50,946 nucleotides of DNA from a virus, in IMG/VR virus record IMGVR_UViG_3300045996_003405, positions 1 to 50,946 of that record; one strand, 5' to 3'. Made by a program: the position numbers and the translations under genes. This document shows, piece after piece, positions 1-50,946 of this stretch. How positions within the stretch are numbered: the first letter of the stretch is position 1; each line of letters begins with the position of its first letter. Under the pieces are notes generated by a model, which saw only the letters and a program-made list of their open reading frames with translations, was not told the DNA's origin and made no database searches.

Positions 1-587
1 TCACATTTATTGATTTATTTATCTAACTTGTTAAAGATCTCTTTTAAGATTCAGGCTAATACTTAATTTCTTCACCGAAATCTTTACCCGCTTTTTAAGC
101 GAGAACCGGATTATATATACTTATACTCCTTCTTGTCAAATATATTTGCATTTATTTTTTAGCGGCATATGCTACTAAGTGGTTTTTATTATATAACTCT
201 TTGTTTTATTTTGATCAATAATCTTTCGTAGGGATGCCTTGCTCAAGTTTAACCGTAGGTTTTTTCATTGTCTATTTAGCAATAACTGGTAATTCTCCTC
301 TAAGTAAGTTGTTCAATTATTGATTTAGCTGGATAGATAATTCACAATTTGATCTTTGCTTACTTTTTATGTCTTATGCTGCTATAACTCATCAGCTAAC
401 TTATGGTATATTTGGAATACTCACTCTTTCTAATTACGATTATAAAATATATGTATGTGGAATAAAAATATGAGAATGAAGGCAACTATTGCTGGATATT
501 TTTTCTATAAAACACTAGCAATAAAAATCCCACTAATTATATTTGCATTTTTAGTTAGTCAGGAAGTATAATATCTTCCTCAAATAA
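1..587. other. Host flank without a gene
   Basis: No convincing coding region is visible on either strand; stop codons are dense in all frames and the stretch is very AT-rich. A short inverted repeat, CGCTT-ttt-AAGCG at 89-101, could be a remnant terminator stem for a gene to the left, but no T-run follows it. The last 50 bases hold the probable tRNA promoter, listed separately. Confidence 0.5.
543..572 (+). promoter_or_regulatory. Probable tRNA promoter
   Basis: A perfect TATAAT lies at 567-572, 15 nt before the first base of the tRNA-Ser gene, at the right distance for a start just upstream of the mature tRNA. The -35 is weak (TTGCAT at 543-548, 18-nt spacer). The -10 sits inside an AGGAAG/CTTCCT inverted repeat (561-580). 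It would also transcribe the initiator tRNA downstream, because no terminator is visible between the two tRNAs. Confidence 0.45.
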
Positions 588-677
588 GGAAGCTTGGCAG
601 AGCGGTTGAATGCAACGGTCTTGAAAACCGTCGAGGATGCGAGTCCTCCGTGAGTTCGAATCTCACAGCTTCCGCCA
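588..677 (+). tRNA. tRNA-Ser (anticodon TGA)
   Basis: This is a 90-nt class II tRNA. The acceptor arms GGAAGCT and AGCTTCC pair, a long variable arm follows the anticodon arm, the T-loop is GTTCGAATC and the CCA end is encoded. The anticodon loop reads CTTGAAA with TGA at positions 34-36, decoding UCA-type serine codons. It lies just outside the prophage and is a host gene. The layout closely matches the gammaproteobacterial serT type. Confidence 0.95.
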
Positions 678-729
678 TTTATATTTGACAAATCATGAAT
701 ATGTATGCAATAATCATGGCTTAACCGAT

Positions 730-807
<78 letters not shown>

Positions 808-860
808 CCAAACCATTGTAAAATCAAGCCTTCCCAGCAAATCATAACATACTTAACAAA

Positions 861-941
861 TGCCCCAATATCCCTAAACATGCGCCAAAATGCGTCAAAT
901 TCCGTCCGTTTTGCCCCAAATTTGCCCCAAAATTGCCCCAA
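861..941. promoter_or_regulatory. Probable integrase arm-type sites, left
   Basis: Four exact copies of TGCCCCAA lie at 861-868, 912-919, 923-930 and 934-941, with variants TGCGCCAA (881-888) and TGCGTCAA (891-898). The last three are exactly 11 bp apart, one helical turn. They lie between the attachment core and the integrase gene, where arm sites are expected, and the related word GCCCCA occurs at the same 11-bp spacing near attR. The integrases carry an N-terminal arm-binding-type domain. Confidence 0.6.
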
Positions 942-988
942 TTACGGGACGATAAAAAAAGCCGAGTCTATGAGAAAATATAGAATGT

Positions 989-2161
989 TTAATATGATCC
1001 GGAAAGTTTATAACCATTAGTTCCCCCACTATTATCGCTTTTAGGAATCCATTTACCATATCTTTTTAATATCATTTCGGCATTCGCATGCCCCATTTGT
1101 CTTGCTACCCACATAATATTTTCACCATTACTTAATAATGTCGAAGCAAAAGTGTGACGCATTTGATAGCAATTCCTATATGGTATATCCATCTTTCTAA
1201 GCATAGTGCGCCACTTTTCAGAAACTACGTCACTACTGCTATATGGCAAATTAGTATTATCATTATTAAAAATAAACTCATTAGTCTTAGTATATTGCAA
1301 TTGGCTTTTCAGGGCTTCAAACGCTTTAGGTAATAAAATCATTTCTCTCAGGCTATATTCATTCTTTGTCTTATTAAACTCACCCTCTACTTTACCCCGA
1401 TCAATAGTAATAATTTTTCTTTTGAAATCAACATCTGTCCATTTCAAGGCAATTAATTCACTGGTTCTAAGTCCAGACCAAAAGCCAAATTGAACTAAAT
1501 TTTTAAATTGACCAGTAGCCTGATTGATTATCAGTGTTTTTTCTTCTTCATTAAAAGGATGAGCTACATAATCTGATTTCTTGCCTACCTTCGTTGTAAC
1601 CCTGGTGCGGTCGAGCTGCTCAATGGGGCTTTTTTCAATTAACCCATCATTAATAGCCTCAAGAAACATAGTTCTTAATACACTGAGATTATTGCGTATA
1701 GTTTTAGTTGTATTTTTGAGATTCATCATCCAATCTTTTATTATGCCTGACGTTAATTCCTTAACATAATATTTACCAAAGGCTGGGATTAAGACTCCAT
1801 TAATCACACTCTTATACCCTCTGAGAGTCGATGGCGAAATTTGTTTATTTTCTTTCATCTGTATATAATTAGACAAAAGTTTATCTAAATAGTATTTGCA
1901 GGTTGAAGTAATAGGATGCTCTACAAAACCCGCATTAATTGCTGTTTTTGAATTAGGAAAATATTCAATATAATTAAACTCATTACGTGCAATCTTATTT
2001 AATATCTCAGTACGTAAATTTGCACAATACTTAATGTTTTGCTTACTTGGGCTTAATTTAATTGATTCACGATATCTTTGGTTGTTATACATAAATATAA
2101 TCCGTAAATATTTGCCACGTATCTCTACCCCTTGAGGCATATCAAATGCATTTATATCCAT
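989..2161 (-). CDS. Tyrosine integrase, copy 1
   Basis: This 390-residue site-specific recombinase is the one nearest attL. Residues about 10-60 form an arm-type DNA-binding domain, about 85-170 a core-binding SAM-like domain, and 200-390 the catalytic domain. Visible catalytic residues are Arg232 (GLRTSELIAL), Arg335 (YQMRHTFAS), His358 (QMGHAN) and the nucleophile Tyr368 (LKRYGKW). The usual His of the HxxR motif is Tyr here, a known variant. It should catalyse integration at tRNA-fMet and, with the excisionase, excision. It is a close paralogue of the next gene. No good ribosome binding site precedes the start, so it may depend on translation from upstream genes in the same transcript. Confidence 0.95.
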   Translation of the reverse strand: MDINAFDMPQGVEIRGKYLRIIFMYNNQRYRESIKLSPSKQNIKYCANLRTEILNKIARNEFNYIEYFPNSKTAINAGFVEHPITSTCKYYLDKLLSNYIQMKENKQISPSTLRGYKSVINGVLIPAFGKYYVKELTSGIIKDWMMNLKNTTKTIRNNLSVLRTMFLEAINDGLIEKSPIEQLDRTRVTTKVGKKSDYVAHPFNEEEKTLIINQATGQFKNLVQFGFWSGLRTSELIALKWTDVDFKRKIITIDRGKVEGEFNKTKNEYSLREMILLPKAFEALKSQLQYTKTNEFIFNNDNTNLPYSSSDVVSEKWRTMLRKMDIPYRNCYQMRHTFASTLLSNGENIMWVARQMGHANAEMILKRYGKWIPKSDNSGGTNGYKLSGSY

Positions 2162-2198
2162 AATTTTACTTTCATTAAAATATTAATAATTGAGCTTA

Positions 2199-3371
2199 TT
2201 ACTGATAATTACCAATAAATTTGTAACCATTATTTTCAGCTTTAGGTATCCATCTACCATACCGCTTAAATATCATCTCAACATCTACATGCCCCATTTG
2301 CGTTGCAACCCATAGTGGATTTTCACCATTAGATAATAACGTGGATGCAAAAGTGTGACGCATTTGATAACAATTACGGTACTGGATATTTTTAATAGTT
2401 GATAGCAGTTTTCGCCAGGCATCTGATACTTTATTACTACTAGCCCATGCCCTATTAGTATTAGGATTATGAAACACATATTTGCTGCTATAAGTATGAG
2501 ATAATTGATTCTGTAAAGCTGCAAAAGCTTTTGGTAATAAAATTAAAGTCCGCTTTCCGGCTTTAGTTTTTGTTTTGTTTCTCTCTACATTGCAAACCTT
2601 AGTATCATGAATACTAGCAGTTTCTTCTTCAAAGTTAATGTCAGCCCATTTTAGGGCAATTAATTCGCTAGTTCTAAGCCCTGACCAGAATCCAAATTGA
2701 ATAAGGTTTTTTATCTGCCCGCTGGCAGCATCAATAATAGTTTGCTTCTCATTGTCGTTAAATGGTTCTGCGTTAAACTCTGATTTTTTAGATGCTACTT
2801 GAATTAATTTACTCAAAGCAATTTTTTCAATTGGATTGTCTTTGATTAAATCATCATTTATAGCATCGGCAAACATATTTCTTAATGGTGTTAGATAGTT
2901 TCGTATAGTTTTAGGAGTTGCTTCCAAAGAGGCGATCCATTCTCGGATAACTGGAGCCGTTAGTTCATTAATATTATATGAACCAAATGCGGGTATTAAT
3001 TGCCCTATGATTACTTTGCGGTAGCCCGCAAAAGTTGATGGTGACATGTAGTCATTTTCTACCATTTTAGTATAATTGCATAATTGCTGTTCGAATAGGT
3101 CATTGCATTTGTAGCTCTTTACTTCTTCGATTATACCTAATCGTTTTGCCAATCGTGAATCAGGGAAATACTCAGCATAATTAAATTCGTTCTTAGCAAT
3201 TTTATTTAATATTTCCCCTCGTAAATTGGCAGCATACTTAATATTTATTTTCGTAGGTTGCAAATTTATAGTTTCACGGCATCTAATACCATTAAACATA
3301 AATACTATCCTAAAAGACTTGCCACTATCATTAATTACAATGCCTGGTGGTGTCAAGTTTGCTCGATCCAT
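2199..3371 (-). CDS. Tyrosine integrase, copy 2
   Basis: This second full-length recombinase (390 residues) has the same domain order as copy 1 and long stretches of identity in the catalytic half. Catalytic residues are all present: Arg233, Arg338, His361 and Tyr371. The start is set by AAGGAG eight bases upstream of ATG. The leader and first codons (GGAGTAT then ATGGATCG) nearly match those of the third, truncated copy, showing that copies 2 and 3 arose by tandem duplication. Which copy drives integration cannot be told from sequence; both look active. Divergence in the N-terminal half suggests different arm or core preferences. Confidence 0.93.
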   Translation of the reverse strand: MDRANLTPPGIVINDSGKSFRIVFMFNGIRCRETINLQPTKINIKYAANLRGEILNKIAKNEFNYAEYFPDSRLAKRLGIIEEVKSYKCNDLFEQQLCNYTKMVENDYMSPSTFAGYRKVIIGQLIPAFGSYNINELTAPVIREWIASLEATPKTIRNYLTPLRNMFADAINDDLIKDNPIEKIALSKLIQVASKKSEFNAEPFNDNEKQTIIDAASGQIKNLIQFGFWSGLRTSELIALKWADINFEEETASIHDTKVCNVERNKTKTKAGKRTLILLPKAFAALQNQLSHTYSSKYVFHNPNTNRAWASSNKVSDAWRKLLSTIKNIQYRNCYQMRHTFASTLLSNGENPLWVATQMGHVDVEMIFKRYGRWIPKAENNGYKFIGNYQ

Positions 3372-3419
3372 TTTCTATACTCCTTAATTTTTACAAATAA
3401 TATGTCTTAACAGGTAGTT

Positions 3420-4040
3420 TTAACAGTTGTAATTGCCCACAAATTTATATTTACAATTATTATATTTAGGTATCCACCTTTCATATTGCTTTAATGTTAC
3501 TCCAACATTTTCATGCCCCAATTGAGTTGATACCCACGCTGGATGCTCACCATTAGATAATAAAGTAGCAGCAAATGTATGTCGCATTTGATTAAAGTGA
3601 CGGTATTTTATGTCTAACTTAGATAAGAGGTCTATCCAATTATCAACAAAATCACCGCTTGACCAGTGCTTGCCAGTATTGGGATTTTTAAATATATATT
3701 CACTATTTTTAATATTTTGTATTTGGCTGATTAAAGCTTGTAAAGCTCTTGGTAATAACACTATTGTTCGTATTTGAGATTTTAGGTTGGGTTCTCTTTC
3801 CTCACCAAATAATTTAACTCGACAAATGTATGCTACGTTTTCTTTAAAATCCACATCAGCCCATTTTAAAGCTATTAGCTCGTTAATGTTTAGTCCAGAC
3901 CAGAATCCAAATTGAATGATATTTCTAAGCTGCCCGGTTGCAGTGTCAATAATCATTTGCTGTTCTATCTCATTAAAAGGGTCAGGACTCCATTTATTAT
4001 TAATATCTACACCCTGTGGTGTTACGATTGCTCGATCCAT
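3420..4040 (-). CDS. Truncated, probably inactive integrase, copy 3
   Basis: This 206-residue protein starts with the same 15 residues as copy 2 and then jumps, in frame, to the catalytic domain at a point matching residue 204 of copy 2. About 182 residues are missing, including arm- and core-binding domains. Box I Arg is replaced by Asn51 (GLNINELIAL), while Arg153, His154, His176 and Tyr186 remain. Loss of the box I Arg should abolish recombination. The frame is otherwise open with a good ribosome site (GAGGAGTAT), so it may be translated and act as a partner or inhibitor of the full-length enzymes. Alternatively it is a young pseudogene. Confidence 0.8.
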   Translation of the reverse strand: MDRAIVTPQGVDINNKWSPDPFNEIEQQMIIDTATGQLRNIIQFGFWSGLNINELIALKWADVDFKENVAYICRVKLFGEEREPNLKSQIRTIVLLPRALQALISQIQNIKNSEYIFKNPNTGKHWSSGDFVDNWIDLLSKLDIKYRHFNQMRHTFAATLLSNGEHPAWVSTQLGHENVGVTLKQYERWIPKYNNCKYKFVGNYNC

Positions 4041-4228
4041 TTTTGATACTCCTCAATATTTACATACAACATGCCATCTCTGGCGGTTTTGACAATTCGT
4101 TCGCTCCATTTACCTTCATGGCGTTTTTTGCGAACAGCCATTTCAGTTACACCAGTTAACTGACTAAATTGTTTAAGTTTTACCCACTTAATTGATGGTG
4201 TTGCGTTTATTTCCATAATACCTCTCAT
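4022..4228 (-). CDS. Excisionase-like DNA-binding protein
   Basis: This 68-residue protein has the pattern of phage excisionases: a WVKLKQFSQLTGVTE winged-helix start, the basic helix VRKKRHEGKW, a short beta wing (DGMLYVNI) and a final helix ending EYQKWIE. Such proteins bend attachment DNA and steer the integrase to excision. The gene overlaps the truncated integrase downstream by 19 bp and the AlpA-like gene upstream by 4 bp, so the genes are translationally coupled and come from the same leftward transcript. Confidence 0.75.
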   Translation of the reverse strand: MRGIMEINATPSIKWVKLKQFSQLTGVTEMAVRKKRHEGKWSERIVKTARDGMLYVNIEEYQKWIEQS

Positions 4229-4413
4229 AGAATAACACCTTTATGCAATTGCTCTTGTTTCCAAATCTCAACCTCACCTTTGCTCCATATTAAATGACCG
4301 TACTTATTAACACATGGTTGCAAAAATTTACCGGGAGCTACCCAATTATAGATAGTATTTCTGGTTTTAATATTGAGTAATTTCATAACTTCAAAAGTTC
4401 CAATATAATCCAT
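4225..4413 (-). CDS. AlpA/MerR-type HTH protein
   Basis: This 62-residue protein has a helix-turn-helix near the N-terminus (MDYIGTFEVMKLLNIKTRNT followed by a tyrosine- and tryptophan-rich wing) and ends in WSKGEVEIWKQEQ. This is the layout of small AlpA-like or 'helix-turn-helix domain 17' regulators, which often act on excision genes. It overlaps the excisionase gene by 4 bp. It may be a second recombination-directionality factor; its target is not visible. Confidence 0.6.
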   Translation of the reverse strand: MDYIGTFEVMKLLNIKTRNTIYNWVAPGKFLQPCVNKYGHLIWSKGEVEIWKQEQLHKGVIL

Positions 4414-4419
4414 AACAGT

Positions 4420-4623
4420 TCACTCCACAATGTAATATTCAATATACCAGGTACCAGTTTTTGCATTATATTTACGAGTGCCGGCAATATTCATACCACG
4501 TCTACGTAATTCATAAATATGAGCACCTAGCCTGGTAATGCGAAACCGTCTAATAGCTTCCCAGCTATTAATTTTTTTGTGGGTGAGTAAAAACTCTTTT
4601 ATCTTTTCACGTTGAGCTAACAT
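4420..4623 (-). CDS. Small winged-helix (HTH_39-like) protein
   Basis: This 67-residue protein contains SWEAIRRFRITRLGAHIYEL followed by RRRGMNI and a beta wing ending TWYIEYYIVE. This pattern is common in small phage DNA-binding proteins of the HTH_39 type encoded near integrases. It sits 6 bp upstream of the AlpA-like gene in the same operon. A role in lysogeny or excision control is inferred from position only. Confidence 0.6.
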   Translation of the reverse strand: MLAQREKIKEFLLTHKKINSWEAIRRFRITRLGAHIYELRRRGMNIAGTRKYNAKTGTWYIEYYIVE

Positions 4624-4710
4624 AACGTCTAACCTTTTTTATTGAATCTTGAATTATTTCTACTAAAACCCAATACAGTAAAGGCTGTACTGGGATGTTA
4701 CCGTACTCTT

Positions 4711-5004
4711 TCATAACAAAGCCATATAAATAGAATCACGTGTAATCATAAAACTAGCTTTAGTTTTAGAGATCACATTATTTAATGCTACATTTATTAC
4801 CCTATCCGCTTGTTGGCTAGTTAAATTAACCCTAGATGTCAATAAAAAGCGCAACTGTTCCCGTCCAAATATAGTTAATGGATCACCTCGATAGCTTGTT
4901 TTACGAGTATTCATAAGGTTATAGCTCATATAGTTAGTCAGATAATCAACAGCATATGCCATATCCTTATATGTTTTAAAAAATTTTTTAACTTGTTTTA
5001 GCAT
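4711..5004 (-). CDS. Unknown early protein, first gene of the left operon
   Basis: I do not recognise this 97-residue basic protein. An upstream ATG at 5043 would add 13 residues, but AAGGAAG lies five bases before the internal ATG at 5004, so the shorter form is preferred. It is rich in Lys, Arg and Tyr with a mainly helical pattern and no transmembrane segment. It is the first gene behind the repressor-controlled leftward promoter, the position where phages place early regulators or host-takeover proteins. Confidence 0.55.
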   Translation of the reverse strand: MLKQVKKFFKTYKDMAYAVDYLTNYMSYNLMNTRKTSYRGDPLTIFGREQLRFLLTSRVNLTSQQADRVINVALNNVISKTKASFMITRDSIYMALL

Positions 5005-5155
5005 TATTTCTTCCTTTATAAATCTATTAGATTTTTTAATCATTTTTGCTCTTTAGCTTGGATTTTGATAGTCTTATAAACTTCAAACTTTGCTAAAATG
5101 ATTTCTCGTTATAGACTATGACAGCTTTTGTCAGGCATGACGAGTTTATGCCAGT

Positions 5156-5184
5156 ATTATCTCATAATGAGATATATTTGTCAA
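5156..5184 (-). promoter_or_regulatory. Leftward early promoter (PL-like)
   Basis: Read on the minus strand, a perfect TTGACA (5184-5179) is followed after exactly 17 bp by GATAAT (5161-5156). Transcription would start near 5149 and run into the unknown protein, HTH genes, excisionase and integrases. The 17-bp palindrome at 5158-5174 fills the space between the boxes, so a bound repressor would exclude RNA polymerase. Confidence 0.75.
5158..5174. promoter_or_regulatory. Repressor operator, left
   Basis: TATCTCATAATGAGATA is a perfect 17-bp palindrome with half-sites TATCTC/GAGATA spaced by five bases. The same half-sites and spacing occur at 11959-11975 upstream of the repressor gene. It lies between the -35 and -10 of the leftward promoter. 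A weaker relative, TATCTC-N6-GAGACA, lies upstream at 5192-5209, and a half-site near 5243. Confidence 0.75.
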
Positions 5185-5191
5185 GCTTAAT

Positions 5192-5209
5192 TATCTCCAT
5201 ATTGAGACA
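5192..5209. promoter_or_regulatory. Second, imperfect operator-like site
   Basis: TATCTC and GAGACA are spaced by six bases instead of five, with one mismatch in the right half. It lies 17 bp upstream of the first operator, so cooperative binding by repressor dimers is possible. Spacing and mismatch make it weaker than the other sites. Confidence 0.4.
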
Positions 5210-5680
5210 TTGATAAACTTGATTAAGTATTTGAACTTATATTGAGAAATTATTTGCATGTTTTTTGAGGGTATATATATCGTTATTATATGTAGATAAT
5301 ATAAAAATATTATAATTATATTAAGAATGAATTATTTAAGGTAGCATAGTTTAAATTACAGATTCGGATATAATTAGGAAGAAATTAAGCATCTTTAGTA
5401 GTTAAATTTTATTTTGAGGTGTGACGTTGGTAATAGCTTTATAGATAATTGGCAGAGTAAAGAAAATAACATCGAGAGAGCAAGAAGAGAAACAAACTAA
5501 GTAAAACTACTTATGTTAAATAGGTTTAAAAGGTTCACTTCTAAAATATGTTATTCACATATTTCTTGTCAGGACATAAACAAGGTAAAGCTACTAATAG
5601 TCAATAGATTTAAAATGTTCATTTCTAAAAATATGTTATTTACATATTCTCAGACATAAGTATAATCAAAACTAAAATAA

Positions 5681-5705
5681 TTAAATTACCAAATTTCGGG
5701 TATTG
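5681..5705. repeat. 25-bp box, copy 1
   Basis: These 25 bases are identical to 6044-6068. The box ends GGGTATTG on the plus strand. On the minus strand it follows the stop of the decayed regulator remnant, as copy 2 follows the stop of the intact PAS-LuxR gene. It marks the shared 3' flank of the two. Confidence 0.85.
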
Positions 5706-5747
5706 CAAATTAAAAAGGCAATACTGCTTATTTTAATTTACTGAAAC

Positions 5748-5840
5748 CTACATTTTTAAAATGAAATATTTTCTCGATATACTGGCTTTTTCAAGGATGG
5801 TGTTGAGAAAAAATGGTAGGGATAAATGCAACCTAATCTA
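5748..5840 (-). pseudogene. Remnant of a second LuxR-type regulator 3' end
   Basis: On the minus strand this stretch can be read to a stop at 5748-5750 as ...LEKASISRKYFILKM. This corresponds to the last helix of the intact regulator next door (LLEKASMLKLIPF). Upstream of it the frame fades within about 30 codons. The 25-bp box follows at the same relative place as in the intact gene, supporting a duplicated and decayed copy rather than chance. The alignment is short, so this is a probable call. Confidence 0.55.
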
Positions 5841-6043
5841 TCTGTACCAGAAATAATCATTTCTGGTACTATCAGAATAATACTTGGTGGATAATGAATT
5901 CTTTTTTTTCAATAAAAAAATTTTATAAAAAGGCGAAACAAACTAAAAAGATCCACTCAGAACTTAATGGATTAAGAAGGTTTGCTTCTAAAAATATGCT
6001 CTCACATATTTCTAAGGTAGGAGTATAAACAAATTTAAAAATG

Positions 6044-6068
6044 TTAAATTACCAAATTTCGGGTATTG
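6044..6068. repeat. 25-bp box, copy 2
   Basis: Exact copy of 5681-5705, lying immediately beyond the stop codon of the PAS-LuxR gene on the minus strand. A hairpin repeat unit follows it in both places. Confidence 0.85.
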
Positions 6069-6079
6069 AATCTTTAGCT

Positions 6080-7246
6080 TTAAAACCCTGGTAAAAATGG
6101 AATTAGTTTAAGCATACTTGCTTTTTCAAGTAATTGAGCCATGTTGAAAACCCCAAACTTTGGATACAATTGTTTATTAATAATGGCATTAATTGTTGCA
6201 GGAGCAAAAGGTTTACCTTCTATGATAGATAAAATTGCGGCAATGTCTTTGGGTGATTTATAAAGGGATAAATAATATAATGTTTGACTTTCTCTATTAG
6301 TAAGAGTTATATTTTTATCTAGCTCATTTATTTCTAATTTAGTTCCAGTTTTTTCATTTACTATTTTTATTTTAAATTTATTTATCATTTGTTGCATATC
6401 ATCAACAAAACGTATAAGTTCTTTTTGTGCATTCTTCTCTGCCATAAATTCATCTATTTCAAGTTGGAGTTTACTGGCCTCTTTTTGAGCAGTAATATCA
6501 ATAGAAGTACCAACTATACCTATAACATTACCTTTATTATCCAGTAACCTATTCTTAGCTGATAAATAAACCCGCTCTTTCCCTTTAAACATTGCACGTT
6601 CTTCACTTTCATGGGGTCCCTCCTGCCTTACTAAAGCATCCATTTTACTTATTTTACAAGCAATTTCTGAAGGGTATAAATCATAATCAGTCTTACCTAT
6701 AATTTCAGATCTATTCTTTGCACCAAACATATCCACCATATATTTATTACAACCTAAAATATGACCATCTTTATCTTTCCAATAGATACTAGCATTTACT
6801 ACGTCAATGATTTGTATGATTTTCATTTGCTCATTATTTACGACTTGTTGTTTTTCTTGTTCAATTAGTTTTTTCTGATCTGTAATATCATATGAAACTC
6901 CAGCTATTCCTATAACTTTTCCTTTACTGTCACGTAATTGTGTTTTGGTTGAGAAATATATTTTGTGTTCACCACTTGGTAAAGTAACATATTCTTCCCC
7001 AGTATAATTACCAGTCTCCATTGCCAAGATATCTGCTTCTCTAAGTTTGTTAGCATAATCTTTCCAACACAAATCATAATCAGTCTTACCTATTATCTCT
7101 GCTCTACTATTTACCCCAGCCATTTTCAGCATGTAATTATTGCATCCTAATATATGTCCATCTTTATCTTTCCAATAAATACTGGCACTGATTGCATCGA
7201 TAATTCTATAGCTACTTTCATCATCGAAATTAGGTTGATTAACCAC
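6080..7246 (-). CDS. PAS-PAS-LuxR-type transcription regulator
   Basis: This 388-residue cytoplasmic regulator has two tandem PAS domains (about 10-125 and 145-250). Each starts IYWKDKDGHILGCN and ends with the PAS-associated GIxGxSxDIT motif. A helical linker and a C-terminal LuxR-like helix-turn-helix follow (LTNRESQTLYYLSLYKSPKD to MAQLLEKA). The GTG start at 7246 is chosen because AAAGGAG lies seven bases upstream; an ATG further up would overlap the NRPS gene. It is the last gene of the SemiSWEET-NRPS operon, 25 bp after the NRPS stop, so it probably senses a small molecule or redox state and controls that operon. Its PAS domains resemble that of the kinase at 23790-25286. Confidence 0.85.
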   Translation of the reverse strand: MVNQPNFDDESSYRIIDAISASIYWKDKDGHILGCNNYMLKMAGVNSRAEIIGKTDYDLCWKDYANKLREADILAMETGNYTGEEYVTLPSGEHKIYFSTKTQLRDSKGKVIGIAGVSYDITDQKKLIEQEKQQVVNNEQMKIIQIIDVVNASIYWKDKDGHILGCNKYMVDMFGAKNRSEIIGKTDYDLYPSEIACKISKMDALVRQEGPHESEERAMFKGKERVYLSAKNRLLDNKGNVIGIVGTSIDITAQKEASKLQLEIDEFMAEKNAQKELIRFVDDMQQMINKFKIKIVNEKTGTKLEINELDKNITLTNRESQTLYYLSLYKSPKDIAAILSIIEGKPFAPATINAIINKQLYPKFGVFNMAQLLEKASMLKLIPFLPGF

Positions 7247-7271
7247 TCTTAAGCTCCTTTTAAATTTATAA

Positions 7272-9926
7272 TTAGTAGGATTTAGTATACCAAGCAGATA
7301 GATTTTGGCAAATAAATTCAGTTTGTTCACATACATCATCATGTATTATATTTTCTAATTGGACTACTTTAATGTCTTCCCTGTTCTTTATAAAATGATC
7401 CAGATTATTAAATGGCAGTTTAGCTACATGACTATTTATATCATCGTGATTCTTTATAAATTCATTGGCATATTTTGCTGCTTTAAATAAAAATATTTTT
7501 GAGTAATGTAATGGATTAGATACTTTTTGATATACTAAATTTTGTTCACATTCAAAATTACTGATTAACTTTTCTGTATAATTTTCTAAATAGCCATTAG
7601 TTATATGATAAGAATATAATCTTTTCAAATCTTCTTTGGCTTGATTTAAAAAATATATAAGTGATTCATCGACCATCACTGTATCAAGAGAAGCTACCCA
7701 GATATTTCTAAACCCACGTTGTTCTAAGATACTAGCAATTTCTAAAGCAACTTGTCCGCCAAATGACCATCCGAGAAGAAGGTATGGATGTTTAGATTGG
7801 TTAGTTTTTTGCCTGATGTCATCTATAGCAGATAAATAAAGATTTGCTAATTTAGATAAGTTATCAATCTTATCAGTATTATTTAAATTATAGTTATCTA
7901 AACCATAACAACTATAAAATGAAGATAGCTGTTGTGCTAAAGGAATATATACCTCTGAACCAGCCATAGCCGGATGCACCATAAATAGATTTAGTTTGTC
8001 TGTTGTATCATTTAAATTACTAATAAGCAAAAATTCATTAGATTCTTTTATTAACGGTATTAGTTTATCCATTGTTTTAGCTATAAGAATATCTACAATT
8101 TTAATTTGGCACTTATATTTACTGTTTATTCTATTTATCAAACTCACGGCTAGTAAGCTATCTCCACCCAATTTAAAAAAATCGTCCTTGGTTCCTATTG
8201 CGTCAACTGGTATTTTTAATATTTCACTCCAAATATGACATAGCTCAATTTCTAGCTCATTATTAGGAGGTACATATTGACTATCTCGATCAATTTTATA
8301 ATTAAGTAAAGCAACTCGATCCAATTTTCCATTTAATGTTAAAGGTAAATTATCTAATGAAACCAAAATATTTGGAACCATGTATTCTGGAAGAATTTTG
8401 GATAAATAATTTATTATTTTTTCTTTAACTAAATTAGTTTCAGCAACATAATAACATATTAAGTATTTAGGCATTACCTCATTACGCTCTGTAGTATTAG
8501 TATGTTCTTTTACTAATACTACAGCATGTTTAATTCCTGGGTAATTCATTAAAGTGGATTCAATTTCTCCTAGTTCAATTCTAAAACCACGTATCTTAAC
8601 TTGAAAATCATTGCGCCCAATGTATTCAAGTTCATCCTTATCTAGATAACGAACCAAGTCTCCGGTTTTATATAATCTATTATTTTTGTTTTTTGTTTTT
8701 TCTTCTTTAGTTTGTAATGGATTAGCTATGAAGCATTTAGATGTTAGGTCTGGCAAATTTAAATATCCTCTAGCTAATCCAGTTCCCCCCAAATATAATT
8801 CGCCAACCTCTCCAGGAGATACTGGATTTAGTTCTTCGTCTAAGATATACCCTTTTATACTTGAAATAAATCTACCGATATTTGATTTATTTCCGACATC
8901 TACTTTAGTGATTATTTTATAAGTAGCATGTATAGTGGTTTCTGTTATACCGTACATGTTTATTAATTCAGTTGGAGTGTTTTCATATATCTTAAACCAA
9001 GGTTCTAATTGATTGAAATTTAATTTGTCCCCACCCAATATAACATATCGCAAACTATCTAGCTTAGTAAATTTATTGATAATATCTATAACTTGATAAA
9101 ATACATTTGGCGTCTGATTTAATATAGTAACTTTTTCTTTTTCACATAGCTTGTAAAATAACTCTACGTTTTTAGATACTTCACTTGGAACTACAACTAA
9201 TTTCCCTCCATAAAATAATGCACCAAATATCTCCCATACACTAAAATCAAAAACATAAGAATGGAATAAAGTCCACACATCATTATTTCTAAATTTATAT
9301 AAATCATTTGTAGCCTTAAATAATCCTACTATATTACCATGTAATTGTAGTACTCCTTTTGGGTTACCTGTAGTACCACTAGTATAAATTACATAAGCTA
9401 AATTAAGGTTTGTAACATTTATATTTAGATTAGTGATTGGATATTTCGCTAAATAATCTTGTAATAATTGATCGTCGATGGATAAAATATTACAGCATTC
9501 CATGTAGATTAGATTAGTCAGTGTAGAAGCAAGTCGTAAATTAGTTATAACTAATTTAGTTCTGGTGTCCTCTAAAATATAATTAATTCGATCTTTTGGA
9601 GCAGTATTATCTATAGGTACATATGCTCCTCCAGCTTTAAGAACTGCTAACATAGCTATTACCATAAATTCATCTCTATCCAAGTATAGTACAATTAAAT
9701 CCTCACATTTTACTAGATACCTTTCTTGTAAATAATATGCTAATTGATTTGCCAATTTATTTAATTTATAATAAGAAATACTAATTTTTTTATAAGAAAT
9801 TGCTATGTTATTGGGGCTTTCTACGACCTGTTTTTGGAATAATCCGTGGATTGTTTCGAACTGTTGATGATTTGGCTCAATAGCTTTATCGGAGCGAAAT
9901 GGAGGTTTGTGTATTTTTTTTAACAT
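7272..9926 (-). CDS. Single-module NRPS, A-T-TE, probable threonine activation
   Basis: This 884-residue enzyme has an adenylation domain (about 25-540), a carrier domain (550-620) and a thioesterase (640-884), but no condensation domain. A-domain cores are intact: LKAGGAYVPID, YTSGTTGNPKG, FDFSVWE, NMYGITE, YKTGDL and NGKLDR. The carrier Ser590 (LGGDSL) would hold phosphopantetheine. The thioesterase shows Ser721 (GWSFGG), Asp748 and His862. Hand alignment to GrsA gives specificity residues D227 F228 W231 N270 I296 G298 M324 I332 H333 K534, one conservative change from the known threonine code DFWNIGMVHK. It should load threonine and release it, or pass it to a partner. It is co-transcribed with a SemiSWEET-like gene and the PAS-LuxR gene. 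An NRPS is highly unusual phage cargo. Confidence 0.93.
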   Translation of the reverse strand: MLKKIHKPPFRSDKAIEPNHQQFETIHGLFQKQVVESPNNIAISYKKISISYYKLNKLANQLAYYLQERYLVKCEDLIVLYLDRDEFMVIAMLAVLKAGGAYVPIDNTAPKDRINYILEDTRTKLVITNLRLASTLTNLIYMECCNILSIDDQLLQDYLAKYPITNLNINVTNLNLAYVIYTSGTTGNPKGVLQLHGNIVGLFKATNDLYKFRNNDVWTLFHSYVFDFSVWEIFGALFYGGKLVVVPSEVSKNVELFYKLCEKEKVTILNQTPNVFYQVIDIINKFTKLDSLRYVILGGDKLNFNQLEPWFKIYENTPTELINMYGITETTIHATYKIITKVDVGNKSNIGRFISSIKGYILDEELNPVSPGEVGELYLGGTGLARGYLNLPDLTSKCFIANPLQTKEEKTKNKNNRLYKTGDLVRYLDKDELEYIGRNDFQVKIRGFRIELGEIESTLMNYPGIKHAVVLVKEHTNTTERNEVMPKYLICYYVAETNLVKEKIINYLSKILPEYMVPNILVSLDNLPLTLNGKLDRVALLNYKIDRDSQYVPPNNELEIELCHIWSEILKIPVDAIGTKDDFFKLGGDSLLAVSLINRINSKYKCQIKIVDILIAKTMDKLIPLIKESNEFLLISNLNDTTDKLNLFMVHPAMAGSEVYIPLAQQLSSFYSCYGLDNYNLNNTDKIDNLSKLANLYLSAIDDIRQKTNQSKHPYLLLGWSFGGQVALEIASILEQRGFRNIWVASLDTVMVDESLIYFLNQAKEDLKRLYSYHITNGYLENYTEKLISNFECEQNLVYQKVSNPLHYSKIFLFKAAKYANEFIKNHDDINSHVAKLPFNNLDHFIKNREDIKVVQLENIIHDDVCEQTEFICQNLSAWYTKSY

Positions 9927-10004
9927 ATTGGGTACTCTTAAAATACTGTTAATTATGGTGAATTCCTTAAAACTTTACGAAGTTAAATAGTTAAATTTTT
10001 TAAT

Positions 10005-10307
10005 TTAAGGGTATTTTGTAATCAAAGGATTTCTTTTTTTTGATGAAAAGCGATACCAGAGAATAAGTGCCGTTACAGTTGTATTTGTAATTAATGTAAA
10101 AGCGTAACCCATCATTAATAAAGTATCACTCCTTATAATGGCATGTAAAAAAATAAAAACACTTATTATATTAAAACCGGCAAATGTGAGTAAGGATACA
10201 TCGTCGGCATGCTTCGTTTTATAAAGTCTTATAATCTGGGGAATATATAAAACTGCATTAATAAACAAGCCGATTGAAAAAATGAATTCTATAAAAAATT
10301 TAATCAT
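10005..10307 (-). CDS. SemiSWEET/PQ-loop membrane transporter
   Basis: This 100-residue inner-membrane protein has three hydrophobic segments (about 5-27, 38-60, 66-88) and the PQ-loop signature YIPQIIRLYKTKHADDVS with Pro23-Gln24 in the first segment, followed by the DDVSLLTF stretch typical of bacterial SemiSWEETs. Such proteins dimerise to make a facilitator for sugars or other small polar molecules. AAAGGAAG precedes the ATG. It is the first gene after the dyad-containing promoter and lies 78 bp before the NRPS, so moving the NRPS product or its precursor is a reasonable guess, though the substrate is unknown. Confidence 0.85.
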   Translation of the reverse strand: MIKFFIEFIFSIGLFINAVLYIPQIIRLYKTKHADDVSLLTFAGFNIISVFIFLHAIIRSDTLLMMGYAFTLITNTTVTALILWYRFSSKKRNPLITKYP

Positions 10308-10374
10308 TATTGCTTCCTTTAGATAATTGTTAATAAAATAGAGCTTATAACTCCCTCATATCCACTTATTATAC

Positions 10375-10404
10375 ATTATAATATTTGAATAAACGAAATT
10401 ATAA
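10375..10404 (-). promoter_or_regulatory. Promoter of the SemiSWEET-NRPS-regulator operon
   Basis: On the minus strand TATAAT (10380-10375) is preceded after 18 bp by a weak -35, TTATAA (10404-10399). Transcription would begin near 10368, about 60 nt before the SemiSWEET start. The poor -35 lies in one arm of the 20-bp dyad at 10399-10418, a layout typical of activator-dependent promoters. Confidence 0.5.
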
Positions 10405-10418
10405 GCATTTGCTTATAA
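10399..10418. promoter_or_regulatory. 20-bp lux-box-like dyad
   Basis: TTATAAGCA-tt-TGCTTATAA is a perfect 9-bp inverted repeat around two bases. Its centre is about 40 bp upstream of the inferred transcription start, close to the -42.5 position of classical lux boxes. The operon it precedes encodes a LuxR-type HTH protein, the natural candidate to bind it. AT-rich dyads can arise by chance, so binding is inferred. Confidence 0.5.
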
Positions 10419-10456
10419 AATTTAGTTACGATTTAAAAATGTTGTATCACGGCATA

Positions 10457-10741
10457 TCATTTATATAGCTCATTTTCCTGAATAACTGTACTTTTACAAT
10501 TATTCATTAATTCTTTGAGCTTAGATTGATATTTAGGATTAATTTTTTTGATAGCTTCAGCTTGCTCTGTCTTAGGTAATAACTCAGTGATCCGTTGAGC
10601 TTCGAATTTTATTAAAGAAGAATCTATTATTTCTTTAATTAAATTATTATAGTTTTGATTCAATTCAGACTCTGGTATCTGATTTCTAAATAATGCTTCA
10701 GCTTGCATCTGTATTGAAACAAATAGCAATAGTTCCTTCAT
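10457..10741 (-). CDS. Unknown small helical protein
   Basis: I do not recognise this 94-residue protein. It is charged and predicted helical, with a hydrophobic first 12 residues (MKELLLFVSIQM) too short for a firm signal-peptide call. A good ribosome site (GGGAG, eight bases before ATG) supports translation. It lies between the repressor and the SemiSWEET operon on the same strand but is separated from the latter by that operon's own promoter, so it is probably an independent accessory gene or the tail of the repressor transcript. Confidence 0.55.
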   Translation of the reverse strand: MKELLLFVSIQMQAEALFRNQIPESELNQNYNNLIKEIIDSSLIKFEAQRITELLPKTEQAEAIKKINPKYQSKLKELMNNCKSTVIQENELYK

Positions 10742-11282
10742 TTATAACTCTCCCAATTATAATAAATATTTTCAATGCCAGCTAACATTAAATACTAAAT
10801 TATACCTTCCTTGATGATCTTGCAGATATCATTCAATTTCAATATATATATTTGGTAATGAAATTTCTAACTCATTTAATGCATTTGCCAATTTCAAGTC
10901 AACTATTTAAATTAGTAGTAATCAAAAAGTTACAAATAATCTTAAAAAGAACAGGTTTTTATCAACCATTTGTATGAGCGCTAACCGAGTGCGGGTACTA
11001 TACCCCTATTCAATAGTGAATAAACAGCTGATATTATTAAATTTTTTACTTAAAATTATACATCTTTGGGCATAATCTGGGCTTAATTTGAAATAAAGTA
11101 TTATAATACGTAATAAATGAGCCAAAAATATAAGGGTATAGCAGCTTTTTAGGCTACACCCTCGAGAAAATTTTTATTGGCTTTGTACTTATTGTCCTTG
11201 GTATATTACTTATTTATACTTAAACTACCAATTTGGTAGTCTGAACGTAAATAAGTAATATACTAATGCTACTAAGCAAATT
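10742..11282. other. Gene-free stretch with structured repeats
   Basis: No coding region is seen in these 541 bp. The right half holds a near-perfect hairpin at 11134-11161 (GGGTATAGC/GCTACACCC, one mismatch, with a T-run in the loop) and the nested inverted repeat at 11201-11263. The left half (10742-11090) is AT-rich without recognisable elements apart from likely promoter sequence for the small gene at 10457-10741. Confidence 0.5.
11201..11263. repeat. Nested inverted repeat beside the repressor gene
   Basis: A perfect 16-bp inverted repeat (GTATATTACTTATTTA at 11201-11216, its complement at 11248-11263) encloses a second, perfect 17-bp palindrome, ACTACCAATTTGGTAGT (11224-11240). It begins 19 bp beyond the repressor stop codon on the minus strand. 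It could be the repressor transcript's terminator or a bidirectional RNA structure, while the inner palindrome looks like a protein-binding site. There is no T-run after the outer arm. Confidence 0.6.
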
Positions 11283-11930
11283 CTATAGCAATTTGCCTGA
11301 TAAATAAACTACTCGACCAATAATTTTTAATTCATCACTTTTATTAAAGTGTTTCTCAGGATAATCTCTATTTTCAGAACGAGCAATCAATTTATCAGTA
11401 CCTAATTCTTTATACATCTTTTTTATAAAAACCTCGTTATGAAGAGATATAGCATAAATCCGATTATCAACTATTTCAGTTTGTGAAGTATCTACAATAA
11501 TCCTTTGTCCATCCTGTAATTCTGGTGCCATGCTATCACCATGTACTTCAAACATGCAGAGGTTTTCTTCTTTCCAACCAAATCGTTTAATATCATTTAG
11601 TTCAACAGTATGATGCCGAATAATCTCCTGTTTAAATATATTTTGACCACAATCCGCAGATAGTATGTTTCCATATAATGGTATTTGCACTACAATTTCA
11701 TACTCAGTTGCGCCATTTTCAGCATCTAATTGACCAGGGCGTAATTTGAGCAATTGTTCCACTGTATGCGCAACTTTTGAACCGAATTGTCTGCTACCAT
11801 TTATAATCATATAATAAGGTGTGGGGCTAAGACCAAACTTTTTGGCAAATGCATTTACTGATCCATCAAAATGTTCTTCAATCAAGCGTAAGAAGTTCTT
11901 AACTCGAATTGAGCTAATTTTATCACTCAT
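11283..11930 (-). CDS. Prophage repressor, HTH + S24 peptidase (CI/LexA type)
   Basis: This 215-residue repressor has an N-terminal helix-turn-helix (about 10-60, SVNAFAKKFGLSPTPYY), a hinge, and a C-terminal self-cleaving S24 domain. The catalytic Ser133 is in HGDSMAP and the Lys at 170/171 is in FIKKMY. The probable cleavage site is Cys94-Gly95 (SADCGQ), as in UmuD, cut when RecA filaments form after DNA damage. TAGGAGG precedes the ATG. The gene sits beside the operator at 11959-11975, and the same operator lies in the leftward promoter, so the protein should hold both arms off in the lysogen and release them in the SOS response. Confidence 0.93.
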   Translation of the reverse strand: MSDKISSIRVKNFLRLIEEHFDGSVNAFAKKFGLSPTPYYMIINGSRQFGSKVAHTVEQLLKLRPGQLDAENGATEYEIVVQIPLYGNILSADCGQNIFKQEIIRHHTVELNDIKRFGWKEENLCMFEVHGDSMAPELQDGQRIIVDTSQTEIVDNRIYAISLHNEVFIKKMYKELGTDKLIARSENRDYPEKHFNKSDELKIIGRVVYLSGKLL

Positions 11931-11958
11931 CTAATACCTCCTAAAGAAATAAATACCG

Positions 11959-11975
11959 TATCTCGTTTTGAGATA
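11959..11975. promoter_or_regulatory. Repressor operator, right
   Basis: TATCTCGTTTTGAGATA has the same half-sites and five-base spacer as the left operator at 5158-5174. The symmetry extends to CC...GG on the flanks (11956-11978) with one mismatch. It lies between the repressor gene and the rightward promoter, covering the latter's -35 region, so it can serve both repression and autoregulation. Confidence 0.75.
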
Positions 11976-11978
11976 TGG

Positions 11979-11987
11979 TGATATAAT
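11979..11987 (+). promoter_or_regulatory. Rightward early promoter (PR-like), extended -10
   Basis: TGATATAAT is an extended -10 (TG, one base, TATAAT). No TTGACA-like -35 exists; the -35 position is occupied by the operator. Transcription would start near 11994 and give a leader of about 220 nt before the initiator gene. No cro-like frame lies in that leader. Confidence 0.6.
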
Positions 11988-12213
11988 ATCGCTGGACTTT
12001 TTAGCTATTCAATATAAATTAATGATTAAAACATTATAAATATTAGGTTTAGCTGAAGCTATAGCAAATATATAGTTATTATTGTGCAAGCAATAAGTGA
12101 CCTGCACTTCGGAGGGCATTATACCATTCTGAGAGAATAAAAGCAGATAAAAATTAAGCTTGCTTAAACTCGCTCAGTTTCAACAGATTTAATATGTATT
12201 TAGAGGTAGGATT

Positions 12214-13107
12214 TTGAACGATATTAGAATTTTAACTGAATTATTAGATGCTCCAATAGCATTTAACCCTGCATTTGCCCGAATTTTAGGCAATAACTTA
12301 GCGGCTGGCATGTTACTTAGTCAATTATTTTATTGGGCTAAATCTAAAAATTTTGGAGAATTTTATAAAGTAAGTGAAGAACTACAAAGAGAATGCTTTT
12401 TGGGACGCACAGAGTTTGAAAACGCCCGAAAAAAAGTAATAGATAGTGGAATATTTACTCTGGTTAAAAAAGGAGTTCCATGTAAGTCATTTTATATAAT
12501 TAACTTGGATATTTTATATAAATTATTAGAGAAATTAGTTTGCATAAAAGCTCCAAACCAGTTTGTTGAAAACCAGCAATCCAGTTTGCTGGAAACCAAC
12601 AAACTAGATTGCATGAAACCTGCAAACAAGCATGCTGAAAATCAACAAACTATTATAAATAACAGAGAATACACAGAGACTACTACAGAGAATATAAAGA
12701 ATAAAAAAGAAAGTTTAGAAATTGCACCAGAATTAGAAATAAAAAACTCCCTTTGTAATAATTCTGGCATGGATAAAAAAAATGGTGTTCTAGTGTTCGA
12801 TTATTCGGACTTTGATGAGTCGCAAAAAATAGCTATTGAGGCATGGTTTACTTACCGCAGGGAAGCTAAGAAACCTTACAAGACTAAATCAAGCTTGACT
12901 GCATTACGTAACAAAATGCTTGAATTAAAAGCCGCTGGCTTACTGGTTGAAGCCATCAATCACAGCATTGCAATGGAGTATACCGGAGTGTTTCCGCCTA
13001 ATGGCAAGCGATATTATCCAAATGGTGGCGCTCCACCCACGAAACAGTTTAATCATGTCCACGACTTTACCACTGAAAAGCCAGGACAACAAGTTGATAC
13101 ATTCTAA
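12214..13107 (+). CDS. Replication initiator, O/DnaD-like
   Basis: This 297-residue protein begins with a winged-helix domain typical of phage replication proteins (LAAGMLLSQLFYWAKS, EFYKVSEELQRECFLGRTEF, KKGVPCKSFYIINLDILYKL). A variable linker encoded by the iterons (about 108-146) and a C-terminal domain (about 200-260) follow. It should bind the iterons within its own gene and recruit the DnaC-like loader encoded next. Translation starts at TTG, with AGAGGTAGG just upstream; no ATG fits the conserved N-terminus. This is the layout of lambda O, where the origin also lies inside the gene. Confidence 0.85.
   Translation: MNDIRILTELLDAPIAFNPAFARILGNNLAAGMLLSQLFYWAKSKNFGEFYKVSEELQRECFLGRTEFENARKKVIDSGIFTLVKKGVPCKSFYIINLDILYKLLEKLVCIKAPNQFVENQQSSLLETNKLDCMKPANKHAENQQTIINNREYTETTTENIKNKKESLEIAPELEIKNSLCNNSGMDKKNGVLVFDYSDFDESQKIAIEAWFTYRREAKKPYKTKSSLTALRNKMLELKAAGLLVEAINHSIAMEYTGVFPPNGKRYYPNGGAPPTKQFNHVHDFTTEKPGQQVDTF
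12536..12650 (+). repeat. Five 23-bp tandem iterons, probable origin
   Basis: Five gap-free units of exactly 23 bp lie at 12536-12558, 12559-12581, 12582-12604, 12605-12627 and 12628-12650. Units share a core like AGTTTGCTGGAAACCAACAA. Since 23 is not a multiple of three, successive units are read in different frames of the initiator gene, so selection is on DNA rather than protein. An AT-rich stretch follows at once (12651-12700), as expected for unwinding. This matches lambda-type origins inside the O gene. Confidence 0.8.
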
Positions 13108-13130
13108 CCATTAAATCAAAGGAGTTAAAA

Positions 13131-13889
13131 ATGACATTAAAATTTACAATTGAGACTCTTGCTGAAGAACAAAGAACATGTGAAAAACATAAACGAGATT
13201 ACGTCAGCTATTTATTTTCTCGTGCTGATGGCACTCACTCCTGGTCTGATTGCCCAGTGTGTAATTATGTAAAGGAAATGGCAAAAAGACGACAGGAAGA
13301 TATTCAAGAGCAAGCAGCCCAGAAACAAAGATTAATTACTAGATTATTTAAACAGTCAGCTATCCCACCCCGTTTTGCAGATGATAGTTTTGATAATTAC
13401 ATTGCTGATACTCCTGAAAAGCAAACTGTAAAAAGAACCATGTTGGAATTTGCCCAAGATATTAAGGCTAATTTAAAACTTGGGCGCAATGTGATCCTGG
13501 CTGGTAACCCAGGTAATGGCAAAACGCATTTATCAGTTGCAACAGCAAAAGCAGCAATTAATAAATCTTTTACTGCCTTGTTTACTACTGTTGGCGAAAT
13601 GATCGACAAAATTCATGAAGCTGGATGGAATAAAGCAACTGTAATTGATAATTATGCCATCCCAGATTTGTTGATTTTAGATGAAATTGCTTATACGCTG
13701 AATAATGAAGAACAAAAAACTTTATTTAAAGTTCTTAACAAACGCTATGAGAAAGTTCGCTCTACCATTATACAGACTAACTTACCCATGCCCGATCTTA
13801 AAAAAGTGCTAGGTGAAAGAATCATTGACCGTCTTCGTGAAAATAACGGGATCGTGCTTTATTTCACCTGGGAAAGTTTTAGAAAATGA
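13131..13889 (+). CDS. DnaC-like helicase loader
   Basis: This 252-residue AAA+ ATPase has Walker A GNPGNGKTHLS (125-135) and Walker B LLILDEIAY with Asp184-Glu185. Its N-terminal domain contains Cys17, Cys41 and Cys44 in a probable zinc-binding or helicase-binding module, as in DnaC/IstB-like phage loaders. It should load the host DnaB helicase onto the opened origin. A strong AAGGAG precedes the ATG. It is the second gene of the replication operon and overlaps the RusA-like gene by 4 bp (ATGA). Confidence 0.92.
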   Translation: MTLKFTIETLAEEQRTCEKHKRDYVSYLFSRADGTHSWSDCPVCNYVKEMAKRRQEDIQEQAAQKQRLITRLFKQSAIPPRFADDSFDNYIADTPEKQTVKRTMLEFAQDIKANLKLGRNVILAGNPGNGKTHLSVATAKAAINKSFTALFTTVGEMIDKIHEAGWNKATVIDNYAIPDLLILDEIAYTLNNEEQKTLFKVLNKRYEKVRSTIIQTNLPMPDLKKVLGERIIDRLRENNGIVLYFTWESFRK

Positions 13890-14257
13890 ATAGCAATACT
13901 ATTGTAATGCCATACCCAATTAGCACAAATCGGTATTACCGTACTTTTAGGAACATTACCAGTTTATCTAAAGAAGGTAAATTATTTAAACATAAAGTGA
14001 AATTAGCCAATTTGCGTTTAAAGCCAACTTTACATGATGTGATGATTGATATTACCATTCACCCAAAACAGAGAAAGAACGGGAATAGCTATAATCAAAT
14101 TATTGATATTGACAATGGGCTTAAATGTATCCTGGATAGTTTAATTGGTATTGTTTACAATGATGATCGGCAAGTTAAAGATTTACATGTAGCTTATGGT
14201 ACAGCAAAAATTGGTGGTGCAGCCACTGTGGTAGTTAGTAAGTTTCAAAAGGTATAG
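13886..14257 (+). CDS. RusA-like Holliday junction resolvase
   Basis: This 123-residue protein shows the RusA pattern: an N-terminal beta strand with PxSTNRYYR, the acidic pair Asp74-x-Asp76 followed by Asn77 and Lys80 (IDIDNGLKCILDSL), and Asp93-Asp94-x-Gln96 (YNDDRQVKDL). These residues bind magnesium and cut four-way junctions symmetrically. In phages it resolves recombination intermediates before packaging. It is coupled to the helicase-loader gene by a 4-bp overlap. Confidence 0.92.
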   Translation: MNSNTIVMPYPISTNRYYRTFRNITSLSKEGKLFKHKVKLANLRLKPTLHDVMIDITIHPKQRKNGNSYNQIIDIDNGLKCILDSLIGIVYNDDRQVKDLHVAYGTAKIGGAATVVVSKFQKV

Positions 14258-14263
14258 TCAAAT

Positions 14264-15097
14264 ATGCAACATCTCATTAATAAAATTCATCATGCTAACT
14301 GTTTTGATATTTTAGCCCAGATACCTGATAACAGTATTGATTTAATATTAACTGATCCGCCTTACCTAACAACAAAACTGGAGTATGATGTTTTAGCTGC
14401 TAAAACCCTAGATTTAAATAAATGGTTTGCTGAGATTATCCGTGTTGCAAAACCCACAGCACCAATACTGATTTTTGCTAGTGGTAAGTTTACTTATAAG
14501 ATGGTTAATATGGGATGGCGATATTTTCGCTATGAATTAGTCTGGGATAAAGTAAACAAAGTTACTGGTACTTTAGATGCTGGTACCAGACCTTTATTAA
14601 ATCATGAATTTGTTTTATATTTTAGTAAAAATTTTATACGTGGTTGTAATAAAGGTAGTTTACCACGTAATGTATATAACCATGAAGTTTTGGTTTCAAA
14701 GACTATAGTTAAAAAAGGATATGGACTAACTTTATATGGAAAGCATAATGCTTTAGGATATAAAAATCTTAATGGTAAGAGATATCCAAAAAGTATATTG
14801 CGTTTTAACAAGGCAAATATTAAATGGGCGCATCCATCAGAAAAACCCTTCCCCTTAATTGAAAGACTTATCCGTTTATATTCGCATCCTAATAGCATAG
14901 TATTGGATACTTTTTCGGGTAGTGGAGTAGTCGCTCATGCATGTTCATCAAACGATAGAAATTTCATAGCTACCGAATTAGACGCTAAGTTTCATGCAGA
15001 TTCAGTTAAGCGATTAAATAACTGCTTGTTCGCTAGTTGTGCATTATCAAATAATTTGTCCAAGAGCAATCATTATGAAACATCAAACAATATATAA
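14264..15097 (+). CDS. DNA methyltransferase (DPPY, beta class)
   Basis: This 277-residue protein has motif IV LTDPPY with Asp31-Pro-Pro-Tyr34 near the N-terminus and the AdoMet-binding motif LDTFSGSG near residue 215. This order (IV before I) is that of beta-class N6-adenine or N4-cytosine methyltransferases. No restriction endonuclease is adjacent, so it is an orphan enzyme, probably protecting phage DNA from host restriction or marking it for replication or packaging. It begins 7 bp after the resolvase gene in the early operon. Its target site cannot be predicted. Confidence 0.88.
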   Translation: MQHLINKIHHANCFDILAQIPDNSIDLILTDPPYLTTKLEYDVLAAKTLDLNKWFAEIIRVAKPTAPILIFASGKFTYKMVNMGWRYFRYELVWDKVNKVTGTLDAGTRPLLNHEFVLYFSKNFIRGCNKGSLPRNVYNHEVLVSKTIVKKGYGLTLYGKHNALGYKNLNGKRYPKSILRFNKANIKWAHPSEKPFPLIERLIRLYSHPNSIVLDTFSGSGVVAHACSSNDRNFIATELDAKFHADSVKRLNNCLFASCALSNNLSKSNHYETSNNI

Positions 15098-15440
15098 ACA
15101 ACTAAATATTAGTTATAAAAACTATACTAAGTTACGCAATAAATACAGATTTTTTGCATATATTACTGATTTATTAACGTTAGACTATGTATTAAGTATC
15201 GCTGAAGAGTTAAGTAATAATTTGCTAATAGACCTAAGAGAAGCTTTACGACATAAAGGAGTATTGCAGGGTTTAGACTTGGCAATGTTTGGTGGTTTGA
15301 ACTGTTTTAGCGAAGATAATTTGCATCATATTAGAAGCCTAGCTGATGCCATAAATCGTTTTCAGTCACACAAATGGCAGTACGATATGCCTAATAATAA
15401 AATTACTAAAATTGAGAATATCAATGTCATCAGTATATAG
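15075..15440 (+). CDS. Unknown early protein
   Basis: I do not recognise this 121-residue protein. It is basic and helical at the N-terminus (KQLNISYKNYTKLRNKYRFF) with a leucine-rich middle and no membrane segment. The ATG at 15075 is preferred, with a weak AAGAG eight bases upstream; a GTG at 15039 would overlap the methyltransferase further. It overlaps genes on both sides, so it is part of the translationally coupled replication operon. Confidence 0.55.
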   Translation: MKHQTIYKQLNISYKNYTKLRNKYRFFAYITDLLTLDYVLSIAEELSNNLLIDLREALRHKGVLQGLDLAMFGGLNCFSEDNLHHIRSLADAINRFQSHKWQYDMPNNKITKIENINVISI

Positions 15441-16977
15441 CCAAATCCAAAGTATTTACCAAGTTGGCAATATGCTGGTATATAACGGTAAGAATATATT
15501 GCTTGAGGGTAAAACTGCCTATGAAGCTTTACAAACTTATTTAACCACCCGTGAATTAGATTTACTAAACCAATATATCACTGACTATTTAGACGGTGAT
15601 GTCACGGAATACAACAAACAGTTAATTACAACAGGTCGGGATAAATTAGCTGGTTATGATTTTGTAGTGTTAGCTAAGGAGCATGGTCTGGATGTTTATG
15701 TTAAAGCCAACCCTAATACAAACGAACTCAAGTATTTAACTTCTACGGTAGAAGAACGTCACTTACAAAAGTTATACAATTATATTCTCTATGTTGCTAA
15801 TAATCAGAATTTAGTCCATATGCCAGAAAAAATTGCAAAAAAATATTTGCAGGATTTAATTAGAAGTAAGAGCTTTCACATTGATGTATCCATTATAAGC
15901 CCAATTAGTAACTCCGTACATGAATACTGCTATAGTTATATTCCCTTAGAGCAAATACGGGAATTAAATAAAAATAATAAAACTCCAGCCTGGGATAACT
16001 TTTTATTACAGTTTAATTTGGAAGTTGAACGTGAATTATTCATGGCTTTTGTTTATGGAATTTTTAAAGCAGATAATTTTGGTCGACAAATACTTTGGTT
16101 ACAGGGCGCTGGTTTAAGCGGTAAATCGACAGTAGTTAATGTTATTGCGGATGAATTAAAACGCTATGGAGAGCATTTAGTAAGAACTATCGCTGGCAGG
16201 TTTAACTTTGACAAATATAGCTTTGATGGTTTAGATAAAGCCAGATTATCAATCATATCTGATACTAAAGAGCGAGCATTATTATCTCGCCCAGAAATAT
16301 TACAAATTACTGGCAATGATTATGTTCACGTACAAGGCAAATTTAAACAGGCTAAAACCATCAAGATATTTAATAAAGTAATGGCAGTAAGCAATGTTTC
16401 CCCATTTGTTAGTATTAGTAAATCCCATGAGACTAGCCGAATGCTTTATTTACGCTTAGATACTGAGCTATGTAAACAACGCTTCAATTATTGGTACAAA
16501 AGCAATGGTACTGAAGGTAATAATGATTGGAAGTCTCAATTACACAAAGAGTTTAATAATTTTTTAGCTAATTGTGCTGATTTTTATTACAAGTATTTGG
16601 ATATAGATGGCAGTTTTATTGTTCCACAAATACTATGGGATAAACTTGAAGAAAACAGCGTAAGCAGCTATCGAAATGTCGTAAAAACATTTGTGGATAA
16701 TTGTTTGGAGCACGTTGCTGGTAGGCGCATATCACTCAAATCAGCTCAAGAAAAACTAAAGAAGTTTGCCAATGTAAAAAGTGTTACCACGGTTTTAGCA
16801 ATGGAACTATACCAAACATTAGAAACCGAAGGCTACCTTATCGAAACTTTACAAAATAAATCAGTCAAGATTATAGCAATAACAAACTGCCAGTTTAAAA
16901 ATGAACATTTAACTTTTGAAGTATTACAGAAGCAATTATTAGACCAGGTGCATCCTGAAATTGAGAACAAGCAATGA
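15424..16977 (+). CDS. SF3/D5-like phage helicase
   Basis: This 517-residue protein has an N-terminal region without known motifs and a C-terminal ATPase of the superfamily 3, P4-alpha/D5 or DUF5906 type. Walker A is GAGLSGKST (about 228-236), Walker B is RLSIISDTKE (about 274-283), and motif C is MAVSNVSPF with Asn324. Such hexameric helicases unwind DNA at phage origins, often fused to a primase, which I do not see here. It coexists with an O-like initiator and a DnaC-like loader, giving the phage two helicase routes. The ATG at 15424 is chosen over a TTG four codons earlier. The gene ends in a 4-bp overlap with the MuF-like gene. Confidence 0.8.
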   Translation: MSSVYSQIQSIYQVGNMLVYNGKNILLEGKTAYEALQTYLTTRELDLLNQYITDYLDGDVTEYNKQLITTGRDKLAGYDFVVLAKEHGLDVYVKANPNTNELKYLTSTVEERHLQKLYNYILYVANNQNLVHMPEKIAKKYLQDLIRSKSFHIDVSIISPISNSVHEYCYSYIPLEQIRELNKNNKTPAWDNFLLQFNLEVERELFMAFVYGIFKADNFGRQILWLQGAGLSGKSTVVNVIADELKRYGEHLVRTIAGRFNFDKYSFDGLDKARLSIISDTKERALLSRPEILQITGNDYVHVQGKFKQAKTIKIFNKVMAVSNVSPFVSISKSHETSRMLYLRLDTELCKQRFNYWYKSNGTEGNNDWKSQLHKEFNNFLANCADFYYKYLDIDGSFIVPQILWDKLEENSVSSYRNVVKTFVDNCLEHVAGRRISLKSAQEKLKKFANVKSVTTVLAMELYQTLETEGYLIETLQNKSVKIIAITNCQFKNEHLTFEVLQKQLLDQVHPEIENKQ

Positions 16978-17726
16978 CAGTACAAATGTTGGAACTAGAA
17001 CCCATACAGAGTAATCGTGATATTGAATCTAAATATCATGATGAACTATTAACATTTTTTAGTAGTGGAGTATTTTTATTTGATATAAAAAATGGTGGTA
17101 ATCAAATTGCTTCTAATCCTATCAAGTTACAAAATGCACTAATTGATTATTATTCAAATGATAAGCTTAAAAAGCTAACTAACCAGATATTTGGTACAGT
17201 TAATAGTTATCATTATTCTGAGTTTGATTCTCAGGTAAATACTATTATGGGTAAGAAAGCTCCCAATATCGAAAGTAATAATTCTTATCAGGATTATACC
17301 GAACAGTTACAGTTCATGAATTACATAGTTACTAAAAACCTAAGAGATGACTTTATCTATGATGTTCTATTATCTGTATTGCTACAAAGACAGTTTTATG
17401 CTCCCAAACAATTAGAAAACCAAATTATTAATTCAGCGGTTAATAAAATTAACCAGCGGATCGAGATTATCTCAAGTGACCAGGTAATAAAAATAACTCA
17501 AGGTTTAACTATAGCTAAATGTAAAGCATTAGGTCTTAACCAATATATTTGGCAAACAATGGAAGATGACCTGGTGCGCCCAACTCATGCTGCTAACAAT
17601 GGGAAGATATTTGATTGGGATAACCCTCCAGAAAAAACAGGACACCCAGGTACTGAGATTAATTGCAGGTGTAAGCCTAAAATTATTGTTAATAGCACAA
17701 TGGCAAACCTACTTGATCTGATGTAA
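16974..17726 (+). CDS. MuF/SPP1 gp7-like minor head protein
   Basis: This 250-residue protein carries the C-terminal MuF signature: WQTMEDDLVRPTHAANNGKI (about 193-212) followed by the PPE...GHPGTEINCRC stretch. The N-terminal two thirds is helical and unrecognised. MuF proteins sit inside the head near the portal and are ejected with DNA. The place is odd: in Mu-like and SPP1-like phages the gene follows the portal, whereas here it lies before the terminase and is coupled to the helicase gene. Confidence 0.8.
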   Translation: MTVQMLELEPIQSNRDIESKYHDELLTFFSSGVFLFDIKNGGNQIASNPIKLQNALIDYYSNDKLKKLTNQIFGTVNSYHYSEFDSQVNTIMGKKAPNIESNNSYQDYTEQLQFMNYIVTKNLRDDFIYDVLLSVLLQRQFYAPKQLENQIINSAVNKINQRIEIISSDQVIKITQGLTIAKCKALGLNQYIWQTMEDDLVRPTHAANNGKIFDWDNPPEKTGHPGTEINCRCKPKIIVNSTMANLLDLM

Positions 17727-17774
17727 ATAAAACTAGAACTACCATTAGAAGCTGAGTAAAGAGAAGAGTTTATC

Positions 17775-17780
17775 TATAAT
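17775..17780 (+). promoter_or_regulatory. Possible late promoter -10
   Basis: A perfect TATAAT lies in the 87-bp gap between the MuF-like gene and the small terminase, the only gap in this part of the operon. A recognisable -35 is lacking, as would be expected for an activator-dependent late promoter. Weak evidence. Confidence 0.3.
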
Positions 17781-17813
17781 AATGATAGTATAAAAAATTT
17801 AGCAAAACCCACT

Positions 17814-18269
17814 ATGAACATAAATAGTTTAACAAATAAAAAAGTAAAACATATTACGATAAGTAGCACTCAATTTAACCCTGATTATTGTGGGTTATTG
17901 ATTGAGCATTGCGAAAGTGGGCATTCACTAGAAACATTTGCCGGAGTTTATAACATTAGTCCGGACAAAATAGTATTGTGGGCGATGGAGTACCCCAATT
18001 TTAAGGATGCTGCCAAAATTGCCTTAACCAAACAAATGTATTATTGGGAATGCCAATTATTAGAAGGCATGCGTACAGGCGAAAAGTCACAAATTGAATG
18101 TGCAAAATTAATGATAACTAGTTTTAAAAATGTAACTGAGAATAAGATCAGGGAAAGTTTGTATGATGATTACAAAGAACACAAAAATGAGAAGGTACGT
18201 ACAACGGATACTGATTTAGTGAAAGAACTGCAAGCAAAACTTAATAAATTAGAAAGTGTAAATAAGTAA
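17814..18269 (+). CDS. Terminase small subunit
   Basis: This 151-residue protein has the small-terminase pattern: CGLLIEHCESGHSLETFAGV, a helix-turn-helix (NISPDKIVLWAMEYPNFKDA) and a helical oligomerisation region (YYWECQLLEGM), ending in a short coiled coil. It should recognise the packaging site and hand DNA to the large subunit at 19208-20815. Three small genes separate the two subunits. Its stop overlaps the next start (TAATGA). Confidence 0.78.
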   Translation: MNINSLTNKKVKHITISSTQFNPDYCGLLIEHCESGHSLETFAGVYNISPDKIVLWAMEYPNFKDAAKIALTKQMYYWECQLLEGMRTGEKSQIECAKLMITSFKNVTENKIRESLYDDYKEHKNEKVRTTDTDLVKELQAKLNKLESVNK

Positions 18270-18625
18270 TGACTGCCCCAGATAGAGATACTCAATTAGC
18301 CAGACGGATTTATAGGCTGCCCATAGCCTATAAAACTGTTATTTTGCAATTAATTAATAAATGTGAGGATTTACGCACTAAAGATTGTATCGAGCGTCAT
18401 TTGCATAATGCTAATAGTATAGTAACTTCATGTTCTGCCCATTCAGGTTACCAAAGACTACCTAAAGTTAAAACCAAGTATTACTTTATAGAGAAGCAGT
18501 CAAGAAGCAAACTTACCATTGAACAAATGGCACGCAAGTTTCAAAAATCAACCAAGACTATTTACTACTGGATATACACTAAATATCAGTTTTTATTTAA
18601 TAACTATGAGGTAATAAGAGAATGA
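18269..18625 (+). CDS. Unknown HTH-containing late protein
   Basis: This 118-residue basic protein is unrecognised as a family, but its C-terminal part (LTIEQMARKFQKSTKTIYYW) is a clear helix-turn-helix. It is coupled by one base to the small terminase and by 4 bp to the next gene. It could be a packaging accessory or a second DNA-recognition subunit; it could also be a late regulator. No decisive residue is visible. Confidence 0.55.
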   Translation: MTAPDRDTQLARRIYRLPIAYKTVILQLINKCEDLRTKDCIERHLHNANSIVTSCSAHSGYQRLPKVKTKYYFIEKQSRSKLTIEQMARKFQKSTKTIYYWIYTKYQFLFNNYEVIRE

Positions 18626-18981
18626 ATACTAATGATAATATTTTAAGTGCTAATGCTTTGAAACCACTGAAAGCACTACCAGTATTAGGCACACCATTAC
18701 TTTATCAGGTAAGCCAAGATACAGTAGGTAATCCAGTGCCAATCCAAAACCAAACACCGCATACTTTAGCTATTCAGGCTGCAGACTTCGGAGGTGGTAC
18801 GGTTACTATTGAATGGTCGCTTGATGCTGCTACATGGAACCCGTTACTAGATAGTGCTGGGCAACCAGCGGCTTTTACAGAGAATACCTTAAAAGTTGGT
18901 ATATCTTTTTGTGGCATTTATTTAAGGGCGAGTTTAGCCGGCAGTACTAACCCGCAAAACTTAACTGTAACTCTTGGTTAA
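18622..18981 (+). CDS. Unknown beta-rich structural protein
   Basis: This 119-residue protein is neutral and rich in Thr, Gly and Pro, with alternating hydrophobic strands (VTIEWSLDAATWNPLLDSAG, GIYLRASLAG, NLTVTLG) that resemble a single beta-sandwich, as in small head-fibre or head-decoration proteins. It overlaps the preceding gene by 4 bp. Its position among terminase genes suggests a virion component, though similarity is by pattern only. Confidence 0.5.
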   Translation: MNTNDNILSANALKPLKALPVLGTPLLYQVSQDTVGNPVPIQNQTPHTLAIQAADFGGGTVTIEWSLDAATWNPLLDSAGQPAAFTENTLKVGISFCGIYLRASLAGSTNPQNLTVTLG

Positions 18982-18985
18982 TGTT

Positions 18986-19198
18986 ATGACTGCAAACTCT
19001 ACTAGCAGGAATAATAAGACTAAACAGAGCAATACGTCATCATCTTTGTCAAAGGGTGATGACAAAATTGCTTTTAAAAATGAAGCTAATAAAGTAACTC
19101 AAAAAGGTCAAGTAATTAACCCATATCTTCCGCACGGAATATTAGCTGATCCATTATTTAATCCAATCACAGCAATAATACTTAGTTCTTTAAGATAG
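18986..19198 (+). CDS. Unknown short Ser/Asn/Lys-rich protein
   Basis: This 70-residue protein has a low-complexity polar N-terminus rich in Ser, Asn and Lys (first 40 residues, likely disordered) and a hydrophobic C-terminus (PYLPHGILADPLFNPITAII). The ATG at 18986 is used; a TTG four codons earlier overlaps the upstream gene. It fits the operon spacing (4 bp after, 9 bp before) but no family is recognised and expression is uncertain. Confidence 0.45.
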   Translation: MTANSTSRNNKTKQSNTSSSLSKGDDKIAFKNEANKVTQKGQVINPYLPHGILADPLFNPITAIILSSLR

Positions 19199-19207
19199 CC
19201 TGCTATT

Positions 19208-20815
19208 ATGCAGCAAATAAAATTAATCCTCGATAAAATCCAGCAGGGTACTGCAAATAATAACGAGATTGAATTAGCCAATAACTGGCTGCTCCTCCAA
19301 AAAATCAATAATTATGATAACTATTGCAAATTCATAATACCCGAATTTAACTGGCAATGGTATCACGATATTATCATGAATAAAATACAGCAATTAATTG
19401 ATATTGGGCGGGGTAATTTAATTATTGAGCTTCCACCTCAACATGGAAAGACACTAATTGCTGGAACATTACTAACTAGCTATATATTTGGTCGCTTTCC
19501 TGAGAAACGCCTGGTGTATGCTACCTATAACGAAGAACGAGCCAAAGATGTGGTACAAAATGAAATTATGCCCCTTATTATGTCAGATATTTATGCACAA
19601 GTATTTCCCAATAGCAAAATTAAATGGAATGCTGAAGAAGAACTGGATAGCAAAGTCAAGAAAAAGAAAGAGGCAACGACTCTTGGATTTAGTAATGTTA
19701 ATTCTGATCGAGGTGGATTTAAAGCTGCAGGTCGTAGAACCATGCTTACAGGTAAACCCGCACACTTACTTATTATTGATGATTACTTCAAAGATGATTC
19801 AGAAGCATTTAGTCCTAAAATTCGTAACCAGGTATGGAACTGGTACGCAACAACCGCAAGAACACGCCAGCAAACCAATACCATAAAAATAGTTTTTGCA
19901 ACACGGTGGCATAGTGATGATTTAATTGGACGGATACTAAAAGAGAATAAAGCAAATCGGCATGACCCGGATTATATACAGTGGGAAGTATTAAGCTTCC
20001 CCGCCCTTAAAGAAGCTCACCATGCTAATAATGATTATGACAAACGGCAAATTGGTGAGTATCTTGATCCGAGTAAAAGGCATCTTTATGCCGAGTTTAA
20101 AACCGATATTAGGGCATGGAAAGCATTATGCCAGCAAGAACCCCTCGATGAGAAAGGATTAATCTTCCAGCGAGATTATTTCCATCAATACGAGACTTTA
20201 CCTGAGATACAACAAGTCTATATTTCAATTGATACTAACTTTACCAAGACAGCCAAGCATGGTGATGATTGCGGTATTACCGTATGGGGAACTAATAACC
20301 ATCGTTATTACTTACTTAATTTTTATAATGAAAAGTACAATTTCATCGAGCTAAAAAATAAAGTAATTGAGCTAATCAAGTTCTACCCTAATTATACTGC
20401 TATCTTAGTTGAATTAAAAGCTAATGGTGCAGCCCTGGTAGATGAACTTAACCAATATTGTCCACGGGTTTATGGTATAGACCCAGAGAATAAAAGCAAG
20501 CTGCAAAGGGCGCAGTATGTATTAGATGAGTTTGTAAATCATCGGGTATTTGTACCAACAAAACAACAAAATCCACGCATTGATTTTTATATTGAACAAT
20601 TATGCCAATTTACTGGACAAAGAGATGGCGTGGATGATTTAGTAGATAGTACCACCATGTTTTTAGGCTATGTAAAGCATGCTATTATTAGAATATCTAG
20701 TCTTGAGAGTTTAAATAAAATGGCAATTCAAAATCTTGCTAATAAACTTTATGGTAGACCACGTTCTAGTTTTACTATTAATAAATCCGCTTTTAATAGG
20801 ATGCAGAAATGGTAG
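19208..20815 (+). CDS. Terminase large subunit
   Basis: This 535-residue packaging motor has an N-terminal ATPase with Walker A-like ELPPQHGKT (Lys81) and Walker B LLIIDDYF (Asp191-Asp192), and a C-terminal RNase H-fold nuclease (from about 335: YISIDTNFTKT, then ILVELKANGAALVDEL and RDGVDDLVDST, which supply the metal-binding acids). It cuts concatemers and pumps DNA through the portal. Length and motifs are typical. It overlaps the portal gene by 7 bp. Confidence 0.95.
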   Translation: MQQIKLILDKIQQGTANNNEIELANNWLLLQKINNYDNYCKFIIPEFNWQWYHDIIMNKIQQLIDIGRGNLIIELPPQHGKTLIAGTLLTSYIFGRFPEKRLVYATYNEERAKDVVQNEIMPLIMSDIYAQVFPNSKIKWNAEEELDSKVKKKKEATTLGFSNVNSDRGGFKAAGRRTMLTGKPAHLLIIDDYFKDDSEAFSPKIRNQVWNWYATTARTRQQTNTIKIVFATRWHSDDLIGRILKENKANRHDPDYIQWEVLSFPALKEAHHANNDYDKRQIGEYLDPSKRHLYAEFKTDIRAWKALCQQEPLDEKGLIFQRDYFHQYETLPEIQQVYISIDTNFTKTAKHGDDCGITVWGTNNHRYYLLNFYNEKYNFIELKNKVIELIKFYPNYTAILVELKANGAALVDELNQYCPRVYGIDPENKSKLQRAQYVLDEFVNHRVFVPTKQQNPRIDFYIEQLCQFTGQRDGVDDLVDSTTMFLGYVKHAIIRISSLESLNKMAIQNLANKLYGRPRSSFTINKSAFNRMQKW

Positions 20816-22464
20816 CAAGAAAAAATAGGAGCAAGTCACAAAATAAAACTAATAAGCCACAAAGCATGCCACAAAAACCGCCATTAAAGGTTAAAGATAT
20901 TCGCCAGTTTGGGGTTAAACAAAAGTTGCCGGATAGTTTAAATGGCATCAATAAAACTTTGCAAAACTTCCAAAATATTATTTTTGATATGATACCTGAT
21001 TTGAGTAGTAATCAAAAGGATGCATTGGCTACAGCAATCCCATACATGTATAACATAATTGGTGATTTCATAACCAATCCTTCATCAGTAAGTATCAGCA
21101 CCTTCCAACGCATGGCATATACTGATCCCATTATAGCTAATGGGCTGGAGGTTAATAGCGCATTAATAGCCAGAAGTATTGGCCCGTTTTACCATGAAAA
21201 TATTAAAATACAAGAATTAGTACGCTATAATCTCAAACACCTCAAAGGTGGTTTACAAGGTTTAATCAAGGATATGCTAAGTGCCAAATGGGCAGGATAC
21301 TTTATTGGTGAGAAAGTAGTAGATAAAGAAGCTCTAAAAACAGGAAAGTATCTCATTAGCCACGTTACGCCTATGCCACCTATTACTACTTTATTTGCAG
21401 TAGACGAACAAGGTGATGTTAAACAACGTAATGGTGTTTTTCAATATATTATTAATGCAAACACAAACTATCAAAATATGAATATGCAAGGCTTTTTTGC
21501 TGGAGGATATAATAATAATTATGAGGGTGGTAATGGATTAGTTGGCATTGACCCATTAGCCTCAATGGGAGATTTAAGCTATCCAGAAAGGCAATTTTGT
21601 CCTCAGCTATTTGGTTTAGTTGAAATACCAAGAGACAAATGTATTCATTATGTAAATAGAAGTATTGATAACTTTAATAATCCATACGGCAGAAGTATCC
21701 TTAGGCGGATTTATAATATTTATTTACTTAAATATGGCATTCAACAGTTTATGGCGTTAGCTCTGCAATTTAGGGCATTTCCGCAAATGGTTATTTATAC
21801 TGATGGTCAGCAGCAGATCCAGGATGATAATGGTAATGTAACAACTAATTACGATGTAGGTCTTAAAGTTGCGGAACAGCGTGAAGGTACCGGCACATTT
21901 GTGTTACCTGGCATGAAAGGTACTTCCTTTGATGTCCAGGCAGTTGATGTTACGGGTGAATTGCAAGTCTTTATCCAGATTTTACAGTTTTACGACCAAG
22001 AGATTTATAAAGGCTTAGGCATACCACCCAGCTTATTTGATAATAATGGTGGTTCATATGCAATGGGGTATATGCATGACAGTTTACATAGTAAAGTATT
22101 GGGCAGTACTATTGATGAAGTAGGAGGTTGCTTAATTAACCAGCTAGTTGCCGATATAATAGATAAAAATTTTAATAAATCTGAATATGATAATTATGGA
22201 ATGTTTAAGGAGCGCACTCTTACTTTAGATGATAAACTGAAATTTGCTAAATTGTTTGAAAGTGCGAGAAACACTGGGATTTGTAGCACGCAGCTTATGG
22301 ATGACTTAAATCGGATGCGCGAGATACTGGATTTTAGCCATACGGATAAACCTGTACCGCAGGACGTTACTGAAAGTGCCCAGAGTGGCGATACAGGAAA
22401 TAAAAACACTAATATGAGAAATACACGAGATGACACTTCAACGCCTTATTCTCATTGGAATTAG
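20809..22464 (+). CDS. Portal protein (DUF935-like)
   Basis: This 551-residue protein is the dodecameric head vertex channel. It has a disordered basic N-terminus (KNRSKSQNKTNK), a central domain with FNNPYGRSILRRIYNIYLLK, and a C-terminal clip/stem region with YKGLGIPPSLFDNNGGSYA, the pattern of Mu gp29-type portals. It ends TPYSHWN. A decayed copy of the same 3' end lies 1.3 kb downstream at 23671-23783, so the portal terminus has been duplicated around the inserted genes. Confidence 0.88.
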   Translation: MVARKNRSKSQNKTNKPQSMPQKPPLKVKDIRQFGVKQKLPDSLNGINKTLQNFQNIIFDMIPDLSSNQKDALATAIPYMYNIIGDFITNPSSVSISTFQRMAYTDPIIANGLEVNSALIARSIGPFYHENIKIQELVRYNLKHLKGGLQGLIKDMLSAKWAGYFIGEKVVDKEALKTGKYLISHVTPMPPITTLFAVDEQGDVKQRNGVFQYIINANTNYQNMNMQGFFAGGYNNNYEGGNGLVGIDPLASMGDLSYPERQFCPQLFGLVEIPRDKCIHYVNRSIDNFNNPYGRSILRRIYNIYLLKYGIQQFMALALQFRAFPQMVIYTDGQQQIQDDNGNVTTNYDVGLKVAEQREGTGTFVLPGMKGTSFDVQAVDVTGELQVFIQILQFYDQEIYKGLGIPPSLFDNNGGSYAMGYMHDSLHSKVLGSTIDEVGGCLINQLVADIIDKNFNKSEYDNYGMFKERTLTLDDKLKFAKLFESARNTGICSTQLMDDLNRMREILDFSHTDKPVPQDVTESAQSGDTGNKNTNMRNTRDDTSTPYSHWN

Positions 22465-22521
22465 GCATGTTTATTATTTTATCATGTTCTCGTCTAGCAA
22501 CACCTTCATAGTCTCATAATA

Positions 22522-22866
22522 TTAGTCACAGCGGCTTTGCAGTTGTGAAATCTGCTCAGGTGGTACGCCCTCTTTTATCGGTTTGGCACGTGATTTATCA
22601 AAGTAGCTAACAGTATATCCACCACCAAAAAAATCTGGTAGTGCAAGCATTAACCGGCCTACAGACACTCCTGTTGCATAAACCATCCCAATTTGTGTAG
22701 AAGGAAGATAAAATCTGTATTGGCAAGCTATATTAAATTCGGATTGGTCAGTTAAAGGTACATCAACCCAGTTAGTAGCTTGATTTTTTGAAATGCTATC
22801 TACAGCATATGTAAGATTTAATAACATTGTAGTTAATAGCACAAATATATAAAACAGTTTTTTCAT
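22522..22866 (-). CDS. Secreted small protein (cargo gene)
   Basis: This 114-residue protein has a clear Sec signal peptide (MKKLFYIFVLLTTMLLNLTYA, cleavage after Ala21) and a mature domain of about 93 residues with Cys near residue 49 and another at the penultimate residue, possibly a disulphide. It contains a glycine-rich DFFGGGYTVSYFD segment. It reads against the late operon and begins the cargo block after the portal, so it is likely expressed in the lysogen. No family is recognised; a cell-envelope role such as superinfection exclusion is a guess. Confidence 0.65.
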   Translation of the reverse strand: MKKLFYIFVLLTTMLLNLTYAVDSISKNQATNWVDVPLTDQSEFNIACQYRFYLPSTQIGMVYATGVSVGRLMLALPDFFGGGYTVSYFDKSRAKPIKEGVPPEQISQLQSRCD

Positions 22867-23016
22867 AATATATTATTCCTTAAAAAGTAATTAAGATTAT
22901 TTAAATGATAAGTTCTCCGGAAAATGATTATAACATAATATTTATAGTGCCTAATATGGCACCTTAACCCCTTATTGTGATTGGAATTAAATAGATAAAA
23001 ATACTTAAAAAAAGAC

Positions 23017-23046
23017 TTTACTTTGTCGGGAAGTGTACGCTATAAT
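23017..23046 (+). promoter_or_regulatory. Promoter of cassette gene A
   Basis: TTTACT (23017-23022), an 18-bp spacer and a perfect TATAAT (23041-23046). The whole interval, including GGGAAGTGTACGC, is nearly identical to 25412-25441 upstream of the paralogous gene. Confidence 0.7.
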
Positions 23047-23153
23047 CCCTTTAGTTTCATTCCAAAGAGCATGAAACAGGGAATCGCCAAGAATTTGCAC
23101 TTCTTGAAAATTCTTTCACTAAATAACCTTTAACTAGAAAAGGAAATAAAATT
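23047..23153 (+). ncRNA. Structured leader RNA, copy A
   Basis: The roughly 100-nt leader between promoter and start codon folds into a hairpin: inner stem TTTCAT/ATGAAA (23055-23060 with 23071-23076) and outer stem CCCT/AGGG (23047-23050 with 23078-23081). The copy upstream of 25547 has the same length and fold with a compensatory C-G to G-C change. A second hairpin (23088-23093 with 23101-23106) competes with an alternative pairing of 23089-23096 with 23108-23115. It may be a cis-regulatory leader or the source of a small RNA. Confidence 0.5.
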
Positions 23154-23588
23154 ATGCTTCATGCATCAAATATTTTACAACAATCTTTACCATTTGACAA
23201 GAATTCAGTAGATAAAAAATTTACAGACCTTATTAATGGTATTTTAAATCAATTAAAAGAAGAAAAATTCGATAAACTTTTAGATTCAACAATCAAACAG
23301 ACCCCGTGTAATTCCAGAAGAAAATTAATTAATGGTATGATAAAAGGCAGATGTGAAAACTTTGATTTAAAACCACCAGTATCAAATGGTTACTCTCAAA
23401 TCAAAAAAGAAAGATTAAAAAACTTAACGCTTAATGAGCAATTTTATTTATTGGCACATATAGATTTTAAATCAATTGATAATTGGACTAATCCCAGACC
23501 AGATAACCTAAACTCAGAATTTGTTAGTATAGTACAATCAATTATCAGTGAGAAATTGTTAAAATTAGTTGATAATTTCACTTATTAG
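23154..23588 (+). CDS. Cassette protein A, unknown family
   Basis: This 144-residue protein is of unknown function and clearly paralogous to the protein at 25547-25966. Shared features are the start M(L/F)HASNIL, spaced KFxDLxNxxLxQL helices, a GRCxxxDxxP motif in the middle and NLTxNEQFYLLAHxD near residue 105-120. It is helical, without a signal peptide or membrane segment. A strong AAAAGGAAA precedes the ATG. It has its own promoter and structured leader within the portal-protease cargo block, next to the hybrid kinase gene. Confidence 0.75.
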   Translation: MLHASNILQQSLPFDKNSVDKKFTDLINGILNQLKEEKFDKLLDSTIKQTPCNSRRKLINGMIKGRCENFDLKPPVSNGYSQIKKERLKNLTLNEQFYLLAHIDFKSIDNWTNPRPDNLNSEFVSIVQSIISEKLLKLVDNFTY

Positions 23589-23607
23589 GAGATTAATTTA
23601 CAGGGGG

Positions 23608-23629
23608 CTGCAAGAATTTTTTCTTGCAG
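23608..23629 (+). terminator. Terminator-like hairpin after cassette gene A
   Basis: CTGCAAGAA-tttt-TTCTTGCAG is a perfect 9-bp stem with a 4-base loop, 19 bp beyond the stop codon. The following bases are only partly T-rich (TTCTTAGGG), so termination may be modest. Confidence 0.6.
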
Positions 23630-23670
23630 TTCTTAGGGTATTATATACAGCCTATGGCTTGAACTGGACT

Positions 23671-23783
23671 TGATTTTAAGCCAATACCCCAGGCGTGCTT
23701 AAAAATAGCAACACAGGCGATAACAATGCGAATATGAGGGGTATTCTTGATAACACTTTAATCTTTATTCTCATTGGAATTAA
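23671..23783 (+). pseudogene. Remnant of the portal gene 3' end
   Basis: This stretch matches the last 110 bp or so of the portal gene with substitutions and indels. An 18-base block ending in the stop (23765-23782) is identical to 22446-22463, and in one frame it reads NTGDNNANMR, matching the portal's SGDTGNKNTNMR, before shifting frame to YSHWN and stop. It probably marks the original portal end, displaced when the genes at 22522-23588 were inserted. Confidence 0.65.
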
Positions 23784-23789
23784 TATTAA

Positions 23790-25286
23790 CTAAATAATAA
23801 CTATAGGTACTTCAGCAGCTAAACCTTTAGGCAGAATCTTGGTATTGGTATTTTTTGCTTGTTCTCGTATATCCATTTCATTGTAATGGCTGGTTACCAA
23901 AATGGAGTTTTTAACCTGAGTTTTTTCAATTATATTAATACCAGTTAAATTTTCAGTGAATAATTCATAATCAGTTAATAAGAATATTCTGTCTTTTTCT
24001 TCCTCACTTTTAGACAATACAAAATTAATAGCATCACTACCTTTGTCAAAATGTTTGCATTCTATTTTAGGTGTTATTACTTCAAATTTACTTTGCCAAG
24101 CTGCATGGATGGATGGTTCATCATCGAGAATTACTAATATACTATTTGAAGAGATTTTTATCTGATTGCAAATCCAATTTGGTATAGCAGTTTGTGGAAA
24201 TGTCACAATTATTTTAGTACCCATATCTGGTTCAGATTCAATAGCTAGACTTCCACTGTTGCTATTTAAAGTATTATTTATTTGTGTAAAACCAATGCCG
24301 TGCCCAGAGTACTTACCTGAAGTTACTGCTATATTTTTTAAAATCTTATCTTTAACCAACTCAGACATGGATTTACCATTATCTTTAACAATTATTTGGA
24401 TATACTTGTCATCTATATTATTTAATTGGATTTTAATAAGTCCAGATCGATTTTCTAAGGCATCTACTGCATTATTAATAAGATTTGACATCATTCGCTT
24501 AAGGTCTGATATATTGCCGTTAATAAAAGTAAAGTAGCTGTTATGGCTAATATTTGTAACAAACTTAATTTTTAAATGACTATACTCGTACCTTTTTTCA
24601 GCAATGATCTCTAAAATAACTAATGATATTAACACGGCATCGCTTTTAACGTTATCTTGATTATCTTTATCGGGCACTTTAGCTTGGTTTAATAAATTAC
24701 GGGAAATATCATAAATTCTGGATACTGCCAGGTTTAACATATTACGCTGATTCTCAGGTAAGACTGCGCATTTGGGTACTAAAAAATTTAATACCATTAG
24801 TGGGGAGCCAATATCATGGACTGCCTGATCTACAATAGTCTTAAATTGCTGCTGTTGCTCAATTTTTTGCTGTTGAATTTGGTATCTTAACTGTTCTGCT
24901 TCTTTTTGTGCCGTAATTTCTATAGACGAACCAATTATGCCAACCACCTCATTACTATTATCAGCAAATAGGGGAGAACGAATAGCTGTAAAGTACCGTG
25001 TTTTACCTGTAGTAATATCCTGTATAGCGTCTTCTTGAGAAAGAGTAGACTTTGTTTCTATAACTTTTTTCACATGTTCTATAATATTATCTGCTATTTC
25101 TCGTGGATAATAATCATATGGACTTTTACCTATAACATCTTCTGGAACTCGGGCTCCCATCGCCTCTAAGCAGCTTTGGTTAGCACCTAAGACTTTTAAA
25201 GTAGCTGTATCACCCCAATAAATAGGAAATGGAATAAAAGGCGCGACTTGTTCTAAGTATTGGATAATATGAGGCTTCTTCTCCAT
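23790..25286 (-). CDS. PAS hybrid sensor histidine kinase
   Basis: This 498-residue cytoplasmic kinase has a PAS domain (about 15-130), a coiled coil, a HisKA-type dimerisation domain with His157 (AVHDIGSPL), a HATPase domain (N-box NLINNAVDA with Asn272, DNG at 302-304, GHGIGF near 330) and a C-terminal receiver with Asp388/389, phospho-acceptor Asp439, Thr465 and Lys487. It has no transmembrane segment, so it senses an internal cue. The PAS shares PYDYYPREIAD-like and GIxGSSIEITAQKEA motifs with the PAS-LuxR regulator at 6080-7246, suggesting common origin and perhaps a shared signal. It lies on the minus strand between the two paralogous cassettes. Confidence 0.9.
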   Translation of the reverse strand: MEKKPHIIQYLEQVAPFIPFPIYWGDTATLKVLGANQSCLEAMGARVPEDVIGKSPYDYYPREIADNIIEHVKKVIETKSTLSQEDAIQDITTGKTRYFTAIRSPLFADNSNEVVGIIGSSIEITAQKEAEQLRYQIQQQKIEQQQQFKTIVDQAVHDIGSPLMVLNFLVPKCAVLPENQRNMLNLAVSRIYDISRNLLNQAKVPDKDNQDNVKSDAVLISLVILEIIAEKRYEYSHLKIKFVTNISHNSYFTFINGNISDLKRMMSNLINNAVDALENRSGLIKIQLNNIDDKYIQIIVKDNGKSMSELVKDKILKNIAVTSGKYSGHGIGFTQINNTLNSNSGSLAIESEPDMGTKIIVTFPQTAIPNWICNQIKISSNSILVILDDEPSIHAAWQSKFEVITPKIECKHFDKGSDAINFVLSKSEEEKDRIFLLTDYELFTENLTGINIIEKTQVKNSILVTSHYNEMDIREQAKNTNTKILPKGLAAEVPIVII

Positions 25287-25411
25287 GATTTATTATTTCT
25301 CCAAATAATACCTTTAGTTTTTATACAATAAATATAATCTTTTTTGTTATTAGTCTATAAATTATGCTTTGATTGGATTTATCTGACTTCAAAAGAATTT
25401 TAAAAATTAAC

Positions 25412-25441
25412 TTTACTTCTGTGGGAAGTGTACGCTATAAT
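25412..25441 (+). promoter_or_regulatory. Promoter of cassette gene B
   Basis: TTTACT (25412-25417), an 18-bp spacer and TATAAT (25436-25441). It is nearly base-for-base the same as the promoter of cassette A. Confidence 0.7.
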
Positions 25442-25546
25442 TGCTTCACCTTCATGCTGAAGAGCATGAAACAGCGAATAATCAGGGATTGGATCTCCCT
25501 AATTATTCATCACTAATAACCTTTACCAAGAAAAGGAAACAAGCTT
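25442..25546 (+). ncRNA. Structured leader RNA, copy B
   Basis: The leader forms a strong hairpin, TTCATGCT-gaag-AGCATGAA (25451-25458 with 25463-25470), extended by GCT/AGC (25443-25445 with 25473-25475). The first 39 bases align without gaps to copy A. A second, sequence-unrelated hairpin (AGGGA 25484-25488 with TCCCT 25496-25500) occupies the same place as the second hairpin of copy A. The leader then converges again before the ribosome site. Confidence 0.5.
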
Positions 25547-25966
25547 ATGTTCCATGCATCAAATATTTTACTACAATCAAACAAGTTAGATAAAAATTCA
25601 GTAATTAATAAATTTAATGATCTTGTCAATAATGTTCTAGGACAACTTAACACAGAGCATTTAAACAGATTAATTGATTCAGCTACTAAATATATTCCTG
25701 CAAACGCCAGACCAGATTTAATTGATGGAATAGTGAGTGGCAGATGTAGATCATTGGACTTTCGCCCTTTAACAACTAATAGTAAGTTTAAAGAGCAACG
25801 TGTGAAAAACTTAACCATTAATGAACAATTTTATTTGTTGGCACATTTAGACCTGGAAAGAATATACCCTAAGATAGGAAAGCTAAATCCAGACTTTATA
25901 AGAACATTGCAAATAGTTATTCGGGATTATTTTACTGATGCGGAAAGTGACATGAATTTTGAGTAA
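25547..25966 (+). CDS. Cassette protein B, unknown family
   Basis: This 139-residue protein is the paralogue of cassette protein A (23154-23588). It keeps MFHASNILLQ, the GIVSGRCRSLDFRP motif and NLTINEQFYLLAHLD, and differs mainly at the C-terminus. AAAAGGAAA precedes the ATG. The kinase gene lies between the two copies on the other strand. Function is unknown; paired copies with conserved control regions suggest dosage or partner roles rather than virion structure. Confidence 0.75.
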   Translation: MFHASNILLQSNKLDKNSVINKFNDLVNNVLGQLNTEHLNRLIDSATKYIPANARPDLIDGIVSGRCRSLDFRPLTTNSKFKEQRVKNLTINEQFYLLAHLDLERIYPKIGKLNPDFIRTLQIVIRDYFTDAESDMNFE

Positions 25967-25987
25967 TTTAGTAACCAGGATCTTTCA

Positions 25988-26014
25988 AATAGGCTATTAT
26001 AATTATAGCCTATT
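25988..26014 (+). terminator. Terminator-like hairpin after cassette gene B
   Basis: AATAGGCTAT-N7-ATAGCCTATT is a perfect 10-bp stem, 22 bp beyond the stop codon. The bases after it (GCTTGA) have no T-run. The 3' flank resembles that of cassette A (GCCTAT, GCTTGA), so the duplicated unit includes its downstream region. Confidence 0.55.
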
Positions 26015-26047
26015 GCTTGAGTTGATTGTGTAGTGTTATTTTTTAAG

Positions 26048-26302
26048 TCAGGCTGTACAAGTCATATTTGATGAATTACTAGAATCAGCGTCATCCCATT
26101 CATAGTAAACTTTTACACCACGAAAATTTTTAATACCAATATATTCCCATTTGTCAAAAGTGCTTTTTAACTCAGAATATTTATACAATACAATATCACC
26201 TTGATAATTTCTATTGTTTACCTTACTTTTTGCGACCTTATCATTTATTGCCTCAAAATCATCAATGCTACCATTTTGATAAACCATTCTATATTTTTCC
26301 AT
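26048..26302 (-). CDS. Unknown small protein
   Basis: This 84-residue acidic protein is not recognised. It is rich in Tyr, Asp and Lys with several short beta-like segments (YRMVYQNGS, GDIVLYKYS, GVKVYYEWDD) and a polar tail ending NMTCTA. AAAGGAG seven bases before ATG supports real translation. It lies alone between cassette B and the ApeA-like gene and reads against the late operon, so it is probably lysogen-expressed cargo. Confidence 0.6.
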   Translation of the reverse strand: MEKYRMVYQNGSIDDFEAINDKVAKSKVNNRNYQGDIVLYKYSELKSTFDKWEYIGIKNFRGVKVYYEWDDADSSNSSNMTCTA

Positions 26303-26435
26303 TACAAGACTCCTTTAAAACCGTTGCTAATGAAGGTACTATACCGTACTGTTTGGTGGAAAGCAAGTCTTAATAAAAAATATTTTAGTTATAATCTGAT
26401 GTTAAAATTACTAGAGAAATATAATTATCAAATAA

Positions 26436-27821
26436 TCAGTACTCTGGCCATATTAAACTACGGTTAAATTTAACGGTTTTATTTCGCTTAAATATATTAA
26501 TAATATTATCGTCAGCAAATCGCATTTCTTTTAATAAATTAATAATTAAAATTAATCTTAATGTTTCCGCATAATCATAGATCTTTTGTTCATTAATTGG
26601 AGATCCTTCGATTTGATCCCAGTGAGTGTAATAATTTCTTAAGCTACATATGTTAGTTATAAATTTATCGTCGGTTATAATTGTCTGTGTGAGAATATTT
26701 TGCGGAATGTGTGTTATTAATTCTTTAAGTCGCTGCATTAAGGATGGTTCATAAGCATATTTCATTTTGCTAGTTAGAGCATATTTTATTTTACCAATTA
26801 GCTTATTATTGAGTTTTTTAGTCTTTTCTTTTTTTAATACATTTTTTAGGCAAAGAATATATGGCTCAATTGCATCTTTTGGTATATACTCATTATTTTT
26901 AAACTTTCTATGAAATGTCTCAACCATTTGGATAGATTGAGAAAACCTTACCTCTAATGGTATGGCATAATCAACTTTTAATAAACTTTTAAAAATGTAT
27001 CCTATAACTTTAAGTTTTTCTTTATTTTCAAACCACCATTGAAGAATTCGAACAAAATCATTTTTAATATTTGTATATGTAACTAGAAATAGAGAAGAAT
27101 TCGTATTATTATATTCAATTGGTCTATTCAATACATATGAAATATCTTCTTGTGAATTTGAATGACAAGAAATATATGGTAATTGAATTGGCTGATAATA
27201 ACAAACTGATAAAAAAGTAATAAGCCAATTTATAGAATTTAATAATTCATTAAAATCTTCTGCCTTATTTTTATATAATTTTATAAAGCTATCCTCTTTT
27301 ATATTATATCCAGAGGGGTTGGAATTACATGTGTACTCAGATTTTATTTCAATATTTAGACCTACCGTATCCAGAGAAATTTTTAATATCTCAGGTGTTG
27401 TATAAACCATAGTTAGATTATTTACATCAGGCTTTACTGTAAACGGATCGATGCCCATCCATTTATTCAAATAATTAACTGGTATAGAGATTGCATCAAA
27501 TTTAATAGATTCATTTTGGTTAAAATGATAGCCAATAAAAGCTTCATTAAAATTATATTTCGTAACAATTGAACCAGGATAAGAGCAATTTTTCGAGTGC
27601 TCAATTACTCCAGTTAGTGTTATTTTTTTGCCATTTGTCGTAATACCATTTATAAAATCATGCTTATGAATTAGGTTTGAAGGCGGGGCGTTAGAAAAGT
27701 TTCCCATAATTTCTAATAAATAAGATCCATTTTTTTCTTGCAATATCTTTCCGTAAAATTTATCATCAGTGTTTGGAATATTCCACTCACCGTAATAATC
27801 TGCAATACTTTCTAATTTCAT
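26436..27821 (-). CDS. ApeA-like HEPN anti-phage protein
   Basis: This 461-residue protein resembles the ApeA family of abortive-infection ribonucleases. The N-terminal part (about 8-130) has the ApeA N-terminal pattern (YYGEWNIP, LEIMGNFS, a hydrophobic IGYHF strand). The C-terminal part is a HEPN domain with the catalytic Rx4H motif RNYYTH, Arg395 to His400, and a following helix LRLILIINLLKEM. HEPN enzymes of this kind cut RNA on phage infection and stop growth. GAGG lies eight bases before the ATG. It reads against the late operon immediately upstream of the protease gene, as a lysogen-expressed moron protecting the host from rival phages. The family call rests on pattern memory. Confidence 0.75.
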   Translation of the reverse strand: MKLESIADYYGEWNIPNTDDKFYGKILQEKNGSYLLEIMGNFSNAPPSNLIHKHDFINGITTNGKKITLTGVIEHSKNCSYPGSIVTKYNFNEAFIGYHFNQNESIKFDAISIPVNYLNKWMGIDPFTVKPDVNNLTMVYTTPEILKISLDTVGLNIEIKSEYTCNSNPSGYNIKEDSFIKLYKNKAEDFNELLNSINWLITFLSVCYYQPIQLPYISCHSNSQEDISYVLNRPIEYNNTNSSLFLVTYTNIKNDFVRILQWWFENKEKLKVIGYIFKSLLKVDYAIPLEVRFSQSIQMVETFHRKFKNNEYIPKDAIEPYILCLKNVLKKEKTKKLNNKLIGKIKYALTSKMKYAYEPSLMQRLKELITHIPQNILTQTIITDDKFITNICSLRNYYTHWDQIEGSPINEQKIYDYAETLRLILIINLLKEMRFADDNIINIFKRNKTVKFNRSLIWPEY

Positions 27822-27974
27822 GCCAATTTCCTCGCGTATGATACTAAAAGAGATTTTACCATTAGATAAAAAAAATAATGAAGTTATTAAAATTTTTCTA
27901 TATTTAGAACTACTATTAGAAATAGATGGAACTACACATATTAACTAAAATTGCTTCTCATATGGAGTAATTCA

Positions 27975-29303
27975 ATGCAAAATAAACTAAACAGATACAT
28001 ATTTAGCAGCACTGGTGAAGTACATCATTACCAAGAACAGGACAATGCTCTAATTGTTACTGTATTACTATGTAAAGTAGGTACTTTTACTGATGCTAAT
28101 GGCACAGAAGTTAATCTTAATAAAGAACAGTTACAAGGCTTGACTAATACCTATAATCAAGAAGTAGAAACTGAATACCAAAAAATTCAAGCTAATAAAA
28201 AAGAACCTATCGGTCGTATATTTCTCGAACGATTACTACGCAAAAAAACTCCAGAATTATTAATTGATGAAGTAACCCTGGCTCCAGTTACCACGGAACA
28301 TACTTTACATAATAGCTTTGTTGTTGGACGGGTTATTGGTCGTCTGGAATTTAAAGATATAAGTGATAGTTACGGCGAGATTTGGGGGCGGTTGTTTATT
28401 AGTACTAAAGAATATGTCGATAAAGTCAAGGGTGGCATACTTAACCAAATCAGTTTGGCATTTTATCCGGATACAAATAAACTGGAAGAAGTCAGCTTTA
28501 CCGTATACGGGGCAATTGATGGTGCACAAATTATTAAGATGTCTCAGCATGGAATTAAACCAGATAAAACATTACTTGCAAGTACCATCGGTGAATTAAG
28601 CAAGAAGCTATCAGCAATTAATAATGAACTTATTGATATTGATAGTAAATTAACTATGGCTAGAAATAAGCGAAGCCTGGAGCGTTCTGTTCTGGGCTTG
28701 GTACAGTTCGGTAAGATTTACCCCCGTGATCGTGATTTACTGCTAGTTAATTTGCTAAATATGAGTTCGGATAATGATCGGAACATTTTACTTAGTACTA
28801 TTAAAGCATTACCCAATGCAATAGATTTACGGGTTTATAATAGAAATAAGCAAGCTTTTAAAATGGAGGAGCTAGTAATGTCGAAGGACAAAACTGTATT
28901 AGTACAAACGGCTGAGGAAATATCCAATGCTGTACAGGAGAGTTTAAAGTTATCAAAAAATAAGGATAATGATGCTAATCACGAACCAAAACCTGAACCT
29001 CAATTATCTAAGCCTGAAGGTGATCCTGGTAATGACAATCCTCAATTTACCAAAGAGCATGCAGCAATATTAAGTGATATGCTTAAAAATGGTAAGAATA
29101 ATGATGCCATAGATTATCTGAATAAATTTAAAGATGAAGCAAACGCTAATGAAGAAATTCAGCAAACCGCTTTAAGTGCTAATTCTGCTAAACCTGTTGA
29201 TGAGCAACAATTAGAAAATGAAAAGGTAAAACAAGAAGAGTTAAAAATGAGTGTGTTATCCCAAATCTCAAAATTAACTGATATTTTACAGAAGTTACCA
29301 TAG
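27975..29303 (+). CDS. Prohead protease with scaffold region (Mu I-like)
   Basis: This 442-residue protein has an N-terminal protease-like region (about 15-190), with the pattern seen in Mu-type prohead proteases (GTFTDANGTEVNLNKEQL, GRVIGRLEFKD, EIWGRLFIS, LNQISLAFYP). A C-terminal part (about 300-442) is acidic, low in complexity and coiled, as expected for scaffold. The ATG at 27975 follows GGAG by eight bases; an earlier in-frame start lacks a site. An internal in-frame start at 28878 probably makes the scaffold alone. Catalytic residues could not be assigned confidently. Confidence 0.7.
   Translation: MQNKLNRYIFSSTGEVHHYQEQDNALIVTVLLCKVGTFTDANGTEVNLNKEQLQGLTNTYNQEVETEYQKIQANKKEPIGRIFLERLLRKKTPELLIDEVTLAPVTTEHTLHNSFVVGRVIGRLEFKDISDSYGEIWGRLFISTKEYVDKVKGGILNQISLAFYPDTNKLEEVSFTVYGAIDGAQIIKMSQHGIKPDKTLLASTIGELSKKLSAINNELIDIDSKLTMARNKRSLERSVLGLVQFGKIYPRDRDLLLVNLLNMSSDNDRNILLSTIKALPNAIDLRVYNRNKQAFKMEELVMSKDKTVLVQTAEEISNAVQESLKLSKNKDNDANHEPKPEPQLSKPEGDPGNDNPQFTKEHAAILSDMLKNGKNNDAIDYLNKFKDEANANEEIQQTALSANSAKPVDEQQLENEKVKQEELKMSVLSQISKLTDILQKLP
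28878..29303 (+). CDS. Nested scaffold protein (internal start)
   Basis: Within the protease gene a perfect GGAGG (28865-28869) stands eight bases before an in-frame ATG at 28878. Initiation here gives a 141-residue, acidic, Lys/Glu/Asn-rich protein with a proline-rich linker (EPKPEPQLSKPEGDPG) and a C-terminal helix pair. This mirrors lambda C/Nu3 and Mu I/Z, where the scaffold is the C-terminal part of the protease gene made in excess from its own start. Confidence 0.65.
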   Translation: MSKDKTVLVQTAEEISNAVQESLKLSKNKDNDANHEPKPEPQLSKPEGDPGNDNPQFTKEHAAILSDMLKNGKNNDAIDYLNKFKDEANANEEIQQTALSANSAKPVDEQQLENEKVKQEELKMSVLSQISKLTDILQKLP

Positions 29304-29312
29304 GAGGCACTG

Positions 29313-29753
29313 ATGATACCAGCACCACAAAATAGAACCCAGCCACAACAAACATATAGCAATTTATGGGCAACGGATCCAAGTAATGCCAACTTTGTTA
29401 ATGTTACATTAGCACCAAGTACCAATCAAGATGGTTATAACCCTGGCTGTATCTTAGCTCAATACACCTCTGGAGATTATCAAGGTCAATTTGTAAATTA
29501 TGATCCCAATGGTAAAGATGGGCAAAACATAGCATTGCTTATACTGACAGACCAATATTTAACTCCTGATATGCAAAAGTTAGGTACACGGTGGGGAGTT
29601 TTGGTTCAGGCAGTGTTAGGTGGAGCTACCTTATATAAAGACCAGGTGTATTTTAACAAACAGGACGGTACAGACGACATTGTACCGGCAATTACTCAAA
29701 TTGGAGGCAAAGTTGTTATTGGCAAGGTTGGTTTATATGCAATCGGTAAATAA
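29313..29753 (+). CDS. Head decoration protein (lambda D-like)
   Basis: This 146-residue protein has the gpD-type pattern: GYNPGCILAQYTSGDYQGQF, a short acidic turn, then GQNIALLILTDQYL and a beta-rich C-terminus with GKVVIGKVGLYAIG. Such proteins trimerise on the expanded capsid and stabilise it. GGAGG precedes the ATG. Its position between the protease/scaffold and the major capsid gene agrees with the lambda order C-Nu3-D-E. Confidence 0.8.
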   Translation: MIPAPQNRTQPQQTYSNLWATDPSNANFVNVTLAPSTNQDGYNPGCILAQYTSGDYQGQFVNYDPNGKDGQNIALLILTDQYLTPDMQKLGTRWGVLVQAVLGGATLYKDQVYFNKQDGTDDIVPAITQIGGKVVIGKVGLYAIGK

Positions 29754-29792
29754 TCCACATGCAGATTCCTATAGAGGTTTAAGGAGCAATTA

Positions 29793-31136
29793 ATGAATAT
29801 AGATCAGAAACTATTAAATACAGCACAAAACATTGCAGAAAAAGTCCGCTCCCAAGTAGGAGCGCTTGATGTTGGGCATTTACTAGAGTTTGGACGAACT
29901 GAAATTAAGAAGTCTGGCAGTTTAACGAAAAAGGTGCAATTTTCAACTGATAATACTATCAACGTCGGACAATATGGTGTAGTCATTGACAATATACGCC
30001 GAGACTATGGTTCAACTGAGGATGCTACCTTTAGCTTGGATGAATACTTTCCTGAACGTTTTAGGAATATGCCATACATAGTTAATTCAATAATGCAAGG
30101 TAATACAGGGCTATTGCCAGCCAGAGCCCTAGGTCAGCCCATACCACAAGTTAAAAAACTTAACGTTAAATCCACGACATTTAGTGCCGCTGGATTTGCT
30201 GGTAGCATGACATTTGATGAACTAGATATGTTCTTACGCAATTTAAGCGCCCAGGACATATCAGAGAATGGCTTGGATACATATCTTATCTATAATCAAT
30301 TAAAACTATTAACCCAGTTATATTCACGTAAAAAGTTATTAACGGCACAAGCAGCAATGTTAGGGCAAATTGAATATGAAGCTGATGGACAATTTGATTT
30401 CCAGGCTAATTATGGTATACCGTCTCAAAATATCGTTCATCCAATATCAGGCAACTGGTTAAACCCGAATAATACAGTTAATCAAAACGCAATGCCATTT
30501 CAAGATTTATCTTATATATTAGATAGGTATCCACCATTTTATAAGTTTAGAAGTGCATATATGCGTAGTGGTAAACTGATTATGAATCCCAACACTGCAG
30601 ACGGATTTTTAAATAACAATAATAATAACTCCTGGGCAAAGAACATTTTTGGTAATGCTGCACTCTTCAAAAGGGCTACTATGGATATGTGGTTACAGCA
30701 TATGTATCCATCTGGCAATTTACAAGCCGTAATTGAGGATGACATGTATGTCGATGATGATGAAGTTAGTCACTATACTATTCCAGATGGCAAAATCCTT
30801 ATTGCTTTTGATTCAGCCTCACATGGTGGTTCATTGGGTGAGTTCGTATTTGTGCCAGCGGCACAAAAAGGCGGGCTATTAAATGCGAAGCCAGGTATTT
30901 ATACATTATTAGAAGATTGCTCAGTACCTGGTTCTCGTGGTGGTGTAGGCAATCCTTTTGTAAATATTATTGCTGGATTCAATGGGTTGCCTCGTATTGC
31001 CAATCCTAACAATATGTTAATTATCGATGTTCTAGCAATAAACAATTCTTCACAGTCAACAACATTAGAGGAACAATTAAATGACAGACCAACAAGTAAA
31101 AGAAAAAATAACGAAGCTCGTACCGGTACGGCTTAA
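29793..31136 (+). CDS. Major capsid protein
   Basis: This 447-residue protein is the likely HK97-fold coat. The N-terminal helix (about 5-30) is followed by beta segments, an aromatic-rich region (YPPFYKFRSAYMRSGKLIMN) and a C-terminal half ending in a polar tail. Size and place directly after the decoration protein and before the connector genes support the call; individual motifs are not diagnostic. AAGGAG precedes the ATG. The last 56 bp overlap the next gene. Confidence 0.82.
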   Translation: MNIDQKLLNTAQNIAEKVRSQVGALDVGHLLEFGRTEIKKSGSLTKKVQFSTDNTINVGQYGVVIDNIRRDYGSTEDATFSLDEYFPERFRNMPYIVNSIMQGNTGLLPARALGQPIPQVKKLNVKSTTFSAAGFAGSMTFDELDMFLRNLSAQDISENGLDTYLIYNQLKLLTQLYSRKKLLTAQAAMLGQIEYEADGQFDFQANYGIPSQNIVHPISGNWLNPNNTVNQNAMPFQDLSYILDRYPPFYKFRSAYMRSGKLIMNPNTADGFLNNNNNNSWAKNIFGNAALFKRATMDMWLQHMYPSGNLQAVIEDDMYVDDDEVSHYTIPDGKILIAFDSASHGGSLGEFVFVPAAQKGGLLNAKPGIYTLLEDCSVPGSRGGVGNPFVNIIAGFNGLPRIANPNNMLIIDVLAINNSSQSTTLEEQLNDRPTSKRKNNEARTGTA

Positions 31137-31335
31137 TATGGTAAGTGCTTTGCCTAGTGATGGATTAACTACTGATCCAATCATTCACCAGGCTGGTGAA
31201 GTAGTGGAGGTTGATTCTGAACTTGCTAGAAAGTGGGTAACTGAAACCTATCGTAGAGCACCAACTAAAATGTGTGAACGTAAAGGTGGGGATTTTTTAT
31301 TACCGGAATATATTACCAGAGCAACATACTTATAA
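31081..31335 (+). CDS. Small head-completion-like protein
   Basis: This 84-residue protein starts inside the capsid gene (56-bp overlap, different frame) with GAGGAA eight bases before its ATG, so the long overlap looks genuine. It has the pattern GEVVEVDSELARKWV common in small conserved proteins between capsid and connector genes. A head-tail joining or completion role is inferred from position. Confidence 0.6.
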   Translation: MTDQQVKEKITKLVPVRLNMVSALPSDGLTTDPIIHQAGEVVEVDSELARKWVTETYRRAPTKMCERKGGDFLLPEYITRATYL

Positions 31336-31344
31336 AGCTTAATT

Positions 31345-31926
31345 ATGCCGGCTAATTATTTACAACCACGCTATTTAACTATTGATGATGTAAAACCGTA
31401 TCTTGAGGGTAAAGTAACTTTTGCCCTAGGTGACAACCAAGGTGTATCTGATGAGCTATTGGGTGAGTTAATTGCTTTTGGTGAGAGTGCATTGGAGCGG
31501 GATTTTTCTCCGTACTTTAAAGTACCATTACAAACTAAAACTGGTGAAAATTGGCAATACTTACCGGCGTCTACTTTAGCCATAATTAAAAAATGCTTAA
31601 TTAACCGTGCTTGTTTACAAGCATTACGGATGTCATTTGGCAGCAATACTAATGTAAGAGGTGATAATTATGAAGATAAATACGAAGTTGAATATGCAGC
31701 ATTAAAAAGCACACTCTTTCAACAAAAACCTAATGGTATATTTTTATTTCCTCCCACAGAAGGATTGGCTCTCGCCAATAATGGTATTAATTATAGCAAT
31801 ATATTGCCTGGTGGCAAGAATGTGCCTTTAGGTGGGGGTAATGTACCTAGTGCCTTAAGTTATGCAAGAACCAGGCTAAATAACCCTGGTCGTTCTTTCT
31901 GGTATTTTTATGCCAGCAAAAAATAA
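31345..31926 (+). CDS. Head-tail connector, Mu gp36-like (DUF1320 type)
   Basis: This 193-residue protein is mainly helical in the first 120 residues (YLTIDDVKPYL, SDELLGELIAFGESALERDF, AIIKKCLINRACLQAL), matching the head-tail adaptor pattern, followed by a Gly/Pro/Asn-rich C-terminal extension (NILPGGKNVPLGGGNVP). It should form a ring under the portal. It overlaps the next gene by 17 bp. Confidence 0.65.
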   Translation: MPANYLQPRYLTIDDVKPYLEGKVTFALGDNQGVSDELLGELIAFGESALERDFSPYFKVPLQTKTGENWQYLPASTLAIIKKCLINRACLQALRMSFGSNTNVRGDNYEDKYEVEYAALKSTLFQQKPNGIFLFPPTEGLALANNGINYSNILPGGKNVPLGGGNVPSALSYARTRLNNPGRSFWYFYASKK

Positions 31927-32362
31927 TATAAGGGAGACTATTAAACAATTAGTTATTGATGCAGTAAATAGCAACAAAGATCAAATTATTAATAAGATTG
32001 CTAATCAAAAACAAATAATGTTTGATAATAACTCGCATGACTGGTCTTCATTATTACCGCAAACAGTAAGCCGTAAAAAGCGAGATAAAGATTTATTCAG
32101 AACTCCAGCGAGCATTAATATTCGAAAAGGTGGGCTATTTAAAGTATTTACGAATGCTTGTAGTTATAAAGTAACAAGCAGTAATGGACAAATTGATTTT
32201 GATATTCAGTTAGACGATTTTGAACAATTTAAAACTGATATTGTAGCATCACATGGAAGAAGTGTAACTGATGTTACCCAAAATGAATTAAACCAAATAT
32301 CTGAAAATTTAGCAAATATAATTTCAGAAGCAATAAAACAACACACAAGTGTGACAATATGA
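31910..32362 (+). CDS. Tail completion/virion morphogenesis-like protein
   Basis: This 150-residue protein has an N-terminal helix (IRETIKQLVIDAVNSNKDQI), a basic beta region (INIRKGGLFKVFTNACSYKV) and a C-terminal helix. It sits where Mu-like phages encode the gpG/virion morphogenesis or neck protein, between connector and tail terminator, with overlaps on both sides (17 and 4 bp). The assignment rests mainly on position. Confidence 0.5.
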   Translation: MPAKNNIRETIKQLVIDAVNSNKDQIINKIANQKQIMFDNNSHDWSSLLPQTVSRKKRDKDLFRTPASINIRKGGLFKVFTNACSYKVTSSNGQIDFDIQLDDFEQFKTDIVASHGRSVTDVTQNELNQISENLANIISEAIKQHTSVTI

Positions 32363-32949
32363 GTGATCGAATTGATAAAGCTACATACGGATTATATTGT
32401 AATCTGCCATCACAATTATTAATACAATCCATCGTTAATTATTTCAATAGCCCCTTATCGGGTAAGTTCGGACAATTGTTTGGCAATAACGTATTTCCCT
32501 ATAGACGGGATGATACTGAAGAGCGGGTTTTGCCCTCAGTCAACGTATATTCTCTGGGCTTTCAAACTACCGGAGATTTAGCCTATTTTTTAGGTAATTT
32601 AAGGCTGGAGTTTAACCTACCTGTAAAACTCATCCGTGATCGACAGACTGAGGCTGGTGTAGTAATTGGGGAGAGTTTATTTTTACTTACCCGGAATCCG
32701 CAATGGATATTAAGTATAATGGAAACAGTACCCGCTCTTAAAGAACTAGGTACTAAATTATCAGCGAATTATGAACCATTATATCCACACGACAAAGATA
32801 GCCTGATGTTTTTTGTTACCATGAATTATAAAATAGATATTGCCAGTTATTATGATTATTTAAACGATCATGGATTAGACGTGGCTGATCCATGTAAAAT
32901 TTCAAATATTGTCAAAGTCTATGATATAAATGTGTCCTCAATCACATAG
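32359..32949 (+). CDS. Tail terminator-like protein
   Basis: This 196-residue protein contains LPSVNVYSLGFQTTGDLAYF and LRLEFNLPVKLIRDRQTEAG, an alpha-beta pattern consistent with tail terminator or neck proteins that cap the tail tube. It is the last gene before the inserted minus-strand nuclease-like gene, and the sheath gene follows that insertion. The function is inferred from order (connector, completion, terminator, sheath). Confidence 0.5.
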   Translation: MSDRIDKATYGLYCNLPSQLLIQSIVNYFNSPLSGKFGQLFGNNVFPYRRDDTEERVLPSVNVYSLGFQTTGDLAYFLGNLRLEFNLPVKLIRDRQTEAGVVIGESLFLLTRNPQWILSIMETVPALKELGTKLSANYEPLYPHDKDSLMFFVTMNYKIDIASYYDYLNDHGLDVADPCKISNIVKVYDINVSSIT

Positions 32950-32955
32950 CTTGAT

Positions 32956-34119
32956 TTATTTAACTTCTTCATAATCATTAGCTGTAATATAACACTGCGG
33001 AATATAATAAATCTCATTATTTATGTCGATATTAAAATTTGGAACTAACATTTTTGCAGGGATAAAGACTTGACCATTTTCATTTTTATGAACTGGCAGT
33101 TGCCCATTTATAATACCTGATAAGTTATCTGGATTATATAGGTAACAATTTAACTTCGAAAAATTTGTTCCTTCAATACCTTGAACTGCTAAATTTCCTC
33201 CAATTTTCAAGAATAAATCATCATGAGTAATTTTAGATTGAGTCTTGCAATAGTTATAGACTTTTTCAACAAATGACTTAGTTAATTTAAGTTTTTTGCC
33301 AAAATTAGAACCGGAACCCTGAAATCTGTCATGTCCTCTAACTATAAGTTCGCCCATCTTTTCGTATGGGTTAAAATATCTTTGCAAATCAAAATTTCCG
33401 AGCATACTCCCATTACATAAATCTAATAAAATTGAATAAAAATGAAATAATGAATCTTCTTTAAAATTAACGGTAGTTGTCCCAGTGCTATATTGCAAAA
33501 TGTCGTTATTATTTAAACAACGTATATGGTCTATATTACCACAGTGGTATATGAGGCCTTCATTTAAAATTACAATCAAATTTGGCCAACTCTCTCTATG
33601 ATTCTGTGCTTCCCATTCTTTAATATTTTTTTCAATAGACTTCAAGGAATTATTAGCTAGAGAATAAGCAAAAATGATACCAACTGGTCTTTCTCTAATA
33701 ACTAAGTTAATGTTGCCAGGTGTCATACGATATATTTTATCTTGAGGATTAAGAGATTTTACAGATTTTATATTTTCTAATCCTTCAATTAACTTCTCTT
33801 TGGATAATTCAGATTTTACTTCTACTATTCCATATACCGATTCAATAGGAAAAACTTGAATATTTTTACTTGCTAATAACGGTGTAAATTCTAATTGATT
33901 AAATATTATTATATCTGTTTGTTTGGATACCTCTTGACATGGGGAAATAATTTCACCAGTACCCAATCCATATTTTTTAGGTAACATCTTTTGCAAAAAA
34001 AAATACAGTTGATCTTCTCTGTAATCACCTTTATTTCCATTATGACTTATGTGCTTTGACTTTTCAAATTCTCTATTTAAATCTTCAGTAGCATACTTAA
34101 AAATTTGTTTAATATCCAT
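32956..34119 (-). CDS. DUF6602-like predicted nuclease (cargo gene)
   Basis: This 387-residue protein shows the N-terminal pattern of DUF6602 proteins, which have a PD-(D/E)xK-like fold: GDYREDQLYFFLQKMLPKKY with Glu35, QTDIIIFN with Asp69, and FPIESVYGIVEVKSEL with Glu100 and Lys102. These fit a restriction-type active site (D...ExK). The C-terminal half is unrecognised. It lies on the minus strand between tail-terminator and sheath genes, converging on the upstream gene with only 6 bp between, so it is an inserted moron, likely a defence gene active in the lysogen. The nuclease call is inference from motifs. Confidence 0.7.
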   Translation of the reverse strand: MDIKQIFKYATEDLNREFEKSKHISHNGNKGDYREDQLYFFLQKMLPKKYGLGTGEIISPCQEVSKQTDIIIFNQLEFTPLLASKNIQVFPIESVYGIVEVKSELSKEKLIEGLENIKSVKSLNPQDKIYRMTPGNINLVIRERPVGIIFAYSLANNSLKSIEKNIKEWEAQNHRESWPNLIVILNEGLIYHCGNIDHIRCLNNNDILQYSTGTTTVNFKEDSLFHFYSILLDLCNGSMLGNFDLQRYFNPYEKMGELIVRGHDRFQGSGSNFGKKLKLTKSFVEKVYNYCKTQSKITHDDLFLKIGGNLAVQGIEGTNFSKLNCYLYNPDNLSGIINGQLPVHKNENGQVFIPAKMLVPNFNIDINNEIYYIPQCYITANDYEEVK

Positions 34120-34250
34120 AAAATTATTATACTTTCATTAATATTCTAATTGCTATATATTATATACACTTTATAAATATCTATTTTAACATCATTTATC
34201 TCTAGAAATACCGGAAACTAAAAATGTTTTATTCTGGAATTATTAATATC

Positions 34251-34282
34251 CCTGCAAATAATTTATAATTAGATTGCAGGAG
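34251..34282 (+). promoter_or_regulatory. Hairpin overlapping the sheath ribosome site
   Basis: CCTGCAA (34251-34257) pairs perfectly with TTGCAGG (34274-34280), and the ribosome site GGAG (34279-34282) for the sheath start at 34292 lies partly in the second arm. The 16-base loop is AT-rich. This could limit sheath translation, or could be incidental. Confidence 0.3.
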
Positions 34283-34291
34283 CATAATTCC

Positions 34292-36256
34292 ATGCCAATA
34301 ATAAACAAAGTACCAAATAAAAAGATTAATATTAATTTACAGGGTGCAGTCGGTATACCTAGCACTGATGCCAATATCTTATTAATTGGGCATCGAGGAG
34401 GTGTAATTAGTAGCGCCATGCCCAGTTATTACCAATTACAGCCTAAATCTGGGTACCCACAGCTAACAGCTTATAGAAGTTATGATTTACCTAGCTTTGG
34501 TGATGGTGATACTGCAATTAGCTATATGCAGGCACTTGGTTTTACCGCTAATTATGGTTTATCCAATACTGTCACATTTCCTGCACCAAATCAAGTAATT
34601 CCTCCGCCAAATGTTTTGGCAAAAAATAGGACTAAGAAATTTCTACAAGATAGTACCACAACTGTAACTCTACAATGGGATAACCACCCGATTGGATTTG
34701 ACTTGCTGGTGGGTAATAGCAAAGAGATTAAGATTACACAAGTCAATAATGCAGGAAATGACACTGTCACTGCAACAGCAACGGTGCAAACTGCTAGTCA
34801 AAGTCCTTGTCAGTTAGTCTTAACAAATGTACAAGGTACGTTTACTACCACTGCCCAGATTACAGCTAACTATATTGATACAAGTGCCAACGTACCTGAT
34901 CCGGCAAGGACGGATGAAATATGCATGATGGTATATAGTGCAGTTAATAGCATTAATACTAACTTTCCGGAAACAATTAATACTATTACTCCAACAGTTA
35001 GTATCTGTTTTTTAAATCCAACAGATACCGGATTTAATCCCAATAGTGCAACAGTTCCGTATCTAAATAGTGATGGTAGTAATGCAGTATTAAGCAATGT
35101 ACAAATACTACCTAATGGAAACATGGGTATATATTTTGCAAACGTGCCAGCTAATTTTGGTATAACTCCATTAACTGCGTTAGGTAACACGCAAATATTT
35201 AAGAGTTCAAAAGATAGTATTAATCCAGCTAATGGAACATTAGTTCAGGTGTTACCTGGCATTGTCTCTAATGGCATCGGTATTGAGCTTAAAGATGTAA
35301 CCGACACATTTGCTATTGGTGATGCGGTAAATATTGTGCTGGATAGTACCCAGAATGTATTTAGTTTATTAGTATCGGGTAAACAATATCCGGTCAGCCC
35401 TTATGAAATAAAAACCCAAGCTGACATTAGTAGCCCGACATCCAAGTTTGTACCATTCTTTAATTATCTGGCTAAAGCTAATGCACCGACATCGGTAAAT
35501 AGTGGTTCATTCTTTGCTATGGGCGTAGTGTCTAATATTTCCATTCCAAAACAACAAGCCAGCAATCTTCCAGTATTTGATTCTCCAACTGGAGCTTCCT
35601 TCGGTGCTGAGTTTATTACAGGTGCTTATTATCCATATATGATGAAACTTGGCGACTATCCACTAAGTCCAGCAATTGTAGCAAGTAATTATGCCGGTAT
35701 TATTGCTTGTAATGATGTTCCATTTAATCCACTAAATAATATAGCTCTCAAACTTCCGGTAGTTTCAGACTTAACTACAGTTTTAAATGACTTAAGCTCA
35801 ATCACCACTGCTATTAATTTAGGTTGGACACCAGTTGCGGTAAATTCAAAACAGCAAGCTTATATCGTCCGTGCTGTAACAGGATTATTGTATTTACCAG
35901 GTACTGAAACGCCAGATACCGAATACTTTCCGGTTACTGATTGGCAAATCATTGGTTTATGGAAGAAAGCAGTGTTTCAGGTGCTAAGTAAACCAGAGTT
36001 TACTAACAAGCGTAAATCAAATAAACTTAAAGAAAATGCAGTTAATGCCTTACAACCATTAGCACTTAACTTTGAAACTAGCGGCATGTTTTATAACATG
36101 GCTAAATTAATTGGTGAGTTTGCTGTGATAGATGATGCTGAAGACCCAGCAAAATATGATGTAGTTACACCTGTATGTGTAACTCCGGAATTTAATGCCA
36201 TTGAGGTAATGGTTAATGTGCTTAGTTATTTATCACAGGTTATGACTACAGCTTAG
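34292..36256 (+). CDS. Tail sheath protein
   Basis: This 654-residue protein is the contractile sheath. The N-terminus (INLQGAVGIPSTDANILLIG) is the standard sheath start, and the C-terminal part carries PEDTEYFPVTDW-like (TPDTEYFPVTDWQIIGLWKK) and final EFNAIEVMVNVLSYLSQV helices that link neighbouring subunits. A variable beta-rich insert occupies about 150-370. The ATG at 34292 is preferred, nine bases after GGAG; an in-frame TTG at 34274 has none. Its presence makes the phage a myovirus type. Confidence 0.9.
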   Translation: MPIINKVPNKKININLQGAVGIPSTDANILLIGHRGGVISSAMPSYYQLQPKSGYPQLTAYRSYDLPSFGDGDTAISYMQALGFTANYGLSNTVTFPAPNQVIPPPNVLAKNRTKKFLQDSTTTVTLQWDNHPIGFDLLVGNSKEIKITQVNNAGNDTVTATATVQTASQSPCQLVLTNVQGTFTTTAQITANYIDTSANVPDPARTDEICMMVYSAVNSINTNFPETINTITPTVSICFLNPTDTGFNPNSATVPYLNSDGSNAVLSNVQILPNGNMGIYFANVPANFGITPLTALGNTQIFKSSKDSINPANGTLVQVLPGIVSNGIGIELKDVTDTFAIGDAVNIVLDSTQNVFSLLVSGKQYPVSPYEIKTQADISSPTSKFVPFFNYLAKANAPTSVNSGSFFAMGVVSNISIPKQQASNLPVFDSPTGASFGAEFITGAYYPYMMKLGDYPLSPAIVASNYAGIIACNDVPFNPLNNIALKLPVVSDLTTVLNDLSSITTAINLGWTPVAVNSKQQAYIVRAVTGLLYLPGTETPDTEYFPVTDWQIIGLWKKAVFQVLSKPEFTNKRKSNKLKENAVNALQPLALNFETSGMFYNMAKLIGEFAVIDDAEDPAKYDVVTPVCVTPEFNAIEVMVNVLSYLSQVMTTA

Positions 36257-36310
36257 TTGCATAATCTATGAAATCTCACATACGAAATATATTTAAATTG
36301 GAGGCTAAAT

Positions 36311-36736
36311 ATGGCTGGATTTTATGCTGATCGGGGTTTTCTTACTTTAAATGGAGTACCCTTTACTGAACAAGGCAATATAAAAAGTGTCGTGGTTAAT
36401 ATAAATGAGAATTTAAGCGATGTGCCAGGTATGACGACTGATCGTTCAACACCTGGCTTTACTCGTGGCAATACTACAGTAAGTGCAGTTGTTGAAGTAT
36501 TTATACCTAATCAAGGTAACACTGTACCTAACTTTTCAGCACTAGATTATGAAAGCAATAATTTTGCTTTGGTGCTGGTCGCTAGTTCTGGTGCATATAA
36601 TGGTAAATATGCCGGTAAAACTTATATCCTTAATAATATCGCTTATGATGGAGGTTCGAGTGGATTTTCAGGTGTTGGCCAGACCGGCACAATTACAGCT
36701 AACTTTAAAGCACAAACTTATCAAGAGGTAAATTAG
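36311..36736 (+). CDS. Tail tube protein
   Basis: This 141-residue protein follows the sheath directly, as the tube gene does in contractile-tail phages. It has a beta-rich sequence with NGVPFTEQGNIKSVVVNINE at the N-terminus and GQTGTITANFKAQTYQEVN at the end. GGAGG lies seven bases before the ATG. Hexameric rings of it form the inner tail tube. One base separates it from the chaperone gene. Confidence 0.82.
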   Translation: MAGFYADRGFLTLNGVPFTEQGNIKSVVVNINENLSDVPGMTTDRSTPGFTRGNTTVSAVVEVFIPNQGNTVPNFSALDYESNNFALVLVASSGAYNGKYAGKTYILNNIAYDGGSSGFSGVGQTGTITANFKAQTYQEVN

Positions 36737-36737
36737 T

Positions 36738-37367
36738 ATGCAAGAAATCAATACTCCAAATATACAGGACTCCAGCAAGGCTGATTCAATTATTAAAGCT
36801 ATGAAGGTAGATTGTGATCCACGGGATAATGAGAAATTGCCAGAGCAAAAGTTTAATGAGCTGGAATCCCAGTATGACTTATTAAGGCAAATGCGAAGTG
36901 GCGTGCATGCAAAATTTATTATCGAGCATGATGGTAAAGAATTCCCCATGCGCTTAATTTCTGAAGAGGAACAGCAAGATTGCTTTTTAAAAGCCTTAGC
37001 TGAGTTTTATAAATTACCTGAATATTGTCGTATTCACACTCATTTAATTGATCGGTACAATATGGTATTTATTTTAGAAAAAGCCTTAAGTTCTTCTCCG
37101 CTTAATCCAAATGATGGTGCAATCTTCATGACGCTAAAAGCTCTTAAATCTATGACTTCAGCCAGCCTTAGTTCTTTATTTGCTAAATATACCGCTATGG
37201 ATAAACAGTTAAATCCTTGCGTTGATGAAATGAGCGATGCAGAGTTTGAGTTCTTGATGGAGGAATGCGTAAAAAAGCCCGAATTAGTGAGCAGCTTATC
37301 GGTACTGCAATTGCAGAGGATAACGCATACTTACATAAAACACCTCATATTACTTCAGGGCAAATAG
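36738..37367 (+). CDS. Tail assembly chaperone, G-type
   Basis: This 209-residue acidic protein lies between the tube and tape-measure genes, the place of the lambda G / Mu gp41 chaperone. It is helical, with DGKEFPMRLISEEEQQDCFL and FEFLMEECVKKPELVSSL. About 14% before its end (codons 179-180) a slippery heptamer allows some ribosomes to shift to the -1 frame and continue into the T-like extension, giving a 246-residue G-T protein. Both forms coat the tape measure during tail assembly in better-known phages. Confidence 0.85.
   Translation: MQEINTPNIQDSSKADSIIKAMKVDCDPRDNEKLPEQKFNELESQYDLLRQMRSGVHAKFIIEHDGKEFPMRLISEEEQQDCFLKALAEFYKLPEYCRIHTHLIDRYNMVFILEKALSSSPLNPNDGAIFMTLKALKSMTSASLSSLFAKYTAMDKQLNPCVDEMSDAEFEFLMEECVKKPELVSSLSVLQLQRITHTYIKHLILLQGK
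37271..37277 (+). promoter_or_regulatory. Programmed -1 frameshift site, A AAA AAG
   Basis: In the chaperone frame the codons read GTA AAA AAG, giving the classical heptamer A AAA AAG, the most efficient -1 slippery sequence known in enterobacteria (as in dnaX). A Shine-Dalgarno-like GGAGG (37259-37263) stands seven bases upstream, a known stimulator, and a short CTGC/GCAG palindrome lies at 37305-37316. The -1 frame is open from here to 37477. Confidence 0.85.
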
Positions 37368-37477
37368 CATATTACTTATTATGGCATAGCTATCTTAATC
37401 AGAAGAGAGCAGAATCTGAAGCGAAGCAGCTTGCTATATTAGAAAAAATATCTCGTAACGGAGGTAACCGTGGCTGA
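37277..37477 (+). CDS. Tail assembly chaperone, T-type extension (made by frameshift)
   Basis: This is the 66-residue segment read after slippage (ARISEQLIGTAIAEDNAYLH to EKISRNGGNRG). It resembles T domains that recruit tube protein to the tape measure. An ATG at 37265 opens this frame but is only one base from GGAGG, too close for initiation, so it is not a separate gene. Its end overlaps the tape-measure start by 8 bp. Confidence 0.82.
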   Translation, partial: ARISEQLIGTAIAEDNAYLHKTPHITSGQIAYYLLWHSYLNQKRAESEAKQLAILEKISRNGGNRG

Positions 37478-39380
37478 TAATATCATTAGGGTTGTATTTG
37501 AAGATAATAGTAATACAAATTCTAAAACATCAGGTTCTAATCCAATAGATACTAACGGAAGTACAGAAAGTAATAGCTCACCTTTAAATAATACAATCAC
37601 CCCTTCTGAAAGTATCATGAATAGCTTCTCGGCTAAATTGCAGCAAGCGGTTGAACTTGTTAAAAGCCTGAGCGCACAAACAAAGATTAACCATAATGAT
37701 TTAACCCAAGCTGCATCTAAGTTAGACCCATTTGATCCTAAGAGTGTACGTGACTTTAATAAAACACTTAAAGATGCCACCCTAGATAATATGGCTATTG
37801 TTAAGCAATTCAAAAAAGTTAATAAATCATTATTTGAATTTAATAAACAACTAAAAAGCAGCAATAATGAAAATAAAGAGAATAACCCCAATAATAAACC
37901 CAATAATGATGTAAATAACAATACCATCTCTAAAATTGCTAAAACTGCAGCAATAGGCTTACCCCTTTATTATGCTGCTGAAGCCTTTAGAAGCTACGCA
38001 GCTACAAATGCACTAGATAATGGTAATAACCTCATGAATCCGCTATCTTATGCAAGTAATAGGCGTGGTTTACAATATGAGCAGGATAAAAGTATAGCCA
38101 GCGGCATAGGGGCGCTAATCGGCGGTGCATTAGGTTCCTTTGTTCCTGGTGTAGGAACTGCCATTGGTCTTGGTGTAGGCGCAACAGTTGGATCGCAAAT
38201 CGGTAATTTAGGCTATAGTTACTTTGGTGGCCAGGATAATGCCAGGGATCAATTACAGTACGAAGTAAGTCAAAATTATACTAATCTAAATAGAGGAAAT
38301 GCATTATCCCAGCAATTAGCTTCTTTATATGGAAATACATTTAATTCCCCAGATAAATCCCCCTCTGAAAATATGTTCCTACTGCCCCAATTTTTACAAA
38401 TGTCAGCAATGAATCAATATGGTGGTAATTTATCTAATTCTGATGTAGCGGGTGTTGCCAAAGTTGCTGATCGCTATAATGCTAATCCAGCTCAACTTGG
38501 TAGTCTACTAACCCAGATTAATGCATCAGTTAAGGATATGAGTGCTACTTTATTAAATGTAGATTCACATGCTCAAAAAACTGGTGGTGATGTAGTTGCA
38601 CAATTAGCCGTAGCTGTTCAGCTTATGCAAAAAGGTGGCTTATCTGCTCCAGATGCTATTAATAAAGCATTTAATCAAAACTTATATGGCACAACTTATG
38701 CCGGCGCACAAAATGGATACTTCCAAAGTTCCTATGCCAATCAATTTCGGTTACGAGCTTTAGGTAAGGTTGCTGGGGTTGATGTCGAAGGTGTAATGCA
38801 GGGAGATGCTAATTCTATAACTAAATTTAATCGTCTACAAGCAAAAGCCCAAAACAATAGACTTAATCCGGATGCAAATTCTTTACTCGTAAACATGATA
38901 TCGCAAAGCTTGGGGTTAGGTAATGGGGTTATTAATGGTAATACTGCTAATCCAGGGGCAAATACACCATATACCGATATATTTAATAAAGTGAGTAATC
39001 CAGAAGCTATACAACAAAAGAATTATAAGGGCATGGTGAGTAAAAATCTGGATAAAGACTTGTATGGAGAAATTAAGCCACATAATTCATTAAAAGGCTC
39101 CGTTACTAATAACTACCATTCTGTTATAGATAAAGCAGCTAATTGGGGTTCCGGTATTATTGATAAAGGTAAGCAATATGCTACTGAAGGGTTTACCCAT
39201 GTCCTGGCTAAAGACTACATGTTAAATATGCAGCAAATGGAATTGGATAAAAAATCAGGCAATATGGCACATTACCATAACCTCGAACAATTAAATAAAA
39301 ACCTGGAGCAGCAAATTAGGGCATTAAATAAAAATACCCAAGCTATACAACAAAAGAATGCTATGGGAGGTAATTATTAA
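37470..39380 (+). CDS. Tape measure protein
   Basis: This 636-residue protein begins with GTG, five bases after GGAGG. It has a long Asn/Ser/Lys-rich N-terminal region with a coiled segment, a glycine-zipper membrane-active segment (GIGALIGGALGSFVPGVGTA onward, about 210-255) and a helical C-terminus (LEQLNKNLEQQIRALNKN). By the usual rule of about 1.5 angstrom per residue it predicts a tail of roughly 95 nm. It follows the chaperone pair as expected. It probably helps DNA cross the inner membrane. Confidence 0.88.
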   Translation: MADNIIRVVFEDNSNTNSKTSGSNPIDTNGSTESNSSPLNNTITPSESIMNSFSAKLQQAVELVKSLSAQTKINHNDLTQAASKLDPFDPKSVRDFNKTLKDATLDNMAIVKQFKKVNKSLFEFNKQLKSSNNENKENNPNNKPNNDVNNNTISKIAKTAAIGLPLYYAAEAFRSYAATNALDNGNNLMNPLSYASNRRGLQYEQDKSIASGIGALIGGALGSFVPGVGTAIGLGVGATVGSQIGNLGYSYFGGQDNARDQLQYEVSQNYTNLNRGNALSQQLASLYGNTFNSPDKSPSENMFLLPQFLQMSAMNQYGGNLSNSDVAGVAKVADRYNANPAQLGSLLTQINASVKDMSATLLNVDSHAQKTGGDVVAQLAVAVQLMQKGGLSAPDAINKAFNQNLYGTTYAGAQNGYFQSSYANQFRLRALGKVAGVDVEGVMQGDANSITKFNRLQAKAQNNRLNPDANSLLVNMISQSLGLGNGVINGNTANPGANTPYTDIFNKVSNPEAIQQKNYKGMVSKNLDKDLYGEIKPHNSLKGSVTNNYHSVIDKAANWGSGIIDKGKQYATEGFTHVLAKDYMLNMQQMELDKKSGNMAHYHNLEQLNKNLEQQIRALNKNTQAIQQKNAMGGNY

Positions 39381-39382
39381 TT

Positions 39383-40687
39383 ATGGCTAATAATGCTCCA
39401 CTGTATAACTTACTTGGCTTAACTGAACAAGGCTTACAATTATTTAATGGCTGGGATTTACAAAATGCACAATATAATGGAGTTAATTTCTATATTGCCA
39501 AGCCATTTGGTAGCGGTAGTATTACCAATGCACTAGATACGATTAATGCTGCAAGTTCCATGCTCGGTTTAGATTCAACCTCATTCCCATTAAATAGTAG
39601 TTTGCCTATTGGTACAAAAGAACATCTACAGGAAGTAAGGGATAATGTTAAACGTAAGTTAGTAGTACACCCTCTGGTTAATACTAACACCAATATAATT
39701 GAAGACTTGGGCTTTGAGGTTGAAAGATTTAATGGAGTTGGCTTAATCGTTGGGGATAGTTATTATAATGCTTACACCAATTTATATAACTATTTTTTAG
39801 CTAGGAATGGCGATGTGACTTACGCCAATATTCCTAAAGAGTACCGCAATGTTTTACAGCATCCAATACGGGGCAAAATTGAGAATGTATTCCTCCATGA
39901 GTTTAGGGTAATTCACAGCGCACAACGGTGGAAGAGTATTTTATTTGAATTTACTTTTGTTGCCCAAGAAGTAACCGTTGTAACGCAAAAATCACAATCT
40001 GTTATAAATAAAGTCAACCAGCTTTTTAATTTACTTATCCAAAGTATTAATGATATTTTAGCCATTATTGCTCAGATTGAAGCTTATGGTAATATGGTCA
40101 GTAATTATTTTAATAGTACTACTCCAAGCAATGCAGTGAACTTTGCTAATCAGACCGTTCCACAAATTAAAAACTATACTGTGCCATTACTTGGCAGCAC
40201 GGCTACTATTTTATACAATAATTTTAAGCTCTCCAACCAATCTAATAATTATACAAATTATTATTTTGAGAACCAGAGCGTAGATTACTCAAAGTTTGGT
40301 GCACTAACTCAATATGCTAATAGCTATGATGATACTGGTATTAATGCTTTAGTACAAATCTATAATACTAATGTACAAAAACAGATCGATCAAATTAACA
40401 GTTATGGCTTAAATATTCAAGCAAATAACCTTATTACTTCCCTTGCAAATAGCTATGTTAATTTACTTGATTTATCTAAAAGCTTATCTGCTAATAATAG
40501 CAGCCAATTTACCAGCTACTTGGTACCTTATACTATGTCAATCAGAGAGCTATGCTTTATTAATAACCTGGACTTTAATGATATAAATATTTTGCAAACT
40601 ATTATTGCTACCAACAGGGGTAAATTTGCATCAGTAAATAAAATACCAGAAAATATTGTTGTATTATTACCTAAATCCATTATTTAA
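39383..40687 (+). CDS. Baseplate/DNA circularisation protein, Mu N-like
   Basis: This 434-residue protein follows the tape measure by 2 bp. Its N-terminal half carries the N-type pattern (VHPLVNTNTNIIEDLGFEVE, PIRGKIENVFLHEFRVIHSA, SILFEFTFVAQE) of the DNA-circularisation/baseplate family. The rest is helical with Asn-rich stretches, ending IPENIVVLLPKSII, a LysM-like closing motif that may bind peptidoglycan. It should form part of the central baseplate. A 611-bp gap with hairpins and a small extra gene separates it from the next baseplate gene. Confidence 0.75.
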   Translation: MANNAPLYNLLGLTEQGLQLFNGWDLQNAQYNGVNFYIAKPFGSGSITNALDTINAASSMLGLDSTSFPLNSSLPIGTKEHLQEVRDNVKRKLVVHPLVNTNTNIIEDLGFEVERFNGVGLIVGDSYYNAYTNLYNYFLARNGDVTYANIPKEYRNVLQHPIRGKIENVFLHEFRVIHSAQRWKSILFEFTFVAQEVTVVTQKSQSVINKVNQLFNLLIQSINDILAIIAQIEAYGNMVSNYFNSTTPSNAVNFANQTVPQIKNYTVPLLGSTATILYNNFKLSNQSNNYTNYYFENQSVDYSKFGALTQYANSYDDTGINALVQIYNTNVQKQIDQINSYGLNIQANNLITSLANSYVNLLDLSKSLSANNSSQFTSYLVPYTMSIRELCFINNLDFNDINILQTIIATNRGKFASVNKIPENIVVLLPKSII

Positions 40688-41298
40688 CCTGATGGAAGGG
40701 TATGAAAATTTGGTTATAATCTGTATTGCGGATTATAGATTTATTAAAGCTTGATTTTATTGTACATGATGATATAAATATTTTATCCCTCCGTTTGCGG
40801 AGGGAATCCTCGTTATTAAATTAAATATAATGTATAGCGCAATAGTTCAAAATAGTAAATACAGGATATTCACACTGCCGTAGAATCTACGGCAGCAAAA
40901 TGAAATTGTGCTGTTATAATTCGTATTGTTGAGTGCAATAACCAATACTATATAGCACATCAATAACGGTATTTTATTAATACATTATTAGGAAATGATA
41001 CACGCAAAATTTTAGTTCAGTATTATTTATATGTTATAATGTTTATCTTCCAATTTTAATTAATATTATGGTGTGATAAACAAACAAAAATACGTCTTTA
41101 AATAACTATAAATTTTGGATTTTACTATCTATTATTAAGGTATATTATTTTTGTTAACGCTTGATATATATAGTAAAATTTTTGTGATATAATATTTTCC
41201 TACAAAATTGATAAATACTATTTGTAGTTGAAAATAATTAACTTGTTTTGAAACTATGTTCTATTGTAATAATCGAGTTTAAAAGAAAAGAGCATATT
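40688..41298. other. Hairpin-rich gap inside the baseplate operon
   Basis: No gene is seen here. Three perfect hairpins come in succession: TATAATC/GATTATA (40715-40737), TCCCTCCG-tttg-CGGAGGGA (40786-40805) and the 21-base CTGCCGTAGA-a-TCTACGGCAG (40875-40895). A smaller one, TATTG/CAATA, lies at 40924-40940. None has a clear T-run. The end holds the promoter of the small gene. Such a gap is unusual in a tightly packed late operon and may encode a structured RNA. Confidence 0.55.
41185..41193 (+). promoter_or_regulatory. Extended -10 promoter of the small gene
   Basis: TGATATAAT at 41185-41193 is an extended -10 with a perfect TATAAT (41188-41193). A TTGATA at 41161-41166 is too far (21 bp) for a normal -35. 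It would give the 79-residue gene its own transcript. Confidence 0.4.
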
Positions 41299-41538
41299 AT
41301 GAGTTTTAGCACCTTATGGAAAAAAGAACTTGAAGGAGTTACATCCTTAACACTTGAAGGTTTTGCTTACGGTTACTATATTTACGAACCATTCTATTTT
41401 AACATCCCTCCTAATAATAAGTATGAATTATGGTTGATTAAAGAAGATGGAACCCTTAATCCACAACAACAAATATATCAGTTCAATACTTTGGAAGAAG
41501 CCAAAGACTTTGCTATCAATCACCTTAAGGAGTTATAA
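41299..41538 (+). CDS. Unknown small protein (cargo gene)
   Basis: This 79-residue acidic, aromatic-rich protein (MSFSTLWKKELEGV, GFAYGYYIYEPFYFNIPPNN) ends in a helix LEEAKDFAINHLKEL. No family is recognised. The ATG at 41299 follows AAGAG by eight bases; an upstream in-frame start gives an odd hydrophobic extension without a site. It interrupts the baseplate block between the N-like and P-like genes with its own promoter, typical of a moron. Confidence 0.55.
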   Translation: MSFSTLWKKELEGVTSLTLEGFAYGYYIYEPFYFNIPPNNKYELWLIKEDGTLNPQQQIYQFNTLEEAKDFAINHLKEL

Positions 41539-41820
41539 AACCTAGTTTACTAAATATTCAGCTACTTGTATGTTAAAAAATTAGTTTAATTTTTATTAAC
41601 TATATTTTTTAGTGTATTAGTTTTATTGTTCCCATGCTTCATAGACCTGCATTTGCTTTTTATATAAGATAAAGACGAATTAATCTGAGTGCTTCTAGAA
41701 ACTATGAATACATAGTTATAAAATTAAGATTTGATAACTTTGGCTCGAACTCTAGCAAGAACATGTTAATCCGCCATTAGCTGATTTATGATGTCCTAAA
41801 TTTAATGTTTAGGACACATA

Positions 41821-43245
41821 ATGAATGATGTCAGTTATATAGTATCGCTCTATGACATAATCAGTAATCAAAATAACATTATTAGTAATAATACTAATGA
41901 TATTAATGGGCTGCTTAGTAATTATGGCATAGAGCGAATGCTAATCATGAATAATTTATTCATGCCATTAGCTAATAATGCAGTAATCGATTTAACCTAT
42001 AGTGCAGCAAATAATAAAACCAAGCTATTTAATCCTTCTCTTGCTGAAGGCAACTTAGTAAAAATAGAAGAAGTATTTAATAATACATATAAGACCGTAT
42101 TTGTTGGTTATATCGCAACAGTCAGTATCAGCCAAGATACACAAGTTGGGTTAAATATCACCCTTAACTGTTTATCATTACTTTGCCAGTTATCCGATCA
42201 AATGGTAGCAAATGATATAGATGATACTCTAATGCTTGGAGGTGGGCAATTTCCTATTACAGATTTTGTGGCTAATCAAGTTGAGCTTGGTAAAATTCTG
42301 ATCGCTTTTCAAAACCAATCACTTATGAGCTATGCGCTCAATCATCAAATAGTAAATAGCTACGATAATTATGATGGACAACAATTAGCATTTCTAATTC
42401 CCCCTGGGGCTGATAATCTATCTAGTCAAACTTCTGTTTATTTCTTTGCTTCAACCAATGACAATAGGTTTAATAGTCTGCTTCGTACAGTATATGCTTA
42501 TCAAAGATTAATCTATCAGGATTTAGATGGCACTGTCAAAATTGCTATACCTTCAGTTGCAGAATCAGTAATTAGTAGTTTTTACAACTTTGATATTGGT
42601 AAGTTCAATGATAAGGTAGATAATAACAATATCAAATATGATCGCTATAACTTAACTAAAAATGCAGGGATCGTATGTAATCGTGCTTTTGCTTCACTTG
42701 TTCCTATTGGTTTTAATCTAGTCGGAAGAGATGAAAAAAGTACCATTAATTATGTATCTAATTTATCCGGTTCAATATTTACCCGAGGACAGGCTTTGCT
42801 TAATTCAGGCATATTTACTATTAGTAAGCATGATATTGTTGATTTGAGTGATAACATTGTCAAAGACCCAACACTATTGAGATTATTTAATACTTCTCAA
42901 GGTAGTAACAGCAATATCATAGCCACTGATGTATCTGGGACAAAAAGTAATAAACCAATCGTTGGTTTATATGCTAATCGTTTACTAGCACAGGATGCAT
43001 TTTTAGAAACACAACTAGAAATAGATTTGCCCCGTCTATCTTGCTACAATTCAGCTAATGATACATTAACAGATATTCCATTAGGTTACATGATTAATGT
43101 AAACGATAATGGTAATCTAGGTTTAGAAACTAATAAGCTGTACTGCTATCAAATGGCGCTTAACTATGACATTAATAATGGTACAAAGTTAAGTCTTGGA
43201 TTATGTAAGCCGTATAGTTTCACTACCTTATGGAATACAGCTTAG
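41821..43245 (+). CDS. Baseplate hub protein, Mu P (gp44)-like
   Basis: This 474-residue protein sits between N-like and gp45-like genes, where Mu encodes P, the hub homologous to T4 gp27. It is beta-rich with an Asn-rich N-terminus (NQNNIISNNTNDINGLLSNY) and a patch VGYIATVSISQDTQVGLNIT typical of hub beta barrels. No strong ribosome site is visible (the start lies in a 282-bp gap after the small gene), so its translation may rely on another signal. Confidence 0.7.
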   Translation: MNDVSYIVSLYDIISNQNNIISNNTNDINGLLSNYGIERMLIMNNLFMPLANNAVIDLTYSAANNKTKLFNPSLAEGNLVKIEEVFNNTYKTVFVGYIATVSISQDTQVGLNITLNCLSLLCQLSDQMVANDIDDTLMLGGGQFPITDFVANQVELGKILIAFQNQSLMSYALNHQIVNSYDNYDGQQLAFLIPPGADNLSSQTSVYFFASTNDNRFNSLLRTVYAYQRLIYQDLDGTVKIAIPSVAESVISSFYNFDIGKFNDKVDNNNIKYDRYNLTKNAGIVCNRAFASLVPIGFNLVGRDEKSTINYVSNLSGSIFTRGQALLNSGIFTISKHDIVDLSDNIVKDPTLLRLFNTSQGSNSNIIATDVSGTKSNKPIVGLYANRLLAQDAFLETQLEIDLPRLSCYNSANDTLTDIPLGYMINVNDNGNLGLETNKLYCYQMALNYDINNGTKLSLGLCKPYSFTTLWNTA

Positions 43246-43257
43246 GGGGATGAATTA

Positions 43258-43914
43258 ATGAATGACTTTAAAAAAGCAATTAACTGGGTAAAAACCCGAT
43301 CACTAATATTATCCGGCTTTATCAAAAATGCCAGATTTAATAATGATGGTAATCCTAGTGTAACGACAAACGTAAATAATATTAATGTTATTGGCAACAA
43401 TCGTCAAAATGTTGCTTGTGTATTTCCACATGGCTATTTTAGCGTGCCTAAAGATGGGGTTAATGCAGTTTTACTAAATACTGGTGATACCGGAAGCAAT
43501 CCATTAGTTTTGGGTGTATTAGTAGGTTTTGATAACTTACCTTATACTGCGAAGCCTGGTGAGAGTGGACAATTTAGTGATAACTGGCTGCTGGTACAAC
43601 AAAATGATGCTATTCGGGCATATAAGCTTGATGACGAAGAATATAATACAACGCTACCCAGTGGGGAATGGCTGGGTAAATATTTAACTGATATTTTAAA
43701 TCGGCTCGGCACTATTGAAGAATACTTAAACAATCATACCCATGCTGGCGTACAAACCGGTTCGGGAATATCTGGGGCAGCCACATCCCCAATTGCACCT
43801 GATCCAAATATCGACAAAGATAAAACTTCAATTCAGAATGAGGAGTATTTATTAAATAATAGTGCTAAACCAATTAGCAGTGAATTTGATATTGATGCAA
43901 TAGTAGATTATTAA
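43258..43914 (+). CDS. Baseplate spike, Mu gp45-like (gpV type)
   Basis: This 218-residue protein has an OB-fold-like N-terminus (NVACVFPHGYFSVPKDGVNA, VLGVLVGFDNLPYTAKPGES) and the HTH-type apex motif NHTHAGVQTGSGISG near residue 160, where the HxH histidines hold an iron atom at the tip of the membrane-piercing spike. The C-terminal 50 residues are polar. GGGGGATGAA-like purines precede the ATG. The spike trimer sits under the hub. Confidence 0.85.
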   Translation: MNDFKKAINWVKTRSLILSGFIKNARFNNDGNPSVTTNVNNINVIGNNRQNVACVFPHGYFSVPKDGVNAVLLNTGDTGSNPLVLGVLVGFDNLPYTAKPGESGQFSDNWLLVQQNDAIRAYKLDDEEYNTTLPSGEWLGKYLTDILNRLGTIEEYLNNHTHAGVQTGSGISGAATSPIAPDPNIDKDKTSIQNEEYLLNNSAKPISSEFDIDAIVDY

Positions 43915-43915
43915 C

Positions 43916-44293
43916 ATGTTTTATAATACAAGTATTTATATTGACCCAATCACACATGACTACGCTAATTTAAATGGACAGATTGAAAATAGAAATCAAA
44001 TAGTCACTGAGATATATTTGCGCTTGATGATTCCACAAAAAAAATATATGTATGCTCAAGACTCAACAATTGGCAGTCTTCTATATAGCTTAAGTAATAA
44101 ACGGGGTGCGGTAAATAAGACGCAACTATCTCAAATTGTAGAGGATGCCTTAAAGCCAATGGTCGAGCAACAAAAAATTATCATTCAGAGTATAAAAATC
44201 CCCCGCTTGGTTTTAAGGAATATATCAATTGAGGTTAATTGTACGGATACCAGTGGCGAACAGATTCACTTTGTATTAAATGCAGTTATATAG
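43916..44293 (+). CDS. Baseplate wedge protein, gp25/W-like (Mu gp46)
   Basis: This 125-residue protein matches the small lysozyme-like wedge proteins in size and position, one base after the spike gene. It has IVTEIYLRLMIPQKKYMYAQ at the N-terminal half and ends in a beta segment (NISIEVNCTDTSGEQIHFVL). These proteins anchor sheath to baseplate. Confidence 0.78.
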   Translation: MFYNTSIYIDPITHDYANLNGQIENRNQIVTEIYLRLMIPQKKYMYAQDSTIGSLLYSLSNKRGAVNKTQLSQIVEDALKPMVEQQKIIIQSIKIPRLVLRNISIEVNCTDTSGEQIHFVLNAVI

Positions 44294-44304
44294 AATACAA
44301 TATC

Positions 44305-45528
44305 ATGAAAACGCAACAGCAATATTATCAACAATATGTTACCACTGTGAAAGCACTTAACCCTGTAGCGGTTCCAGATGCTCCGGCAACTGATTGGTGG
44401 ATTAAGGCTAATACTATTGGCGGTATAGCTAGTGGTATAGACCAGGATATTTATACTTTTAGACAAGATGTCTTTCCGCAATATGCCAGTGGTAACGCAT
44501 TGGATAAATTCCTGGCTTCCTATAACTTGCCCCCTAGAAGTGCCGGTATTCCTGCCACTGGTTATTGCCGGTTATCTTCTATGCAGTCTCAAGATATAAT
44601 ATTACCCGCTAACACAAAACTCGGCATATCAAATAATCAATTCTTTATTCAACAAACCACAACAATTAAAGCTGGAGCGTTAGGTCAGATTCCAATTCAA
44701 AGTATTAACACAGGTTCAGGGCAGCAATTAGCCAATGGTACAGAGCTAACTCTGACTAACCCTATCGGCAATATTGAAAAATTAGTTGTTTTAAGTATGA
44801 ATGATGGTGCAGGTAAGGAAAGTGATGCTAATGTCAGATATCGGATATTACAGGCAATTCAAAACCCAAAGCTTGGCGGTACAAAGCAAGACTACATCAC
44901 CTGGGCAACATCACAGGCAAATATCACTGCTGCTGATGTAATTGCCAATATACTGCAAACCGGAATCTTATCGGTATTTGTATTATCAGGTACAAATGAT
45001 CCGGATGTAATATTAGCCAAGCCCGATATGGTTTATAAACGCACTACTACCAAACCAGATATGGACACAGTACAAGGCTATCTGGAGACTCAACGCCCAA
45101 TTAATGATAATGTGCTGGTATCAACAACAGATACTCAGGTCTTTAGTGATGCCAATACAATTAATGTAGGGGTAATTTTAATTCAAAATTTAACCCTGGA
45201 TACTGTGTTATCTGATTTTAATAATATAAAAGTTGCTGATTTAATCCGACGTGAAGTTAGGCGAGCTTTTATAATGAGTCCATTATATGGCAAGGTAATA
45301 GCTGGTAGCCGATATATACTGCTTAAAGATATAGTTCAAACCATCGATACTGGCTTAAGTTCTAATGGTGGGATTTATGCGCAAATTCTAATTGATCGTA
45401 AGGTTGACAATAAAAGCACACAAGATAATATTCCCATCAATACATCAGTTCAACAAGATAACAGTTTATTTCTAGTTTACGACATTAGCTATAGTGCGAT
45501 TAACGTCTACACATTGGGAAGTAACTAA
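44305..45528 (+). CDS. Baseplate wedge protein J-like (Mu gp47)
   Basis: This 407-residue protein carries the baseplate J pattern: TPATDWWIKANTIGGIASG-like start (ATDWWIKANTIGGIASGIDQ), ASGNALDKFLASYNLPPRSA, and TGSGQQLANGTELTLTNPIG. The ATG at 44305 is taken; earlier in-frame codons lie inside the gp46-like gene. Its stop and the next start share 1 bp. It forms the wedge around the hub with the gp46- and gp48-like proteins. Confidence 0.85.
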   Translation: MKTQQQYYQQYVTTVKALNPVAVPDAPATDWWIKANTIGGIASGIDQDIYTFRQDVFPQYASGNALDKFLASYNLPPRSAGIPATGYCRLSSMQSQDIILPANTKLGISNNQFFIQQTTTIKAGALGQIPIQSINTGSGQQLANGTELTLTNPIGNIEKLVVLSMNDGAGKESDANVRYRILQAIQNPKLGGTKQDYITWATSQANITAADVIANILQTGILSVFVLSGTNDPDVILAKPDMVYKRTTTKPDMDTVQGYLETQRPINDNVLVSTTDTQVFSDANTINVGVILIQNLTLDTVLSDFNNIKVADLIRREVRRAFIMSPLYGKVIAGSRYILLKDIVQTIDTGLSSNGGIYAQILIDRKVDNKSTQDNIPINTSVQQDNSLFLVYDISYSAINVYTLGSN

Positions 45529-46787
45529 TGGCTAAATTACAAATATTCATTGATAACACTCCAGTATATTGCAATGACACTATAACCTTAAGGGCTGGAT
45601 TTTTTGCAGATGACTATAGTTTAACTGATGTGACTACTGATTGTACTTTTGTTGTCACTTTCGGTAATGAAAATATTACGAAAGCAGCAAATAATAAATT
45701 CATGGTAAATAAAGCTGGTGATGTAGGAGTTAAGGCTTTTTATAAAGTAGCGAATAACGAGTACATTGCAACTACTAGTTTGGTAATTATTGGTGATGCA
45801 GCTTTACCGAATAAGGATGATATTTATGCTTGTTTGAAACGTGAAGAACCAGATGGGGTTTATACTCAAGTTGCAGATAAAGAAAGCTTCACTTATTTAG
45901 ATAATCAGGCAGTAGCCAATATTTTTGCTACTTTATACAGTAATTTACAAAGTGAAGTTAACCAGGTTTATCCAGAGTCAACTACTGATTATAGTAACTG
46001 GATTAATATGCTCTTTAGTGAAGTCTACATTAATACTGAACAAGGTCAAATAAATAAGGTACTTCAATTATTACGCAATTTGCAAATTCTATCATCAATG
46101 AATCCATTTGATATAGCAAAAGTAATTACCAGCTATATTTATTATCGAACTGATTTAGCTATTTATGTATTTATCCAGGAAGATAAGGTTAACTTCGATA
46201 AGGCATGGATTTTAGGTACAGATAGATCAATACTTGGAGTTAATACTTATTTATCTAATGGGAAGATTAATAGTAATTTAGTAATAAACGTTTTTGATAC
46301 TGGGCATAAATTAAGTGATTTATTTAGGATAGAGCTAGAGAACTTTATTAGTAAAATTACCAGGGCTTATTTTGGGTATACTATTAATTATGATAAAACA
46401 CCAGAAGACTTTCAGTTAAGTTGTGATATAGGAATGACGTATAAAGGCGATCAACGCATTATTTATTCCTATTGCTTGCAATATAATGAATCAGCTTTTT
46501 ATAAAGTTACTGGCTTAGTTAATCCTATCCAACCAAACTATATACAAGACATGTTAATTTCACCAGCAAATGATACACTTATTAATCAACCAACTAAATT
46601 AATAGTAACTGGAGTGTTTATTGCTGGAATTACTGCAGATATTACTTTAAGCTGTCAGATTGTAAAAAACAATACCAATCTCAAACTGATTGGGGATGTT
46701 CTTGTGCCAAATACAAATGGTGATTGTACTTTAACCGTTACCTATGGTGATATTACAAAATCCGTTACTTATATAAGTGAGGCTTAA
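45528..46787 (+). CDS. Tail protein, Mu gp48/I-like with Ig-like domains
   Basis: This 419-residue protein follows the J-like gene, where Mu encodes gp48. The middle (about 90-320) would be the wedge part. The N-terminal 85 residues and C-terminal 80 residues are beta-rich Ig-like modules (TDCTFVVTFGNENITKAANN; NTNGDCTLTVTYGDITKSVT). Mu gp48 is only about half this length, so the flanking modules are additions that may bind fibres or cell-surface sugars. Confidence 0.7.
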   Translation: MAKLQIFIDNTPVYCNDTITLRAGFFADDYSLTDVTTDCTFVVTFGNENITKAANNKFMVNKAGDVGVKAFYKVANNEYIATTSLVIIGDAALPNKDDIYACLKREEPDGVYTQVADKESFTYLDNQAVANIFATLYSNLQSEVNQVYPESTTDYSNWINMLFSEVYINTEQGQINKVLQLLRNLQILSSMNPFDIAKVITSYIYYRTDLAIYVFIQEDKVNFDKAWILGTDRSILGVNTYLSNGKINSNLVINVFDTGHKLSDLFRIELENFISKITRAYFGYTINYDKTPEDFQLSCDIGMTYKGDQRIIYSYCLQYNESAFYKVTGLVNPIQPNYIQDMLISPANDTLINQPTKLIVTGVFIAGITADITLSCQIVKNNTNLKLIGDVLVPNTNGDCTLTVTYGDITKSVTYISEA

Positions 46788-46790
46788 GTA

Positions 46791-47540
46791 ATGGCATTTA
46801 ATCAAAACTATTATTTAACCTGGGAAAATGGGGAATTAGTTACCGCAGATACCATGACTGCTTTTAATGATGGCTTAACTTCACAGATATTAGCTCTTAC
46901 AAATGGAATCTTGCCGGTAATCTTAAGTGGCGGTATAGTTAATATTAATGGCAATAGCTTTAACGTAGCTGAAGGTTATTACCGAGTAGCTAATCAAACA
47001 GTGGATAGTGTAGAAATACCAGGTTACTTTTATGCGCCGGCAGTGAATAACTTAATCATTAATAATGGGCAGTATATTGTTGCCAGGATTAGTGTCAGTT
47101 CTATTTCTAAATACACTACGATTATTAGCGGAAAGGTTTTAGTAGTTGATGCACCTACTGTACAAGATGTAATTCTATACAGTTCTAATGATAATGGTGC
47201 GGGTATTACCCAAATATCCAGAAGTAATGATTTACAGTTAATTATATCCATTATTAATAAAAATAACCAGTTGATTATAAATAATCCAGATATTCCTACT
47301 TTGGCACTTGATGTTATAAATCAACGGGTAATTATTTTAGATATTGCACAAAATGCCCAAATTACATTACCGGATACTACTAATGGGATTTATTCAATTA
47401 TAAATAGTTCCAGGGCTACCATTTATCTATTACCTAATACTGGTTATACTATACTTGGTAAAACCCAGTATTTAATAACTCCAGGTAGCAGCATGGAAGT
47501 AACACCAATTAATGCAAATAAGAGCTGGATATTTTTATAG
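46791..47540 (+). CDS. Probable tail fibre protein 1
   Basis: This 249-residue beta-rich protein starts FNQNYYLTWENGELVTADTM, resembling N-terminal attachment segments of short fibres, and continues with repetitive hydrophobic strands (INGNSFNVAEGYYRV, RATIYLLPNTGYTI). It lies 3 bp after the gp48-like gene. It probably links baseplate to the distal fibre encoded next. Confidence 0.55.
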   Translation: MAFNQNYYLTWENGELVTADTMTAFNDGLTSQILALTNGILPVILSGGIVNINGNSFNVAEGYYRVANQTVDSVEIPGYFYAPAVNNLIINNGQYIVARISVSSISKYTTIISGKVLVVDAPTVQDVILYSSNDNGAGITQISRSNDLQLIISIINKNNQLIINNPDIPTLALDVINQRVIILDIAQNAQITLPDTTNGIYSIINSSRATIYLLPNTGYTILGKTQYLITPGSSMEVTPINANKSWIFL

Positions 47541-47551
47541 GAAAGTAAGTT

Positions 47552-48334
47552 ATGAGTTTTTTAAATACTCCGGATATTCAAGATGACGGTCAAGGCAATG
47601 TAAATATCCGACAATCAAATGGTGATGATGCCAATTTAAATGTTACAGGTACAACTTCTGGTTCCTGGTTTGCATTTAACAATATGCAAAACTATGGTGA
47701 TATGAAGATTGTATTTCAAAATAAGGATGGCAAAACGCCTGTAGATATAGTTGTATCTGGTGCAGCTACAATTTATAAAGATCTAACCGTAAATAGCCAA
47801 AGCAATCTTAATGGTAAAACTATTATTAACTCACAAGCAGATAATTTACCCTTTCAGGTTGCAGGAGCTGGGGGGCAATTTTGGTTTTACTCCAGTGGCG
47901 GACAAAATAATGGTGCCGTAATTAGAGGCGGGACCCAAGCTAATTATGGGCTTGTTTTTACTGGTGATGATCGAGTACGGCTCGAAGGTGTTGGTGGTGA
48001 TAATAGACTAGCTGCGTTGTCAGATTTAGGTAACATCATAACCAGTGGAGGCTCACCTGGCAGTGGATATTGGTACAGGTTTAATAATGGCTTGATTTTA
48101 CAAATCAGGTTTATCCCTTCAGTTGGATCGCCAGGCTCTAATATGAATGTTACCTATCCCATAGCCTTTCCCAATGCATGTGTTGGAGCATCAGCAACTT
48201 TAGGGAATATTAATCCAGCTTATTTTGTAGTTGGTATTAATCCAAACTCTTTATCTTCATTGTTAGTATCATTTAGTCAGCCATTAGCTGGGCCAAATGC
48301 TGCATGTTTATCTTTAATAGCGATTGGATTTTAA
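47552..48334 (+). CDS. Tail fibre protein 2, gp53-like C-terminus
   Basis: This 260-residue protein ends with the receptor-binding domain of gp53-like fibres: GYWYRFNNGLILQIRF, TYPIAFPNACVGASATLG and the final LSLIAIGF. The N-terminal part is Asn/Gly/Gln-rich fibre shaft (NVNIRQSNGDDANLNVTGTT). It should trimerise and contact the host surface, and is followed by its assembly chaperone. Confidence 0.85.
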   Translation: MSFLNTPDIQDDGQGNVNIRQSNGDDANLNVTGTTSGSWFAFNNMQNYGDMKIVFQNKDGKTPVDIVVSGAATIYKDLTVNSQSNLNGKTIINSQADNLPFQVAGAGGQFWFYSSGGQNNGAVIRGGTQANYGLVFTGDDRVRLEGVGGDNRLAALSDLGNIITSGGSPGSGYWYRFNNGLILQIRFIPSVGSPGSNMNVTYPIAFPNACVGASATLGNINPAYFVVGINPNSLSSLLVSFSQPLAGPNAACLSLIAIGF

Positions 48335-48337
48335 ATT

Positions 48338-48754
48338 ATGCAATATTACTTTTCTGTAAAGACTAACGGATTTTATGTAGACCAGGTTCATGGCAAAAAT
48401 ATGCCGGAAGATGTAATCAAAATTGATGAACAGCAATGGCAAGAATATTTGCAAGCATTAGATAATGGCAAGCAATTAGTCTTGAATAAGTGTAAAAAAC
48501 TGACTCTGGTCGATAAGCCATTACCAAAGCTAGATTATAGTGAATTAGCAAAAAAACTATTAAGAGCTACCGATTACTTTAAACTAGATGATGAATGGTG
48601 TTTATTAACTACAAAGCAACAAGAAGAGTTAAATGATTACCGGCAAGCCTTACGCAAAATAGATGTAAACAGTACAAGCTTACCTACCATGCCAGATTTG
48701 CCAAGAGTCAACAATAATGAAATTTTTGCAACTAATTATTTAACCACGACATAA
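48338..48754 (+). CDS. Tail fibre assembly protein
   Basis: This 138-residue protein has the classical start MQYYFSVKTNGFYVDQVHGK followed by MPEDVIKIDEQQWQEYLQAL, typical of caudoviral fibre-assembly chaperones (lambda Tfa / Mu U type). It lies 3 bp after the fibre gene and should help it fold and trimerise. It is the last structural gene. Confidence 0.9.
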   Translation: MQYYFSVKTNGFYVDQVHGKNMPEDVIKIDEQQWQEYLQALDNGKQLVLNKCKKLTLVDKPLPKLDYSELAKKLLRATDYFKLDDEWCLLTTKQQEELNDYRQALRKIDVNSTSLPTMPDLPRVNNNEIFATNYLTTT

Positions 48755-48904
48755 AATTATTATATAAATTTATTGTATAACTATGAGATAATAGCCCTAT
48801 TAAATTTTAAAACTCCTTTTATTATTAATCAAAACGTATGAACATGTAATTATAAAGAATATTATATTAAATATGCTAATATTCGATTTACTATATGGAT
48901 TAAC

Positions 48905-49543
48905 ATGATTACATTCACAACTAATATTTCTGCAACCGATCAAGAATATAATATTTTTACTGAAATTGATGGGCAATTTATAATTGATAATGATGATACT
49001 ACCAAATGTGTAGCTAATATTGAGGCTTGTTATATTGATGTTGACCGAGCAAATGATGAAGGTTATTGTTTAGACTCTATAATGGATGCACATGAATCTG
49101 CATTTTATTTATCCGATGCTTTTCATGCAACTTTCAATAAAAAAGGAATAGTATATAAATATCTTAGAAAGTATGGAGAACACCATACATGGCTTTCTTC
49201 TATGTACAGGAATTTACTATTTATTAATAAAGTAAAGGTTCATCACGAAGCTAGAGGCAAAAATTACGGATTAGCTCTTATTTACCATACTATTCATACT
49301 TTCGCTAGAGAATGCCAAGCTGTAGTATTATTAGTTAAACCGCTGCAGTTTTCTCCAAGCGGTTCTGAAAGATTTCCTGAGCTAAAGTTAGATAAATTTA
49401 CTAACAATGAACTGATAGCAACTAAAAAAATTAAAAAGCATTACGCTAAAATCGGTTTTGAAGAAATCCCTAAGTCTAATTTTATGATATGCAATCCATA
49501 TCTTACACATGATATTTTTCGTAACATAGGGGTTAAGTCATAA
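48905..49543 (+). CDS. GNAT-like acetyltransferase
   Basis: This 212-residue protein has a GNAT pattern: a strand FINKVKVH leading into the acetyl-CoA-binding loop EARGKNYGLAL (Arg117-Gly118...Gly122) and helix IYHTIHTFAREC, then a strand AVVLLVKPLQ. The final part, KKIKKHYAKIGFEEIP, is the usual GNAT ending. Substrate is unknown. It lies between tail genes and attR, a common site of lysogenic-conversion genes. A similar fold serves as antitoxin-associated toxins, but no partner is visible. Confidence 0.7.
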   Translation: MITFTTNISATDQEYNIFTEIDGQFIIDNDDTTKCVANIEACYIDVDRANDEGYCLDSIMDAHESAFYLSDAFHATFNKKGIVYKYLRKYGEHHTWLSSMYRNLLFINKVKVHHEARGKNYGLALIYHTIHTFARECQAVVLLVKPLQFSPSGSERFPELKLDKFTNNELIATKKIKKHYAKIGFEEIPKSNFMICNPYLTHDIFRNIGVKS

Positions 49544-49604
49544 TAATTTGATTAATTAATAAACATTCCCCGTTTCAGCGTTGAATAAAGGTATATAACA
49601 GATT

Positions 49605-50225
49605 ATGAATAAATTTTTGAATTTGTTAAAACCAATTTGTAAAAAATTCATTGATAGAAAAAAAGAAATCCATAAAATTTTTAGTAAGCCTTTCGATAAT
49701 GCCTTCTATGGTGTATTAAATAATTATATTAGTAAGATTTTATTAACGCTAAAATTTGTAATTGTATTCAGTCAGCATTGGCCAATTGTCAAAACTCGAG
49801 ATTTTGAAGTATTTCAAATGCTAATTCCGTTTATTGGGACATTTTGGATATTTGTACTTAATGGAATTGAATTTACTATAATTACCATACTAATTTTATT
49901 AAAAAAACAAAAACTGTGGCTTGCTCGGTTAGTTTTATGGCTCCATACCCGAATAGTGTATTTGCTTAATAATGCATTAAGTGATAATATTTTTGGACTT
50001 GTCTTAACAAATCTTATTTTACAAACATTCTTATATAATCGAAATTGGGACAAATTTATCATTATCTGGAGCACTAACCCTAAAAACCATACTCATTTTA
50101 TAATGCAACTAATATGTTTCTTTGTATATACTGTTATTATTCCATATCTTTTCTGTTGGTTAATTACATTATTATCTAGATTTATTAATGTATATAGTAC
50201 AACAAATACTAATGAACAACATTGA
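49605..50225 (+). CDS. Multi-spanning membrane protein of unknown function
   Basis: This 206-residue protein has about four hydrophobic segments (about 45-60, 72-100, 125-142 and 165-195: FIMQLICFFVYTVIIPYLFC) and a strongly basic N-terminus (KKFIDRKKEIHKIF). No family is recognised. It is the last gene before attR. It could be a superinfection-exclusion protein or, less likely, a lysis protein; it is too long for a typical holin. Confidence 0.55.
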   Translation: MNKFLNLLKPICKKFIDRKKEIHKIFSKPFDNAFYGVLNNYISKILLTLKFVIVFSQHWPIVKTRDFEVFQMLIPFIGTFWIFVLNGIEFTIITILILLKKQKLWLARLVLWLHTRIVYLLNNALSDNIFGLVLTNLILQTFLYNRNWDKFIIIWSTNPKNHTHFIMQLICFFVYTVIIPYLFCWLITLLSRFINVYSTTNTNEQH

Positions 50226-50349
50226 TATGAAAAGTATTATTTCCTAAGTTGGTTAATAGATTAATCATTTTATTTCTATAGAAGCAGACTTTACTAAGGC
50301 ACTAGTTGCGCTGTGTTGCGTACGAGTGCGAAAATGACTAACTAAAAAA

Positions 50350-50366
50350 GCCCCATTTTAGCCCCA
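50350..50366. promoter_or_regulatory. Probable integrase arm-type sites, right
   Basis: GCCCCA occurs at 50350-50355 and 50361-50366, exactly 11 bp apart, sharing the core of the TGCCCCAA sites on the left arm. It lies 64 bp before the attR core, a suitable place for integrase arm binding. Confidence 0.5.
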
Positions 50367-50429
50367 GAGGATATTTAAAACATGATATTTTTCAACATGT
50401 TCAATGGGTTATGCGTATAATGGTGCGGT

Positions 50430-50475
<46 letters not shown>

Positions 50476-50655
50476 TTAGTATCAATGCTTTCTGCAAATT
50501 AATACCTAATCCAAAAAACTTCTTTTGCACTCTATTTGCACTTATAATTTTATAAAATAGCGCTTCCTTGCGATTTTAGTTAGGAATGTGTAGCATAAAG
50601 AAGTTGATTTATTGTACCTTTTCACTTTGGTAACCTGGAAATATCTCAATAGTTC
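50476..50655. other. Host flank without a gene
   Basis: Nothing recognisable is seen here apart from a few AT-rich inverted repeats. It lies between attR and the stop codon of the truncated membrane-protein gene. Confidence 0.4.
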
Positions 50656-50819
50656 TTAAGTTTTAATATCTGCCATTTCTTTGAGTGGGTAGCCATGGCT
50701 GGAATAATCATAAAATGACTTATCATAACCAAGCAGTATAAATAACAACAAATACAATATACAAAAAGCTTGTTTTTGTAAATCATTATGCTTTTTAAGT
50801 TCATCATGCACTTTCAAAT
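50656..50819 (-). pseudogene. 3' end of a membrane-protein gene cut by the IS
   Basis: On the minus strand an open frame ends at the stop 50656-50658. It reads HDELKKHNDLQKQAF, then a hydrophobic span CILYLLLFILLGY and the tail YDYSSHGYPLKEMADIKT. It runs right up to the IS terminus at 50820 without a start, so at least the N-terminal part has been separated by the insertion. No family is recognised from this fragment. Confidence 0.55.
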
Positions 50820-50872
50820 TGTCAAGCCTAATTTAAAAAGGGACCATCTACTAATTTAAAAAGGGTCCACTT
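50820..50872. repeat. Terminal repeats of an IS21-family element
   Basis: Two copies of TAATTTAAAAAGGG, followed by ACC or TCC, lie at about 50829-50847 and 50852-50871, and the end begins TG (50820-50821). Multiple short repeats at the termini and a TG...CA boundary are characteristic of IS21-family elements. The rest of the element lies beyond the window. Confidence 0.65.
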
Positions 50873-50883
50873 TAGTTTCCATC

Positions 50884-50946
50884 TTAAGTCATTTTAACTG
50901 GAATAATACCAGCTTTTCTTTTTTGTTTTAATCGATAACTCTCCCC
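50884..50946 (-). CDS. IS21 helper ATPase IstB, C-terminal end (partial)
   Basis: The minus strand encodes the last 20 residues GESYRLKQKRKAGIIPVKMT and a stop at 50884-50886; GESYRLK is the conserved ending of IstB-type helper ATPases. The gene continues past the window end. IstB loads the IstA transposase onto target DNA. Confidence 0.7.
   Translation of the reverse strand, partial: GESYRLKQKRKAGIIPVKMT

Follow-up and report, generated by a model that had tools for sequence, protein, structure and literature searches.

A prophage cassette combining an A-T-TE nonribosomal peptide synthetase, a PAS-PAS-LuxR regulator and a structured RNA array: a putative signal module

The window, that is, the whole stretch of DNA analysed here (50,946 nucleotides), is one whole IMG/VR record, IMGVR_UViG_3300045996_003405. 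It contains a complete prophage of 49.7 kb, the borders of which, together with the genes framing its cargo zone, are:

762-807, plus strand: attL, a 46-bp core in the 3' end of a tRNA-Met gene (730-806) and an exact repeat of 50430-50475
989-4040, minus strand: three adjacent tyrosine integrase genes (989-2161, 2199-3371 and a truncated copy at 3420-4040), mutual repeats, all three with a Phage_integrase match
11283-11930, minus strand: S24-type phage repressor (Peptidase_S24), at the right border of the cargo zone
50430-50475, plus strand: attR, an exact copy of 762-807

The element has each of the features that mark a prophage, namely att repeats, integrase, repressor and structural genes, and between the att sites it encodes replication, terminase, portal, head and baseplate functions. 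The window also holds a tRNA-Ser gene. Because the exact 46-bp repeats lie on either side, the peptide synthetase gene considered below is inside the prophage and not in flanking host DNA; its location between integrase and repressor, as given in a preliminary description made from the sequence alone, is confirmed. The terminase, used alone as a query, found no relative in viral contigs.

Over the left flank of the prophage (49-807), identity to contig C278 of G002, a low-GC Burkholderiales MAG of 1.6 Mb, amounts to 97-99%, so the host, a bacterium of freshwater type, is a very close relative of that organism. Its family, represented by 23 genomes of 0.9-3 Mb, is rich in genes for nonribosomal peptide synthetases (NRPS), with a match at E <= 1e-40 in 15 of the 23 genomes. 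An ApeA-type HEPN anti-phage defence gene is encoded on the minus strand within the structural region of the prophage (26436-27821), and an ApeA-like ORF, with 26% identity, is also found beside the tRNA-Met site in G002 (L076, 1181-2482). A DUF6602 protein, possibly defence or nuclease-like cargo, is encoded among the head genes on the opposite strand (32956-34119, minus).

The cargo zone contains four genes in the order 94-amino-acid protein, SemiSWEET-like transporter, NRPS and PAS-PAS-LuxR regulator:

10457-10741, minus strand: 94-aa protein with no assigned function; copies that are 66-69% identical occupy the same place in two related bacterial genomes (L005 and L006, the latter being a locus of G002)
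10005-10307, minus strand: SemiSWEET-like PQ-loop membrane protein (PF04193, SemiSWEET), conserved in L005, L006 and a further host-family locus, L084
7272-9926, minus strand: A-T-TE NRPS of 884 aa, assigned by Pfam, NCBIfam and motifs, with the threonine-like code DFWNIGMIHK
8325-9839, minus strand: adenylation (A) domain of the NRPS, residues 30-534 (PF00501 and PF13193)
8085-8243, minus strand: carrier (T) domain of the NRPS, Ser590 (PF00550 and motif)
7317-7988, minus strand: thioesterase (TE) domain of the NRPS, Ser721/Asp748/His862 (PF00975 and motifs)
6080-7246, minus strand: PAS-PAS-LuxR (HTH) regulator; PAS assigned by Pfam, VqmA the best PDB match over PAS and HTH

The NRPS was matched by the Pfam families AMP-binding (E 1e-76), AMP-binding_C, PP-binding (8e-13) and Thioesterase (4e-14), and by the NCBIfam amino-acid adenylation domain TIGR01733 at 406 bits against a cut-off of 317; the Pfam search of the 884-aa protein found no condensation domain. 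Motif reading places the A-domain core motifs, the carrier serine within GGDSL, and the catalytic residues of a type-I TE (the serine within GWSFGG, with its aspartate and histidine) all in place, so that neither the A nor the TE active site is disrupted, and the active sites are kept in two homologues of equal size that are 65 and 68% identical. The threonine code of A domains is DFWNIGMVHK. When located by motif anchors, the specificity positions of the phage enzyme and of both homologues agree with this code at nine of the ten positions, the tenth being changed from V to I, and the A domain is therefore predicted to be threonine-type. The preliminary description, which had read the same intact domains without a condensation domain and, by hand alignment, a specificity one conservative change away from threonine, was accurate on these points. 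It had also called the enzyme stand-alone, and this does not hold: the NRPS is the third gene of a conserved four-gene cassette accompanied by a structured RNA array, and the cassette occurs outside phages as well.

With the NRPS alone as query, protein scans of genome and viral collections returned no relative, and a three-sequence NRPS scan of viral contigs likewise gave no match. NRPS matches in a phage collection were at most 37% identical and were set aside; where annotated, they probably come from bacterial contigs that had been entered as phages.

The regulator gene probably starts at a GTG (7246-7244) seven bases past AAGGAG and 25 nt past the NRPS stop codon; the 71-nt overlap with the NRPS that results from taking the longest ORF is probably spurious. 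Pfam leaves no doubt about the two PAS domains, and towards its C-terminus the protein has a divergent HTH of LuxR type that aligns with VqmA; the L084 homologue of the regulator matches GerE at 2e-10. The protein thereby has the combination of PAS and LuxR/GerE HTH that characterises VqmA-type receptors. By sequence, its best matches among solved structures, extending over both PAS and HTH, are entries for VqmA, the quorum-sensing receptor of DPO (6ugl, 6ide and 6kju). The E value is 2e-6 when the phage protein is searched by itself and 3e-16 with the family profile, and the VqmA of phage VP882 (7dwm) ranks next in the profile search. Entries 6IDE, 6KJU and 7DWM are named as DPO-bound VqmA (PMC8284805), and 6ugl is the same protein as the VqmA entries, as judged by its alignment. 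A single-sequence model of the regulator was poor (pLDDT 35), and the model used for the structure search was built from an alignment of seven sequences (pLDDT 72). It retrieved generic tandem PAS folds (DosP, FixL and MmoS) and did not single out VqmA, so the fold comparison leaves the sensed ligand undecided and the link to VqmA rests on sequence. Heme, flavin and redox are also among the cues read by PAS domains. The regulator, as sole query, found no relative in viral contigs.

Downstream of the regulator lies a region of about 660 nt without long ORFs that is 74% conserved with L006. It contains:

6047-6064, minus strand: box ACCCGAAATTTGGTAATT, an exact 18-bp match upstream of unit 1, candidate operator
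5925-6013, minus strand: structured RNA-like unit 1, two hairpins (covariance model R1, 83.1 bits; folding z -4.0)
5844-5869, minus strand: hairpin GTACCAGAAATGATTATTTCTGGTAC, an inverted repeat with pairing kept by changed bases in L005 and L006, as judged by eye
5684-5701, minus strand: box ACCCGAAATTTGGTAATT, an exact 18-bp match upstream of unit 2, candidate operator
5567-5651, minus strand: structured RNA-like unit 2 (R1, 81.5 bits)
5479-5566, minus strand: structured RNA-like unit 3 (R1, 93.9 bits), conserved with L006 and L005

The three tandem units, each of about 88 nt, fold into two hairpins, the 5' one short and the 3' one longer, and several copies are followed by a T run. Folding z scores of seven unit copies range from -1.8 to -6.8. 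Over eight copies, 94% of the cells are paired, as against at most 51% when the partners are slid, and five pairs have changes on both sides, a count for which the shuffle control is weak (53 of 500). No Rfam family matches the units. The covariance model built from the unit copies matched at the three cassettes (phage, L005 and L006) and, in the 23 family genomes, at one further strong place; around a unit at G001:C1:241219 (46.8 bits) there is no PAS gene. The box occurs twice in the window where 0.12 copies are expected at up to three mismatches, and its 17-base core, among 105 loci, is confined to these cassettes, with units and core recurring together at all three. A conserved structured non-coding element thus adjoins the putative receptor gene, and the adjacency of a receptor gene and a small-RNA gene is the vqmA-vqmR layout. 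Past the PAS-LuxR gene of L084 there is an unrelated tandem triplet of folded units of about 137 nt (z about -6). The interpretation of 5043-6080 as decayed gene copies was rejected on account of the conserved folds.

The gene order of the cassette is identical in L005 and L006. To these copies the 94-aa protein is 66-69% identical, the SemiSWEET-like protein 78-83%, the A-T-TE enzyme 65-68% and the regulator 79-80%. The layout is operon-like, the gap between NRPS and regulator being about 20-25 nt across the cassettes (25 nt in the phage and 21 nt in L006). No phage structural genes were recognised among the scanned flanking genes of L005 and L006.

The pairing of a synthase with a PAS sensor extends well beyond this cassette. 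It was first pointed to by a Legionella lytica locus in which a cyclodipeptide synthase (CDPS) gene overlaps that of a PAS regulator. An alignment of the phage regulator with this CDPS-linked PAS protein (L003), containing PAS-regulator sequence only, identified ten bacterial loci in a genome scan; a viral scan with PAS sequence gave one contig, and an NRPS or CDPS was directly beside or fused to the PAS gene in all eleven. In L005 and L006 the neighbour is the A-T-TE enzyme; in L007, L008 and L009 a TE-ended NRPS is followed by a PAS-kinase; and in L011, L012 (Legionella saoudiensis) and L014 a CDPS gene lies directly upstream of the PAS gene. In the remaining two, L010 (Candidatus Megaira) and L013 (an alphaproteobacterium), PAS-kinase and CDPS form a single ORF (7983-9812 and 7986-9812, respectively). 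The opposite order, CDPS followed by PAS-kinase, is found within the host family in the fused ORFs of L100 (2012-4813) and L101 (1739-4276), each preceded by a SemiSWEET gene. The CDPS assignment of the divergent proteins is firm by profile (PDB CDPS 5ocd, E 2e-70).

The host family has further pairings. The L084 locus has the order SemiSWEET, CDPS, PAS-LuxR; in L102/L037 a single-PAS LuxR protein overlaps an alpha-oxoamine synthase; and in L041/L103 another such protein follows a reductase-ended NRPS. The L037 enzyme was considered as CqsA-like and rejected, since its nearest relative is PRK07505, with CqsA and LqsA far behind. Among the 20 closest host-family PAS-LuxR homologues, eight follow a synthase and the other 12 look like orphan sensors. 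In L098 and L099 a SemiSWEET gene is followed by one for a 420-aa protein and then by a PAS-kinase gene. The two 420-aa proteins (L098 4034-5299 and L099 4367-5629) are related to each other, have no Pfam match and are candidates for a new synthase type. On the contig from the viral scan, L104 (IMGVR_UViG_3300019776_000933), a methyltransferase-containing NRPS overlaps a PAS-PAS-kinase, which is followed by a LuxR-type response regulator. Phage genes and a small HTH-like gene lie some 0.8-1.5 kb away; because the contig ends inside the NRPS, it is a supporting case and no proof. Synthase and putative receptor are thus encoded together in the three cassettes and fused in homologues. This comparative evidence is the strongest for the module: a functional tie between synthase and sensor is the only ready explanation for fusions that occur in two orders and in different classes, and we infer that the synthase and sensor of the phage cassette are cognate. 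The argument is limited by the 12 orphan-like homologues and by the CDPS-linked PAS protein in the alignment used for the genome scan.

We consider it moderately likely that the cassette is a prophage-carried signal module: a threonine-derived signal would be produced by the NRPS and detected by the PAS-LuxR protein, with the RNA array as output. The preliminary description finds support both in its guess of a signal function and in its intact threonine-type A-T-TE enzyme on a prophage, the threonine specificity being predicted. In such a module the A domain would activate L-threonine and the carrier domain would hold it, the TE would release a small threonine-derived product, and the SemiSWEET-like protein may move this product, the SemiSWEET family being known for sugars. 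The PAS-PAS-LuxR protein would act as cognate receptor and transcription factor, as VqmA does for DPO, and the loaded regulator would act at the ACCCGAAATTTGGTAATT box to switch on transcription of the structured RNA array. The array RNAs may then set host or phage gene expression, and an effect on lysogeny would be one way in which the cassette could benefit the phage.

The absence of a condensation domain leaves several options for the product: dimerisation or cyclisation of threonine by the TE, transfer to a small acceptor, a host NRPS acting in trans, or reaction of activated threonine with an amine. A lone A-T-TE enzyme could, for the same reason, merely load and hydrolyse threonine unless partnered. 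Since a CDPS takes the place of the NRPS in sibling cassettes, a dipeptide-type product such as a diketopiperazine would be our first guess. Among stand-alone single-module NRPS enzymes, AneB (PMC10720950) has one module that is loaded with a single amino acid and passes it to a small acceptor; its last domain is a C domain and its products are fungal terpene esters, whereas the phage enzyme ends in a type-I TE.

The most serious alternative is that the cassette makes an effector for the lysogen (a toxin, a siderophore part or a host-modifying compound) and that the PAS-LuxR protein merely sets when it is made, following oxygen, redox or some other cue and not the product. Biosynthetic clusters commonly hold regulators, a site between integrase and repressor is what lysogenic-conversion cargo would have, and heme and flavin sensor PAS folds were the top structure matches. 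However, it is not evident why pathway-specific regulation should entail synthase/PAS fusions in both orders and in different classes, or a constant PAS sensor family beside interchangeable types of synthase; moreover, the regulator is nearest to VqmA by sequence, and tailoring, export and immunity genes are absent from the clusters, the SemiSWEET gene excepted. On balance we regard this explanation as unlikely. A variant closer to the signal module would be DPO-like chemistry, in which a free amine such as aminoacetone captures the threonyl-adenylate or thioester. This would lead to the threonine counterpart of N-alanyl-aminoacetone and to a hydroxyethyl-pyrazinol, which the VqmA-like receptor would sense. 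Adenylate-forming enzymes that release aminoacyl-AMP to aminoacetone do yield DPO (PMC12930378), and the receptor is VqmA-like, but the intact carrier and TE domains suggest thioester release and not a leaked adenylate; we rate this route as improbable.

We see only a slim chance that the cassette is passenger DNA, trapped from a bacterial chromosome and unused by the phage. The low GC content of the cargo zone (26-30% versus about 34%) would fit such an origin, as would bacterial copies whose flanks hold no recognised phage structural genes. Against it, no damage is seen in any of the four genes or in the RNA array, and all are still conserved relative to copies that are 65-80% identical, implying selection. 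Furthermore, the NRPS of the close host relative is only 68% identical to that of the phage, whereas the flanks are 97-99% identical, so the phage copy represents a separate, older lineage and not a recent capture.

Phage-borne quorum sensing is already known, and a link between CDPS and PAS domains was noted in 2018. Like the phage regulator, VqmA of the Vibrio VqmA-DPO-VqmR system and the VqmA of phage VP882 are receptors with PAS and LuxR-type HTH, matched by sequence over both domains. DPO is threonine-derived, VqmA has a small RNA output, its target VqmR (PMC12930378), and VP882-like phages read host-made DPO through VqmA (PMC12802170). Unlike these systems, the phage cassette has two PAS domains, a dedicated NRPS in an operon-like cassette and three RNA units, and no Qtip was identified. 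Phaeobacter prophage LuxI/LuxR pairs control lysogeny (PMC13345283), and in these and in arbitrium the prophage likewise carries both signal synthesis and receptor; the signals there are acyl-homoserine lactones or ribosomal peptides, in contrast to the NRPS A-T-TE and PAS receptor of the cassette. Skinnider 2018 (PMC5767969) observed that CDPS genes often have PAS domains nearby and raised quorum sensing as a possible role, a remark that leaves out the NRPS A-T-TE, the SemiSWEET partner, the fusions, the RNA array and phage carriage. We found no description of pairs of NRPS A-T-TE and PAS receptor, of synthase-PAS fusions, of the SemiSWEET partner, of the RNA arrays or of phage carriage of these in the open-access literature, which is weak evidence of novelty.

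A second PAS sensor is encoded elsewhere in the prophage:

23790-25286, minus strand: PAS-histidine kinase with a receiver-like C-terminus (Pfam)

Its PAS domain is 70% identical over 170 aa to that of the PAS-LuxR protein of the host family that follows the reductase-ended NRPS (L103), which suggests that the prophage kinase could listen to a host signal. More tentatively, and with the balance of our judgement still against it, bacteria and phages may share a general class of signalling systems built from a dedicated PAS sensor and, beside it or fused to it, one of several interchangeable small-molecule synthases (A-T-TE, multimodular NRPS, CDPS or alpha-oxoamine synthase). A SemiSWEET-like transporter would often accompany the pair, as would tandem regulatory RNAs where the sensor is of LuxR type. 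The prophage would communicate by one such system, possibly for the lysis-lysogeny decision, and listen to a host NRPS signal through its PAS kinase. Should the proposed signal circuit be real, phages would carry quorum-sensing-like circuits that run on nonribosomal peptides and fit synthase, receptor and RNA output into a cassette of a few kilobases. The synthase-sensor fusions would then offer a direct way to find unknown signals and pair them with receptors in hard-to-culture bacteria, and it would be understandable that Megaira, this Burkholderiales group and other bacteria with small genomes retain peptide synthases.

Two related small proteins, beginning MLHASNIL and MFHASNIL, are encoded on the plus strand on either side of the kinase gene (23154-23588 and 25547-25966). 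A Candidatus Bandiella plasmid (L002) has, flanked by Tn3 elements, an NRPS plus thioesterase gene that is 34-35% identical over 91% of the query.
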